Notes: generated by a model from the sequence alone, not told the origin. Positions 1-52,474 are shown, counted from the first letter of the stretch. The stretch is DNA of 52,474 nucleotides from an uncultured Verrucomicrobiota bacterium (GCA_946610035.1 CAMOCC010000011.1:1-52474), one strand, 5' to 3'. Numbers and translations are program-made.

Positions 1-2209
1 GGATCTCCTCGTTCGCGACGTGGACGACGATGTCCTTCACGAACTTGAACTCCTTGACGTCGCCCGTGAGCGGGATCATGATCTCGGGCTTCACCGTCCA
101 CCCCTTGTGCTTCTTCTGCACGTTGATGGCGGCGCGGATGACGGCCTTCGTCTGCATGACCGCGATCTCGGGGTACGTCACGCAGAGGCGGCAGCCGCGG
201 TGGCCCATCATCGGGTTGAACTCGTGGAGCGAGTCGATGATCTCCTTGATGCGGCCGATCGGCTTGTGGGTCGTCTTCGCGAGAAGCGCGATCTCCTCCT
301 CCGTGTGCGGCACGAACTCGTGGAGCGGCGGGTCGAGGAAGCGGATCGTGACGGGCTGGCCGTCAAGCGCCTCGAAGAGCTGCTCGAAGTCGTCCTGCTG
401 GAACGGAAGTATCTTGTTGAGCGCGATCCTGCGCTCCTCGACCGTGTCGGCGCAGATCATCTCGCGGAACGGCGTGATGCGCGACTGCGAGAAGAACATG
501 TGCTCCGTGCGGCACAGGCCGATGCCCTCCGCGCCGAGCTCGCGCGCCTTCTTGGCGTCGCGCGGCGTGTCGGCGTTGGTGCGCACCTTCAGCTTGCGGA
601 ACTTGTCCGCCCACATCATGATGCGGCCGAACTCGCCGACGATCTTCGCGTCGACGGTCGGGATGACGCCGTCGTAGATGTTGCCGGTCGAGCCGTCGAT
701 GGAGAGCCAGTCGCCCTCCTTGAAGACCTTGCCGCCGAGGGTGAAGCGCTTCTTCTCCTCGTCCATCACGATCTCCTGGCAGCCGGAGACGCAGCACTCT
801 CCCATGCCGCGCGCGACGACGGCCGCGTGGGACGTCATGCCGCCGCGGACGGTGAGGATGCCCTCCGCCGCCTTCATGCCCTCGATGTCCTCGGGCGAGG
901 TCTCGAGGCGCACGAGCACGACCTTCTCGCCGCGGTCCTTCCAGTCCTTGGCGTCAGCCGCCGTGAAGACGATCCTGCCGCACGCCGCGCCCGGCGAGGC
1001 GGGAAGCCCGCGCCCCGAGGGCCGCGCGCGCTTGAGCGCGACCGCGTCGAACTGCGGATGGAGGAGCGTGTCGAGGTTGCGCGGGTCGATCATGAGAACC
1101 GCCTCCTCCTCGGTGCGCATTCCCTCGTCCACGAGGTCGCAGGCGATCTTGAGGGCGGCGCGCGCGGTGCGCTTGCCGTTGCGCGTCTGGAGCATGTAGA
1201 GCTTCTTGTTCTCGATCGTGAACTCCATGTCCTGCATGTCGCGGTAGTGGCTCTCGAGCGTCGCGCAGATCTTCTGGAACTGCTTGAACGCCTCGGGCAT
1301 GACCTCGGCCATCTTGGCGATCGGCATCGGGGTCCTCACGCCGGCGACGACGTCCTCGCCCTGCGCGTTCATGAGGAACTCGCCCATGAGCCTCTTCTCT
1401 CCGCTCGCCGGGTCGCGCGTGAAGGCGACGCCGGTGCCGGAGTCGTTGTTGAGGTTGCCGAACGCCATCATCTGGACGTTGACGGCCGTGCCCCAGGAGT
1501 ACGGGATGTCGTTGTCGCGGCGGTAGACGTTCGCGCGCGGGTTGTCCCAGCTGCGGAACACGGCCTTGATCGCCTCGAAGAGCTGCTCCTTCGCGTCGGT
1601 CGGGAAGTCCTTGCCGATCTTGGCCTTGTACTCGGCCTTGAACTGGGTGGCAAGCGTCTTGAGGTCGGCTGCGGTGAGGTCGACGTCGTTCTTGACGTGC
1701 TTCTTCGCCTTCATGTCGTCGATCAGCTTCTCGAAGTACTTCTTGCCGACCTCCATGACGACGTCGGAGAACATCTGGATGAAGCGGCGGTAGCAGTCCC
1801 AAGCCCAGCGCGGGTTCTTCGTCTGCTTCGCGAGGCTGTTCACGACGGTCTCGTTGAGGCCGAGGTTGAGGATCGTGTCCATCATGCCGGGCATCGACGC
1901 GCGCGCGCCGGAGCGGACCGACACCAGCAGCGGGTTCTTGGCGTCCCCGAACTTCTTGCCGGCGGACTTCTCGAGCTTCGCGACGTACTCGCGGATCTGC
2001 TTCATGATGTCGTCGCCGATCACCTTGCCGTCGTCGTAGTAGCGCGTGCAGGCCTCCGTCGAGATCGTAAAGCCCTGCGGGACGGGGAGCCCCAGGCCCG
2101 CCATTTCGGCGAGGTTCGCGCCCTTGCCCCCGAGGAGCTCGCGCATGTTGGCGTTGCCTTCGGTCTGTCCGGCACCGAAGAAGTAGACGTACTTTTTCTG
2201 TTCGCTCAT
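1..2209 (-). CDS. ppdK: Pyruvate, phosphate dikinase, C-terminus cut off by the window edge
   Basis: Cytoplasmic enzyme interconverting pyruvate, ATP and phosphate with PEP, AMP and pyrophosphate. Reading the minus strand from the ATG at 2209 gives an uninterrupted frame of 736 codons that runs off the window start. The N-terminus has the nucleotide-binding start (FFGAGQTEGNANMRELLGGK). The central swivelling domain carries the phosphorylated-histidine motif GGMTSHAAVVARGMG, with the His near residue 461. The PEP/pyruvate-binding barrel follows (GIGLCRTEHMFF, MMGHRGCRL). Members of the family are about 880-910 residues, so roughly 150-170 C-terminal residues are missing here only because the window ends. 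A TATAAT box at 2247-2252 gives a leader of about 30 bases. The frame has no alternative identity. Confidence 0.97.
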   Translation of the reverse strand, partial: MSEQKKYVYFFGAGQTEGNANMRELLGGKGANLAEMAGLGLPVPQGFTISTEACTRYYDDGKVIGDDIMKQIREYVAKLEKSAGKKFGDAKNPLLVSVRSGARASMPGMMDTILNLGLNETVVNSLAKQTKNPRWAWDCYRRFIQMFSDVVMEVGKKYFEKLIDDMKAKKHVKNDVDLTAADLKTLATQFKAEYKAKIGKDFPTDAKEQLFEAIKAVFRSWDNPRANVYRRDNDIPYSWGTAVNVQMMAFGNLNNDSGTGVAFTRDPASGEKRLMGEFLMNAQGEDVVAGVRTPMPIAKMAEVMPEAFKQFQKICATLESHYRDMQDMEFTIENKKLYMLQTRNGKRTARAALKIACDLVDEGMRTEEEAVLMIDPRNLDTLLHPQFDAVALKRARPSGRGLPASPGAACGRIVFTAADAKDWKDRGEKVVLVRLETSPEDIEGMKAAEGILTVRGGMTSHAAVVARGMGECCVSGCQEIVMDEEKKRFTLGGKVFKEGDWLSIDGSTGNIYDGVIPTVDAKIVGEFGRIMMWADKFRKLKVRTNADTPRDAKKARELGAEGIGLCRTEHMFFSQSRITPFREMICADTVEERRIALNKILPFQQDDFEQLFEALDGQPVTIRFLDPPLHEFVPHTEEEIALLAKTTHKPIGRIKEIIDSLHEFNPMMGHRGCRLCVTYPEIAVMQTKAVIRAAINVQKKHKGWTVKPEIMIPLTGDVKEFKFVKDIVVHVANEEI

Positions 2210-2246
2210 TTTGTTTTTATCTTCCGTTGGTTTGATTTATGCGCAC

Positions 2247-2255
2247 ATTATAGCA
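2247..2255 (-). promoter_or_regulatory. -10 box for ppdK
   Basis: TATAAT on the minus strand about 38 bases before the ppdK ATG, in the AT-rich gap between ppdK and the NYN-domain gene. The bases before it read TGC, which fits the extended -10 form seen throughout the window. No good -35 box is visible. Confidence 0.6.
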
Positions 2256-2294
2256 AATTTCCATGCTTGGCGGGGCCGCGAGTTGAAAAAAGTT

Positions 2295-2798
2295 TCAGCC
2301 GAGGATGCGGGCGGCGTTGCGCAGGAGCTCCTTGTCGTGGGTCTTCACGACGATGCGCGGGGCGTCGCCGCGCAGCCGGGCCATCCTCAGGAAGTCGCAG
2401 ATGAAGCGGTCCGCGCGCTGCGGACCCTTCCCGCCCGTCCACGAGACCCTTAGCCTCCCCTCGTTCCTCGAACCCTCGCACTCCCCGTCGTACACTATCC
2501 ACACGAAGTCGTCCGGATTCGCCTCAAGGTGCGCGCGCATCCGCCCCTCCAGCTCCTCGGGGCTACGCGCCTCCTTCCCGGCGCCGAGTATGAGGTTCCA
2601 TCCGTCCACTACGATGAACGTCCCCGTGCGCCGCCCGTCCAGGTCCATCGCCGCCGCGAGCGCCATGTCGAAGTGCCGCAGGAGCTCCGCATTCTCGGAC
2701 CTCAGCCTGTCGTTCTCCGCCTTCAGCTTCGCGACCTCCGCCTTGAGCTCCCTCAGGTGCGCGACCCGCGAGCCCAGTATCACGTCCTGCGCGTTCAT
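2295..2798 (-). CDS. NYN/PIN-like putative ribonuclease with N-terminal coiled coil
   Basis: A 167-residue cytoplasmic protein. Residues 10-45 form a heptad-rich coiled coil (LRELKAEVAKLKAENDRLRS). The rest resembles the YacP-like NYN/PIN nuclease fold: a first acidic strand (FIVVDGWNLILG), a second (FVWIVYDGE), ADRFICDFLRM, and a last strand VVKTHDKELLRNA with acidic residues where PIN domains bind metal. The start is the ATG at 2798, which overlaps the uvrC stop in an ATGA, so the two are probably translationally coupled. It is the last gene of the tkt-tatA-uvrC unit. RNase activity is inferred from fold resemblance only. Confidence 0.7.
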   Translation of the reverse strand: MNAQDVILGSRVAHLRELKAEVAKLKAENDRLRSENAELLRHFDMALAAAMDLDGRRTGTFIVVDGWNLILGAGKEARSPEELEGRMRAHLEANPDDFVWIVYDGECEGSRNEGRLRVSWTGGKGPQRADRFICDFLRMARLRGDAPRIVVKTHDKELLRNAARILG

Positions 2799-4270
2799 TT
2801 CGCCTCCTTGTGCGTCACCGCCATGACCGCCTTCAGCACCGCCTCCGCGACCGTCGCGTTCACGCCCGCCGCGGACGCGACCTCCTCCGCGCTCGCGCGC
2901 GCTATGCCGTAGACCGACTTGAATGTCTTCAGCAGCTTCACCTTCTTCGCCTCGCCTATCCCTGGTATCTCGTCGAGGACCGACTCCCTGATCGCCTTCT
3001 CCCGCAGGTTGCGGTGGTACGTTATCGCGAACCTGTGCGCCTCGTCGCGCAGGCGCGTACACACGAAGAGCGCCTCCGAGTCGCGCGGCAGGAGGAGGTT
3101 CGGACGCCCGTCGTCGAAGACCAGCTCCTCCTGCCTCTCCGCAAGGCCGATCGTCGGGATGTCCGTTATCCCCAGCTCCGCGAACACCTCGCGCGCCGCG
3201 CGAAGCTGCGTTATGCCGCCGTCGCAGATGTAGAGGTCCGCGCGCGGCGAAGTCCCGAGGAGCGTGGAGTCGGGGCCGTACCTGCGCCTCACGACCTCCG
3301 CCATCGCGCGCGGGTCGTCCGCCCCCTTGAACGACTTGATCCTGAAATGCCTGTAGTACCGTCCGTCCGGGAGCCCGTCCCGGGCCACCACGAGCGAGGC
3401 GACGTTGTGCGTCCCGAAGAGGTTCGAGATGTCCACGCACTCTATGATGTGCGGCGGATTCGGGAGCCCTATCGCCTTCGCAAGCTCCTCCAGCCCCCTC
3501 TTCGCGTCCTCCGCGCGCATCTCGGGCGTCTTTCGGACGAAGTGCGACTTCGTCATCTCCCTCAGCGCGAACACAGTGTCCCTCAGCCTCGCGGCCTTCT
3601 CGAAGTCGCCCTTCGCCGCCGCCTCGCGCATCTCCCGCTCCACCTCGGCGAGGACGTCCGGACGCTTCCCGTCCAGGAACTGGCACGCCTCCTCGAACCT
3701 GGCCTTGTACTCCTCGTGCGAAATCCTGCCCATGCACGGCGCGGAGCACGTGCGTATGACGTCCGCATGGCAGTGCCTGTGCGTCTCCTCGCACGGCACG
3801 ATGTCCTCGCACCCGCGAATGCCCCAGCGCCTCTCCACGAAGTCCTTCGCCGCCCGGACGACCGGGCTCGACGGGAACGGACCGAAGTGACGCGCCCCGT
3901 CGTCCCTCACGATCCTCACGCACCTGAACCTCGGCCACTCCTCCGCCTGGTCCGCACGCAGCGCGAGATAGCGCTTGTCGTCGCGCATGAGGATGTTGAA
4001 ATGCGGCTTGTGCCTCTTTATCAGCGAGGCCTCGGTCAAAAGCGACTCAGCCTCGTTCTTCACGGTCATGAACTCGAAGTCGTAGACTGTGTCCACCATC
4101 GAGCGCACCTTCGGGGGGTGCTTCGCGCCCGGGCGGAAGTAGCTCGATACGCGCCGGCGCAGGTTCTTCGCCTTGCCGACGTAGATTATCACGCCCCGGC
4201 GGTCACGCATGAGGTAACAGCCGGGGCGGTTCGGAACGGCCTTCAGCCGCTCTCGGATGAGGTCGGTCAA
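2795..4270 (-). CDS. uvrC: Excinuclease ABC subunit C
   Basis: UvrC makes both incisions in nucleotide excision repair after UvrA and UvrB have loaded. Domains in order: GIY-YIG nuclease (NRPGCYLMRDRRGVIIYVGK), a cysteine cluster (CEDIVPC...CHADVIRTCSAPC) like the UvrC iron-sulfur ligands, a UVR UvrB-binding helix, the RNase H-like domain (ECVDISN, YICDGGITQL), and a terminal helix-hairpin-helix (LDEIPGIGEAKKVKLL). I place the start at a TTG at 4270, one base after the tatA stop, because any earlier start adds an arginine-rich tail read from tatA in the wrong frame. This gives 491 residues, shorter than the usual ~600. A few codons of uncertainty remain at the start. Confidence 0.93.
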   Translation of the reverse strand: MTDLIRERLKAVPNRPGCYLMRDRRGVIIYVGKAKNLRRRVSSYFRPGAKHPPKVRSMVDTVYDFEFMTVKNEAESLLTEASLIKRHKPHFNILMRDDKRYLALRADQAEEWPRFRCVRIVRDDGARHFGPFPSSPVVRAAKDFVERRWGIRGCEDIVPCEETHRHCHADVIRTCSAPCMGRISHEEYKARFEEACQFLDGKRPDVLAEVEREMREAAAKGDFEKAARLRDTVFALREMTKSHFVRKTPEMRAEDAKRGLEELAKAIGLPNPPHIIECVDISNLFGTHNVASLVVARDGLPDGRYYRHFRIKSFKGADDPRAMAEVVRRRYGPDSTLLGTSPRADLYICDGGITQLRAAREVFAELGITDIPTIGLAERQEELVFDDGRPNLLLPRDSEALFVCTRLRDEAHRFAITYHRNLREKAIRESVLDEIPGIGEAKKVKLLKTFKSVYGIARASAEEVASAAGVNATVAEAVLKAVMAVTHKEAK

Positions 4271-4271
4271 A

Positions 4272-4478
4272 TCAGGCCTTCGCCTTCTCCGCCTCGACCT
4301 GCCTGGGCGGTTCGGGGGACGGGGTGGCGTCGTCCGCCATCTCGCCCTCGGCGAGCCCCTTCTTGAACTCGCCCTTCGCCTTGCCGATCGCGCGCGCAAG
4401 GTCCGGGATCTTCTTGGCCCCGAACAGGAGCGCGATTATTATGATGCATACGAGTATCTGAATCAGGCCGGGTCTCAT
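4272..4478 (-). CDS. tatA: Twin-arginine translocase subunit TatA/TatE
   Basis: A 68-residue inner-membrane protein that forms the Tat pore exporting folded proteins. It shows the family layout: a short periplasmic start, one transmembrane helix (IQILVCIIIIALLFG), the hinge FGAKKIPDLARAIGKAKGEF with the conserved FG and the amphipathic helix, then an acidic, proline-containing tail. A strong ribosome site (GGAGGG) lies just before the ATG at 4478. It sits 32 bases after tkt and 1 base before uvrC, so it is probably co-transcribed with both. No tatB or tatC is in the window. Confidence 0.93.
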   Translation of the reverse strand: MRPGLIQILVCIIIIALLFGAKKIPDLARAIGKAKGEFKKGLAEGEMADDATPSPEPPRQVEAEKAKA

Positions 4479-4510
4479 TCGTTCCCTCCTTTGTCGACGT
4501 TTCCTTCCGC

Positions 4511-6451
4511 TCAGACGATGTCCTTCGCGGCCTTGTACACGTTGTCGACCGTGAAGCCGAACTTCACGGCGAGCTCCTTGTACGGACCGGACGCACCGTA
4601 GTCGTCCATCGTGATGAAGCGCGTCTTGAGGAAGTCGAGCCTGAAGCGGTCCCAGCCGAAGCGGACGCCCGCCTCGACGATGACGCGGTTCTTCATGATC
4701 TCGGGCAGCACCGCGTCGCGGTACTCGCGCTTCTGGGCGAGGAAGAGCTCCATCGACGGCATGGAGACGACGCGCACCGCGCGGCCCTCCGCAACGAGGC
4801 GCTTCGCAGCCTCGACGCACAGCGAAACCTCGCTGCCGGAGGCGATGAAGAGCATCGTGTCCATCCCCTGGCTCCCGCTCTCGTAGATCACGTACGCGCC
4901 CTTCGCGACGCCCTCGTGGCGGACGCCCTCGAGGACGGGAAGGTTCTGGCGCGTCGTCATGATGCAGCTCGGGCCGTGCACGTTGAGGAGCATCTCGACC
5001 CACGCAAAGGCCGTCTCCGTCGCGTCCGCCGGACGGAACGTCGTGACGCCCGGCATGGCGCGGAGCGCCGCGAGCTGCTCGACAGGCTCGTGCGTCGGGC
5101 CGTCCTCGCCGACGTAGAAGCTGTCGTGCGAGAAGACGAAGATGGACGGGAGCTTCATGAGCGCCGCGAGGCGGAGCGCCGGACGGCAGTAGTCGCTGAA
5201 GACGAAGAACGTCGCGCCGTAGCCGCGGACACCGCCGAACGCCGTGAAGCCGTTGACCATAGCGGTCATCGCGAGCTCGCGGATGCCGTAGTGGACGTTG
5301 CGTCCGGAGAAGTCGCCGGGCCCGATGTCCCCGAGGTCCTTCATGTAAGTCTTGTTCGACGGCGCGAGGTCCGCCGAGCCGCCGACGAGCTCGGGAACGA
5401 CCTTCGCAAGCGCGTTCAGCACCTCGCCCGAGACGTTGCGCGTCGCGAGGGACTTGCCGACCTCGTACTTCGGAAGCGCCTCGACCATCTTCATGTAGTC
5501 GGGGGCGACAGTCTCGCCCGTGATCTGCGGGTGCTCGCGGCGCCAGCGCCTGGCCTGGCGGGTGAGCGTCCTGCCGCGGTCCGCGAAGAGCGTGTAGACC
5601 TCCTCGGGGACGTAGAAGCTCTTCTCGGGGTCGAAGCCGAGGGCCTTCTTGAGGCCGGCCGTCTCCTCTGCGCCGAGCGGTGAGCCGTGGACGCCGGAGG
5701 AGTCGTGCTTCGTCGGCGCGCCCTGGCCGATGTGGGTGTTTGCGATGACGAGCGCGGGCTGGCCCGTCACGTGCATCGCGTTGCGGTACGTGCGGATGAT
5801 CGCGTCGTAGTCGTGTCCGTCGCAGACGTACACCTTCCATCCGTAGCTCTCGAAGCGCTTCTTGACGTCGTCGGCCATCGAAATCGCCGTCGAACCCTCG
5901 ATCGTGATGCGGTTCGAGTCGTAGATCATGATGAGGTCGTCGAGCTTCATCGTGCCCGCCCAGCTGCACGCCTCGTGGGAGATGCCCTCCTCCATGTCGC
6001 CGTCGCCGCAGAAGACCCACGTCTTGTTCTTGACGCCGGACTTCTTGGCCGCGAGCGCAAGGCCCACGCCCATCGCGACGCCCTGGCCGAGCGGACCGGT
6101 CGTCACGTCCACGCCGGGGGTGACCCCGCGCTCGGGATGGCCGGCGCAGCGGCTGCCGACCTGGCGGAAGGTCTTGAGTTCGTCAATCGTGAGCCCGCCG
6201 ACGCCGGCGAGGTGGTAGAGCGCGTATACGAGCGCGCTTGCATGCCCGCCCGAGAAGACGAGGCGGTCGCGTCCAGGCCACTTGAGGTCGCCGGGGGCGA
6301 CGTTCAGGTACTTCAGCCACAGGGTTACGGCAAGGTCTGCCATGCCGAGCGGAGCGCCCGGATGGCCGGAGTTGGACTTGTCAATCATGTCGGCGCAGAG
6401 ACACCGGACGGTGTCTGCGGCGAGTTTCAAGTTTTCGTTTGTCAGTTTCAT
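4511..6451 (-). CDS. tkt: Transketolase
   Basis: Thiamine-diphosphate enzyme of the pentose phosphate pathway that moves two-carbon units between sugar phosphates. The 646-residue protein is full length. Visible motifs are NSGHPGAPLGMADLAVTLW near the N-terminus, the TPP/metal site GDGDMEEGISHEA followed by YDSNRITIEG, and the second pyrimidine-domain region (YGIRELAMTAMVNG, FVFSHDSFYVGEDGPTHEP). The start ATG at 6451 lies only 7 bases beyond a perfect extended -10 box, so the mRNA is probably leaderless. It heads the unit tkt-tatA-uvrC-NYN. Confidence 0.97.
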   Translation of the reverse strand: MKLTNENLKLAADTVRCLCADMIDKSNSGHPGAPLGMADLAVTLWLKYLNVAPGDLKWPGRDRLVFSGGHASALVYALYHLAGVGGLTIDELKTFRQVGSRCAGHPERGVTPGVDVTTGPLGQGVAMGVGLALAAKKSGVKNKTWVFCGDGDMEEGISHEACSWAGTMKLDDLIMIYDSNRITIEGSTAISMADDVKKRFESYGWKVYVCDGHDYDAIIRTYRNAMHVTGQPALVIANTHIGQGAPTKHDSSGVHGSPLGAEETAGLKKALGFDPEKSFYVPEEVYTLFADRGRTLTRQARRWRREHPQITGETVAPDYMKMVEALPKYEVGKSLATRNVSGEVLNALAKVVPELVGGSADLAPSNKTYMKDLGDIGPGDFSGRNVHYGIRELAMTAMVNGFTAFGGVRGYGATFFVFSDYCRPALRLAALMKLPSIFVFSHDSFYVGEDGPTHEPVEQLAALRAMPGVTTFRPADATETAFAWVEMLLNVHGPSCIMTTRQNLPVLEGVRHEGVAKGAYVIYESGSQGMDTMLFIASGSEVSLCVEAAKRLVAEGRAVRVVSMPSMELFLAQKREYRDAVLPEIMKNRVIVEAGVRFGWDRFRLDFLKTRFITMDDYGASGPYKELAVKFGFTVDNVYKAAKDIV

Positions 6452-6458
6452 GGTGTAT

Positions 6459-6467
6459 ATTATATCA
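6459..6467 (-). promoter_or_regulatory. Extended -10 promoter of tkt
   Basis: TGATATAAT on the minus strand. Only 7 bases separate the box from the tkt ATG, so transcription should begin at or within a base or two of the start codon. Confidence 0.7.
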
Positions 6468-6573
6468 TTATCTCCCCGACTCGTCTATATAGCCTTTTGG
6501 GTAATATCGGCGGAGTTGATTGCAATATTTGACAAATTGACCGGATGGCGGCTGAAGACGGGCGTATACTGAG

Positions 6574-6611
6574 AAAAAGACGCCCCGGGCTTGCGCCTGA
6601 AGCGTCTTTTT
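6574..6611 (-). terminator. Rho-independent terminator after rubrerythrin
   Basis: Inverted repeat AAAAAGACGC (6574-6583) and GCGTCTTTTT (6602-6611) around a GC-rich 18-base loop, with runs of A and T at the outer ends, so it could work in both directions. It lies 19 bases past the rubrerythrin stop and separates it from the tkt promoter. Confidence 0.8.
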
Positions 6612-6629
6612 TGCATCTCGCCCCGCGGA

Positions 6630-7190
6630 CTACTTGAAGTAGCGCTTCAGCAGGCCTTCGAACGCCTTGCCGTGGCGGGCCTCGTCCTTGGCCATCTCGT
6701 GGACCGTGTCGTGTATCGCGTCGTAGCCGAGCTCCTTCGCGCGCTTGGCGATCGCGAGCTTGCCCGCCGTCGCCCCGCACTCCGCCTCGACGCGGCGCCT
6801 GAGGTTCTCCTTCGTGGAGTCGGTCACGATGTCGATCGTCTTGCCCAGGAGCTCCGCGAACTTCGCCGCGTGCTCGGCCTCCTCGTAGGCGATGCGCTTG
6901 TACGCCTCGGCGACCTCGGGATAGCCTTCGCGGTCCGCCTGGCGGGACATCGCGAGGTACATGCCCACCTCGGTGCATTCACCCGTGAAGTGGTCCTTGA
7001 GGCCCTGCGTGACCTCCGCGTCCTCGACGATGCCGTCGCCGACGTGGTGCTCGCAGACGAACGTGAGCTTGTCGCCGCCCGCCTCCTGCTTGAGGAACTT
7101 AGATCCCGGAACGCCGCACTGCGGACACTTCTCCGGCGGATTCTCCCCCTCGTACACATACCCGCATACGGGGCATACCCATTTGGCCAT
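6630..7190 (-). CDS. rbr: Rubrerythrin with N-terminal rubredoxin domain (peroxide reductase)
   Basis: Non-haem iron protein that reduces hydrogen peroxide in anaerobes. In this 186-residue form the rubredoxin iron site comes first (CPVCGYVY and [11 protein letters not shown]), followed by the four-helix diiron domain with its paired Glu/His motifs ([48 protein letters not shown]). This is the reversed domain order compared with classical rubrerythrin. A strong AAGGAGG precedes the ATG at 7190. It is monocistronic, with its own promoter at 7242-7250 and terminator at 6574-6611. Its presence suggests an anaerobic host exposed to occasional oxygen. Confidence 0.93.
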
Positions 7191-7241
7191 GATTCCCTCC
7201 TTGATTGGTTGGATTCTTGTTTCAGTTTAAGGAACGCGGCT

Positions 7242-7250
7242 ATTATATCA
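7242..7250 (-). promoter_or_regulatory. Extended -10 promoter of rubrerythrin, overlapping the corA stop codon
   Basis: TGATATAAT on the minus strand. Its first three bases are the TGA stop codon of corA (7248-7250), so gene end and promoter share sequence. The predicted leader is about 45 bases. Confidence 0.7.
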
Positions 7251-8201
7251 GAATTTCCGCTTCTTGGATAGTATGAAAAGAACGAGTCCGATGAGCCCCG
7301 CCGCGAATGCGGAGATGGCGACTATCCCCCAGAAGACCGCCCGGCTCCCGTCCCCAGCGCCGAACGGAAGGTTTATGTTCATCCCGTACGCCGACGTTAT
7401 CAAGGTGGGCACCGCGAGGAATATCGTCACGACCGTCAGGTACTTCATCACGTTGTTCAGGTTGTTGTTGATCAGCGAGGCGAACGTATCGAGCGTGCCG
7501 TTCAGGATGTTCGCGTGGATCGTCGCCGTCTCGAGCGCCTGCTGGTACTCGACCATCGCGTCCTCGAGCTGGTCGCGGTCGTCCTCCGAAAGGACGAGCT
7601 GCCGCGCGGTGTTGGCGCGCGCCAGCGCGATCGTGTCCGCCTTCAACGACGTCGTGAAGTACACGAACGTCTTCTCGATCATGAGGAGCTTCAGCAGCAC
7701 TTCGTTCGAGATCGACTCGTGCAGCTCGTCCTCGAGCGCGTTCGTGCGCTGGTGGACGTCGTGCAGGTAGCGCAGGAACAGGACGCCCCCGTGCCACAGA
7801 AGACGGAACGCGAACCTGTACTGGTCGCACGGCGGGCAGACGCGCCGGATCTGGTCCAGGAACGCCGTCGTGACAGGGGTTCTCGCGCTGCACACCGTTA
7901 TCACGGACTTCCCGAGCAGGATGATGCCGAGAGGGACCGTCTTGTATGGCACCACCGCGTCGTCCTCCGTCACGGGACACGGGACGTGGATGATGAGCAT
8001 CGAAGCGTTGTCGTCGTAGTCGAAGCGCGGACGTTCGTCGGCGTCAAGCGGGTCCGTAAGGAAGTCGCGCGGCACCTGCGAGAACGTAAGGACCCTCTCC
8101 AGCTCCGTCGTCGTGGGCTCCACGAGGTTTATCCAGCACGACTCGCCGAAGTCCTGAGCCTCCTTGAGTCCGCCGTTCTCCCACTGGTAGATCGTCATCA
8201 T
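7248..8201 (-). CDS. corA: CorA-family magnesium/cobalt transporter
   Basis: Inner-membrane divalent cation channel of 317 residues. It has a long soluble N-terminal domain with many charged helices, then two C-terminal transmembrane segments. The first runs directly into the signature YGMNI, and the second is AVFWGIVAISAFAAGLIGLV, followed by a basic tail. The loop between them is short and glycine/asparagine rich, as in CorA. The start is ATG 8201 or the adjacent ATG 8198. The gene lies between pheS (76 bases upstream) and rubrerythrin. I cannot tell magnesium from cobalt preference. Confidence 0.93.
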   Translation of the reverse strand: MMTIYQWENGGLKEAQDFGESCWINLVEPTTTELERVLTFSQVPRDFLTDPLDADERPRFDYDDNASMLIIHVPCPVTEDDAVVPYKTVPLGIILLGKSVITVCSARTPVTTAFLDQIRRVCPPCDQYRFAFRLLWHGGVLFLRYLHDVHQRTNALEDELHESISNEVLLKLLMIEKTFVYFTTSLKADTIALARANTARQLVLSEDDRDQLEDAMVEYQQALETATIHANILNGTLDTFASLINNNLNNVMKYLTVVTIFLAVPTLITSAYGMNINLPFGAGDGSRAVFWGIVAISAFAAGLIGLVLFILSKKRKF

Positions 8202-8277
8202 AGCGAATGAAGAATTTGGAATGTAAGATGTAAAATCGCCACGGGACGCCGCCCCTCCTCAATCTTCCATTCGCGAC

Positions 8278-9288
8278 TCACCCCAGCTGCTCGAGGAAGC
8301 GTACGTCGTTCTCGTACAGCCAGCGGATGTCCGGAATGCCGTACTTGATCATCGCGATGCGCTCCACGCCGAAGCCGAATGCGTAGCCGGACACCTTCGT
8401 CGCGTCGTATCCGACGTACCCGAAGACGCGCGGATCGACCATGCCCGCGCCCGCGACTTCGATCCAGCCGGACTGCTTGCAGACGTTGCATCCCTTCCCC
8501 TTGCAGACATGGCAGGAGAAGTCCACCTCGACCGACGGTTCGGTGAACGGGAAGAAGTGCGGACGGAACCTGACCGTCACGCCCGGGCCCATCATCTCCT
8601 TCGCGAAGTACGCGAGGACGCTCTTCAAATCGGCCAGCGACACCGGCTTCGTGTCGACGTAAAGGCCCTCGATCTGGTGGAAGTTCGCCGAGTGCGTCGC
8701 GTCCGTCGTGTCGCGGCGGTACGTGCGCCCGGGGCAGATGACCCTTACCGGCGGCTTGTTGGCCATCATCGTCCTGATCTGCACGGGCGAGGTCTGCGTC
8801 CTCAGCAGGCAGTCGTCTCCGAACCAGAACGTGTCGCTCCTGTCCATCGACGGATGGTGCGCGGGCGTGTTGAGCGCCGTGAAGTTGTTGAAGCGGTTCT
8901 CAAGCTCGGGGCCGTCCGCGACCGTGAAGCCGAGGCGCCCGAAGATCTGCGCCGTCTCCTCGATGACGCGCGAGAGCGGGTGCTTGACGCCCAGGTTCCA
9001 CCAGCGCCCCGGAAGCGTGAGGTCGGCGTCGACCGCCTTCTCGCCGGCTCCGCCGCCGCCCTTCGCCGCAAGGGCGGACTCCACCTCCGCGCGCCAGGCC
9101 TGCACGGCCTTGCCGAATGCGGGACGCTCCTCCTTCGGCACGTCCTTCATCGCCTTGATGAACGCCGGGATGGACCCGTTGCGCCCGACGTACTTGACGC
9201 GCAATGATTCGACGGCGGCCGCGTCGGACGCCGCCGCAATCTCCTTAAGGCTCTCCGCCTTCTGGTTCTCAAGTTCTGCAAGAGTCAT
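8278..9288 (-). CDS. pheS: Phenylalanine-tRNA ligase alpha subunit
   Basis: Catalytic subunit of the alpha2-beta2 enzyme charging tRNA-Phe. The 336-residue sequence has an N-terminal coiled coil, then class II motifs: the SRVIEETAQIFGRLGF helix, FNALNTPAHHPS-like FTALNTPAHHPSMDRSDTFW, motif 2 PGRTYRRDTTDATHSANFHQ, and the C-terminal motif 3 GFGVERIAMIKYGI. A cysteine set (CHVCKGKGCNVCKQ) lies in the insertion before the last motif, as in many bacterial PheS. The start at 9288 has an AGAGGTG ribosome site and a promoter at 9310-9318. The partner gene pheT is not adjacent in the window. Confidence 0.96.
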   Translation of the reverse strand: MTLAELENQKAESLKEIAAASDAAAVESLRVKYVGRNGSIPAFIKAMKDVPKEERPAFGKAVQAWRAEVESALAAKGGGGAGEKAVDADLTLPGRWWNLGVKHPLSRVIEETAQIFGRLGFTVADGPELENRFNNFTALNTPAHHPSMDRSDTFWFGDDCLLRTQTSPVQIRTMMANKPPVRVICPGRTYRRDTTDATHSANFHQIEGLYVDTKPVSLADLKSVLAYFAKEMMGPGVTVRFRPHFFPFTEPSVEVDFSCHVCKGKGCNVCKQSGWIEVAGAGMVDPRVFGYVGYDATKVSGYAFGFGVERIAMIKYGIPDIRWLYENDVRFLEQLG

Positions 9289-9309
9289 AGTTCACCTCTA
9301 ATGTGATGT

Positions 9310-9318
9310 ATTATATCA
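9310..9318 (-). promoter_or_regulatory. Extended -10 promoter of pheS
   Basis: TGATATAAT on the minus strand, giving a predicted leader of about 15 bases that contains the AGAGGTG ribosome site. Confidence 0.7.
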
Positions 9319-9388
9319 AAAATTCTGGGGGTTGAGGACGCCGGATCGGCTCTTTTTTCGCATCGGCATGGACCTTGGAGCAAGTCTT

Positions 9389-9397
9389 TGGTATAAT
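9389..9397 (+). promoter_or_regulatory. Extended -10 promoter of larE
   Basis: TGGTATAAT on the plus strand. It lies inside the frame if the earlier starts at 9332 or 9368 are used, which argues for the TTG start at 9407. Confidence 0.55.
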
Positions 9398-9406
9398 AAC
9401 GGTGAT

Positions 9407-10249
9407 TTGAACACCAAAAACGGCATATCAAAAACACTCCTCGACAAGGAGGAAAGTCTGCGCGAAGCGGTCCGCGATCTCGGGTCCGCCGCCGTCGCAT
9501 TCTCCTCCGGCGTGGACTCGACCTACCTCCTCCATGTCGCGTCCGAGGTCCTTCCCTCCCGCGCAGTCGCCTTCACCGCCGCCCCGAGGTCCATGCCGCC
9601 CGCAGAGCTGGAATCCGCCGTCCGCTTCTGCAAAAGTCGCGGAATCCGCCACGAAATCGTCCGCTTCGACGAATTTTCCGTCCCCGGCTTCGCCGAGAAC
9701 CCGCCGGACAGGTGCTACCATTGCAAAAAGGCGCTTTTCGGACGCTTTTCGGACCTCGCCCGCGAACTCGGCCTCGCAGCCGTCCTTGAAGGGTCGAATA
9801 CGGACGACTCGGGCGACTACCGGCCCGGACGGCGCGCAATCCGCGAACTGGGCGTCCTTAGCCCCCTCGCCGATGCGGGGCTGTCGAAGGCCGAAATCCG
9901 CGAGCTCTCCCGTCGCGCCGGGCTTCCGACATGGCGCAAGCCGTCCGCCGCCTGCCTCGCATCGCGCTTCCCCTACGGCGAGCGCATAACGCCCGATGCT
10001 CTTGAGCGCGTCGGCAAGGCGGAGTCTCTTCTCGCCTCAATCGTCGGCGAAGACGTGCCGCTGAGGGTCCGCCGCCACGGCACCGTCGCGCGCATCGAGA
10101 CGGCGCGCAGCGCATTCCCCGCGATACTTGAGCGCGCGGAGGAGATCTCGTCCGCGCTCAAGTCCCTCGGCTTCGCCTACACATCCCTCGACCTCCTCGG
10201 CTACCGCACCGGCAGCCTGAACGCCGTCTTAACGAGCATTCAGGCATAA
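9407..10249 (+). CDS. larE: LarE-type ATP-dependent sacrificial sulfur transferase
   Basis: LarE donates sulfur from its own cysteine to build the nickel-pincer cofactor of lactate racemase-like enzymes. A PP-loop pyrophosphatase motif (AFSSGVDST, residues ~31-39) starts the AMP-forming domain. GFAENPPDRCYHCKKALFG and EGSNTDDSGDYRPGRRA follow, as in the family. The cysteine in PSAACLASRFPYGE matches the sulfur-donating position. I choose the TTG at 9407, which leaves about 30 residues before the PP-loop, as is usual; upstream ATG 9368 or TTG 9332 would span the likely -10 box at 9389-9397. It is the only plus-strand gene in the first 28 kb and converges on the GH43 gene. No larA, larB or larC is in the window. 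Confidence 0.88.
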   Translation: MNTKNGISKTLLDKEESLREAVRDLGSAAVAFSSGVDSTYLLHVASEVLPSRAVAFTAAPRSMPPAELESAVRFCKSRGIRHEIVRFDEFSVPGFAENPPDRCYHCKKALFGRFSDLARELGLAAVLEGSNTDDSGDYRPGRRAIRELGVLSPLADAGLSKAEIRELSRRAGLPTWRKPSAACLASRFPYGERITPDALERVGKAESLLASIVGEDVPLRVRRHGTVARIETARSAFPAILERAEEISSALKSLGFAYTSLDLLGYRTGSLNAVLTSIQA

Positions 10250-10286
10250 GTGCGGGACATTGTCCGACGCCGCCGCGCCACCGTCT

Positions 10287-11837
10287 TCAGTCGGCCGCGT
10301 AGACGGCAAGGCCGAAGTCGACGCCACGCCCCTCCTTGTCGGATATGCGCCTTCCGTCAACTCGCGCCTCGCCGCGCGGGTAGACATCGCGCCCGTGGCG
10401 CGAGACGAACCATACTATCGGGGACGTCTTGCGCTTTGCGGCAAGCTCCAGGACGTAGGTGCGGCCGGCCTTCAGCACGAGGCCGGACGGCGCCTTGAGT
10501 TCCAGCGGACCGCGGAAGAGCGGCTTCGGGTACGAGAGCGGGAACCGTGCGAGGACGGGCTTGCCCTCGCCGTCCTCGCGGAGCTCGAACGCAAGGTCCT
10601 CTCCTTCCGCCGCGCCGTCGCCGTTGCCGACGAAGACGGCGATCCTGTCCACCGCGACGTCGCGGTCTATGGCGAACGTCTGCCCGAGGCGCTCTGCGCC
10701 GCCCCACTCCTTGCGGTGGGTCATGTACTCCGGGAAGTCGTAGTAGAGCTGCGATCCAGTGGCAATGGCGGTCTTTCCGGGATTCCATGTGAGCTTGCGC
10801 ATCTCGTCGAACGTCTTGAAGGTGCTTGTCGCACCCGGCGCGACGGGCTTGAACGCCGAATCAATCTCGGCCTGCGTCTTCGGCGCTGCGGCAAGGCCCT
10901 CCTTCGTCATCTCGATGGTACGAATCGTGCCGTCGGGGTTGAAGTACATGTAGTCCGCGCAGACGCTACGCCGGTTTGAGTTGCCGTGGAGTCCGCTCGG
11001 GAGCACCAGCCTGTCGTTGAAGTAGAAGAAGTACCACTGCCCCTTGAACTCGCAGATTCCGGGATGGATTCCGTAGCTGTCGAAGCCCGGGTTCTCGCAG
11101 AGGAGTCCGCGATGCGTCCACTCCCCGTCCATCCGCTCCGCCGTCGCGTAGGACACCTTCTCGCCGTAGCCGAGGTGGTTGTGGGATACGTAGACGAGGT
11201 AGTAGAGTCCGTTGCGCTTGAAGAGCCACGGTCCCTCCGTGTAGTTGGGGAGGGCGAGCGTCTTGATCTCGCCGTCGAGCTCGACCATGTTCCTCTTGAG
11301 CTTCACGAGGTAGCACACGGGATTGCCCCACGCCATCCACGGCGTGCCGTCGTCGTCTATCATGACGGTCGGGTCGATGTCGTCCCAGCCATAGGGACTG
11401 GGCGTGTCCGAATCCTTGATGAGCGGCTTGCCGATGGCGTCCTTCCACGGACCTATCGGCGTATCGGAGACGGCCACGCCCGTGCAGCGGCATCCGTAGC
11501 CGAGGTCGCCGCGCCCGACGAGCGTGGTGTAGTGGTAGAACCTGCCGTCCGCACCCTTCACGACCTGGCTCGCCCAGCTGTCGCTCGCGCCCCAGGCGTA
11601 TGTGCGCCAGTCCATTACGACGCCGTGGCTCTTCCAGTTCTTCATGTCCTTTGACGAGTATGCGCGCCAGTTGTTCATGATCAGCCACTGACCGGGCGTC
11701 CCGTCGTTCTCGTCCTGAGTGGTGATGACATAGCACGTGTCGCCGTCGACAATCGGCGCGGGGTCGGCGGTGAAAACGTCCTTGAAGACAGGATTCGTCG
11801 CAAGAAGCGAGGTCGCAAGAATGCATGCAACAGACAT
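10287..11837 (-). CDS. Exported glycoside hydrolase family 43 (arabinofuranosidase/xylosidase-like)
   Basis: A 516-residue five-bladed beta-propeller glycosidase. The three GH43 acids are visible: the base Asp in FTADPAPIVDGD, the pKa-modulating Asp in DIDPTVMIDDDGTPWMAWG, and the acid Glu in YTEGPWLFKRNGLYYLVY. Residues after ~340 form a beta-rich accessory domain, probably carbohydrate binding. The short hydrophobic start (ACILATSLLATNPVF) looks like a signal peptide. The ATG at 11837 is preceded by AAAGGAGAAC. It is first of three adjacent secreted glycosidases that each have their own promoter. The substrate is probably an arabinose- or xylose-containing side chain; sequence alone does not settle it. 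Confidence 0.88.
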   Translation of the reverse strand: MSVACILATSLLATNPVFKDVFTADPAPIVDGDTCYVITTQDENDGTPGQWLIMNNWRAYSSKDMKNWKSHGVVMDWRTYAWGASDSWASQVVKGADGRFYHYTTLVGRGDLGYGCRCTGVAVSDTPIGPWKDAIGKPLIKDSDTPSPYGWDDIDPTVMIDDDGTPWMAWGNPVCYLVKLKRNMVELDGEIKTLALPNYTEGPWLFKRNGLYYLVYVSHNHLGYGEKVSYATAERMDGEWTHRGLLCENPGFDSYGIHPGICEFKGQWYFFYFNDRLVLPSGLHGNSNRRSVCADYMYFNPDGTIRTIEMTKEGLAAAPKTQAEIDSAFKPVAPGATSTFKTFDEMRKLTWNPGKTAIATGSQLYYDFPEYMTHRKEWGGAERLGQTFAIDRDVAVDRIAVFVGNGDGAAEGEDLAFELREDGEGKPVLARFPLSYPKPLFRGPLELKAPSGLVLKAGRTYVLELAAKRKTSPIVWFVSRHGRDVYPRGEARVDGRRISDKEGRGVDFGLAVYAAD

Positions 11838-11885
11838 GTAGTGTTCTCCTTTGCTGCCGAAGTCCCCATTGACGACGGCGGCATC

Positions 11886-11894
11886 ATTGTATCA
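11886..11894 (-). promoter_or_regulatory. Extended -10 promoter of the GH43 gene
   Basis: TGATACAAT on the minus strand, preceded by a T-rich stretch (TTTTGATACAAT). The predicted leader is about 40 bases. Confidence 0.6.
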
Positions 11895-11970
11895 AAACCG
11901 CCCCTCCATGCCCATCGCCCGTTCGGGTATCGTCTTCCGCATGCGCCCAACTCCCTCCCTGTCCATCCCG

Positions 11971-14310
11971 TCACCTGACCGTCTTCGGGGTGACGGACTT
12001 GCGTTCGCCGCGATAGACGACCGTTACGGGCCTGGGGTTCCTCTGCGAAGTCGTAAGCGTACACGTGGTGAGCGAGCCGTTCCGCCACGCCATGTCTACG
12101 GTTATGTCGCCGCGCGCGCGGATGCCCTTCACGGACCCGTCACGCCACGCCTTCGGAAGCGCCGGAAGGAGCTCCAGCTCGCCGGCGTGCGACTGCACCA
12201 GCATCTCGCTCATCCCCCCCGTCATGCCGTAGACGCCGTCCATCTGCATCGGCGGATGGTTGCCGAAAAGGTTGTCGAGGACGTTGTACGTGAGATACCC
12301 CCGCACCATTTCATACGCCCGCTCACCCTCTCCGAAGCGCGCCCAGAGGGCAGTTCGCCAGGGCCACGTCCAGCTCCGCCTGTTGTCCCCGCTCATGCCG
12401 CGCAGTTCGAGCGACTTCATCGCGGCCGCCGCGAATTCCGGCGTCTTCGCCCGCGAAATCGTCGTCCCGGGGAATACGCCGATGAGGTGCGACGTGTGCC
12501 TGTGCCCCGAAACCATGCCGGGACGGTCCACGATCCACTCCTGGAGGTATCCGCCTTTCGCTACGCGGTTCCCGACAAGCCGGTCTCGCTTCTCAAGGAG
12601 CCCGTTCGCCCACGCGGCGTCCCTCCCCAGCAGCTTCGCCGCCTTCACGGTGTCGTCGAACAGCTCCCATACGAGCTGCTGGTCGTGCATGCAGCCGTCC
12701 TCGACCGGGCCCCACTCGTGCGACCAGCCGTTGGGCGAGACGAGGGATCCCGCCTTCACCTCCTTCAGCTCGGGATGCTCCGCAGACGTGAGGTCCACCC
12801 CTCCGCCGTTCGTCTTGAGCCCCCTTCCCTCCGGTCCGACCTCCTTGAGCGTCGTCTCCCAGAACTCGCAGATGTTCTTCAGTATCGGATATGCCGTCTT
12901 CTCGAGGTAGGCACGATCCTGCGTATAGAGATAGTGGTCCCAGACGTGAAGCGCGTACCACGCATTGACCGGAGGGTTCCACTTGACCCATCCGCCGCCG
13001 CCCCACGGATTCTGCGAGATGCGCGTAGTCCAGCCCTTCCTGTCCGCACCGAACGCCTTCACCGTCATCTCGTGCAGCGGACCCTCCATCGCCTTCACGA
13101 AGTCGATGAACGTCATGTGGCACTCCGAGAGGTTCGCGACCTCCGCCCCCCAGTAGCACATCTGGAGGTTGATGTTGTTGTGGTAGTCGCACGCCCACGG
13201 CGCATGGACCATGTCGTTCCATATGCCCTGAAGGTTCAGGGGAAGATTCCCGGGACGCGAACCTGCGACGAGCACGTAGCGTCCGTACTGGTAGACGAGC
13301 GCCTCGAGCTCCGGATCGCTCCCGCCCTCGCGGTAGCGCTTGAGGCGCTTGTCCGTAGGGAGAGCGGCGACGGCTTCGTCCGTCTTCCCGAGGTCGATCG
13401 ACATCCGGCGCATGAGCGTCGCGTTGTCCGCGATGTGCGCGCGGCGAATCCTGTCGAGCGTCGTCTTCCTGACGCCCGCGAACACCCGCTCGTTGCGCTT
13501 CGCCGGATCCTCGCCCTTCCAGTTCGCGTTGTAGTCCTCCTTGTAGTCCGTCGCAAGCGCAACATATACCTCGAAAGACTCGCCCTTGACCGCGAGCAAG
13601 GGGACCTTCTTCTCTTCGAACTGAGGCCGGTTGTCCTTGTATGTCACCTCCAGCATCCCTCCTGCGCCCTCAGGCACGACCTTTCCGCCGGGCGCGCGCA
13701 CCCAGACGCGGCCTTCGAACACCTCGCCGTTCGCGAGCGTTCCGCGCATGACGATCGTGTCCTTCCCGACACGGTAGTCGACAGTGTGGTATGGCACCAG
13801 GCGGACGAGCGCCATGACGCCACCTTCATTCCGAACCGTGTAGACGAGCACGTCGTGCGGATGGCTCGCGAAGACTTCGCGGTGGACCCCGCCTGCGCCG
13901 GAGTCGAAGTCGACCGTAGCGATGCCGCGCTCTAGGTCGAGCGCACGTCGGTAGTTCCCGACCTCGCCTACACCCTCGAAGTCGACGAGGAGGTTCCCGA
14001 ACGGCTGGTAGGAGCCGAACTGGTCCTTGCCGGCGAGCGGACCGTAATCGTAGCCCGAGCCGTTGCCGGGGAGGTTGGGCCCGCCGGACCAAAGCGACAC
14101 CTCGTTTAGCGTCACCTTGTCGTGAACGGGGTCGCCCCACACGGTTCCGCCGACTCTTCCGTTGCCGACGGGAAGCGTCTGCGAGGACCAGTCGCCGGCC
14201 GGCTTTTCGTACCAGAGTCTGTTCTTTCCGGACTCGGCGTCCATTGGCGCCGCGAAGGCGGCGAGCGTCGCAAAAGCCGCGAGGACCGCTGTCGATGTGT
14301 TTTTATTCAT
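11971..14310 (-). CDS. Exported glycoside hydrolase family 95 (alpha-L-fucosidase or alpha-L-galactosidase)
   Basis: A 779-residue protein. The start ATG 14310 gives a clean signal peptide (MNKNTSTAVLAAFATLAAFA); an earlier in-frame start would run through the promoter. The N-terminal beta-sandwich begins LWYEKPAGDWSSQTLPVGNG and contains VTLNEVSLWSGGPN, the GH95 hallmark. The (alpha/alpha)6 barrel carries the catalytic region NLQGIWNDMVHAPWACDYHN followed by NINLQMCYWGAEVANLSECH, and WSHEWGPVEDGCMHDQQLVW. The end has GMTGGMSEMLVQSHAGELEL and LPALPKAW, also typical. It probably releases terminal L-fucose or L-galactose from host or plant glycans. Confidence 0.93.
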   Translation of the reverse strand: MNKNTSTAVLAAFATLAAFAAPMDAESGKNRLWYEKPAGDWSSQTLPVGNGRVGGTVWGDPVHDKVTLNEVSLWSGGPNLPGNGSGYDYGPLAGKDQFGSYQPFGNLLVDFEGVGEVGNYRRALDLERGIATVDFDSGAGGVHREVFASHPHDVLVYTVRNEGGVMALVRLVPYHTVDYRVGKDTIVMRGTLANGEVFEGRVWVRAPGGKVVPEGAGGMLEVTYKDNRPQFEEKKVPLLAVKGESFEVYVALATDYKEDYNANWKGEDPAKRNERVFAGVRKTTLDRIRRAHIADNATLMRRMSIDLGKTDEAVAALPTDKRLKRYREGGSDPELEALVYQYGRYVLVAGSRPGNLPLNLQGIWNDMVHAPWACDYHNNINLQMCYWGAEVANLSECHMTFIDFVKAMEGPLHEMTVKAFGADRKGWTTRISQNPWGGGGWVKWNPPVNAWYALHVWDHYLYTQDRAYLEKTAYPILKNICEFWETTLKEVGPEGRGLKTNGGGVDLTSAEHPELKEVKAGSLVSPNGWSHEWGPVEDGCMHDQQLVWELFDDTVKAAKLLGRDAAWANGLLEKRDRLVGNRVAKGGYLQEWIVDRPGMVSGHRHTSHLIGVFPGTTISRAKTPEFAAAAMKSLELRGMSGDNRRSWTWPWRTALWARFGEGERAYEMVRGYLTYNVLDNLFGNHPPMQMDGVYGMTGGMSEMLVQSHAGELELLPALPKAWRDGSVKGIRARGDITVDMAWRNGSLTTCTLTTSQRNPRPVTVVYRGERKSVTPKTVR

Positions 14311-14338
14311 ATTACCGTTTAATCCCTCTTGTGTTTTT

Positions 14339-14347
14339 ATTATATCA
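14339..14347 (-). promoter_or_regulatory. Extended -10 promoter of the GH95 gene
   Basis: TGATATAAT on the minus strand, lying just 9 bases before the end of the GH2 gene. The predicted leader is about 22 bases and carries an AGAGGG ribosome site. Confidence 0.65.
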
Positions 14348-14356
14348 AACTCAACT

Positions 14357-17236
14357 TCAATCCGCAACGCCGGAGACCGCGACGTCGAATTCAAGCGTGT
14401 AGGTCTTCCCCGTCTTGAGCAGCCACCTGTCGTGCGGCCAAGCGCCCCAGCTGTGGTCGCCGCCGATGCCCATCATGTCGGAGTCGATGTTGACAGTGAT
14501 GAAATCGTCCTTCACGAGCTCCTCCTCGTGCCGGGCGTCCTCCAGCTTGCGCTGACTCCACGGCCAGACGTTGAAGTTGAAGTTCCTCCCCGACGCAGTG
14601 ACGAGGACGCGCCGCCTGCCGTTGGAGACGGAGAGCCTCCTTGTGTCCGTCCTGTATCCGCATTCCGACGGACGCACGTAGTGCGAGTCGTTCAGTTCGT
14701 CCACATCCATCGAGTAGAAGTCGACGAAGGACGAAACATTGCGGTCCGGGTAGTTCTCCCACGGACCGCGTCCGTACCACTTGACGCGCGTGAAGTCGGC
14801 CGGCAGAGTGAAAGTCACGCCGACTCGCGGAATCACGGGTGCACCCTCCGGCGCGGCAAGGACGAGCTTCACGTGCTTAGAGCCGTCCTTGTTGTCCGTG
14901 ACCGAGATGTCGCCTTTCGCGCCCTCCGGAAGGCTCCCGCCGTCCCTCCATGCGCGAAGCCTGCCGGCAAAGCCCGCACCGCGGTCGCTGTCCGTCAGGG
15001 CGCGCCACGTGTTGAGCCTGAACTCCAGCTTCGGCTCGTCGAGGGACGCCGCGCGGCGGGACGGCACCGTCCGCTCCCCGCCCACGAACACCTGGTCCGA
15101 GGCGATCTCGCGTCCTCCCTCGCGGAAGCGGAACGTGACGAAGCGTTCGCCCGCTACGTTGTCGAACGGACCCTTCCAGCCCTCCAGCGCAACCTCCGTC
15201 GTGGCGGACGGCGCAACTCCCGCAGTCGGAACGGCGCCCTCGGCGAGGACGCGTCCGTCCGCCTTCAGGCTCCACGTTCCGTCAATCCCGTCCAGCGTCC
15301 TGAACGAGTAGACGCTCCTCAGCTTCGCCTTGCCGGACTTCGCGTCGAACGCGACGACGTCCACCGGCTGCATTGCGTGCTTCAATTCGAACGCGCCCGG
15401 ATGCGGGTTGTAGCGCGCGTCGTACAATCCGTTGCAGTTGAAGTTCGAGTCGTTCGGCCTGTCCCCGAAGTCGCCTCCGTAGGCGAGGTTTCCATTCTTC
15501 TCCAGCGCCTGATCCTGCAAATCCCAGATGAACCCGCCCTGGAGGATGTCCACAGTCTTGTACTGGCGCCAGTATTCGTGGACGTCGCCGGACGAGTTGC
15601 CCATCGCGTGTGCGTACTCGTGGGCGATGTACGGCTTCGCCGGACGCGGCTTGCGCCGCGCGTAGGCGGCGAGATGCTCCGGCGGATGGTAGCCTGTCGC
15701 AAAGATGTCCGTCTCTTCCATCCCCCTCTCGCTGTGCGGCTCGTACTGGACGGGGCGATGCGGATCGGCGGCCTTCGCCGCGCGCCACGCCGCGACCGTG
15801 TTAGCCCCGAAGCCGGCCTCGTTGCCGATGCTCCAGACGACGACGGACGGATGGTTGTACAGCCTTGCGATCATGTTGGTCACGCGCTCCACGTGCTGGG
15901 CGAGGAAGCGAGGGTCGTCGGGAATCGTCCCGCTCAGTTCATGCGACTCCACATTCGCCTCGGAAAGGACGTACATGCCCTTTTCGTCGCATATCCCGTA
16001 CCAGTCGCTCGCACACGGATAATGGGAGGTGCGCACGGCGTTGATGTTCATGTCCTTCATCCGCTCGACCGTCCGCTCCATGTCCGCGCGCGTCACGGTG
16101 TAGCCCGTCCTCGGATCCATCTCGTGGCGGTTCACCCCGCGCATGAGGACGCGCCGTCCGTTGACGCGAAGGACTCCGTCGCGTATCTCCACCCTCCGGA
16201 ACCCGACGCGCTGCGCCGTCCAGTCCCTCCCGCGCCTGACGAGGAGCGTGTAGAGCGTCGGCGATTCATCGCTCCACGGCGCGGCCTTCGCGACTGTCGC
16301 GCGCACGCGCCCGGACGCGTCGGTTCCGCCGCGCCATGCAACGCCGCCATCGCGGTCCTTGAGGACGACCTCAGATGCAAGACCCTCGCCGTTGAAACCA
16401 CAGACCTCGATGTCGAGCGTTCCCGCGCCGGTCGTCTCGTCGTAGTCGGACTCGGCCTTCACGTTCCATACGCCGTCCTTCGCCTCGGCGGAGAGCCACA
16501 CGGACCGGAACAGCCCTGACAGCCGCCAGAAGTCCTGGTCTTCGAGGAAGCTTCCGTCGCACCACCGCAGGACTTCGACTTCGAGGTGGTTGGTGGTTGG
16601 CGAGTGGTTGTTGGTGGCGAGATAGGGGGTGATGTCGAACTCGGCGGGGAGTCGTCCGTCCTCCGCATATCCCGCGAACTTTCCGTTGACCTTCAGCGTG
16701 AGGCACGACCCGAAGCCGTCGAAGTGGATTATTATGCGGCGTCCGCTCCAGCCTTCGGGCAGCGTGAAGCTCCGCCTGTAGCGTCCCGTCGGATCGCGAT
16801 ACTCCATGCTGGTGAAGGACTTGTCCCCGGGCTCCTCAAGGATGTTTGTTGTGCACGTAGTATGAGGGAAGCGAATGTTCGTATAGATCGGAGGATCGAC
16901 CGCTACGCCGCACGCCTCGAGGCATGCGGGCAGCTGCCAGCATCCCGGGACGGCGATTTCCGCGTTCTCAAGTTCCCATGCGGACGCATCGGGACGCCGC
17001 TTCCAGTCGAACCGCCATTTGCCGTCCAGACTCATCGTCCACTCGCTCGCCGTGCGTGGCTTAAGGAAGGACGCAATGTCCGCCGCGTCCCTCTCAGACA
17101 CGGCGAGCGCGGCATCGCACCTCTGCGGCAGTCGGGCGATGCCGCTTACTGACGTATCGTTCCACGGCGCGTTGGCGGTCGATGCAATCGCCGCGGCGAA
17201 CGCAAGTACGTTTGCAACACAAACTAATCTCTTCAC
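14357..17236 (-). CDS. Exported beta-galactosidase, glycoside hydrolase family 2 (LacZ type)
   Basis: A 959-residue multidomain enzyme. A GTG start at 17236 follows GGAGGAG and gives a signal peptide (LVCVANVLAFAAAIASTANA). The N-terminal sugar-binding domain (SLDGKWRFDW, PGCWQLPACLEA) and Ig-like domain precede the TIM barrel. The barrel has the acid/base Glu in VVWSIGNEAGFG (near residue 473) and the nucleophile Glu in YIAHEYAHAMGNSSGD (near 540). The C-terminal small-chain domain includes VKWYGRGPWENYPDR and HYVRPSECGYRTDTRRL. The signal peptide makes it periplasmic or outer-surface rather than the usual cytoplasmic LacZ, which fits a role in polymer breakdown with its GH43 and GH95 neighbours. 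Confidence 0.95.
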   Translation of the reverse strand: MKRLVCVANVLAFAAAIASTANAPWNDTSVSGIARLPQRCDAALAVSERDAADIASFLKPRTASEWTMSLDGKWRFDWKRRPDASAWELENAEIAVPGCWQLPACLEACGVAVDPPIYTNIRFPHTTCTTNILEEPGDKSFTSMEYRDPTGRYRRSFTLPEGWSGRRIIIHFDGFGSCLTLKVNGKFAGYAEDGRLPAEFDITPYLATNNHSPTTNHLEVEVLRWCDGSFLEDQDFWRLSGLFRSVWLSAEAKDGVWNVKAESDYDETTGAGTLDIEVCGFNGEGLASEVVLKDRDGGVAWRGGTDASGRVRATVAKAAPWSDESPTLYTLLVRRGRDWTAQRVGFRRVEIRDGVLRVNGRRVLMRGVNRHEMDPRTGYTVTRADMERTVERMKDMNINAVRTSHYPCASDWYGICDEKGMYVLSEANVESHELSGTIPDDPRFLAQHVERVTNMIARLYNHPSVVVWSIGNEAGFGANTVAAWRAAKAADPHRPVQYEPHSERGMEETDIFATGYHPPEHLAAYARRKPRPAKPYIAHEYAHAMGNSSGDVHEYWRQYKTVDILQGGFIWDLQDQALEKNGNLAYGGDFGDRPNDSNFNCNGLYDARYNPHPGAFELKHAMQPVDVVAFDAKSGKAKLRSVYSFRTLDGIDGTWSLKADGRVLAEGAVPTAGVAPSATTEVALEGWKGPFDNVAGERFVTFRFREGGREIASDQVFVGGERTVPSRRAASLDEPKLEFRLNTWRALTDSDRGAGFAGRLRAWRDGGSLPEGAKGDISVTDNKDGSKHVKLVLAAPEGAPVIPRVGVTFTLPADFTRVKWYGRGPWENYPDRNVSSFVDFYSMDVDELNDSHYVRPSECGYRTDTRRLSVSNGRRRVLVTASGRNFNFNVWPWSQRKLEDARHEEELVKDDFITVNIDSDMMGIGGDHSWGAWPHDRWLLKTGKTYTLEFDVAVSGVAD

Positions 17237-17289
17237 TCTGTACGCTCCTCCATTGGAATCGAAACTCCTGGTTTTTCAAGACGTTCCAG

Positions 17290-17298
17290 ATTCTATCA
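17290..17298 (-). promoter_or_regulatory. Extended -10 promoter of the GH2 gene
   Basis: TGATAGAAT on the minus strand after a run of T. The predicted leader is about 47 bases and contains the GGAGGAG site. Confidence 0.6.
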
Positions 17299-17381
17299 AA
17301 AAAAGCGTATAGATGTCACCCCCCACAAGGGTGAGAACACCCGAAAGGACTAGTGTGTGGACGTTGCGCAGGACAGGGCCG

Positions 17382-18740
17382 TCAGGCCAGCTTCGAGCAG
17401 GTCTGTCCGGCCTTCGAGTCCTTCACCTGCCACCCTGCGGCGGCGATTTCATCGCGCAGACGGTCCGACTCCGCCCAGTTCTTCGCGGCGCGCGCCTCGG
17501 CGCGCTTGTCGAGGAGCGCCTGTATCTCGGCGGGGACCTCGGCCTTCTCGGCCTTGCCGAAGAATATGACGCCCAGAACCTCGTCCATGCGCTTGAACAC
17601 GCCCAGGACCGGTGCACCGTTGTTGGCGTTCGTCTGGCGAACCAGATCGAAGAGCGCCGCGAACGCGCGCGGTATGTTGAGGTCGTCGTTTACGGCCTCG
17701 GTGAAGTCGGCAAGGCACTTCTCGGCCCATTCGGGCGGCGTACCGTCCGTCGCGTGCTCAACGCAGGCGTCGACGCGCGCGAGGGCCTTGCGGGCGTCCT
17801 CGAGAGCCGAAAACGCGAAGTTGAGCCCCTGGCGGTAGTGGGCGTTGATGAGAACATAGCGTATTTCGCGTCCGGTCCAGCCCTTGTCGAGCAGGTCGCG
17901 AAGCGTGAAGAAGTTGCCAAGGCTCTTGGACATCTTCTCGCCGTTGACGCGGAGGTGCGCGCAGTGCATCCAGGTCTTGACGAAAGGCTTGCCGGTGGCC
18001 GCCTCCGCCTGCGCGATTTCGTTCTCGTGATGGGGAAAGAGGTTGTCGATGCCGCCGGTGTGGAGGTCGAAAGTCTCGCCGAGGTACTTCATGGACATCG
18101 CGGAGCACTCGATGTGCCACCCGGGGCGTCCGCGCCCCCAAGGCGAATCCCAGCCGACGGGTCCGTCGGACTCCTCCCACGCCTTCCAGAGCGCGAAGTC
18201 GCCGACATTCTCCTTGTCGTACTCGTCCGCCGCGCAGCGCGCGCCTGTCTGCTGGTGGTCGAAGTCTATGTGGGCGAGCTTGCCGTAGCCAGGGAAGGCG
18301 CGGACGTTGAAGTAGACGGATCCGTCGTCGCTCTTGTACGCAACGCCCTTTTCGACGAGCTTCTCGACGAGGGAAATCATTTCTGGAATGTGGTCGGTCG
18401 CGGCGGGATAGACTTCGGCGGGCTGGATGTTCAGCTTCTTGAGGTCCGCAAAGAAAGCGTCCTTGTACGTCTTTGTATAGTCCGTAAGCTTGACCCCTGC
18501 TGCGTTCGCCCCGCGGATGGTCTTGTCGTCGACATCCGTCAGGTTCATCACCTGCCGTATCTTCATGCCGTTGAACTGGACGACGCGGCGGAGGATGTCC
18601 TCGAACGTATAGGCGCGGAAGTTGCCGATATGCGCAAAATTGTAGACGGTGGGACCGCACGTATAGAGCCTGATTTCATTGTCCGAAATAGGTTCAAGGT
18701 CCTCGACGCGCCGAGTAAGGGAATTGAATACTTTCATCAT
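17382..18740 (-). CDS. cysS: Cysteine-tRNA ligase
   Basis: Class I synthetase charging tRNA-Cys, 452 residues from ATG 18740 (or 449 from the next-but-adjacent ATG 18737). The zinc-binding cysteine and KMSKS-partner region appear early ([20 protein letters not shown], with the HIGH-type HIGN at ~37-40). The zinc region [14 protein letters not shown], the HHENEIAQ motif and [13 protein letters not shown] follow. The C-terminal anticodon region is shorter than in some species but ordinary. A start at 18770 is excluded because it would place the -10 box inside the gene. The ATG is only 10 bases past the -10, leaving almost no leader. Confidence 0.96.
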
Positions 18741-18750
18741 AGTGACGCAT

Positions 18751-18759
18751 ATTATACCA
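18751..18759 (-). promoter_or_regulatory. Extended -10 promoter of cysS
   Basis: TGGTATAAT on the minus strand, ending 10 bases before the ATG at 18740, so the expected leader is about 4 bases. Confidence 0.65.
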
Positions 18760-18838
18760 AAATGGCGCATGAATAATCCAATGGAAAATGGTTGCCGTCA
18801 AATAAGAGTTAGCGCCCGAAACACGGTAAGAAAATAAA

Positions 18839-18958
18839 AATAAAAAAAAAGCCGGCGTATGCCCCGAGCGCGCAGCGCGAGCTTTTGCGGAGCAAAAGTC
18901 GCTAGAGGGCTGCGGCCGTAGGACGACGGCGGCTTTTTGAGTGAAACGAAAAAAAGCC

Positions 18959-18961
<3 letters not shown>
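18839..18961 (-). terminator. Probable termination region of the 5S rRNA gene
   Basis: Just past the 5S gene lies an 11-bp inverted repeat (18928-18938 GGCGGCTTTTT and 18951-18961 AAAAAGCCGCC, 12-base loop). Further on is a second hairpin around CTTTTGCGGAGCAAAAG. The region ends at a long T tract on the minus strand (18839-18850) after GCCGGC. The exact stop point is uncertain. The 188-base gap 18771-18958 holds only these elements. Confidence 0.55.
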
Positions 18962-19070
<109 letters not shown>

Positions 19071-19077
19071 AAAAGCC

Positions 19078-19199
19078 GCGCCACGCCGAGGCTGCGCTTC
19101 TCGACGTAGCATGTGTCGGTAAACGACGCGCGTCCGGCTAGAAGCATGCGCGAAGTGAAGTCGACGCGCTCGGCGGCGACGGAAGCAAAACTCGCTAAT
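19078..19199 (-). pseudogene. Fragment of the 5' end of an RHS/YD-repeat gene
   Basis: About 120 bases closely match the start of RHS1 (28045-28166), including 43 consecutive identical bases around 19156-19198. Translated, it reads LASFASVAAERVDFTSRML and then LLAGRASFTDTCYVEKR, against LASFASVAAERVDFSNRPL in RHS1. It has no start codon and stops being similar within about 8 bases of the 5S rRNA gene. It covers the end of a signal peptide and the first ~35 mature residues of RHS1. This is a dead remnant, left by recombination or deletion. Confidence 0.85.
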
Positions 19200-19211
19200 A
19201 GAGCGGATGCG

Positions 19212-20141
19212 TCACCTGTGCTTCGGGAGCGTCACGGAAAAAACGGTGCCGCGTCCAGGCGTTGACGAGAAGTCTACTTCGCCGCCGTAGAACGTGACGA
19301 CGGCGTGAACGAGAGAAAGGCCCAGCCCGGAGCCGGGCGTGCTGCGTCCGCGCTCCGACCTGAAGAACCTGTCGAATATCTTCGGCTGGTCGCCTTTCGC
19401 GATTCCGATGCCAGTGTCCGAAACCGTTAACGAAACTTCCTTTGCCGTCTCGGACAACGCCGCCGCCACCCTTCCGCCGCGTGGCGTGAACTTAACCGCA
19501 TTGTCGAGAAGGTTGCCCGCGATCTGCTGCAGCTTGTGCCGGTGGGCCATGAGGACGACGGGGTGCGACGGAAGGTCGACATCGAGGGCAACGCCATTCA
19601 TTTCGGCAACGGACCCGAACAGCTCGGCGGCTTCGGACACGACCTGGCGGAAATCGACTTCGTGTGGCGGAGGCTCCCCCGCGCCGACGTAGTTGTTCGT
19701 TATCTCCGCATTTGCGTCGACAATTGCAAGGAGCTGCGCACATGACTCCGATACGGACGCGGCGTCAAGAGCGTCCGCCGCACCGCCAAGGACCAGTTGC
19801 GCGCTGCTGCTGATACGCGAAAGCGGAGTGCGGATGTCGTGGAGAACGCTTCTGACGAGATCTCGCGACTCGTCGTTCAGCGACTTAATGCGGCGCGAGA
19901 GCCGCCAGAAGATGAAAATGCCAACGGCAAGCGCGATTCCCTCCGACAAAGCCGTGCAAAGCGCGATCACTGCATAGACGCGCAGCGCCTCCCCCTCATG
20001 CCCAGCGCCGAGCGCGCGCTTGAGAAAGAACCATCCGGGGATCCCGGCGATGGCCGTCGTGACGATCATCGAGCATGCGAGAAGCGGCACGCCCGCCGTC
20101 TGGACGAGGCGGTCAACAGCTGAGATCCTACCGAAGCGCAT
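19212..20141 (-). CDS. Membrane sensor histidine kinase (EnvZ/PhoR type)
   Basis: A 309-residue two-component kinase. Two transmembrane helices at roughly residues 15-41 and 53-79 flank a very short periplasmic loop, so it probably senses a membrane or cytoplasmic cue rather than a bulky external ligand. The dimerization/phosphoacceptor motif LHDIRTPLSRI puts the phosphorylated His at residue 101. The ATPase has the N box NLLDNAVKFTP, G1 DTGIGIA, F box FDRFFRSERG and G2 GSGLGLSLVHAV. It overlaps the upstream response regulator by 14 bases, so the two are made together. It has no visible HAMP or PAS domain. Confidence 0.94.
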   Translation of the reverse strand: MRFGRISAVDRLVQTAGVPLLACSMIVTTAIAGIPGWFFLKRALGAGHEGEALRVYAVIALCTALSEGIALAVGIFIFWRLSRRIKSLNDESRDLVRSVLHDIRTPLSRISSSAQLVLGGAADALDAASVSESCAQLLAIVDANAEITNNYVGAGEPPPHEVDFRQVVSEAAELFGSVAEMNGVALDVDLPSHPVVLMAHRHKLQQIAGNLLDNAVKFTPRGGRVAAALSETAKEVSLTVSDTGIGIAKGDQPKIFDRFFRSERGRSTPGSGLGLSLVHAVVTFYGGEVDFSSTPGRGTVFSVTLPKHR

Positions 20142-20790
20142 ATCCGAGTCCCCGCTTGGTCTCTATCAGCTCCGGCTCGCCCCGCGCATTCAGCTCCCTT
20201 CGGATGGCATATATCTTCGCCTCGACGACGTTCGTCTTGGCGGCCTCGAAATTCCACACTTCCTTGAGCAGAAACCCAGATGACATCCATTTCCTGGGAT
20301 TGCGTATGAACACTTCCAGCAGGCGGCGTTCCAGCCCGGAGAGATTCAGTTCGCGGCCGTTCCTGTAGAACAGGTCTCGCGACGAATCGAACACTAGGTC
20401 CCTGTATGCGACTTCCGAGCCGCATTCGTGCGCAGACCTGCGCAGGACCGCCTTTATGCGGGCGACAAGCTCGTCGGGCGAGAACGGCTTGACCATGTAG
20501 TCGTCGGCGCCGGACGAAAGCCCGGCGATGCGGTCCGCCGTCGAGGCAAGCGCGCTCAGCACTATCACCGGCGTTCTGTCCCCGTCCGTGCGCATCTTCG
20601 CCAGCAGCTCCTTGCCGTCCCCATCGGGTAGCATGAGGTCAAGCACGACGATGTCGTACCGGTTCCTGGACATCAAGTCCACGCCCTTGGCCACTGTATC
20701 CGCGACATCGGACGCAATGCCGGCGGCTGACAGTCCGAGCCTGATGAGCTTGACCTGATCGAAATCGTCTTCTATCGCAAGAACTTTCAT
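20128..20790 (-). CDS. OmpR/PhoB-family response regulator
   Basis: A 220-residue regulator. The receiver domain has the acidic pair EDD at the N-terminus, the phosphorylated Asp in VVLDLMLPDGDG (Asp51) and the conserved Lys in YMVKPFSP (Lys101). The C-terminal winged helix ends IETKRGLGYALR, typical of OmpR/PhoB. It is first in a two-gene operon with the kinase. The ATG is 7 bases past a TATAAT box (20798-20803), so the transcript is probably leaderless. Its target genes are unknown; it is a second candidate to bind the 11-bp-spaced repeats found in the RHS control regions. Confidence 0.95.
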   Translation of the reverse strand: MKVLAIEDDFDQVKLIRLGLSAAGIASDVADTVAKGVDLMSRNRYDIVVLDLMLPDGDGKELLAKMRTDGDRTPVIVLSALASTADRIAGLSSGADDYMVKPFSPDELVARIKAVLRRSAHECGSEVAYRDLVFDSSRDLFYRNGRELNLSGLERRLLEVFIRNPRKWMSSGFLLKEVWNFEAAKTNVVEAKIYAIRRELNARGEPELIETKRGLGYALR

Positions 20791-20797
20791 GGCTTAT

Positions 20798-20803
20798 ATT
20801 ATA
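20798..20803 (-). promoter_or_regulatory. -10 box of the response regulator-kinase operon
   Basis: TATAAT on the minus strand, 7 bases from the ATG. The preceding bases are GTG, so this one lacks the exact TGn extension. Confidence 0.6.
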
Positions 20804-20835
20804 CACTATTCCGCTAGGATGAGGGAATCTACACA

Positions 20836-22431
20836 TCACTTCTGCCACAGATCCGCGAGGCGGCCAGTGTACAGCGGATTGCGGTATTCAACGTCGATCT
20901 CGTTCTTCTCCCGTATGCGCATGGTCTCGTCCTCGCCCCAGATCCACGACTCGCCGCCGGACAATACGGCAAAGAGCCACTCCCTCGCTATGGCCAGCGC
21001 ATCGTCGCCAAGCTCATGACCTCCGGCAAATGGCTTAAGGAGCACAAGACCGCCCGACTCGCGATAGCGCTGCGCGAACGAACGGCTTATGCGCATTCTG
21101 TCTTCATCGCGAAGTCCGCAAGTCACAAGCGAAGGCGCCTTGGTGCGCAACTCGCCCGCAGGATACACGCCGCATCCGTGAGCGCCCCATGCGGCGACCG
21201 ACAGCTCCTTCGACTGCGTGAAAAGCGCCGCGCACTGTCCGCCCGCAGAATATCCGTAGAGAACTATCGGGCTCGCCTTCAGCCCGTAGCGCTTCCGAAT
21301 CTCGGCGACGGCCTTGGCAAGCTTCTTGCCCGTGCCCGTCTCGGGATTCCAGTACTCGCCTTTCGAGAAAGACGGAGAGACAAGAAACACCCGCTCCCGT
21401 TCGGCGAGCGGACCAAACCCGAACTCCTTCAGTGTTTTTGCACCAGGCCAGCCGCGGCCGCCGAAGAGCACGACAACGCGCGAGTCCGCGTCGTACTTCC
21501 TTGGAACTCGGCAGACGAACTCCACGCCAGCGACGGCAATGCGCACGATCTCGTCGGGGACTGGCGGCTCGACATCCTTGAAAGCGGGCTTCCCCCACGC
21601 CTCGGCAATGGTGCGGCTCGGCAGGCTCACGCGGTCAACGGGATTCACGAACTCGGCCTCCGCGCTCTTTGCAGGATAGAACACGTCGTCCTGGTCGTCA
21701 CCTATGAACACTTCCTCGCCTTTCTTGCCCGAAATGCAATGCGAGAGAAACGCCCGCGCAAGGCGAAGTGAGTCGGGCGGCACGTCGTGCGGATGGTTCG
21801 GGAACGACTTCCAGATAACGTCGACGCCCTTCCGACGCGCCTTCTCGACGAACGCGCGGCTGATGACGTAGCGGGCAGAATCGGCGTCGCCGCACGTGAC
21901 GAGCCCGGGCACGGCGCGCATCGTCGCCTTCGGTTCGTGGAAGACTCCGCACGCATGGCTCACCCACGCACGGCAGCGCTGCGGACGCCACGCCGGAAAG
22001 AGGTTCGCCGCCTGGCTTCCGGCGGAATATCCGTAGTAGCAGATCTTCGAGTCGTCGATCCTGTACTTGCGATTCAATGCCGCAAGTGCGTCGAAAAGCG
22101 CCTGACCGGACCACGATTCGGGAGACCAGTAGTCGTCGTCCTGAAAGCCGGGGCACACAAGAAACGCGTCGTTCGCGTCCGCCCAGTCCGACCAGCCGAG
22201 CTTCCCCGACGCCTCGTCCTTTCCCTTGCAGTTGCGCCCGCCGAAGTAGACGAGCACCGGATACGGCTTCTTCCGCTTCGCGTCGTATTTCGCAGGAACG
22301 TGGTACCAGAACGTCGCCTCCTGGTTGTGCGGCGCCTTCGTCGGCACCGCGACTGACTCGACGCTCGCCGCCCCGTCCGCAAACACCGACGCCGCAAGAA
22401 CAGAAACAAATATCGACAGCAAACACTTCAT
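20836..22431 (-). CDS. Exported protein with two tandem alpha/beta-hydrolase (esterase-like) domains
   Basis: A 531-residue protein with a signal peptide (LLSIFVSVLAASVFA). Two copies of one fold follow. Each has an FGG oxyanion loop (PVLVYFGGRN, VVVLFGGRG), a matching segment (LVCPGFQDDDYWSPES, LVSPSFSKGEYWNPET) and a nucleophile elbow (GYSAGS with Ser136, GYSAGG with Ser395). Even the linkers match (EFVNPVDR, EYRNPLYTG), so the gene arose by internal duplication. The resemblance is to PHB-depolymerase/feruloyl-esterase-like hydrolases, and a role removing acyl groups from polysaccharides would suit the nearby glycosidases. Substrate unknown. Its ribosome site (GAGGAG) is supplied by a short dispersed repeat. 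Confidence 0.8.
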   Translation of the reverse strand: MKCLLSIFVSVLAASVFADGAASVESVAVPTKAPHNQEATFWYHVPAKYDAKRKKPYPVLVYFGGRNCKGKDEASGKLGWSDWADANDAFLVCPGFQDDDYWSPESWSGQALFDALAALNRKYRIDDSKICYYGYSAGSQAANLFPAWRPQRCRAWVSHACGVFHEPKATMRAVPGLVTCGDADSARYVISRAFVEKARRKGVDVIWKSFPNHPHDVPPDSLRLARAFLSHCISGKKGEEVFIGDDQDDVFYPAKSAEAEFVNPVDRVSLPSRTIAEAWGKPAFKDVEPPVPDEIVRIAVAGVEFVCRVPRKYDADSRVVVLFGGRGWPGAKTLKEFGFGPLAERERVFLVSPSFSKGEYWNPETGTGKKLAKAVAEIRKRYGLKASPIVLYGYSAGGQCAALFTQSKELSVAAWGAHGCGVYPAGELRTKAPSLVTCGLRDEDRMRISRSFAQRYRESGGLVLLKPFAGGHELGDDALAIAREWLFAVLSGGESWIWGEDETMRIREKNEIDVEYRNPLYTGRLADLWQK

Positions 22432-22437
22432 ATTACT

Positions 22438-22471
22438 CCTCTGCGCACTCAGCGACTCTGCGACTCTGCGC
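22438..22471. repeat. CTCTGCG short direct-repeat element
   Basis: Four imperfect units of about 9 bases built on CTCTGCG. The element spans the gap between the O-antigen-ligase-like gene and the esterase gene. It supplies the ribosome site of the latter and the last codons of the former. Confidence 0.7.
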
Positions 22472-23741
22472 TTGTTATCAACCGTGTAGAACGTGTAGAA
22501 ACGTGTGGAACAACGGCGTTTGTCGGCGGGTCGAAGAACTCTGGCGGATCGACAAGTTTAAGCCGCGCACCCTTAAACCGCCATGCAGATTCCGCCGTGT
22601 CGCCGAAAAGCCACACCTCGCCTGCGTCTTCCGCGTTCACAGGGACTCCGGGCCTTATGCAGAACCGCGCGCCATTCGGAAAACGTTTCGCAACCGACTT
22701 CAAACTCCATTCCTCGTCGCGGTAAACAGACGGCACGGTAGGGACGGCGTTCCATCGCCGTCCGCAAACCACATACTCCCCTTCCACCCTCGGCGTATCA
22801 TCCGAACGAAAACAAACCACCACCGCGCAAAGTCCAACCACCACACACCCAATCGACAACGCTACCCTCCCCACAACTATCCTTCCAAAACCCTCTGCGT
22901 ACTCTGCGTCCCTGCGTCTCTGCGTTAAAAACAAACCCCGCCACACGCAACCCACCCCCATGACGACAAACGCCGCGAACAGCCCCCACGCCAGCGCAAA
23001 ATTCACAGCTCCATATCCGCCCTTCTCCGCAAAGTCGAAAAGCACATGCCAGTCAAACACCGACGCCGAGAACGCCGAGACCGCAAGCCCCGCGAACGCG
23101 ACCCACGTGCGTCGCATCGTCCGCCCGACGCAAAGCGCCAGCGCGATGAACGCAAGCCACGCGCCCCCGACAAACGCGCCCATTTCGGCGAGCAACGTCA
23201 GATGCGAGTTGACAAGCGTTCGCACCGTAATCCCATCCGGCAGCATGAACGCAGACGCGATCTCGCCGGAGTTGCCGAATCCCACGCCCATTGGATTCGC
23301 CGCGAAGAGCTGAAGCCCCGCAAGCCATATCTTCGGCCGGTTCATCACCGCCCCGTCCAGCGCCAGCCTCGGCCACATCCACCATGCGGCAACCGCAAGC
23401 ACAGCCAACGCGACCGACAGGGTAGGGACGGCGTTCCATCGCCGTCCGCTGCAAAGGCGTAACGGGTGTGGCAAGGCCGCCTCGGCCTTGCTCGCGACCA
23501 TCTCACACCACCACAACACCGCCGCCTCCATCGCCAACACGACCATCCCCGTCCTCGAATACGTCATCGCGATCATCACGCACAGCGCGACGCCCGCGAT
23601 CCGCCCGGCCCACCGCCATTTTCCGCCGCACCATCCCCAGCAGAACGGGAACAGCGCGCATATAGCGGCAGCGGCGTGGTTGGGGTTCGCAAAGCCGAAG
23701 GCGTGGCGGAGGATTCCGTTGACAGTGAATTCAGTCACCAT
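22449..23741 (-). CDS. O-antigen ligase/polymerase-like membrane protein, apparently missing its N-terminus
   Basis: A 430-residue multi-spanning membrane protein. MTYSRTGMVVLAM is the SRTG motif that begins the O-antigen ligase (Wzy_C) domain, and the large periplasmic loop with ANPMGVGFGNSG and the following helices also fit. In full-length relatives about 150 residues and several helices precede FANPNHAAAAI; here only ~20 do, so the gene is probably truncated. The start (ATG 23741) is 33 bases from the end of the next upstream gene. Two copies of a palindromic repeat are inserted in frame (encoding RRWNAVPT), and the C-terminus is made of short repeats. It may be non-functional. Confidence 0.65.
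   Translation of the reverse strand: MVTEFTVNGILRHAFGFANPNHAAAAICALFPFCWGWCGGKWRWAGRIAGVALCVMIAMTYSRTGMVVLAMEAAVLWWCEMVASKAEAALPHPLRLCSGRRWNAVPTLSVALAVLAVAAWWMWPRLALDGAVMNRPKIWLAGLQLFAANPMGVGFGNSGEIASAFMLPDGITVRTLVNSHLTLLAEMGAFVGGAWLAFIALALCVGRTMRRTWVAFAGLAVSAFSASVFDWHVLFDFAEKGGYGAVNFALAWGLFAAFVVMGVGCVWRGLFLTQRRRDAEYAEGFGRIVVGRVALSIGCVVVGLCAVVVCFRSDDTPRVEGEYVVCGRRWNAVPTVPSVYRDEEWSLKSVAKRFPNGARFCIRPGVPVNAEDAGEVWLFGDTAESAWRFKGARLKLVDPPEFFDPPTNAVVPHVSTRSTRLITSAESQSR
22483..22511. repeat. CGTGTAGAA short direct-repeat element
   Basis: Three near-identical 9-10-base units (CGTGTAGAA, CGTGTAGAAA, CGTGTGGAAC) inside the 3' end of the O-antigen-ligase-like gene. A second copy of the same type is at 32995-33020. 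Confidence 0.65.
22737..22764 (+). repeat. TTCCAT-loop palindromic repeat, copy 1
   Basis: GGTAGG lead, then an 8-bp perfect stem GGACGGCG/CGCCGTCC around loop TTCCAT. It is inserted in frame in the O-antigen-ligase-like gene. Confidence 0.85.
22892..22925. repeat. CTCTGCG short direct-repeat element, second copy
   Basis: Four units based on CTCTGCGTA/CTCTGCGTC, in frame within the O-antigen-ligase-like gene, where they encode a TQRRRDAEYAE stretch between predicted helices. Confidence 0.7.
23421..23448 (+). repeat. TTCCAT-loop palindromic repeat, copy 2
   Basis: Identical over its 28 bases to the copy at 22737-22764 and again in frame in the same gene, encoding RRWNAVPT on the minus strand. 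Confidence 0.85.
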
Positions 23742-23774
23742 CAAAACAATGATGTTTGCGCGAGGCCAGTCTTG

Positions 23775-24425
23775 TCAGCCCAGCGTCACAGACCTTAATC
23801 TTGGATCCTCGCCATATCGGTTCGCGCCATGTGTGCCATCTATGAAACCAGCAATCATTACCGTAACCAGCGAGGACAACCACCAAACTTTAGGTACAAA
23901 CGAAAACAAAAAGAGCAACAGCGCAAGCCACCCAGGCAAATTGCAATCGCAGAACCTTCGGATGACTGCAGGCAGCATCACGATTTTCAAAGCAACAATC
24001 AACAGCAACCCAACAGCTGAAATTGCCACACACCATCCAGGCGTAGTTTCCCAGAACGAATACACGACTAAGGATTTATGCCATGCAAACACCCAAAGGG
24101 CCATCGGGAAAGCAATGAATAATTCAATTGCATACACCCACTTTGCTCTCGTCCAGAAATCTGCCCTGGTCCATCTTACGCACCCCTTCCCGCATGTCCT
24201 GACGCCTTCCGGCTCTCTGCGGTTGCATTCCGCGAGGCCCGTGGCAAAAAACACCAACAAGCCAAGACACGAGGCAAGCGACAGCAAATGGCAGCACATT
24301 TTTCCTGCAACCCCAAGCCTGGACAACAGGTCCACGCCAAACACATCAACGCTCAACGCAGATATGGCATATGAAATCAACGCTGCAACGGCAGCCACAA
24401 CACCGCAAACATACCCAGTTTTCAT
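23775..24425 (-). CDS. Multi-pass membrane protein downstream of RHS1 (candidate immunity protein)
   Basis: I do not recognise the family. The 216-residue protein has about five hydrophobic segments (VCGVVAAVAALISYAISAL, LLSLASCLGLLVFFATGLA, YAIELFIAFPMALWVF, AISAVGLLLIVALKIVML, LPGWLALLLFLFSFV). It starts 13 bases after the RHS1 stop, and its base composition is AT-richer than the RHS1 core, like the RHS1 tip. Position directly behind a variable RHS tip is typical of immunity genes; that is an inference from layout only. The start is ATG 24425, or GTG 24428. Confidence 0.7.
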   Translation of the reverse strand: MKTGYVCGVVAAVAALISYAISALSVDVFGVDLLSRLGVAGKMCCHLLSLASCLGLLVFFATGLAECNRREPEGVRTCGKGCVRWTRADFWTRAKWVYAIELFIAFPMALWVFAWHKSLVVYSFWETTPGWCVAISAVGLLLIVALKIVMLPAVIRRFCDCNLPGWLALLLFLFSFVPKVWWLSSLVTVMIAGFIDGTHGANRYGEDPRLRSVTLG

Positions 24426-24438
24426 CACGTATGCCCTT

Positions 24439-27400
24439 TCATTCCTTGATTGAGTGGGATAGCGAAACCTTAAATGACCCCAGCTTCGTCAACCCTGGCA
24501 AGTCAGTCTGCCATCCCGTACTAACGGAAAATCCCGATGGCAACGGTATATCGGCACCTACATACTCGCAAGTGTACACTGTAAACGTATACGTATATTT
24601 GACCGAACGCTTATCCTCGGATCTCCACACATCAGGAGCTCCGTAAGTTGCAAAATATGATCTTCCTGACCTTATAAAAAGGAACGACCAGCCAGCCGAT
24701 GTCGCCATGCCATCCCGATCTGGATCGTCCAAAGTATTATACAAAGACCACTGCCCAGTTATTTGCCCAACGGCAATATCCGCAACCCCGCCATTGTCGA
24801 GTCCCACATAAGGAATGGTAACATCAAACCTATCACTAACCCACTTCTTTTCAACTATGTAAACCTGATGGGAAAGAGTCCAGCCCGGAGCCCGACCTAC
24901 TATCACCTCAACTTCGTGTTCGTTCCAGCTCATACCGCCTTTTGCCGTCTTTGCACCAAAGACATCAACATTTACCGTCGCGGCATTGTTGCAGTACGCG
25001 AGCTGGTTCCAACCATCCGGATACCCCATGGGGTCGGCGGACTGCCACTTGGCGAGACCCGCGCGGTAATTGCGCATCCAGAAGGCGTGACCGAGGCCTT
25101 CGACCATGGGCTTACCAGTGAAGAATGCCTTATCGGCGTCAGATCCCTCGCCAAAGGCCGTAAGGGCTGCGGCGGAGTACTTGCCGTTCGACTTTGAGCC
25201 GACGGTCGTGCCAAGCGCGTCGTTGAAGTACGAGGTGCCCTTCGAGGATGCGACCGGGTTGCCACCTCCGACGTGCGGCTCGTTGATGAACTGCTCGTCG
25301 CCGCGCTGGATGAGCGCGAGGCCGTCCCAGAGGAAGGATTCGGTTTCGGACGCGACGGAGCGCGTCCCTCCCAGATAGGTGGCGCTCGCGAGCTGGCCGT
25401 CGGCGTGATAGGTGAAGGTGCGAGTCGTATCGCCGTCGGTGACGGAGAGAACCTTGTCGAGGTAGCCGTAGCGGTAGGTCTTGGATCCCTCGCGGACCAT
25501 GCGGCCCGCCGCGTCGTAGCCGTAGCGCGTCGTCACGCCGTCGGTCGTGGACGAGACGAGCTGGTTCGCGGCGTCGAACGCGAAGGTGGTCGTGATGTAA
25601 TCATCGGATTGCGGCGTGCGCGGGGCGCCCGCCCTACCGCTGCGGAGGATTTGCTTCTTGAGCATGTTGCCGGCTTTGTCGTAGGCGTAGCGTTCTACCG
25701 CGTTGCCGCCCGCGTCCTTGACAGCGAGCAGCTGGCCCTTCCTGTCGTACTCGTACGTCTGGCGGACGCCGTTCGCGGTGCGGGCGACGATCTGGCCGGA
25801 TTTGGAGTATTCGTAGGTGACAGATGCATCGGGATTGAGCTTCCCGCCAAGATGCTTGCCCGCGAGCTGTCCGTACTTGGTGTACTCGTATTCGATGGGC
25901 GAGCCGTCGACGACCTGGCGCGAGAGGCGACCCTTGGAGTCGTAGGCATACGTCACCTTCGCGCCGAAGCCCGCAGCGGTCTCCGCAAGGCGTCCGAACT
26001 TGTCGTAGGTGCGGTTCTCCTTCGAGACAACCTCTCCCTTGCGGTTCTTCGTGACGCGAGAAAGGCGGTTGCCATAGGCGTCGTAGGTGTAGGTGGTCGT
26101 GAGGCCGCCTTCCTTCTTCTCGACGAGGCGGCCGAAGTGGTCGTACTTGTACGTCTCCTCCGTCTTGCCACGCGTGTGCTTGGCGAGACGGTTCCACTTG
26201 TCGTAGGCGAAGCGCTCAATCTCGCCGTTACCATAGTCGGCGTAGGTGAGCCTACCGAACTCGTCGTACTCGCTCGAAATGCGCCTGTCTTCGCTGCCGT
26301 TCCACTTGGAGACGACTTCCTTGACGAGACCCAAGTCGTCGCGGACGTAGTCCGTGAGCTGGCCTGCGGCGGTCGTGCGTGACTCAAGCCCGAAGCGTCC
26401 CCAGCCGAAGCGGATCTCGTGTCCGTTCTCGTCGATTACCGACGTGCGGCGTCCAAGCGCGTCGTATGAATAAGCGCACTCCGAGCCGTCGGGAAAGCGC
26501 TCCTTCAGCACCTTGCCGAACGCATCGCGCTCGAACGACTTGGAAAGTCCGTCCTGGTCGGTGTAGGAAACGGGACGGCCAGCACCATCGTAGGACACAA
26601 CGAGCGATGTCAGCGTCTCGCTTCCGTCGAGGCGTTCCATGCGGGTCACGAGCCCGGCATCATTGTATGCGTACTTCGTCACGATCCCGTTTGCGTCCGT
26701 AACACTTTCGGGCGCGTTGAAGGTATTGTAGCAAATCTTTGTGATGTTGCCGAGGGGGTCTTTTACGGAAACTGGAAAGCCGGACTTGTTATACGAGACC
26801 TCCGCCTTGCCGCGTCCGTCGTCCACGGACGTCACATTGCCCTGTCTATCGCGGGAAATCCGCGTCGTAAGCGCCGCGGTGCCGTCCGCGTTCAGAAGCG
26901 AGACAGCGACCGGTTCGCGCCCTTTCGCGTATGAAAATGCGGCGACCGGCTCCACCGTGCGCTCTCCGCGCGCCCTGCGCGAAGCCCTCGCGAGCCTTCC
27001 TTCCGCGTCGTACTCGAAGTCTCGGTCGTTGCCGAAGCGGTCGCGGACGCGCGTGACGTTTCCGCTCTTCGCATCATAGCGGTACGAGACAAGGTCCTTT
27101 TCCTCTCCATCGACGATCTTCCTGACCTTGCCGAGATAAGCGACGTCGTAGCGCATGAAGTAGTAGATCGTCGCCTTCTTTCCTGTGAAATCGGAGACGG
27201 AGAAAACGCCGTTTTTCCCGTCGTAGCTGTAGTGCGCGGTGCGGTTCGCCTTGTCGCGGAGCGAGACGCCGTTCTCGTAGGAATAGGCGAAGTTCTCGTC
27301 GCCGGTAATGCGCGCCGTGCGGTCGATCTTCTCAAAGGCGATGTTCTCGCGCATTGCCCCCTGCGAGATGGACGCGAGATAGTTGCCGTTGTAGCCGAAC

Positions 27401-28203
27401 TTCACGGCGTCGAGCGAGCCGCGCTTAACCGAGACGAGTTGAGGCCTGACCGGATGCGCCACCTTGCCGTCCTTCGTGCGAGGTAGAATCTCGAGCTTGC
27501 GGCTCTCGTAGGAAAGCGTCGTCGTCACGCCGCCTGCCATGACCGACTTGGCGAGCGCGCCGTCGTAGGCTATGGAGACGAACGCCGTGCCGTCCTGCGA
27601 GACGGCGGCGAGGCGTCCGTCGGCGTCGTAGGAAAAGTCTGCCGTGCGTCCCGTTGGGGCTGTGATCTTCGACAGCCTGCCGCGAGAGTACGAGAACGTC
27701 CAGCCGACAAGGGAACGCTTGCCTTTTACAATCCAGTTGCCGTCCACCTCGGGGTTGCCAGTGGCGACGTCCGCCTCCCACTCGGAGTACGGCGCGAAGT
27801 AGCCGCGGCCCTTCTTCGCCTCTTCGACGACATCAATCTTGACGGCGTCCTTCGGCGTCTTCTCGTTCTTCGGGAAGAACTTCACCCTCTCGCCCCAGGG
27901 AGAGGTCCAGAGCATTCCGTCCTTGTCCCAGACGGCGGAAGACTCGAGCTGCGGCGAGCGCCACGCGAAGCCGAACACGCCAGTCTTCTCTGAAGAAGAC
28001 TCGTAGACGAGCTCGACGGGCATCGTCAGCTCAGGCGACATGCGCGCAACGCCGAGGATGCGGCTTTCGACGTAGCCCGCGTCGGTGAGCGATGCGCGGC
28101 CCGCGAGAAGCGGGCGGTTGGAGAAGTCGACGCGCTCGGCGGCGACGGAAGCAAAACTCGCTAATGCGGCGAGTAGGAATGCTGCGATTGTCTTCGTTTT
28201 CAT
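24439..28203 (-). CDS. RHS/YD-repeat secreted protein (RHS1)
   Basis: A 1254-residue exported protein. A signal peptide (IAAFLLAALASFASVAA) and a ~150-residue N-terminal domain precede a long array of YD repeats (forms such as YDAFGK, YDALGRRTSV, YEYDRKGQLLAV), which fold into a hollow shell. The RHS closing region is YRAGLAKWQSADPMGYPDG followed by NNAATVNVDVFG. After it comes a ~170-residue tip (24442-24951) that matches neither RHS2 nor RHS3 and is AT-richer. A palindromic repeat (25620-25638) adds the residues SGRAGAPRTP in frame. The promoter is one of two near-identical copies in the window. Toxicity of the tip is not proven. Confidence 0.9.
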   Translation of the reverse strand: MKTKTIAAFLLAALASFASVAAERVDFSNRPLLAGRASLTDAGYVESRILGVARMSPELTMPVELVYESSSEKTGVFGFAWRSPQLESSAVWDKDGMLWTSPWGERVKFFPKNEKTPKDAVKIDVVEEAKKGRGYFAPYSEWEADVATGNPEVDGNWIVKGKRSLVGWTFSYSRGRLSKITAPTGRTADFSYDADGRLAAVSQDGTAFVSIAYDGALAKSVMAGGVTTTLSYESRKLEILPRTKDGKVAHPVRPQLVSVKRGSLDAVKFGYNGNYLASISQGAMRENIAFEKIDRTARITGDENFAYSYENGVSLRDKANRTAHYSYDGKNGVFSVSDFTGKKATIYYFMRYDVAYLGKVRKIVDGEEKDLVSYRYDAKSGNVTRVRDRFGNDRDFEYDAEGRLARASRRARGERTVEPVAAFSYAKGREPVAVSLLNADGTAALTTRISRDRQGNVTSVDDGRGKAEVSYNKSGFPVSVKDPLGNITKICYNTFNAPESVTDANGIVTKYAYNDAGLVTRMERLDGSETLTSLVVSYDGAGRPVSYTDQDGLSKSFERDAFGKVLKERFPDGSECAYSYDALGRRTSVIDENGHEIRFGWGRFGLESRTTAAGQLTDYVRDDLGLVKEVVSKWNGSEDRRISSEYDEFGRLTYADYGNGEIERFAYDKWNRLAKHTRGKTEETYKYDHFGRLVEKKEGGLTTTYTYDAYGNRLSRVTKNRKGEVVSKENRTYDKFGRLAETAAGFGAKVTYAYDSKGRLSRQVVDGSPIEYEYTKYGQLAGKHLGGKLNPDASVTYEYSKSGQIVARTANGVRQTYEYDRKGQLLAVKDAGGNAVERYAYDKAGNMLKKQILRSGRAGAPRTPQSDDYITTTFAFDAANQLVSSTTDGVTTRYGYDAAGRMVREGSKTYRYGYLDKVLSVTDGDTTRTFTYHADGQLASATYLGGTRSVASETESFLWDGLALIQRGDEQFINEPHVGGGNPVASSKGTSYFNDALGTTVGSKSNGKYSAAALTAFGEGSDADKAFFTGKPMVEGLGHAFWMRNYRAGLAKWQSADPMGYPDGWNQLAYCNNAATVNVDVFGAKTAKGGMSWNEHEVEVIVGRAPGWTLSHQVYIVEKKWVSDRFDVTIPYVGLDNGGVADIAVGQITGQWSLYNTLDDPDRDGMATSAGWSFLFIRSGRSYFATYGAPDVWRSEDKRSVKYTYTFTVYTCEYVGADIPLPSGFSVSTGWQTDLPGLTKLGSFKVSLSHSIKE
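25620..25638 (-). repeat. GGTAGG-led palindromic repeat inside RHS1
   Basis: Minus strand GGTAG then GGCGGGCGCCCCGC, a 5-bp GCGGG/CCCGC stem. It interrupts an otherwise regular YD repeat in frame. Confidence 0.65.
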
Positions 28204-28213
28204 ATCGCAAAGT

Positions 28214-28271
28214 ATTCTACCATATTCATCCGCCGCTGTGTCAAACTATTTGTTTACAATTTCGTAAAGTT
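28214..28271 (-). promoter_or_regulatory. RHS1 promoter, copy A of a duplicated promoter
   Basis: Contains -35 TTGACA (28239-28244) and extended -10 TGGTAGAAT (28214-28222), 19-base spacer, with the RHS1 ATG 10 bases past the -10. The 58-base block matches 44991-45048 with a single mismatch, including the distance to the start codon. Confidence 0.85.
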
Positions 28272-28293
28272 GGCAGAGTGAAAAATTAAGAAG

Positions 28294-28322
28294 AAATTAT
28301 TTTCAAATCATCTTGAAATCAT
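28294..28322 (+). promoter_or_regulatory. Triple 11-bp direct-repeat operator, copy A
   Basis: AAATTAT, AAATCAT and AAATCAT begin at 28294, 28305 and 28316, exactly one DNA turn apart, and end 10 bases before the -10 box of the winged-helix gene. Seven-base half-sites with 4-base spacers placed over the -35 region are the arrangement bound by PhoB/OmpR-type activators. Confidence 0.75.
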
Positions 28323-28329
28323 TTTCGTT

Positions 28330-28338
28330 TGATACAAT
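28330..28338 (+). promoter_or_regulatory. Extended -10 of the winged-helix regulator gene
   Basis: TGATACAAT on the plus strand, 7 bases before ATG 28346. It has no -35 box; the AAATCAT repeats occupy that place. Confidence 0.7.
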
Positions 28339-28345
28339 ACTAAGC

Positions 28346-28681
28346 ATGAAAACGGGACAGACTTCTAAACGGCAAGAGCATAAATTGAAATGCATCGCCA
28401 TCGGCGATCTTGAGTACGACCCTCAGCATCAGTGTCTGCTGCATGACGGGCTATTGGCTAATTTGACGCTCTGCGAATCGAAGATTGTCGCCTATCTGTT
28501 CAGCAACGATCGCCGCAACGTTTCCGCACACGAGCTGCTGAGCTTTGCACTCGGATGCAAACCACAACAAAAGACTACAGCCGCCGAAAGACACATCTGC
28601 ACCGTCAGAAAGAAGATCGCAGCAATCGGTGCGACAACGACAATCAGGACTATCCGCTATCAAGGATATTTCATAGGCTAG
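28346..28681 (+). CDS. Stand-alone OmpR/PhoB-type winged-helix DNA-binding protein
   Basis: A 111-residue protein that is only a DNA-binding domain, with no receiver domain. It shows the full OmpR-type pattern: GDLEYDPQHQCLLHDGLL (beta strands), LTLCESKIVAYLFSN, VSAHELLSFALG, the recognition helix TTAAERHICTVRKKIAAIG and the wing IRTIRYQGYFIG. ATG 28346 follows the -10 by 7 bases, so the mRNA is probably leaderless. Its own promoter carries three AAATYAT repeats, so autoregulation is likely, and the same repeats sit before the 45159 operon. Activity may depend on protein level or a ligand, since there is no phosphorylation site. Its end overlaps the convergent gene by 11 bases. Confidence 0.88.
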   Translation: MKTGQTSKRQEHKLKCIAIGDLEYDPQHQCLLHDGLLANLTLCESKIVAYLFSNDRRNVSAHELLSFALGCKPQQKTTAAERHICTVRKKIAAIGATTTIRTIRYQGYFIG

Positions 28682-29192
28682 AATTTACCATGCGCTGTAT
28701 CCACAGCCACGACAGCGTACTTTGAGATGACGAAACAACCGGCGACCTAGTAGCATTCCCAAGTCGCGTAAACAGGGACAGGTAGCGATCTTCGGCAGCC
28801 AAACCGTATGGCGTATCACCTCTCTTAAGTCTCTGAGCCATGATGCTGTATCTCCCCGCGATCACCCAATCTGAATCAAGCATGTTGGCACGGCAATCCA
28901 CGACAGGTAGCTTCGCCGGCATTCGGTCGAAAGCAATGGCCGACACAAACTGGCGGTCAAGTCCGTCAAGGCGAGAGAGATCGTCCACATGGAACACCAG
29001 TGATTCGGCAGGACCAACATTCTCGCGAACAAGACGGACGGCATCATTCAGCTCGTCTGCGACGCGCGACGGCGAGTTGCAGGAGGCCACGATCTTTTCG
29101 GGGGTGATCATGCTGCCAACCCGCCACACGGCGAACGTGAAAATCGCCAACGCGGCTATGTTAGCCGACAATTTCAGGCACCGGCCGTTCAT
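28671..29192 (-). CDS. Small membrane-anchored protein in the RHS2 unit, unknown function
   Basis: I do not recognise this 173-residue protein. It has one N-terminal hydrophobic segment (LSANIAALAIFTFAVWRVG), then a soluble part with LVFHVDDLSRLDGLDRQF and a run about orientation of acidic and basic residues without clear motifs. Its ATG overlaps the upstream lipoprotein gene's stop by 4 bases, so translation is coupled. It is AT-richer than the core genome, matching the rest of the RHS2 tail. A second immunity-type gene for RHS2 is one possibility. Confidence 0.65.
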   Translation of the reverse strand: MNGRCLKLSANIAALAIFTFAVWRVGSMITPEKIVASCNSPSRVADELNDAVRLVRENVGPAESLVFHVDDLSRLDGLDRQFVSAIAFDRMPAKLPVVDCRANMLDSDWVIAGRYSIMAQRLKRGDTPYGLAAEDRYLSLFTRLGNATRSPVVSSSQSTLSWLWIQRMVNSSL

Positions 29193-30079
29193 TGTTTGCT
29201 GCGTTCAACCAGCATGCGGCCTATCTCGGTTTTGAAATCATCCAGCCCGCTTATCGGCTCGAACAGCTCGGGATGGCGTTTGCAGAGCTCCGGATACTTC
29301 GAGACCTTGCCGTCCCGGTGCCAGAGCCAATAAACGATTTCGGAAATTTCACGCCCGCCCAGTACAACATCCCCAAGATAAAGCTGGCTATCCCATTCTC
29401 TCTTAGCAATGGCACACAACTGTCCTTCGTCCTCTGATAACGATAGTTTGCCCTTTAAGGCTTTTTCTGCACACTTATAATCAACGCTAAACGCCCCGCC
29501 GTCGCAGGTCTTGAATACGCGATTAGAGAATGCGCCAGCGTAATAATCACGATTTGAATCTTTCGACAGAAACTTCGTGAGCGAAGTGCTTACTCGTCCG
29601 CCTGGAATCAATTCAATGGCATCATAACGACTTTCAATAATACTTCTTTGCGGCGTCATAAAAAAGATTCTGCACATACCGAGTGAAAATGATGCTGAAC
29701 CACAGTAATTGATTGTGTCGTCATTCATGTCAAGTTTCGAATGACGATCTGATTCGTAGAAAAAAAGCAAATTCTGATCTAAAGAAGGAATTGGTATGCC
29801 ATCAGCCCAACGCGAGTCAATCATGCTTTCCGCCGCAACCAATCCAAAACGCCAAAATTGCGGCAAAATGTGATTTTGTCTGCTAAATGTCAATTTCTTT
29901 GAATCAAACAATATTGCAAAGGTGACATTCTGACAATAGTTTTGAATCGACTGTACTACAGACTCTTTTATCGAGCTATCGGTCATGCGAAAAGCCACGA
30001 CAGCCTGTGCATCGACGGCACAACCACTTATTAAACAGAAGGACAACGTCAGAGCCGACATTTTACCTAAAAGCTTCAT
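29189..30079 (-). CDS. Putative lipoprotein downstream of RHS2 (candidate immunity protein)
   Basis: A 296-residue protein of unknown family. From ATG 30079 it begins with a lipoprotein signal ending LTLSFCLISGC, so it should be anchored in a membrane after export. The mature part has several cysteines (NYCQN, NYCGSA, GMCRIF, KTCDGG, DYKCAEK, QLCAIA), which suggests disulfides. An upstream start at 30163 is possible but would lie deep inside RHS2. The gene starts 17 bases before RHS2 ends and overlaps the next gene by 4 bases. Export plus position fits protection against a periplasmic or surface-delivered tip; this is inference. Confidence 0.7.
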   Translation of the reverse strand: MKLLGKMSALTLSFCLISGCAVDAQAVVAFRMTDSSIKESVVQSIQNYCQNVTFAILFDSKKLTFSRQNHILPQFWRFGLVAAESMIDSRWADGIPIPSLDQNLLFFYESDRHSKLDMNDDTINYCGSASFSLGMCRIFFMTPQRSIIESRYDAIELIPGGRVSTSLTKFLSKDSNRDYYAGAFSNRVFKTCDGGAFSVDYKCAEKALKGKLSLSEDEGQLCAIAKREWDSQLYLGDVVLGGREISEIVYWLWHRDGKVSKYPELCKRHPELFEPISGLDDFKTEIGRMLVERSKQ

Positions 30080-31826
30080 GTTTTGCTCCAAATTGAGGGG
30101 CTTTAATATGGGATTGCTTATAATAAAAACAATGATACCGACCATAAGCGTTAAACTTGGCATTTTCCTTTGCCTTGAGTTCGCGATAAAGGCTTCTTGT
30201 ATTCCACAATTTTGTCGAAGTGTTACCTTCCTTTACTGTCTCATATTCGACATTTACGTACTTAGAAATTGCCTTTTCCTTCGGTGTTTCTTTGAAATAT
30301 GACGGCACCAAATCTGCAAAGCTAGGAGAGCTTACAAGCCCAAGAAGGTCAAATTTAGATATCGGGGAGTTGGAGACATATCCGTACAAACCAGGTTGAT
30401 ACTTTTCTGCGGCACGATCTCGTGAAAGCCATAAGGCCGAATGTGAATTATAATGCCGATGATTAAAATAAATCAAACTGATGTCATCATCACTATACTC
30501 ACTTGAAAATCGCCACGGATTCTTTTCAGCGATTGAACCAATTGCAACGCGCTCATAGCCAAACGCACCATATTCATAATGTGTAACGCATTCCTCATAC
30601 CCATTCACCGACTCACTTATGTTCTTGTTTCCATCATGCGTGTAGTAGACTGAAGGCGCGTTGGAGTAGATAAACACAAGCGGCCTTGTCGCAATTGGCT
30701 CTGTCGGATCCCAGATGAAGCTGTCGGCTGCAATCGTTCCGTCGATTTGCTCTCTATGTCGAGCTATAGAGACATAGTTGTCGTAGGTGAAGGCTTTGCT
30801 GGCATTGGTTGTGGCACCATGGGTTTCGAGATGTTGCACGCGCCTGCCCATTCTGTCGAACGACATGACGATATTAGTGACGCCATTGGACCAGAATATC
30901 GGACGGTTCTCTCCGTTGTAGGTGACAGACCATACGCCGGTTGCAGTCTTGACGAGAGTCTGGTTGCCGTCATCGTCGAACTGAGGAGTGAAGGCCTCAC
31001 GCGGAGACGCGGAGAACGCGGAGTTGGAGATGGAAGTGTATTGGTTTAGGTTGTTGGCCGCATATGCGGACGAGACAAGCTCATCCCTCCCGGCGTCAAT
31101 CTCCGAAGACGTGATGCGATTACCGATGTCGTCGTATTCGTAAGCAAAGTCATTCTCCGCGCCCTCCGCGGCTCCGCGTGAGAATACCAACTCGCCGCGG
31201 GCATTGTAGCCATACACGTCTGTACGGTTCTCAGACATCGCAGAACCCGAACGCGCAATTTGAATGCGACGACCAGCGGCGTCGTAGGCGTAGTCATACT
31301 GCGAGATTGTATTGGACGGAAACGCATTCTGGACTTGTAAAAGTTGGCCGTTGGCATCGTATGCACAAGATGCCGTGAGCCCGTTGGGGTATGCAAGCGA
31401 CGATTTAAGGTCGCTTCCAGGCAGATACGACCACACGAACGGCGTATCGCTGCCGTCGGCAAGCATCGACGCGAGGCGGCCGGTGGCGGGGTCATAAGAG
31501 AGGGTGGACTGGCGACTCGGCGGGCAGAGGGCTGCCCGCCCTACCGTGCTGTCCAAGCTGTAGCCGAGAGAGCGGCCGAAGGAATCCCAGTGACGGATGA
31601 TGGTGTTCGTGCCCGCAACGCCGATAACCGTTTCGTTGGTGAGCCGATCAAGGTCGTCGTAGGCGTATGATTTCTGGGACGACTGGGACATCTGGGACGG
31701 ATGGGACGGATCTCCCAGCGCATGGGAACGCAAGACGATTCGCCCTGCGGCGTCGTATTCGTACCCGAAGCCGCCGCGCGTCGCGCCGCTTGTTGTGCGC
31801 CATGATATGTTTGTCACCAGATCCAT
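30063..31826 (-). CDS. RHS/YD-repeat protein lacking N-terminal region and signal peptide (RHS2)
   Basis: A 587-residue protein that begins directly in YD repeats (GFGYEYDAAGRIVLRS). It resembles the last third of RHS3, sharing LTNETVIGVAGTNTI, YPGSDLKSSLAYPNGLTAS-type stretches, FDDDGNQT and WSNGV. It closes with WLSRDRAAEKYQPGLYGYVS and FDLLGLV, then a unique 90-residue tip (30066-30335). I choose ATG 31826, since the TGGTAGAAT box at 31841-31849 lies just before it; ATG 31850 would fall in the box. With no signal peptide it cannot be exported by Sec as it stands. It is probably a truncated copy or a store of an alternative tip. Confidence 0.8.
   Translation of the reverse strand: MDLVTNISWRTTSGATRGGFGYEYDAAGRIVLRSHALGDPSHPSQMSQSSQKSYAYDDLDRLTNETVIGVAGTNTIIRHWDSFGRSLGYSLDSTVGRAALCPPSRQSTLSYDPATGRLASMLADGSDTPFVWSYLPGSDLKSSLAYPNGLTASCAYDANGQLLQVQNAFPSNTISQYDYAYDAAGRRIQIARSGSAMSENRTDVYGYNARGELVFSRGAAEGAENDFAYEYDDIGNRITSSEIDAGRDELVSSAYAANNLNQYTSISNSAFSASPREAFTPQFDDDGNQTLVKTATGVWSVTYNGENRPIFWSNGVTNIVMSFDRMGRRVQHLETHGATTNASKAFTYDNYVSIARHREQIDGTIAADSFIWDPTEPIATRPLVFIYSNAPSVYYTHDGNKNISESVNGYEECVTHYEYGAFGYERVAIGSIAEKNPWRFSSEYSDDDISLIYFNHRHYNSHSALWLSRDRAAEKYQPGLYGYVSNSPISKFDLLGLVSSPSFADLVPSYFKETPKEKAISKYVNVEYETVKEGNTSTKLWNTRSLYRELKAKENAKFNAYGRYHCFYYKQSHIKAPQFGAKHEAFR
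31519..31545 (-). repeat. GGTAG-led palindromic repeat inside RHS2
   Basis: Minus strand GGTAG followed by a 9-bp perfect stem GGCGGGCAG/CTGCCCGCC around CCCT. It adds about 11 residues (TVGRAALCPPS) that are absent from the matching place in RHS3. Confidence 0.8.
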
Positions 31827-31840
31827 GATGTCGTGCATAT

Positions 31841-31849
31841 ATTCTACCA
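31841..31849 (-). promoter_or_regulatory. Extended -10 promoter of RHS2
   Basis: TGGTAGAAT, the same nine bases as in the RHS1 and PA14-gene promoters, but without the surrounding 58-bp block. Confidence 0.5.
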
Positions 31850-31867
31850 TAAATCCGATTCCGTTTG

Positions 31868-32980
31868 CTATCTAGCGAGCAGCACACCATATATGATCAA
31901 CACACCCAACACCGCGAACATGACGCCGAGCGCGACCTTGGCGGGGATGACGTTGCGCGACGACCACTTCGCCATCTGGAAGGCGTCCGTCGTCTTCGAG
32001 GCGAGGACGAACACGGCGACAAGCGGAGAGACGAACGCGAGGTTGTAGAGGGCGAGCAGCGCAAAGGAACGCCACGCGCCCGGCTCGCGGGATATGAGCG
32101 CGAGGACGGGAACATAAACCTGTCCGGTGCAGAGCGCGTCGAGAAGCGTCACGAGGAACGCGCAGCCAAAGCCCGCGAGGGCGACAGCCGGACCGCTCAA
32201 GCTCTCCATCGCAATCTTACGTATCAGCACCTTCACCCCCTCCGGCAGCTTCAATGTCACGACGGAGAAGACGGGTATTTTGCGGAAGCGCAGCGCATCG
32301 CGGAAACTCAGGAACGACAGTACGAAAAGCGAGAGCGCAAGAAGCGTCATCACAATATCGTGGACGACGCGGAGCCCTTCCAGCGCCTTAAGTGCCTGCA
32401 TAAGTCCGAGGCCCATCAGCATGTAGGTGACGAACGTGCCGACGCAGAACGCGAGTCCTCCGATGATGCGCGCGCGGCGCTTGCGGCCTCCGATGGCGAG
32501 TATTCCGGCGAGCGAGATCATGATCGCGAAGGAGCAGGGGTTGAATCCGTCGACGATTCCAGCGAGGAGGACGGTCGGAAGCGTCCATCGCGACGCGGCG
32601 GCGGCGGTCTTCGACTCTACGGCGGTGCCGGTAACGGGAATGTTGATTACCGGACTTTCAGGATCGTCGCAGAGAATCTGGACGTGCTTAGAGAATTCGC
32701 CCGGGAGCATGGCCTTAAGCGAGACCGAGAGAGTTGCAGAAGACGACGGCTCGATGCGCATCGAGGAAAGCGATGCTTCAGCACCGCAGCAGCCCTTCAC
32801 CTGCGAGACGGTGACGGGAGACGGCGAGGCGTTGCGCAGCTCGATGGACTTCGACGCGACCTCGCCTGCGGCTATCTCGCCGAACGCCACGCCTTCAGGT
32901 GGGATGGTGAGCCGCGTGGCAGATAGTGCCGAGATGAATGGGGAACAACATAAACAAATGAAAACAACTTTTCTTTTCAT
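31868..32980 (-). CDS. DUF1573-like domain fused to a CcdA/DsbD-type electron-transfer membrane domain
   Basis: A 370-residue membrane protein. After a signal peptide comes an Ig-like DUF1573-type domain (residues ~25-115) containing VKGCCGAEASL and ILCDDPESPVINIPVTG. Six to eight transmembrane helices follow, with the two CcdA/DsbD cysteines: one in VDGFNPCSFAIMISLAGIL and one in LLDALCTGQVYVPVLAL. CcdA-type domains carry reducing power from cytoplasmic thioredoxin across the membrane. In this neighbourhood, rich in cysteine-containing exported proteins, it could keep disulfides in order, though ordinary redox housekeeping is equally possible. The gene ends 19 bases before the RHS2 promoter. 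Confidence 0.85.
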   Translation of the reverse strand: MKRKVVFICLCCSPFISALSATRLTIPPEGVAFGEIAAGEVASKSIELRNASPSPVTVSQVKGCCGAEASLSSMRIEPSSSATLSVSLKAMLPGEFSKHVQILCDDPESPVINIPVTGTAVESKTAAAASRWTLPTVLLAGIVDGFNPCSFAIMISLAGILAIGGRKRRARIIGGLAFCVGTFVTYMLMGLGLMQALKALEGLRVVHDIVMTLLALSLFVLSFLSFRDALRFRKIPVFSVVTLKLPEGVKVLIRKIAMESLSGPAVALAGFGCAFLVTLLDALCTGQVYVPVLALISREPGAWRSFALLALYNLAFVSPLVAVFVLASKTTDAFQMAKWSSRNVIPAKVALGVMFAVLGVLIIYGVLLAR

Positions 32981-32994
32981 GTTTTTACTTTAGC

Positions 32995-33020
32995 CGTAGA
33001 ACGTGTAGATCATGTAGAAC
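32995..33020. repeat. CGTGTAGAA short direct-repeat element, second copy
   Basis: CGTAGAA, CGTGTAGAT, CATGTAGAAC in the gap between the HEAT-repeat gene and the CcdA-fusion gene; same type as 22483-22511. Confidence 0.6.
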
Positions 33021-33070
33021 TTTTGAGAAACTCCGACGGTTGAAAAAATTGGCTCCGTTACCACTTCGCC

Positions 33071-34327
33071 TTAGCTCCGCGTCGCGAAACCGCGATTATT
33101 GCCTCCTACTATGTTTTCTTTATCTGGGGGCGCTGCCCCCAGACCCCCAAAGCTGTCGCTGCGAATTTCATGCGGCTGAACAGCGCGAAGCAGAGGGCGC
33201 AACGTTAGTGAAGCCCCTTTGCCAGCCGTCGGAGTTCCAATATCCTCCCTCTCCCTTATCCGCTTTATCGCCGCCTCGACCGCGGCAGAGCGTCGTGCGT
33301 CGCCCTTGAAGCGCTCTATAAGCGCAATGTCATCCGCGTTGCCGAGAAGCCCGATGGAGCCGATGCAGACCGTGTCGAGAACCGCGTCGCGCTTTTCACC
33401 GGAGAGCGTGTCGCGCAAAACCGGCAGCGCCTCGGAGTATCCTTGCTGCCCTGCGAGCTGTATCGCTGCGATGCGCGCGACGTTGTGGGCGCCAGGCTTG
33501 CAGAGCGCGAGCGTCAGCCGCTTCAGCTCCCCTTCCTGCTCGCGCGTCGCGCGCTTGTCCTCCGCGAGCGAATAGAGCGCAGTCCCTGCGTATGGCTTAG
33601 TCTTCTCGCGTGCCGCCTTCACCAATACTCCGCGCACACGCGCCCGTCTTTCGTCATCCAACTCATTCACGACCGCCCCCAAATGCTGAATACAGTAGTC
33701 GATCACAACCGGCGGATGTATGGTGTTACCCGGTAGGGACGGCGTTCCATCGCCGTCCGTATCACGTGACCGCGCCGGTAGGGTCGCCGTTCCATCGGCG
33801 ACCGCGGCTGGCGATGGAACGCCAGCCCTACATGACCGACCAAACCCTGCAACGGGTCGTCCCTCTATCATCGCCATCAACGTCTCCGCTAATCCTTCCA
33901 CCATCGGCTCCTGACACCGCAACAAATTCATCACGTCATTCTTAAGCGCAGCCACTCGCTCGACCCGCATCGCATCATCCGCCCTGCGCAGATACGCCAT
34001 CAGCGCCGCGACATCGCCCTTCGGCAAATCCCGCCGCCGCGCAATCGACCTGAGCGCGTCATTCCGCGCCTCATATCGTTCCGCCGTAGCCGCGTCCTCG
34101 CCGCACACGATCGCGACGGCACCCGACGCCGCGGCCACCTCGCCATCCGCCACCGGCTCTGGCTTGCGCTCCACCGCCTTTACGCGCACTTCTACGGGAC
34201 GAGGAAACACCGGCACATCCGGCGGCGGCGCAGGTTGCTGTCGGTTGCGCAAGACAGCGGCAACGCCAACCGCGACCGCGATCAGCAGGGCAGTTCCAGA
34301 GACTATTACTATCACTCGCTTTCTCAT
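33071..34327 (-). CDS. Membrane-anchored HEAT-repeat-like protein disrupted in frame by palindromic repeats
   Basis: A 418-residue protein with an N-terminal transmembrane anchor (VIVIVSGTALLIAVAVGVAA) and a proline-rich linker. A helical solenoid follows whose later part looks like HEAT repeats (RIAAIQLAGQQGYSEALPVL, VLDTVCIGSIGLLGNADDI). Three palindromic repeats at 33732-33831 are inserted in frame and encode a low-complexity, glycine/proline-rich stretch of ~40 residues. The last ~30 codons also include a CTGGGGGC/GCCCCCAG hairpin (33124-33142), so the natural C-terminus may be altered. It probably serves as a protein-binding scaffold; I cannot name a partner. Confidence 0.7.
   Translation of the reverse strand: MRKRVIVIVSGTALLIAVAVGVAAVLRNRQQPAPPPDVPVFPRPVEVRVKAVERKPEPVADGEVAAASGAVAIVCGEDAATAERYEARNDALRSIARRRDLPKGDVAALMAYLRRADDAMRVERVAALKNDVMNLLRCQEPMVEGLAETLMAMIEGRPVAGFGRSCRAGVPSPAAVADGTATLPARSRDTDGDGTPSLPGNTIHPPVVIDYCIQHLGAVVNELDDERRARVRGVLVKAAREKTKPYAGTALYSLAEDKRATREQEGELKRLTLALCKPGAHNVARIAAIQLAGQQGYSEALPVLRDTLSGEKRDAVLDTVCIGSIGLLGNADDIALIERFKGDARRSAAVEAAIKRIREREDIGTPTAGKGASLTLRPLLRAVQPHEIRSDSFGGLGAAPPDKENIVGGNNRGFATRS
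33124..33142. repeat. CTGGGGGC palindrome
   Basis: Perfect 8-bp inverted repeat CTGGGGGC/GCCCCCAG with a 3-base loop, inside the 3' end of the HEAT-repeat-like gene. Confidence 0.6.
33732..33831. repeat. Cluster of three TTCCAT-loop palindromic repeats (copies 3-5)
   Basis: Copy 3 (33732-33759) equals copies 1 and 2. Copy 4 (33777-33804) has stem GGTCGCCG/CGGCGACC. Copy 5 (33806-33831) is inverted, with stem GGCTGGCG/CGCCAGCC. All keep the loop TTCCAT and a GTAGG lead, and every stem is perfectly paired despite different sequences. All lie in frame in the HEAT-repeat-like gene. Confidence 0.85.
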
Positions 34328-34493
34328 CTTTCCCTTCTAGCTACAATCCACTTAAGCCAATACCTAACCTATCAATTCTCAACGGACATGCCATTACCTT
34401 TTCAACAGGATCACACATATATGTACCTTCTTTATCATTGTTTGAGGATTCGTCTATCCTCCGATCGTATATAGGCTATACGTTTTATCCTAT

Positions 34494-34952
34494 TTAGTCT
34501 GTCGCCCAGAAGCCTCGCTGTTCATCATATAAAATTGACGTTCCTCCAAAGGGCCATACCCGTGACCGCCCACATTGAATAACCTTAGTTTCGAAAACCT
34601 CATGTACAAATCTCATTTCGTCTAGTTCTATATACAGCTCAGCAACGATGCAACTTGCAACAACAATAAAAATATACTTCATCCAATATACTACCATTTG
34701 AAGCAATGTAAATTTGATTGATACTCTTGAACCAATAGACTTACATTGAGCAAACGTCAAACGTAATAACGATGACGCAAACAGAAAAACTGAAATAAGA
34801 ACAAGGCTACTTCTCAAGCTCACAAATGACAATCCAAAAGTACCAGCCATCACGCGGCCCTCACCATAGATAGCGCATACTGAGACAGCAAAGATTATTA
34901 GTATTAAGCTACGCATCAGTTTCGTTCGCGAGATAATATCAGCCCTTGGCAT
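34494..34952 (-). CDS. Small membrane protein downstream of RHS3 (candidate immunity protein)
   Basis: A 152-residue protein of unknown family with about four hydrophobic segments (SLILIIFAVSVCAIYG, LVLISVFLFASSLLRL, LLQMVVYWMKYIFIVVASCI and a shorter one between). A soluble C-terminal tail follows (IQCGRSRVWPFGGTSILYDE). It is strongly AT-rich, as is the RHS3 tip 18 bases upstream, and unlike the GC-rich RHS3 core. The start could be ATG 34952 or ATG 34916. The layout repeats that of RHS1 followed by its membrane gene. Confidence 0.7.
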   Translation of the reverse strand: MPRADIISRTKLMRSLILIIFAVSVCAIYGEGRVMAGTFGLSFVSLRSSLVLISVFLFASSLLRLTFAQCKSIGSRVSIKFTLLQMVVYWMKYIFIVVASCIVAELYIELDEMRFVHEVFETKVIQCGRSRVWPFGGTSILYDEQRGFWATD

Positions 34953-34970
34953 ATTCCGAATTCCGTGTAC

Positions 34971-37900
34971 TCATTTAACTAGCGGTGCCACATCTTCCTT
35001 GCTTGGAGTCTTACCACCCCCAAAAGTATCCCATGGAACTTCACGAGGCTCCTTCTTGCCTACTATGTAGGCCAAAATATTAACGCAGTTTTCAAAGCTG
35101 ATAGTTGTCGTAGAACACTTTATCGTTACACATGTACTTCCATCTACCTTGTACATAGTGCCATTAACCGCAAAACCATCAGCAGACACCTCTTGTCCTG
35201 CTACTGCTGCAGATGGCTTCCCATTATCTTCATCTATAATCCATATTCTTAATTTCCCCTTGCAACTATCATCGACACGTAATTTCCCAGTGCTCCCCTT
35301 AAAGCAACAGATACAAACGAGTCCTAGTCTATCCACTTCGCTTATAGAACAGTTGTTCACAAAACTATACTCTCCACACGCAGATTTATTTTGTGGACAT
35401 GGAAAAATGTCGTTAAAAACTCTTTCAAATCCCTTACCCGCAACAGGATCGCGCATTAGCCAGCATCCTGCACCTTGAATATAGTGCCTAAAATTATAAT
35501 ACACAAGCCCCAGGACGCAATCTGAATACTCGCTAGAGAAACGGAAAGGATTATTGGCGCGGAAGTCGTAATCCGTCGAGGTCGTGTTGCATGTAGAAGC
35601 GATAAGCGCGCCGAAGGGCGCATACTCGTAATGCGCCGCGACGCCAGAACCGCCGTTGAAGAAAATAAGATCAGAGACGTTCTTGTTTCCGTCATGAGTG
35701 ACTTGTAGCTTGCAATTGCCAGGCTTCTCAATCATCAGCGGACGAGTGGCAATTGCTTCGGTAGGATCCCACGCGAAGATAAGATCGATCGCATTATTGG
35801 CCGAAGCATCAAGACGCTCAAGACAAAGATAATTGTCGTATACAAAATGGTGATGCGCGTTGGTGATCGTTTCGTCGCCACCGCCAACGATCTCGACATA
35901 TTCCACGCGGCGTCCCATGCGGTCGAACTTCATCGTGATGTTTATCACTCCATTTGACCACTCGATCGGGCGGTTCTCGGCATTGTAGATTACAGACCAA
36001 ATACCTGTAGCGGTTTTGACGAAGGTCTGGTTGCCATCATCATCAAACAGTGGAGAGAATTCATCAGCCACAAAGAGCACAGAGGGCACAAAGTTGGAGA
36101 TTGCAGTGTACTGATTCAGCTCATTTGCCACATAAACTGAATTCGTGCCACGCTCCATCGACGCCTCGCGGTTGCCGATGTTATCGAATTCGTAGGCGTA
36201 GCGATAGTCAGAATCAACTGCGGAAACGGCGTTAGTTAATTCGTTGCGAATGTTATATCCGTAGTCGATGTGGTCTGCGTGGTCAAATGCGGAACCAGAA
36301 TGATCACGAGAGACACGGCGACCTGCTACGTCGTATGTATAGACATATTGAGATATGACGTTAGTTGGTGCCGAATTGCAAACCTGCAAGAGCTGCCCTT
36401 TAGCGTCGTATTGCCAGGAGGCTGTGAGGCCGTTTGGATACGCAAGCGACGACTTGAGGTCGGAGCCAGGATAATACGACCAAATGAAAGGCGTTTCACT
36501 GCCATTTGCTAGCATTGATTCAATGCGGGCTGTTGCAGGATCATAGCCGAGCGTGGTTTGGCGTGTTCCGTTAAGTGCATAGCCAGCTGTGCGACCATAC
36601 TCATCCCAGAAGCGTTCAATAGTATTCGTGCCTGCGACGCCAATGACGGTTTCGTTGGTTAGAGAACCAAAGGAATCGTAAAGGAACGTTGTTACACCAG
36701 CCGTGTCGTGAGCTTCGGTCTGACGGCCCATGGCATCGTATAAGAGCGAAATTGTTGGGGTGTCGTCGGAGTAGACGGTATTAGTAAGATTGTTCCAACC
36801 GTCGTAAGTGTAGTCAGTTATGATACCACGCGCCCAAATGCGCTGCGATAGCTTGCCATCGGCGGTATAATAATACGTCGGGCCTTTGCCGTCGGCATAG
36901 ACCTTGTTGGTCATAGAGCCGGAGGCGATGTCGTAGAGCCAGGTGGTTACGTCACCTTGAACGGGCGAGCCGCCCGTTCTACTAGTTTCGTTGCGGTAAG
37001 TCGTCATCGTGGTCTTGTTGCCGAAGATGTCGTAGGTGTAGCGAACGGGGTAGGTCGCGCCGCCTTCGTAGGTCTTGCGGCCACAGAGATCGTATTCGTA
37101 GATTGTAGCGTTGCCGAGAGGATCAGTGACGGAAGCTAGATTGCCAAACTGGTCGTAGGCGTAGGTTGTGAGGTTGCCGAACGCGTCGCAGGAGGCGGAA
37201 CGCTGGCCGCGATAATTGTATTCGGTATGCGTTGTATTTCCACGCCCATCGGTTTGCGCAATTTGGCGACCGAGGGAATCGTAGGCAACAGTGTTGGTGA
37301 CGGCAGAAACGGAGACATCCATCAAGGAAACGCCGTAGCGAGAAAGCGCAAGCGGATTGTTGGTCGCGTAAGGGAGCGTTTGGCTGGAGGTTACAAGCGA
37401 TGAATCAACCAGCGTTTCGTTTTCCGTAACATTACCGCGAATATCGAACGAGCGGGAATGCGCAGGCAACGCGGCGGTGAGGCCGGTGAGCTGGCGAGCA
37501 GAGGAAGTGACGAGCGGCGCAATGGCAGAGTCGGAGCAGGAGACGATGTTGGTTTGGGAGAGCCAGATGGCTCCGTCAATTATTGCAATATGTGACAGCG
37601 ATTCCGATTTGCGCCATTGGGTCTCCGCAGATTGCGGGGCGCCGGGGTCGTCGCCACCTACCGTCTTTGTTGTAGCTACGCGATTACCAAGAACATCGTA
37701 GGTGAACTCGGTGCATGGCTCGTAATCGGCGGAAGTCGAAACAAGGCGACCGAGGGAGTCGTATGAATGAACCGTTGCAAGCACCGCGCCGCGGAAGCCG
37801 GAGCGCTCTTCGCGAATGATCTGACCGAGGAGGTTTTCGTAGCGCTTGGCGAAACGAGGAGAGGAGGCTGTTTCGCCTTGGACGGCGCGCGACCAGCGAG

Positions 37901-40178
37901 TGCCATCGGGGGAGATGCCGTAGGTGTGGAACTCGGGAGTGACGGCGGAGCCGGTTATGGAGAGAGTTGAGCCGTCGGCTGAGCGGGTGGTGACGCGGGT
38001 TGAGGTGTTGGGGTTATGGACGGACACAGTCCGTCCATCAGGACTGTAGGTTGTCGTTGTAGTGTTGCCGAGCTGGTCGACGCGGGCGCAGACACGGCCA
38101 AGCCGATCGTAACGGGTACGCGTCGCTGGGAGGCCAACTTGAGCAGCGTAGTTGGTCTTCCAAGTGGCAACTTGGCGACCAAGGGCATCGTACTCGTAGC
38201 ATGTCGTAAGCCATGTGACGTTGGTCATGTCGAGCGGGATGAGGCGGGAAGAGGCAATCATGCGCCCTTCGTCGTCGTAGTCCCATGTCGTGGTCGAGCC
38301 GTCGGGCCCAGTCTCCAAAACCTTGTGACAGCAATCCCACACCGTGGTCGTTACCTGACCGGCGAGGTTTTCGAGCGACGTGCGCTTGCCCTGTGAGTTG
38401 TATGTCATGCGGTTTCGGGAGATAGTATACCAAACTTCGCCAATGTACGCATCGGTTTTTTCTTCGAGAATTTCGCCGCGGGAGTTGGTGATGGTGATGT
38501 CGCGGGTGGTTTTGCCGGAGACGGGCGAGGGCGATTGTTCGTGGAGGTGGGTGATGGTTTCGGTCCAGAGGTTGGAGACGAGCGAGTAGTCGTAGACATC
38601 GAGTCTGCCGTCCTCGTGGCGGATGGAGGAGACGAAGCCGGATGCGGCCGACACGGAGGTCGGCCCTCCCACGGCCGGGACAGCGCCCGGCCCTCCCGCA
38701 GGGTAGAAGGTCGTGACGGTGCGGAGGGTGTTGGTGCTGCCGTAGGGTGCCCCCTGGGTGCCGACGCGCTCGACGATGTTGGTGAGCGGCGAATAGACGT
38801 AGTAGGTGCGCTCGCACTCGATGCCGTTGAGCTTCTTCACGATTGTGCGCGGACGGGTGTCGACGGGAAGAACTGGATCGCTTGCATCTACTGGCGTGTA
38901 GTCGTAGGTCGTCGTCTCGGTCATCATGCCGGGGCCCGAGCGCGTTTCGGAGATCACTCGATCAACATTGTCGTAGGCATACTGCGTCAAGAGCCCAGAC
39001 TGACGCTTCTCAGTTTTGACTTGCCCTTTGCCGTTACCTGACGTGTAGTAGGTCCATTCTGTGACGTTGGTCGCACCGTCGAAGCCCTCGACGCGGTTGG
39101 TCATGGCATAGCCCCAGGACTCCCACTTGTAGTGCGCCTCGGATCGCGACATCATGCGTCCGTCCGCAGAAAGCGACGTGCTGATGGTGCACGCCTCGCG
39201 TTCGTCTTCGGCGTAGATCTCCTTCTGGTCCTGCGCACCTGAGGGATGAATCAGAGACCAATCCCGCATCGCGTAGTCGAAGATGTACTCCTTCGCTTCG
39301 GCGTCGCCGCTCCTGAGCGTCACGACGGCGCGCTTCCCGCCGTTTTCCCTGCGAAGCGAAAGCCGCTTGACAGGCGTAGCGGATGGAACATCATACAAGC
39401 CGGTGGCGGCATCTTTCGCGGGCCTGTCCTGAATCGGGTACACTTCCACATCGTAGCCGGTGAAGCCAGGATGCTGCGTCACCACGGCAAGGCGCGACGG
39501 CGTGAGGAACTGACGAACGCCGTTCGAGTCGTACATGATGTCGACGCCCATCTCGGCTGGCGTCACCGTGACGCCGCGCGCGTCCGTGACAGAAACGAGC
39601 TTCCCGCGCCCGCCGAACATGTCCGTCGCCATGAACCTGCGACGGGAGCCGTCCCCAAGGTAAAGGTCGTAGTAGACGGGGTCGGACGTTGCCGCCCACC
39701 CTTCCGCGTCGACCATCATCAGCCGCTCGTCCATCTTTACGTGCACGCCGGGATCGGGCTGCGCCAGCGACTCGCCGTTTTTGAAGACAAAGGAAACCGG
39801 TTCGCCGTTGGGATGGGAGAACACGACTTCGGCGGGCGTCACGCCGTCGTCCAAGGTCTTCTGCCCAAGGCGCTTGAAAGTGTAGCCGCCAAGGACGGCG
39901 TACAGCGAATCGCAGGTGAAGACGTTCGGCGACTCGTTGTCCGCGAATATCTTCAGGGCGCAGTCCATCGAACCGGACCACGGGGTAGTCTGCCCAAGAT
40001 CCAGATTGACCTTTATGCATCCAGCCGAAACCTCCGCCCCGCCTGGGCAGTCGCATTTCTTGTCCGGTGCCTTGCACTCGGAAGGCGGGTTGGTGCGCAT
40101 GTTCCCCCCACCATTCGATGCAAGCGGCGCAATCAGCGCTGCAGATGCCACAAAAGACAAAATGAAGTGTTTGTTCAT
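34971..40178 (-). CDS. RHS/YD-repeat secreted protein (RHS3)
   Basis: A 1735-residue exported protein and the longest RHS gene here. ATG 40178 has an AAAGGA ribosome site and gives a signal peptide (FILSFVASAALIAPLA); a TTG at 40196 is less likely. The N-terminal domain has six cysteines early on (CKAPDKKCDCPGG, AGCIKV, MDCALK, FTCDSL), then about 1,000 residues of YD repeats. Closing motifs are CWLMRDPVAGKGFERVF and SEVDRLGL. The 115-residue tip (34974-35318) is cysteine-rich (VCICCFKGSTGK, TCVTIKCSTT), AT-rich and unlike the other two tips. Palindromic repeats are inserted in frame at 36959-36982 and 38646-38697. It starts 27 bases after the PA14-domain gene, so both share one mRNA. Confidence 0.9.
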   Translation of the reverse strand: MNKHFILSFVASAALIAPLASNGGGNMRTNPPSECKAPDKKCDCPGGAEVSAGCIKVNLDLGQTTPWSGSMDCALKIFADNESPNVFTCDSLYAVLGGYTFKRLGQKTLDDGVTPAEVVFSHPNGEPVSFVFKNGESLAQPDPGVHVKMDERLMMVDAEGWAATSDPVYYDLYLGDGSRRRFMATDMFGGRGKLVSVTDARGVTVTPAEMGVDIMYDSNGVRQFLTPSRLAVVTQHPGFTGYDVEVYPIQDRPAKDAATGLYDVPSATPVKRLSLRRENGGKRAVVTLRSGDAEAKEYIFDYAMRDWSLIHPSGAQDQKEIYAEDEREACTISTSLSADGRMMSRSEAHYKWESWGYAMTNRVEGFDGATNVTEWTYYTSGNGKGQVKTEKRQSGLLTQYAYDNVDRVISETRSGPGMMTETTTYDYTPVDASDPVLPVDTRPRTIVKKLNGIECERTYYVYSPLTNIVERVGTQGAPYGSTNTLRTVTTFYPAGGPGAVPAVGGPTSVSAASGFVSSIRHEDGRLDVYDYSLVSNLWTETITHLHEQSPSPVSGKTTRDITITNSRGEILEEKTDAYIGEVWYTISRNRMTYNSQGKRTSLENLAGQVTTTVWDCCHKVLETGPDGSTTTWDYDDEGRMIASSRLIPLDMTNVTWLTTCYEYDALGRQVATWKTNYAAQVGLPATRTRYDRLGRVCARVDQLGNTTTTTYSPDGRTVSVHNPNTSTRVTTRSADGSTLSITGSAVTPEFHTYGISPDGTRWSRAVQGETASSPRFAKRYENLLGQIIREERSGFRGAVLATVHSYDSLGRLVSTSADYEPCTEFTYDVLGNRVATTKTVGGDDPGAPQSAETQWRKSESLSHIAIIDGAIWLSQTNIVSCSDSAIAPLVTSSARQLTGLTAALPAHSRSFDIRGNVTENETLVDSSLVTSSQTLPYATNNPLALSRYGVSLMDVSVSAVTNTVAYDSLGRQIAQTDGRGNTTHTEYNYRGQRSASCDAFGNLTTYAYDQFGNLASVTDPLGNATIYEYDLCGRKTYEGGATYPVRYTYDIFGNKTTMTTYRNETSRTGGSPVQGDVTTWLYDIASGSMTNKVYADGKGPTYYYTADGKLSQRIWARGIITDYTYDGWNNLTNTVYSDDTPTISLLYDAMGRQTEAHDTAGVTTFLYDSFGSLTNETVIGVAGTNTIERFWDEYGRTAGYALNGTRQTTLGYDPATARIESMLANGSETPFIWSYYPGSDLKSSLAYPNGLTASWQYDAKGQLLQVCNSAPTNVISQYVYTYDVAGRRVSRDHSGSAFDHADHIDYGYNIRNELTNAVSAVDSDYRYAYEFDNIGNREASMERGTNSVYVANELNQYTAISNFVPSVLFVADEFSPLFDDDGNQTFVKTATGIWSVIYNAENRPIEWSNGVINITMKFDRMGRRVEYVEIVGGGDETITNAHHHFVYDNYLCLERLDASANNAIDLIFAWDPTEAIATRPLMIEKPGNCKLQVTHDGNKNVSDLIFFNGGSGVAAHYEYAPFGALIASTCNTTSTDYDFRANNPFRFSSEYSDCVLGLVYYNFRHYIQGAGCWLMRDPVAGKGFERVFNDIFPCPQNKSACGEYSFVNNCSISEVDRLGLVCICCFKGSTGKLRVDDSCKGKLRIWIIDEDNGKPSAAVAGQEVSADGFAVNGTMYKVDGSTCVTIKCSTTTISFENCVNILAYIVGKKEPREVPWDTFGGGKTPSKEDVAPLVK
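36959..36982 (-). repeat. GTAG-led palindromic repeat inside RHS3
   Basis: Minus strand GTA followed by a 9-bp perfect stem GAACGGGCG/CGCCCGTTC around GCT. It encodes SRTGGSPVQ in the middle of a YD repeat. Confidence 0.7.
38646..38697 (-). repeat. Two GGGAGG-led palindromic repeats in tandem inside RHS3
   Basis: Two hairpins with a GGGAG lead and 7-bp perfect stems: GGCCGAC/GTCGGCC (38646-38670) and GGCCGGG/CCCGGCC (38673-38697), with similar 6-base loops. They add an AGGPGAVPAVGGPTS stretch in frame. Confidence 0.75.
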
Positions 40179-40204
40179 ATAGACTATCCTTTTCAATCAA
40201 GCAA

Positions 40205-43200
40205 TTACCTGTTCTTGTATATCAGCGTTCCGTTCTGGTATATCTTCGTCGAATGGCAGACGGAGGTCGTGACGCCGCGAGCCTTGATGAAGCGAAGCGT
40301 GATGTGTCCGTTCGCGTCGAAGTCATCGGCTGTGAGCGTCTTGAAGCGCGTTCCGTCGTCGAACGTCACGCCCGAGACGAATATCTCGAGATTGACTGTA
40401 GTTCCCTCTGGAACCGAGCCGAGGAGGAGCGACACCTCGACGAGCTGCGAGCCGTCAGGGTACGTCTCGGCGACGCGGTAGTACGTTCCGTTGTCCGCCC
40501 ACACGGGCGTCACCTGTACGGCGTCGGATATCGCGCCGCCGTCGTCAAGGCGTGAGACGAGCCCCAAGTCGCGGTCGGCATGCGTGAGCAGCGAGAGCGT
40601 CACGCCTCCGCCGGAAACCTCGGCAGAGAGCTGGAGCTCGCTGTCGTGCTCGATGAGGTTGCGGGGCGACAGCTCCGGACAGGCGAGCGTCTGCTCGGCG
40701 TCCATCAGTATCGCCGGGTTGCGCTTCGGGAAGCGCGAGCGCACGACCTCGACAAGCGCATACGCCGTGTCGTCGGAGAGGATTCCACGATGCGTCACCT
40801 CCACGAGGTAGAGCCCTTCCGCCTCGAAAGCATACGGCATCGCTGCCGTTTCCGTCCAGTTGGTGACGGACATCCAGCCATTCGTCCCGTCGGCAACGCT
40901 TATCGACACTTCGCTTTCGGCGCTTTCATACGGCGCGATCTTCAGCGCGTCGCCCGTGCGGACGACGAGCGCGTTCGTCGTGTAGTCCTCGGCGAAGACG
41001 TCGAACGGCTTCCATGCGGCGTTGAACGACTCCGAAAGCGAGCGGTCGCGGAGGGAGATTGTCGCGACACCGTCTTCGGCAAGCGGGATGTCGGCGTAGA
41101 ATCCGTCGCCAATGGTCTTGACGGTTGCAAACGTCGCGTTCGTCCCTGGATAGGCGACCTCGACTTCAAGCACATCGCGCCAGAGGTCGCGCCCTTCCAC
41201 GCAGAGCGGAGAGACTAGGCTTTCGAGAGGAAGGTCGGCGATGTCCGTCGCTTCGTCCGCCCTGTGCTCCTTCCAGTCCGCAACGCCGTCTCCGTCCGCA
41301 TCAGGTCCGCCGAAGCTGACGAACCGGAGGTCGTAGACGGCGAGGAACGTGTTCACCTCCCAGTTGTGCCAGACGAGGCGGAACTCGTGTCCGCCGGCTG
41401 TGATCTCTGGAAGGAAGAAGTAGGCGTCCTTGCTCGTCCCGTAGGGCGCGTAGACGACCTGACGCGCGACGAAGAGTCCGTCAACGAAGAGCGAGAGATC
41501 GAACGAATCCGTCTTCGCGTAGAAATTGTGCTGTCCGACGCGCACTGCGAGCGCGTCCGCCCCGCCCTGCGGGACGTCGAGGCTCCACGTGAGCGAGCCC
41601 GCGCGCTCGGCGGCGAACACGACTCCGCCGTTCTCCGTGCGCCATGTGCCGGTCGAGGCGGCGAAGGATGCACCGGAGGCAGCCTGTCCGGCGGGGACTG
41701 GAAGCCACGTGATGTCAGGGACGAGCGGATCGCTCCTGACATTGCGAACTTCCGTTCTATCGTCCGCTCCGTCTCCGTCTGTATCGGCAAGATTGGGGTT
41801 TGTCCCATTGCGGAACTCCTCGACGTTGACGAGTCCGTCGCCGTCGAGGTCTTCTATCGCGTCGGCAAGGAACGGGATCGTGCCGTTCGCGGTTTCCCAC
41901 AGGTCGGGCATGCCGTCGCCGTCGGAGTCTGCAGAATGCGGATCGGTCCCGGCGCGGTACTCGGCGAGGTTGGAGAGCCCGTCGCCGTCCGGATCGAGCG
42001 CGGCGTCGGAGGAGGAATGGCCGTCGAGTCCGTACAGGTCCTCCCACCAGTCGGGCATGCCGTCCGAGTCGGAGTCGAGGCTCACGCCCACGGCGTGGAA
42101 CAGGCATTCCGGAGGGACGGCGGTTTTGGCGCCGGAAGGAGGCGTCCATGCGAAGACGAGTCCGGCGTCCCCGTCGTTCTCGAAGTACTTGAGCTCCATG
42201 GCGTGGAGTCCGCGGGAAAGTGGAATGGTGACGGAGCCGGTCTTCATGGAATGGATGCCGGAGTTGTCAACCACCATCATGCCGTCGACACTCAGGAATG
42301 CCCCGTCGTCGGAAGCCAGGTGCAGCTCGTACGCGCCAGCCTCGCGGACGTACAGCGCACCCGTGAACACGGCGCAGAAGCGGTCCGAAACCGTCATCCC
42401 GGGCCATGCACCGCGCGTTGCAGGATAATCGACGGTCTTGACGACGTTCGCGCCATTGCGCTTCCAGCCGGTGAAGCCGGAGGGCACGAATGCAATGGAG
42501 TTCGTGGTCGAGTAGAAGGCCGATGCAAGCCCCAGGGCGTATCCTTCCGGCGCAGGCTCGACCGTGTACTCGAGCGTCGTCTCGGAGTTGAGTCCGTCGG
42601 AATCGGTCGCGACCGCGCGGTAGACGTGGGTTCCGGACGTCGCACCGGTCCATTCGGCGACCACCGAGGCCCCTGACGCCGAGGCGAGTGTCTCGTCCCC
42701 TTCCATGATGGCGACCGAGACGACTTCCCCGTCTGGATCGAAGGCGTTCGCTGCAAGCCTCATGTCGCCGCCGGCGACGGGGACCGAGCCATCGGCGGAC
42801 AGCAGGACTGTCGGCGGAAGGTTCTCGGGGTAGTGGAGCAGGTCGTCTCCGGAGAGGATGGACTTCGCGATGCCGGGTCCTGACCAAGAGACGGAAAGCG
42901 CCTCGCCGCCCTCGTTCTCGTAGTGGCGAACTGCGATGCGGTGCCATCCGGGCGCAAGGGACACGCTTCCGGACCTCTCGCGCGCGGAGTGAACGGAAGT
43001 GTCCGACACGACAGGAATCCCGTCGATAGAGAGTTCCACGCCGTCGTCCGCCGTGGTGTAGAACGTATACACGCCCTCGGCTGCGATTCGGACGAAGCCG
43101 TCGAGCCTCGTGGCGAAATGGTCGCCGCGGTCGGACACGGCTCGGGGCCACGGCGTTGCGGGCCAGTCGACCCCGTCCACGGACGTTGCGAAGAACGGGA

Positions 43201-44980
43201 CGAGCGAGGTGTAGTCGGGAAGGCCGGAAAGACCCCCTTCGGTGTACAGGAACACGGCGCGGAGTCCGGAGAGCGCGAGTCGCGGATCGGGCTCGCTGAA
43301 CGTCGGATCGGTGCCTAGTGCAAACTCAAGCGAGTTGGCAAGTCCATCTCCGTCGGGGTCTGAGGAGGCGTCCGAGGGGTCGAGCGGCAGGAGGCCGTGC
43401 GAGACCTCCCACCCGTCGGTCATGCCGTCGCCGTCAGTGTCGGTGGCGAGGGGATTCGTTCCCAGACCGTACTCGGCGCGGTCGGCCAAGCCGTCGCCGT
43501 CAAAGTCGCCGGATCCGTCGCGCCCGAGCGAGCCGAACGCGGCAAACTCCCATTCGTCGGGGATCGAGTCGCCGTCGGAGGAGAGTCCGAGCGGACGCTC
43601 CGTGCCGACGTAGATGTCGTCGGCCTTGCCGCCATGTCCGACGAGCGAGAGGCGCGTCGGGCGCACCGCCGCCGCGCCGATTGCAAGGCCGCTGTTGACG
43701 AGAACGCCATCGAGGTAGAAGTCCCAGGTGCGTCCTCGGTAGTCGATCCTCACAGAGCAGCGAGTCCAGGCGTCTTCAACGGCAGATGCGGACGTGTTCG
43801 TTACCACGGACGCGCCGTCAGAGAGGACCGGGTGGAGGCAGTTGTCGAACCCGATCACGACCGCCTCCTCGGGGCTCGGGCTGACGGGGTCGACGTCTGA
43901 GGCGACAAGCCACATGTCGAACCACACCACGTCGCAGCCGGACGGCGCAAAGTCATGCGAGACCGACGCGGGTTCATCGTCCGCGCAGTCCGACATCTCG
44001 AGCGCTGCGCTTCCGCCGTGCGGAGACGACGCGACCGCCTCGGCGCGGCCTGAATGCGTCGTCCATCCATTCTGTCCGTCGATCGGGCCAGGCGCGACGC
44101 CGGGCTGCTCGAACGTCTCGGAGAGGAGCGTTGCGGACGCAGGCGCGACTGCGAGGGGGTCTGTCCCCCATGCGAGCTCCACGCCGTCGGGGATTCCGTC
44201 GCCGTCCGTATCTACTTCAAAAGGCGATGTGCCGTACACGCGCGACTCAAGTGCGTCTGGGACGCCGTCGCCGTCGGAGTCGAGGGACGCGTCGGCGGCA
44301 AGGTAGTACTTGGCGGAGAAGGACTCGGGAAGCTCGTCGCGGAACGCGAGCGTCTGCGCGTAGCTGACGTCGCGCGCGACATGCGACCATCCCAATGAAG
44401 GCGGATTGGGGGAATCCGCATACGCCGAGAGCAGGTCGACGGGACGTCCGCCGGTCTCGACCTCGAAGTCCGCGAACGCGCCTTCAGGATCGACGTAAAG
44501 GGAGAGGAAACCTGGACAGGACGAAGCTGCGGCACCAGGGCGCCCGAAGAGGTGGAAGGCGACGGAATCGGCGTCCGTGCGCGCGAAGTGAATCGTGTCG
44601 CCGCGCGCTGCGGTCATGAGGGAGTTGGAAAGCGTCGCCGGGTCGAGCCATCCGTCGGCGGAGTAGATCGCGTTGGTCATGAGTCCCGTCGCAAGGGAGT
44701 AGACGTAGAGCCTGTCGGAAAGCGGCGAGCCGTCGCCCATGAAAAGACCGGAGATGTAGTCGGCGGGATATCCTTCCCCCATCGGCGTGAAAGGCATCTG
44801 TGCGGTCGTGACGTCGTTCGTCGTTGGACCGACCTTCGCAACGCCGACAACATCCTCGGCATGAGCGACTAATGCGGTCGATACAATCAGTGCAAATGCA
44901 AGCGCTGCCACCGCGCGAATGCGCGACGCCACCAACACCTTTTTGATGCTATTTTTTATCAATTTCAACTCCCTTTTCAT
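40205..44980 (-). CDS. Giant secreted protein with PA14 domains and calcium-binding TSP3-type repeats
   Basis: A 1591-residue exported protein (signal peptide AALAFALIVSTALVAHA). In order: TSP3-type Ca-binding repeats (DSDGDGVPDALE, DTDGDGIPDGVE); a LamG/concanavalin-like domain (~285-455) with VWFDMWLVASDV and WDFYLDGVLVNSG; more TSP3 repeats (DFDGDGLADRAEYGLGTNP); a PA14 domain (VYTFYTTADDGVELSIDG); an Ig-like domain (FDPDGEVVSVAIMEGDE); a second PA14 domain (YELHLASDDGAFLSVDGMMV); TSP3 repeats again; and a beta-rich end. PA14 domains usually bind sugars. It is first in the operon with RHS3 and shares its promoter type with RHS1. It could anchor or target RHS3 at the cell surface; this is inference. 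Confidence 0.88.
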   Translation of the reverse strand: MKRELKLIKNSIKKVLVASRIRAVAALAFALIVSTALVAHAEDVVGVAKVGPTTNDVTTAQMPFTPMGEGYPADYISGLFMGDGSPLSDRLYVYSLATGLMTNAIYSADGWLDPATLSNSLMTAARGDTIHFARTDADSVAFHLFGRPGAAASSCPGFLSLYVDPEGAFADFEVETGGRPVDLLSAYADSPNPPSLGWSHVARDVSYAQTLAFRDELPESFSAKYYLAADASLDSDGDGVPDALESRVYGTSPFEVDTDGDGIPDGVELAWGTDPLAVAPASATLLSETFEQPGVAPGPIDGQNGWTTHSGRAEAVASSPHGGSAALEMSDCADDEPASVSHDFAPSGCDVVWFDMWLVASDVDPVSPSPEEAVVIGFDNCLHPVLSDGASVVTNTSASAVEDAWTRCSVRIDYRGRTWDFYLDGVLVNSGLAIGAAAVRPTRLSLVGHGGKADDIYVGTERPLGLSSDGDSIPDEWEFAAFGSLGRDGSGDFDGDGLADRAEYGLGTNPLATDTDGDGMTDGWEVSHGLLPLDPSDASSDPDGDGLANSLEFALGTDPTFSEPDPRLALSGLRAVFLYTEGGLSGLPDYTSLVPFFATSVDGVDWPATPWPRAVSDRGDHFATRLDGFVRIAAEGVYTFYTTADDGVELSIDGIPVVSDTSVHSARERSGSVSLAPGWHRIAVRHYENEGGEALSVSWSGPGIAKSILSGDDLLHYPENLPPTVLLSADGSVPVAGGDMRLAANAFDPDGEVVSVAIMEGDETLASASGASVVAEWTGATSGTHVYRAVATDSDGLNSETTLEYTVEPAPEGYALGLASAFYSTTNSIAFVPSGFTGWKRNGANVVKTVDYPATRGAWPGMTVSDRFCAVFTGALYVREAGAYELHLASDDGAFLSVDGMMVVDNSGIHSMKTGSVTIPLSRGLHAMELKYFENDGDAGLVFAWTPPSGAKTAVPPECLFHAVGVSLDSDSDGMPDWWEDLYGLDGHSSSDAALDPDGDGLSNLAEYRAGTDPHSADSDGDGMPDLWETANGTIPFLADAIEDLDGDGLVNVEEFRNGTNPNLADTDGDGADDRTEVRNVRSDPLVPDITWLPVPAGQAASGASFAASTGTWRTENGGVVFAAERAGSLTWSLDVPQGGADALAVRVGQHNFYAKTDSFDLSLFVDGLFVARQVVYAPYGTSKDAYFFLPEITAGGHEFRLVWHNWEVNTFLAVYDLRFVSFGGPDADGDGVADWKEHRADEATDIADLPLESLVSPLCVEGRDLWRDVLEVEVAYPGTNATFATVKTIGDGFYADIPLAEDGVATISLRDRSLSESFNAAWKPFDVFAEDYTTNALVVRTGDALKIAPYESAESEVSISVADGTNGWMSVTNWTETAAMPYAFEAEGLYLVEVTHRGILSDDTAYALVEVVRSRFPKRNPAILMDAEQTLACPELSPRNLIEHDSELQLSAEVSGGGVTLSLLTHADRDLGLVSRLDDGGAISDAVQVTPVWADNGTYYRVAETYPDGSQLVEVSLLLGSVPEGTTVNLEIFVSGVTFDDGTRFKTLTADDFDANGHITLRFIKARGVTTSVCHSTKIYQNGTLIYKNR

Positions 44981-44990
44981 ATGGTGAAAT

Positions 44991-45048
44991 ATTCTACCAT
45001 ATTCATCCGCCGCTGTGTCAAACTATTTGTTTACGATTTCGTAAAGTT
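44991..45048 (-). promoter_or_regulatory. Promoter of the PA14-RHS3 operon, copy B of the duplicated promoter
   Basis: Same block as 28214-28271 with one mismatch in 58 bases. -35 TTGACA is at 45016-45021 and extended -10 TGGTAGAAT at 44991-44999, with the ATG again 10 bases past the -10. Confidence 0.85.
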
Positions 45049-45089
45049 CAGAGCACTGCAAAGGCGATTTGCAATGCGAAATTAACTAT

Positions 45090-45118
45090 AAATTATTTTA
45101 AAATCATTTTCAAATCAT
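45090..45118 (+). promoter_or_regulatory. Triple 11-bp direct-repeat operator, copy B
   Basis: AAATTAT, AAATCAT, AAATCAT start at 45090, 45101 and 45112 and end 10 bases before the -10 TAAAAT. This matches copy A in sequence, spacing and distance to the -10. Confidence 0.75.
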
Positions 45119-45125
45119 TTTCGTT

Positions 45126-45134
45126 TGATAAAAT
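45126..45134 (+). promoter_or_regulatory. Extended -10 of the 45159 operon
   Basis: TGATAAAAT on the plus strand with the operator repeats in place of a -35 box. The predicted leader is about 18 bases and has an AGGGAG ribosome site. Confidence 0.7.
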
Positions 45135-45158
45135 ATGAAGCGACATAGGGAGCACTCC

Positions 45159-45728
45159 ATGAAGACGATATTAACATGCCTTGTTGCAGCGGCAACAGTT
45201 GGCGCGACCGCGACCACGGTCGAGCCACGGCAACTGCCGCCCTGTCAGTTCCCCGACACGGAGGTGTCGACGAACTGTCAATTCTCCACGGCGCGGACAG
45301 GCGGCCTCGTGCTGTCGCTCCATCTGAGCCTCCTCGCCTCGCCGTCCAACAACGTCGAGATCGCCATCGGCCACGATTCCGACGGCGACGGACATCTTTC
45401 CGCATGCGAGGCGGGCGCGACCGTCGGCTGGGACTGCGGCGAATGGGTTGCGCGATGCGGGATGGAAGAGCTGCACGCCGACGCAGCTACGCCTAGCGTC
45501 CGCAAGCAACTGACGTGGCGGCTTTTCGTGTCGGATGGAACTGTGCGGAAGCTTGAGGCCTCGGAAAACGGACACTCCCTCGACTTCGGTCTCAACGGAC
45601 CTCCGCCCGCTTGGCTGTTCAGTCCGACGTGGGACGTCGTCCGCTTCATTGCGCGCGGTGCCGACGCAGCGGACGAATCGCTCCGGGCTGAGCTGCACGC
45701 AAACGGAACAGTGATCAAACTGAGGTAG
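45159..45728 (+). CDS. Small exported protein with an EF-hand-like calcium loop
   Basis: A 189-residue protein, first in the plus-strand operon. ATG 45159 gives a signal peptide (TILTCLVAAATVGATA) and has AGGGAG before it; the in-frame ATG at 45135 overlaps the -10 box and is rejected. The mature part has paired cysteines (PPCQF, TNCQF, SACEAG, WDCGEW, ARCGME) and one Ca-loop-like segment DSDGDGHLSACE. The rest looks like a single beta-sandwich (GLVLSLHLSLL, LTWRLFVSDG). I do not recognise the family. It ends 6 bases before the next gene. A pilot or adaptor for the large secreted proteins is possible. Confidence 0.75.
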   Translation: MKTILTCLVAAATVGATATTVEPRQLPPCQFPDTEVSTNCQFSTARTGGLVLSLHLSLLASPSNNVEIAIGHDSDGDGHLSACEAGATVGWDCGEWVARCGMEELHADAATPSVRKQLTWRLFVSDGTVRKLEASENGHSLDFGLNGPPPAWLFSPTWDVVRFIARGADAADESLRAELHANGTVIKLR

Positions 45729-45734
45729 CAGGTC

Positions 45735-46895
45735 ATGCAGCGCGCGTTAACACTATTCTGCCTCGCCGGAGCTGCGATATCGCTGCTCGCCCTTCTTTTC
45801 GGCTTTGCATGGGACTCCGTCCACAATCACCTTAAAGCCTCAGCAAGAAAGAGAATCGGAATCTTCGAAGCACTCATCGTCGCCACCCTGGCAATGAGGG
45901 CAATCGTCTACGGAAGCACCAAGGCGCCGATAAACACGCCGCCGCGCCTTTCCGCGCCGCGCCGCACCCGGTCCATGCCGGCGCAGCCCCAGTTTACGGC
46001 CGAGGGAATTGCGGCTGGCTACGTCCTATGGCGCGTCGGGACAAACGAGACATGGAGCTTCGTCGCGCCGACGAACGCCGCGTTCGCCGCCAAGTGGAGC
46101 CTTCGCGGGGCTGCGGACGACACGGCGCTAATCACAAATGAAGCGGCCTCCGTGCTCATGGACACGTTCGGCGGAGCGCAGATCGACGGAAGGACATACA
46201 ACGCCGCGGATTTCCAAATGGGTGTGCTTCCAATGGCGAACTGGCCGCTGCTCGGGCAAGGCCAGTCGGCAGCGTGGGTTGCGAATGCTCCGTGCCGCTC
46301 GCTTTTCGTGACATGGCAGAACATCCTTGCAGGAAGGGACCTCGCAGCGCCGGCAAGCGTCCAGCTGGAACTTCTGTCCGAAGGCGACTACATCTGCCGG
46401 TACGACTGGAGCCTGGCAGGCGGAAACGAAAGCAACGTCACGTCGCGGTCCTACTACCGCATCCGTCCGGACGACCTTGAAGAGCCAGACCGCGACGGAG
46501 ACGGCGTTCCGACGCCGACGGAGGTTATGGAACTGCATACGGACCCCGGCCTTGCGGATTCAGACGGCGACGGAATAGGCGACGGCTCAGACCCATTCCC
46601 GCTCGACCCCGACTCAAACGGAGACGGCATTCCAGACGGAATGACCGCATCGGAATACTGGTCGCACCCGCTGTGGACAGGCGGCCAGCCATGGGACGTG
46701 TCCTGCGTCGCCATCCGGCTAAACGAGCCAGTCGTGCCGCCAGCCCGTGCGGTTCTTGTAATCGGAGAACTGCCGATCATTCTCACGACGAACGCCGTCT
46801 ACCGACTCTCGCTGGACAAGGGCGTACGGTACGACGTACGGCTCGTCACGAACCACCTCGCGCCGGTCAACCTGTCACTTGAAAGGAGCGAGTAA
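45735..46895 (+). CDS. Membrane-anchored protein with TSP3-type calcium repeats
   Basis: A 386-residue protein. Two N-terminal hydrophobic segments (LTLFCLAGAAISLLALLFGF and FEALIVATLAMRAIVYG) are followed by a proline-rich linker and a beta-rich domain (YVLWRVGTNETWSFVAPTNA). Late in the sequence come Ca-binding repeats (DRDGDGVPTPTE, DSDGDGIGDGSD, DSNGDGIPDGMT) like those of the PA14-domain protein on the other strand. The stop TAA and next start ATG share one base, so translation is coupled. Function unknown; shared Ca repeats suggest that the products of both divergent operons act together outside the membrane. Confidence 0.78.
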   Translation: MQRALTLFCLAGAAISLLALLFGFAWDSVHNHLKASARKRIGIFEALIVATLAMRAIVYGSTKAPINTPPRLSAPRRTRSMPAQPQFTAEGIAAGYVLWRVGTNETWSFVAPTNAAFAAKWSLRGAADDTALITNEAASVLMDTFGGAQIDGRTYNAADFQMGVLPMANWPLLGQGQSAAWVANAPCRSLFVTWQNILAGRDLAAPASVQLELLSEGDYICRYDWSLAGGNESNVTSRSYYRIRPDDLEEPDRDGDGVPTPTEVMELHTDPGLADSDGDGIGDGSDPFPLDPDSNGDGIPDGMTASEYWSHPLWTGGQPWDVSCVAIRLNEPVVPPARAVLVIGELPIILTTNAVYRLSLDKGVRYDVRLVTNHLAPVNLSLERSE

Positions 46896-49870
46896 TGAAA
46901 AGGGCCTGCATTGCATCCGCAATCCTTCTCTGCATCGCGACCGCGACGCGAGCCGACAATCTCGCACTGGATGATCGCTCAGGAATCTTCTCTGGAGCCG
47001 CACGCGGCGGAAGCGCCGCGATGGCACATCAGGACTTCTGGCTCGAACCGCTTGGTTCAGAATGCCTCCACGATTTAGAGAACTATCTTGACTATGAAGC
47101 CGCGTTCTCCCCTGCGATCTTTGGCGTGGGAATCACGCCGCAGATGCTCGACGGATTCACGCTTAACACAAACGGTTCCCTGCGGCTGACGCTTGGGATT
47201 GACGATTGGGCAGAGGGAAGCGTTACCGTAGGCGCGCCTCCCCTTCTCTGGGGCGAGCTCTACGACTGCGGATCCATCCACCGATGCTCTGGCGGCGTTC
47301 AGGAAATGTGCTATGCCTGCGGACGGCGCCACTCCGCGGGCGACGGATACGACTGCTCCCACGACTCCAACTGCGCGGCACGGACGAGCTACGGCAACGA
47401 CTGCACATGCGCACCCCTTCTCGTCAGAGTCAACTGGGACGACGACAACTGCAACCATTGCGAGGACAGGCTCGACGCAAGCCCCTGCGCGGTCGACGAC
47501 GAAACCGAAGGATTCAGGGCCGTCGGAATCGGAAAGCAATGCTGCTGCAGCGGCGGCATCTCAGACGAGGTCTCGGTCGCAGGGCTGACCGCCTCGTCCG
47601 AACTTCGCCTGTGGGACGGTTCGGCGGCCGCCTCCAGCACTGCAGAATCATTCACCGTGGAGGCGGGCTTCGCATCCACGGGAATCGGCAGCGCTACAAT
47701 CAGCTACGTGATACGCGACGAGACAAACGGATTCCTACGGGCGATTACGCGGCACGTGACCGCAGCGAACATCGAGATCCGCCCCGACTTCAACGACGAC
47801 GGAACTGTCGACAACTACGACAGGTTCTATTTCGACGACGGCGGGACATGGCAGCTGCGTGTCCGCGACGAACCGTACCAGTTCGCTCTCGTCAGCGAAT
47901 GTCCGTCCGCGGCAAGTGCATCGCTTCTCGCGGTTCAATCGGCAGGGACGGGAACAGTAATCAGAACGCAGGCGACAGGAGGGACAACGCTTCCTTTCGG
48001 CACGCCTTCGAGCTCGCCGCTCTTCGCCGCCAAGAACGAGACGAAGGAGCTGTTCGTCGACACCTCGGGCGAGCCCGGCACCTTATACCTCCACTACTCG
48101 CTCGGGTTCGGAGGCGCACACGCCCCGCTCGCGGACACTCGCCAGATCCACGTCGTGGACGCGAACGTGCGCGAGCAGTGGGCGACGACGAACAGCCTCC
48201 CCGACCTCGTGTACAACTTCTCCGACGTCCTGGGCGACGTATACTGGACGATCTACGACGACGAGTACAAAATCGTCGACTACGGCGACGACTCTTCGTT
48301 CACCCCAATCGACCTCCCTCCCGGCAACTACACCGTCGAGGTCTACTTCGCCGACGTCTACGAGGACGGCGTGCTCGGCTACACCTCTTCCGCGCCGCTG
48401 CATGTCGTAACTATAGAGCACTCGCTTCTTTGGGAGACAAGCAACAAGGCAAATCAAATTCTTAACACCACATACAAAGATGACTACACAGGGAACGACA
48501 GCGTTCGTGAAACTGCTATCGAAGGCGGGCGGTTATGTACCTACGGAGTGCCGCGCAATGTCCTCTATCTTGTCGCGAGCAACAATGCGTTTCATGTAAC
48601 AGAGAAACTAAGTATTACACCCTCGAATGCAACCTCACGAATTCTATGCGCTGCATTTGAAAATGATCAACCGATTTCTGGGAGTTGCACGAATGTAAAT
48701 GGTTTCTCTGAAGCCACTATGGTCATACCCTTCACGAACGTCGGAAACATCACCACGTGCTCATATGAAATTCGCGCTGGCGTCGATCTAAACAACGACG
48801 GTCTGCTATCATATTCCGAAAGCACCGCATTAAAAGTTTATATGCGAGAAGGCAACCAACTAAACGCAATGATCAAAGGGTTGTCTGAAGCAATGTATGA
48901 CGACAACGATTCTTATATTTCTGGAAAGGTCTCTGGACTACAAGGTATTTTAACTGGCATAACGCTACCTGTCAGCCGGTGTTTTCTCTCCATGTTTTAT
49001 AATAATAGCTCTGTTCACTTACCGGATCTATGGCAACCCTCGATAGACACTGACACGACAATCCTAGACGCATTTGCAGATACCGCAGGATTCTCAGAAT
49101 GGCTTACACACAATTCCGGTGCCCACTTCAATGTAAACGGGCAGGCAGAAATCCCTAAATATATATGGTGGCCAAATACAAAAATGTCAAGGTTCTTCGA
49201 GCGTTGCTCGCCATTTACACCGTGGGTAAAAAATCTTGGCACAAGGCTAAATCAACAAACTGGGAAATGGGAAACTTACGAGTACCATACACTTTCCAAT
49301 ACAGGCACTGTAATTATGAATTACTTTGAGAACGAACTTAAATCAACCGCAGAAGCTCTGCTCACCACAGCAACGAACGGCACATGTGTAATATTTTCCG
49401 CAGAAAATGGTTGGAACTCCAGCAATCTGGTCGCCATGACATTCCAAAGCATGAGTCCAACCAATGTGCCAGGCATCACGGTGGAAATCGGACACACAGG
49501 AAACTACAATGGCGCACTTAGTGTCCTTGAGGCCACTGCACTCCAATACACAATCGGGACACCCCAACTTGACAATCTTGATGCCTTTTATGCAATAGGA
49601 AGAGGTCGAATTGAAAATCCTTGTTATGAAATTGTCGCTCAAAAGCGAAAACCGTTCTTAGGTGATCCCGTTGTCGAGATCAAGGAAGTCTCTTTTTCTT
49701 GTACTATCAGCGATTTGTACGACTTCAACTTTGAAGACAGCGATCTTTCTGCTAAAGCTTCGACTCTTCAAATCGGGTTTGGGAATGGTAGCAGTCAACG
49801 GCAATGCGGCACAATCTACCGTCATGAGATCCAAATTGACGCAACATACGCAAACCCATTCTTACAATAA
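46895..49870 (+). CDS. Large secreted protein with cysteine-rich front and compositionally foreign back half
   Basis: A 991-residue exported protein (signal peptide ACIASAILLCIATATRA). Residues 125-218 hold 14 cysteines in CxxC-like clusters (CYACGRRH, CSHDSNC, CNHCED, KQCCCSG), suited to disulfides or metal. A Ca loop (DFNDDGTVDNYD) lies near 290, and an Ig-like domain ends around 505 (PGNYTVEVYFADVYEDG). From about 48430 (residue ~510) the DNA turns AT-rich to the end, with no stop or frame change. The back half (IIGGT-free, with LSPITLPVS-type beta and helical segments) matches nothing I know. The layout resembles a conserved delivery part plus an exchangeable effector. Confidence 0.8.
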   Translation: MKRACIASAILLCIATATRADNLALDDRSGIFSGAARGGSAAMAHQDFWLEPLGSECLHDLENYLDYEAAFSPAIFGVGITPQMLDGFTLNTNGSLRLTLGIDDWAEGSVTVGAPPLLWGELYDCGSIHRCSGGVQEMCYACGRRHSAGDGYDCSHDSNCAARTSYGNDCTCAPLLVRVNWDDDNCNHCEDRLDASPCAVDDETEGFRAVGIGKQCCCSGGISDEVSVAGLTASSELRLWDGSAAASSTAESFTVEAGFASTGIGSATISYVIRDETNGFLRAITRHVTAANIEIRPDFNDDGTVDNYDRFYFDDGGTWQLRVRDEPYQFALVSECPSAASASLLAVQSAGTGTVIRTQATGGTTLPFGTPSSSPLFAAKNETKELFVDTSGEPGTLYLHYSLGFGGAHAPLADTRQIHVVDANVREQWATTNSLPDLVYNFSDVLGDVYWTIYDDEYKIVDYGDDSSFTPIDLPPGNYTVEVYFADVYEDGVLGYTSSAPLHVVTIEHSLLWETSNKANQILNTTYKDDYTGNDSVRETAIEGGRLCTYGVPRNVLYLVASNNAFHVTEKLSITPSNATSRILCAAFENDQPISGSCTNVNGFSEATMVIPFTNVGNITTCSYEIRAGVDLNNDGLLSYSESTALKVYMREGNQLNAMIKGLSEAMYDDNDSYISGKVSGLQGILTGITLPVSRCFLSMFYNNSSVHLPDLWQPSIDTDTTILDAFADTAGFSEWLTHNSGAHFNVNGQAEIPKYIWWPNTKMSRFFERCSPFTPWVKNLGTRLNQQTGKWETYEYHTLSNTGTVIMNYFENELKSTAEALLTTATNGTCVIFSAENGWNSSNLVAMTFQSMSPTNVPGITVEIGHTGNYNGALSVLEATALQYTIGTPQLDNLDAFYAIGRGRIENPCYEIVAQKRKPFLGDPVVEIKEVSFSCTISDLYDFNFEDSDLSAKASTLQIGFGNGSSQRQCGTIYRHEIQIDATYANPFLQ

Positions 49871-49882
49871 GGAGCCGTAAAG

Positions 49883-51082
49883 ATGAAACAAATACTATAT
49901 CATGTTCTAACCATATTTGCTTTCATGCATTTTCCAGTTGCTCACGGAAGCGGGCAGATCAATTTTGATTCAGCCAAAGACGTTTTTACAACAGAGCAGC
50001 ATCTCAAAAACATTGGTTTACCGTCTTTTATGGACCAGGTCTGGGCAAAAAGGATTGATGCTCCTGGCATACACTCAAGATACTGGGTAGATCAATTTGC
50101 TTCAAAAGATGAGGAGCTTGAAACTTTGGAGATTGCATACCGCAACTTTGGGCGAGAACTCGCTAAACAAATAGATTCTATTGCCGTCGACATATACACG
50201 CATCCAGAGCCAGCCTCAGAAAGCGAACGACTCGACTGGTTGCTAAATTTTGCAAACTGGGTCCGCAAGCCAGGAAAGTTCGAAAACTATCGCATTGCTT
50301 CACGCGTAGAAGAAGCAGCAACCATTCCACTACTCCGCATGGTTGTTAACCTTGGTGTGCCAAGCGAAGACATAGAAGAAGCGTTCAAGCGCTTCTGGAG
50401 CGCGCAGGACAGTGCCGCTATGCGCGCTTCTATTATATATGAAGAGTCTGGCGGACATTTGGACTTGAGGAACGCTGCCAAAAACGCGGGCGAGGATGAC
50501 GATGGGTTTGAAGACGAGTGGATTAAATTCCACAGAAAGGCCTTCCACCATTTCAACAACAAGAACCTCCATTATTCACGCGATAAATCTGCCTTGAAAG
50601 ACGACCCCATAGAATACACATTCCCATTAGACGACTATGATTCATTCCACCTGGACTCTCTTGGCTGGGAACTGAAACTGCATAAGCAAGTGTGTGTATA
50701 TAGAACAGAGGCACGAAATCTTCGATCGCTAAAAGAGGTCTTCCGCTTCAGAAAAATTGTTGGCATGTTCCCCGATGTGGAAATACGGCACGGAGAATCT
50801 CCTCGTCAGTCCTACGAGACACAGTACAACACCCAGTTTCGCCAATGTTGGAAGCAACACAAGGTATATCCAGGCGGCGCTGCCTATTATTATCTGGCAG
50901 CAAAAAACAACACCTTTGTGGATGAACAGACCCGAAAAGCTATTTCGCGCCTTCCTGCCAATACGTCTTCGAAACAACTTAATAATATGCCCAAGACCAT
51001 TCGCACAACTACTGCAAGCTTTGGTCCAAATCTACAAACGGACGGAAAGGAGGTGATTAGGAATGCTTTGGAAGAACCTTGA
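49883..51082 (+). CDS. Exported protein, paralogue of the lipoprotein at the window end
   Basis: A 399-residue AT-rich gene, 12 bases after the 991-residue protein. The signal peptide (YHVLTIFAFMHFPVAHG) has no lipobox. The body is mainly charged helices. It shares a diagnostic pattern with the 51472 protein: APGIHSRYWVDQF against APHIHSQCWVDWL, YRNFGREL against IRDFGLDL, IIYEESGGHLDL against IICEESPHEYQM, and RFRKIVGMFP against HFRKIAGDIP. Its last ~80 residues (YPGGAAYYYLAAKN onward) go beyond what can be compared. The final 20 bases overlap the HNH-like gene. It may be an immunity protein or a chaperone for the preceding gene's tip; no catalytic motif is seen. Confidence 0.75.
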   Translation: MKQILYHVLTIFAFMHFPVAHGSGQINFDSAKDVFTTEQHLKNIGLPSFMDQVWAKRIDAPGIHSRYWVDQFASKDEELETLEIAYRNFGRELAKQIDSIAVDIYTHPEPASESERLDWLLNFANWVRKPGKFENYRIASRVEEAATIPLLRMVVNLGVPSEDIEEAFKRFWSAQDSAAMRASIIYEESGGHLDLRNAAKNAGEDDDGFEDEWIKFHRKAFHHFNNKNLHYSRDKSALKDDPIEYTFPLDDYDSFHLDSLGWELKLHKQVCVYRTEARNLRSLKEVFRFRKIVGMFPDVEIRHGESPRQSYETQYNTQFRQCWKQHKVYPGGAAYYYLAAKNNTFVDEQTRKAISRLPANTSSKQLNNMPKTIRTTTASFGPNLQTDGKEVIRNALEEP

Positions 51083-51329
51083 AGGCACAGGCGATCACAA
51101 AGCCTCGAAAGCGTGGCTTGATGTCTGGAAGGAACGCACTGGCTACACGGGAACGCCGCCCTGTGGGCGCAAAGGATGCGGCAATACCGCAACTCTTGGC
51201 GGACACGTGAAGAAAGTGGGGTCTACCGACAACAGTTGGTATCTCCTGCCGCTGTGCGACAGCTGCAACAAGTTGAAAGACCCTTTCGAGAAGAAGGAGT
51301 CGATCTCTGTTGCATCTGCGGCCAAGTAG
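51063..51329 (+). CDS. Small HNH-like zinc-binding protein
   Basis: An 88-residue protein with a near-perfect ribosome site (GGAGGTGAT) before ATG 51063. Cysteines at 34 and 39 (PPCGRKGCGN) pair with 65 and 68 (LLPLCDSCNK), with a histidine at 48 (TLGGHVKK) and an asparagine after the last cysteine, the order C-C-H-C-C-N of small HNH-type nuclease folds. It is the last gene of the plus-strand operon before a strong terminator and overlaps the previous gene by 20 bases. It could be a nuclease toxin, a detached tip, or a DNA-binding accessory. No signal peptide is seen, so export would need another route. Confidence 0.68.
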   Translation: MLWKNLEGTGDHKASKAWLDVWKERTGYTGTPPCGRKGCGNTATLGGHVKKVGSTDNSWYLLPLCDSCNKLKDPFEKKESISVASAAK

Positions 51330-51337
51330 GACCGCAT

Positions 51338-51369
51338 CTGCCGAGGCCCCGATTTCGGGGCCTCGGCAG
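51338..51369 (+). terminator. Strong hairpin terminator of the 45159 operon
   Basis: Perfect 13-bp inverted repeat (CTGCCGAGGCCCC, 51338-51350, and its complement 51357-51369) with a 6-base loop, 8 bases past the HNH-like stop codon. It is followed by an AT-rich stretch rather than a clean T run. Confidence 0.75.
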
Positions 51370-51430
51370 AGTGTAAATAAATATTGCGTTGCACACTTCA
51401 ATCCAACTTCAGTCGGTGCCACAAGATTTT

Positions 51431-51439
51431 TGATATAAT
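51431..51439 (+). promoter_or_regulatory. Extended -10 promoter of the last lipoprotein gene
   Basis: TGATATAAT on the plus strand after TTTT. The predicted leader is about 25 bases. Its presence after a terminator shows that the lipoprotein gene has independent transcription. Confidence 0.7.
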
Positions 51440-51471
51440 TACAGCGAGTTAACGCTCCAACATTCAACACT

Positions 51472-52474
51472 ATGATAGCAAAGATTATACTGCGCGCAAT
51501 ATTCGCAACAGCAATCGTCCTGACCTTGGGATGCAACCGTAGCGAGCCAGCAAAGGAACAGCCGGACTGGGACGTACTGCGAGCAGAAGTGTCTTCGTTG
51601 CGCAAACGCCTTGCCCAAGACGGCGCGTACACTTTTGTGACAAATGCCGCAACGCCAAAGGCCGCGCCACACATTCACTCACAGTGCTGGGTGGACTGGC
51701 TACCCAACGAGGAAATCGAGCGAAAAGAATACGAACAGGAAATCCGGGACTTTGGCCTCGATTTAATAGGCGAGCTAGAAAATTATGCCGCGCGACAAGA
51801 AGCCGTGCATGAATCGAACGAACTCGAAAAGATGACAGACGAGCTGAAGCGAATAGCAGCATGGGCAAAGACATCAAAAGGTTATGGGAATTGCGCCATT
51901 AAGCAATGGGCGGAAGGATTGGCAATTGGACTGATCGGAAAGATGGCTGTCGATTCTCGAATTAACACAGGAGTCGTGGAAAAACATCTTGCTGGAATTG
52001 ATTCATATTTTGATGACCTGCGATTAAGAGTGGACATCATCTGTGAAGAATCTCCACATGAATACCAAATGCCTCTCAGCAACAATCCATCGGATGCTTT
52101 TGACAACTTGACAAGGCAATGGGGGAAAAACAGAAAAGCAGCGATAGACCACTACAGTTTTACAAAATTTACATTAATGAAATTCTCCGACGCCATTAAC
52201 GACAAGAGGGAATTTGCGTTTTATGCCGAAGACCCTCGTGGAAGATACCTGACGGCAAGGGAGTTTTGGAATCGGAAGCGACATTGGGATTTTCTCGGAA
52301 TGGGATCAGATTACCGTCGCGTTGAGAAAATTAAACAAATCTTGCATTTTCGAAAAATCGCAGGGGACATTCCCGTGCCATCTCTTGACGATCTAAGCGA
52401 CAAACAGCTACGCGAGATATTTAACCTAAAATCGTCAGTTGAACCTCAGTTGAGGTGGTTTTCCGCGGCGCGAC
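51472..52474 (+). CDS. Lipoprotein paralogous to the 399-residue protein, cut off by the window end
   Basis: An open frame from ATG 51472 to the window end (334 codons, no stop). The start has a lipoprotein signal ending IVLTLGC, so the product should be lipid-anchored after export. It then has a coiled coil (VLRAEVSSLRKRLAQD) and the helical domain shared with the 49883 protein, with matching order and spacing of IHS-WVD, FG-L, EES and HFRKIAG. It has its own promoter. The lipobox is absent from its paralogue, so one is lipid-anchored and the other free in the periplasm or secreted. The total length is unknown because the 3' end is outside. Confidence 0.82.
   Translation, partial: MIAKIILRAIFATAIVLTLGCNRSEPAKEQPDWDVLRAEVSSLRKRLAQDGAYTFVTNAATPKAAPHIHSQCWVDWLPNEEIERKEYEQEIRDFGLDLIGELENYAARQEAVHESNELEKMTDELKRIAAWAKTSKGYGNCAIKQWAEGLAIGLIGKMAVDSRINTGVVEKHLAGIDSYFDDLRLRVDIICEESPHEYQMPLSNNPSDAFDNLTRQWGKNRKAAIDHYSFTKFTLMKFSDAINDKREFAFYAEDPRGRYLTAREFWNRKRHWDFLGMGSDYRRVEKIKQILHFRKIAGDIPVPSLDDLSDKQLREIFNLKSSVEPQLRWFSAAR

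Follow-up and report, generated by a model that had tools for sequence, protein, structure and literature searches.

The hairpins repeated in the 52,474-nt stretch of DNA analysed here (the window) are, with a probability of about 0.93, GTAG-type REPs, often arranged as REPINs, that is, non-autonomous elements recognised and moved as single-stranded DNA hairpins by a REP-associated tyrosine transposase (RAYT) encoded on contig C125 of the same assembly. The evidence for this reading comes from the copy number of the family, the pairing of its stems, the geometry of its dimers, the empty and filled sites in related genomes and a RAYT gene that itself carries the repeats. By analogy with E. coli and other RAYTs, the enzyme would act at the GTAG foot, cutting and rejoining single-stranded DNA, with replication forks as the probable setting, so that copies would spread by transposition through cleavage and strand transfer, and we infer that this activity continues.

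Hairpin copies in the window and across the genome

The natural parsing of all five window copies is an unpaired GTAG, an 8-bp stem, the loop TTCCAT and an exactly complementary arm (5/5), hence the second G of the lead GTAGG given in the first-pass annotation is a base of the stem. The copies, the pair formed by two of them and the two genes that hold them are listed below.

22738..22763, plus strand: REP copy, GTAG with stem GGACGGCG and loop TTCCAT; the minus-strand host gene reads GRRWNAVPT
23422..23447, plus strand: REP copy, stem GGACGGCG, loop TTCCAT; host peptide GRRWNAVPT
33733..33758, plus strand: REP copy, stem GGACGGCG, loop TTCCAT; host peptide DGDGTPSLPG
33778..33803, plus strand: REP copy, stem GGTCGCCG, loop TTCCAT; host peptide VADGTATLP
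33806..33831, minus strand: REP copy, stem GGCTGGCG, loop TTCCAT; host peptide RAGVPSPA
33778..33831, no strand: head-to-head REP pair, a REPIN-type dimer with the 2-bp spacer GC, as in other dimers of the family
22449..23744, minus strand: host gene 1, 431 aa, weak O-antigen ligase (Wzy_C) match below the cut-off (Pfam E 4.8e-5); two in-frame REPs
33071..34327, minus strand: host gene 2, 418 aa, HEAT-repeat-like (HEAT_2 E 0.0025, below the cut-off); three in-frame REPs

The first-pass annotation had reported these five copies and all are present, but it placed the plus-strand starts (22737, 23421, 33732 and 33777) one base early. Its further statements on the window hold, in that the stem occurs in three sequences, each perfectly matched by the partner arm in all five copies, each copy lies in a reading frame and is read through without a stop, and the core genes of the first 18 kb carry no member of the family. 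The sole tag and loop match in that region, at 15479, has unpaired arms and is therefore taken to be a chance match. It is the sixth match to the tag and loop pattern in the window, where 0.07 were expected by chance and none of 100 shuffles reached six. The palindrome is free of stop codons in five of its six frames. Single-strand folding of three window copies gave about -10.5 kcal/mol (z -2.7 to -3.7), and the interval 33775-33834 folds as a double hairpin in which the two GTAG ends are paired together (z -4.5).

The assembly (G000, a draft Kiritimatiellae-type MAG of 3.03 Mb in 191 contigs, 88% complete) was searched blind to the stem with GTAG-N8-TTCCAY, i.e. selecting by tag and loop only. 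Perfect stems were found in 25 of the 29 copies recovered, in five sequences (GGACGGCG, GGCTGGCG, GGTCGCCG, GGTCGGCG and GGGCGGCG); when the arms were shuffled among the 29 copies (20,000 shuffles), perfect pairs averaged 6.8 and reached a maximum of 15. The tight pattern gave 26 copies in the whole genome and its reversed control gave 0. The genome-wide search for GTAGG and TTCCAT with complementary arms that had been proposed as a check is thus positive, the family extends beyond the window, and unpaired stems are far from being as frequent as paired ones among copies chosen by tag and loop. The changing yet paired stems had been read as selection on the hairpin itself; this stands, most simply as selection for a transposase substrate, but selection at each site is not required because spreading copies arrive already paired.

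Approximately 17 of the 26 copies lie within frames longer than 160 aa, a count made without a gene caller in a genome where spurious frames are common. Copies run both ways relative to genes, and are also present in unrelated genes and in intergenic DNA. Their number, in the tens, is low for a REP family. Across the loci examined, head-to-head pairs have spacers of 2 bp (n=9) or 8 bp (n=9), the 2-bp spacer being GC in the dimers spelled out, and certain stem combinations recur: GGACGGCG with GGCTGGCG at 2 bp and GGACGGCG with GGTCGGCG at 8 bp. This geometry resembles that of REPINs and suggests a spread of whole dimers.

A loose pattern with 11 fixed bases returned background matches only in relatives, and the tight pattern was therefore used for comparison between genomes. 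Among 388 genomes of the phylum it was present in five, all from the taxonomic family of the window, and in none outside that family; within the family, 25 of 115 genomes carry it, with up to 45 copies. The family members that bear names in the public scan are MAGs from rumen and gut assigned to Kiritimatiellae, Lentisphaerae or Verrucomicrobia; handles were linked to such names through identical match coordinates, by which G248, for example, is probably SIG88 and G452 probably RUG10884. Viral contigs searched for the repeat pattern gave no match. Oscillospirales-type gut contigs contain the exact pattern too; there the stems are related, the loop is identical and other GTAG hairpins are in some cases adjacent. 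These occurrences could reflect transfer, shared ancestry or convergence.

A RAYT gene that carries the same repeats

The search for a RAYT, also proposed in the first-pass annotation, was positive. Positions 119-784 of C125 encode an intact HUH/Y1 RAYT of 221 aa with the motifs MPDHLHF (HUH) and YICNN (Y). The gene holds four intact in-frame copies of the family (258 plus, 295 minus, 336 plus and 535 minus) and a degenerate fifth at about 373-398, also in frame and ending GTCCCTGC. Its product matches the NCBIfam model NF047646 'REP-associated tyrosine transposase' with E 2e-18 (66.7 bits, against a curated cut-off of 80) and, by sequence, the TnpArep of PDB 4ER8 with E 4e-4. The gene was located via the REP-bearing contigs; a Pfam PF01797 search of the assembly returned two other Y1 proteins (on C1 and C47) and missed it, the likely reason being that the domain is interrupted by the REP inserts. 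Neither of the two was retained as the cognate enzyme, since the C1 protein has none of these repeats inside and the C47 RAYT is frameshifted and goes with a different, GGGAGG-tagged palindrome family. Palindromes with the GGGAGG lead lie on both flanks of the C47 gene (L252, match at contig position 20305), and an intact-looking relative of it is present in G009 (L307).

An AlphaFold model of the L120 RAYT was poor (pLDDT 47.7) and was therefore used only for the positions of the insert loops, predicted at approximately residues 29-88 and 132-141. Foldseek searches with this low-confidence model returned Y1 transposases as all of the first matches, the best by TMq (0.43) being 4ER8.

Orthologs of the C125 RAYT in G452 and G453 (73 and 75% identity) have the same repeats both within the gene and next to it. 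G453, G452 and G000, in which the cognate RAYT is intact, hold 45, 37 and 26 copies and are the top three among the 115 family genomes. When the copies of the RAYT cluster are left out their ranks become about 1, 2 and 6, so that the link with copy number is weaker, being supportive and not conclusive. A close cognate RAYT was not found in the copy-rich genomes G373 (25 copies), G447 (24) and G457 (23), where the assembly could be broken by repeats or the gene could have been lost. G248 was at first counted as a RAYT genome and then dropped because its gene is an N-terminal fragment, which runs to the first REP and continues into sequence resembling the region downstream of the C125 gene. From the sequence this looks like an apparent REP-to-REP deletion, as if two REPs had recombined.

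Empty and filled sites in the host genes

Host gene 2, the product of which has a hydrophobic N-terminus, was compared over one homologous interval with its relatives in the same genus and order. The interval is 72 bp and empty in G002, G027, G050 and G032; it is 147 bp (+75) in G008, with one head-to-head inverted REP pair, and 207 bp (+135) in the window and in a putative paralog on contig C6, with three REPs. Both differences, 75 and 135 bp, are multiples of 3 and keep the frame, and the empty sites support the earlier statement that the copies were inserted in frame. In G009 and G030 the interval (117 bp) is filled by other sequence. The middle REP differs between the window and the C6 paralog by two bases per arm, both versions being paired; judged from the sequences, this can be a compensatory change or a replacement by another REP copy. 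In host gene 1, some relatives have both sites filled, G011 for example, and the REP is absent in G006 and G012. Other palindromes or unrelated inserts are found at its first site in G009 and G030, and the spot is therefore considered permissive.

Transposition into such sites was weighed against three other explanations. A local role of the hairpins as RNA structures in the genes that carry them, acting on mRNA stability, attenuation or termination, would agree with their stability, with stems that stay paired and with their retention by both window genes in several species; it is nevertheless unlikely, because orthologs in the same genus have empty sites, the copies per site vary (0, 2, 3), and both orientations, unrelated genes and intergenic DNA all carry copies. 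Selection of the unit as a peptide module was rejected as very improbable: although every window copy is in frame and peptides like GRRWNAVPT and DGDGTPSLPG recur, the same DNA is translated in both directions and in three or more frames, with unrelated peptides as the result, and the DNA hairpin is the constant part. Chance palindromes in G+C-rich coding DNA, a composition that does yield long spurious frames, were also rejected and are extremely unlikely in view of the copy numbers against controls (0.07 expected and 6 found in the window, 26 and 0 for the genome and the reversed pattern) and of pairing far above that of shuffled arms.

Under the preferred reading of mobile REPs, insertions whose combined length is divisible by three and that fall in permissive loops would add a short peptide, be tolerated and be kept, given a palindrome that lacks stop codons in five of its six frames. 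The predicted proteins of these genomes contain REP-derived peptides (GRRWNAVPT, DGDGTPSLP), which is useful for annotation.

Several further features were seen in or near the host genes. Contigs C6 and C18 of the assembly (L241, L242) carry frameshifted copies of both genes, about 80% identical and with REPs at the same sites, which may stem from a duplication before the split or from a second strain in the bin. A palindrome, GTG-GCAAGGCCG-CCT-CGGCCTTGC, lies at 23468-23491 of the window, 20 bp past the second REP, and G009 and G030 have a similar GGCCGAGGCGGCCTTGCC stretch at their homologous site. An CTCTGCGT-type tandem motif (ctctgcgtactctgcgtccctgcgtctctgcgtt) lies in frame inside host gene 1 at about 22888-22932.

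Published systems and the other RAYTs of the clade

The GTAG REP super-family (Di Nocera et al. 2013, PMC3733652) comprises 24 families, including that of the verrucomicrobial Opitutus terrae, with stems of 6-13 bp, stem sub-families that differ by complementary changes, association with RAYTs, in-frame intragenic copies and HH and TT dimers, among them dimers of O. terrae with spacers of 1-2 bp. The present repeats share the unpaired 5' GTAG at the foot of the palindrome (the criterion for this 20-40 bp class), an 8-bp stem, multiple copies, complementary stem variants, dimers, in-frame intragenic copies and a RAYT. They differ in the 6-base TTCCAY loop and in their occurrence in rumen and gut Kiritimatiellae, a comparison made with the written description of the 24 families.

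REPINs consist of two inverted REPs separated by a short spacer of preferred length (Bertels and Rainey 2011, PMC3116915). The inverted pairs described here likewise have short, preferred spacers, whereas copies number tens and not hundreds and many are single REPs. In-frame REPs within the RAYT gene are the hallmark of RAYT subclass 2.4 (Quentin et al. 2018, PMC6006769), which is equivalent to group 4 in the scheme of Bertels et al. The C125 gene resembles such a REPtron in containing in frame, and being flanked by, its own REP family. In contrast to subclass 2.4, most internal copies here come before the HUH motif, where they separate the first strand from the first helix, and only one of the four intact internal copies in the C125 gene follows that motif. 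As each of the main features has been published, we regard the system as a new REP family and a new RAYT within known GTAG-REP/REPIN/REPtron biology. Two features were not found in the GTAG-REP/RAYT literature compared, namely REPs placed in the loop ahead of the HUH motif, and RAYT paralogs that each have a separate REP family at matching loop positions. The system provides a well-documented REP/RAYT pair from an uncultured gut lineage, with orthologous sites that are empty or hold two or three elements.

Several RAYTs here have REP families of their own. G000 encodes a second RAYT of this clade, on contig C119, with GTAG-GGCGGTCGC-CCC hairpins, and the four genomic matches to this pattern are all in its gene or flank. 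The hairpins borne by other RAYT genes are as follows.

G460 and G453 (contig C126): GGTCACGCG-TCC
G454: GGCGGTTTC-GAC
G019: GGCGGCGAG-ACCC
G439 and G450: GGGGCGCAC-CCC

In translation the inserts fall at two shared positions, one following the first strand (...YFITICA...) and the other following the HUH strand (...HFIV...). With enzyme and substrate in one gene, the specificity of a RAYT for its REP can be read from sequence. The RAYT genes of the clade thus hold REPs in frame in those two loops, each from a different family of its own, which extends to paralogs within a single genome and to a distant RAYT in an Oscillospiraceae bin. A functional role of the internal copies, as a built-in substrate matching enzyme and REP or as an autoregulatory DNA or mRNA hairpin, in place of tolerated insertions, is a possible but unlikely reading.

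A lone GTAG hairpin of another REP family, GTAG-GGCGGGCAG-CCCT, is present on the minus strand of the window at 31519-31544, inside the 30063-31850 frame, and is related to the RAYT hairpin of G019 (given as GGCGGGCAG-ACCC). A distant RAYT of another phylum, in Oscillospiraceae bin SIG588 (L180, 2919-3476), contains in-frame GTAG hairpins of a separate kind, located in the two corresponding loops. Near the second RAYT of G000, at 604-864 of C119 (L317), there is an array of palindromes with G-rich leads and a period of approximately 87 bp; its hairpins are GTCCATCGC-TCC and GGCCATCGC-TCC, and similar hairpins with TCC loops occur elsewhere in the genome.
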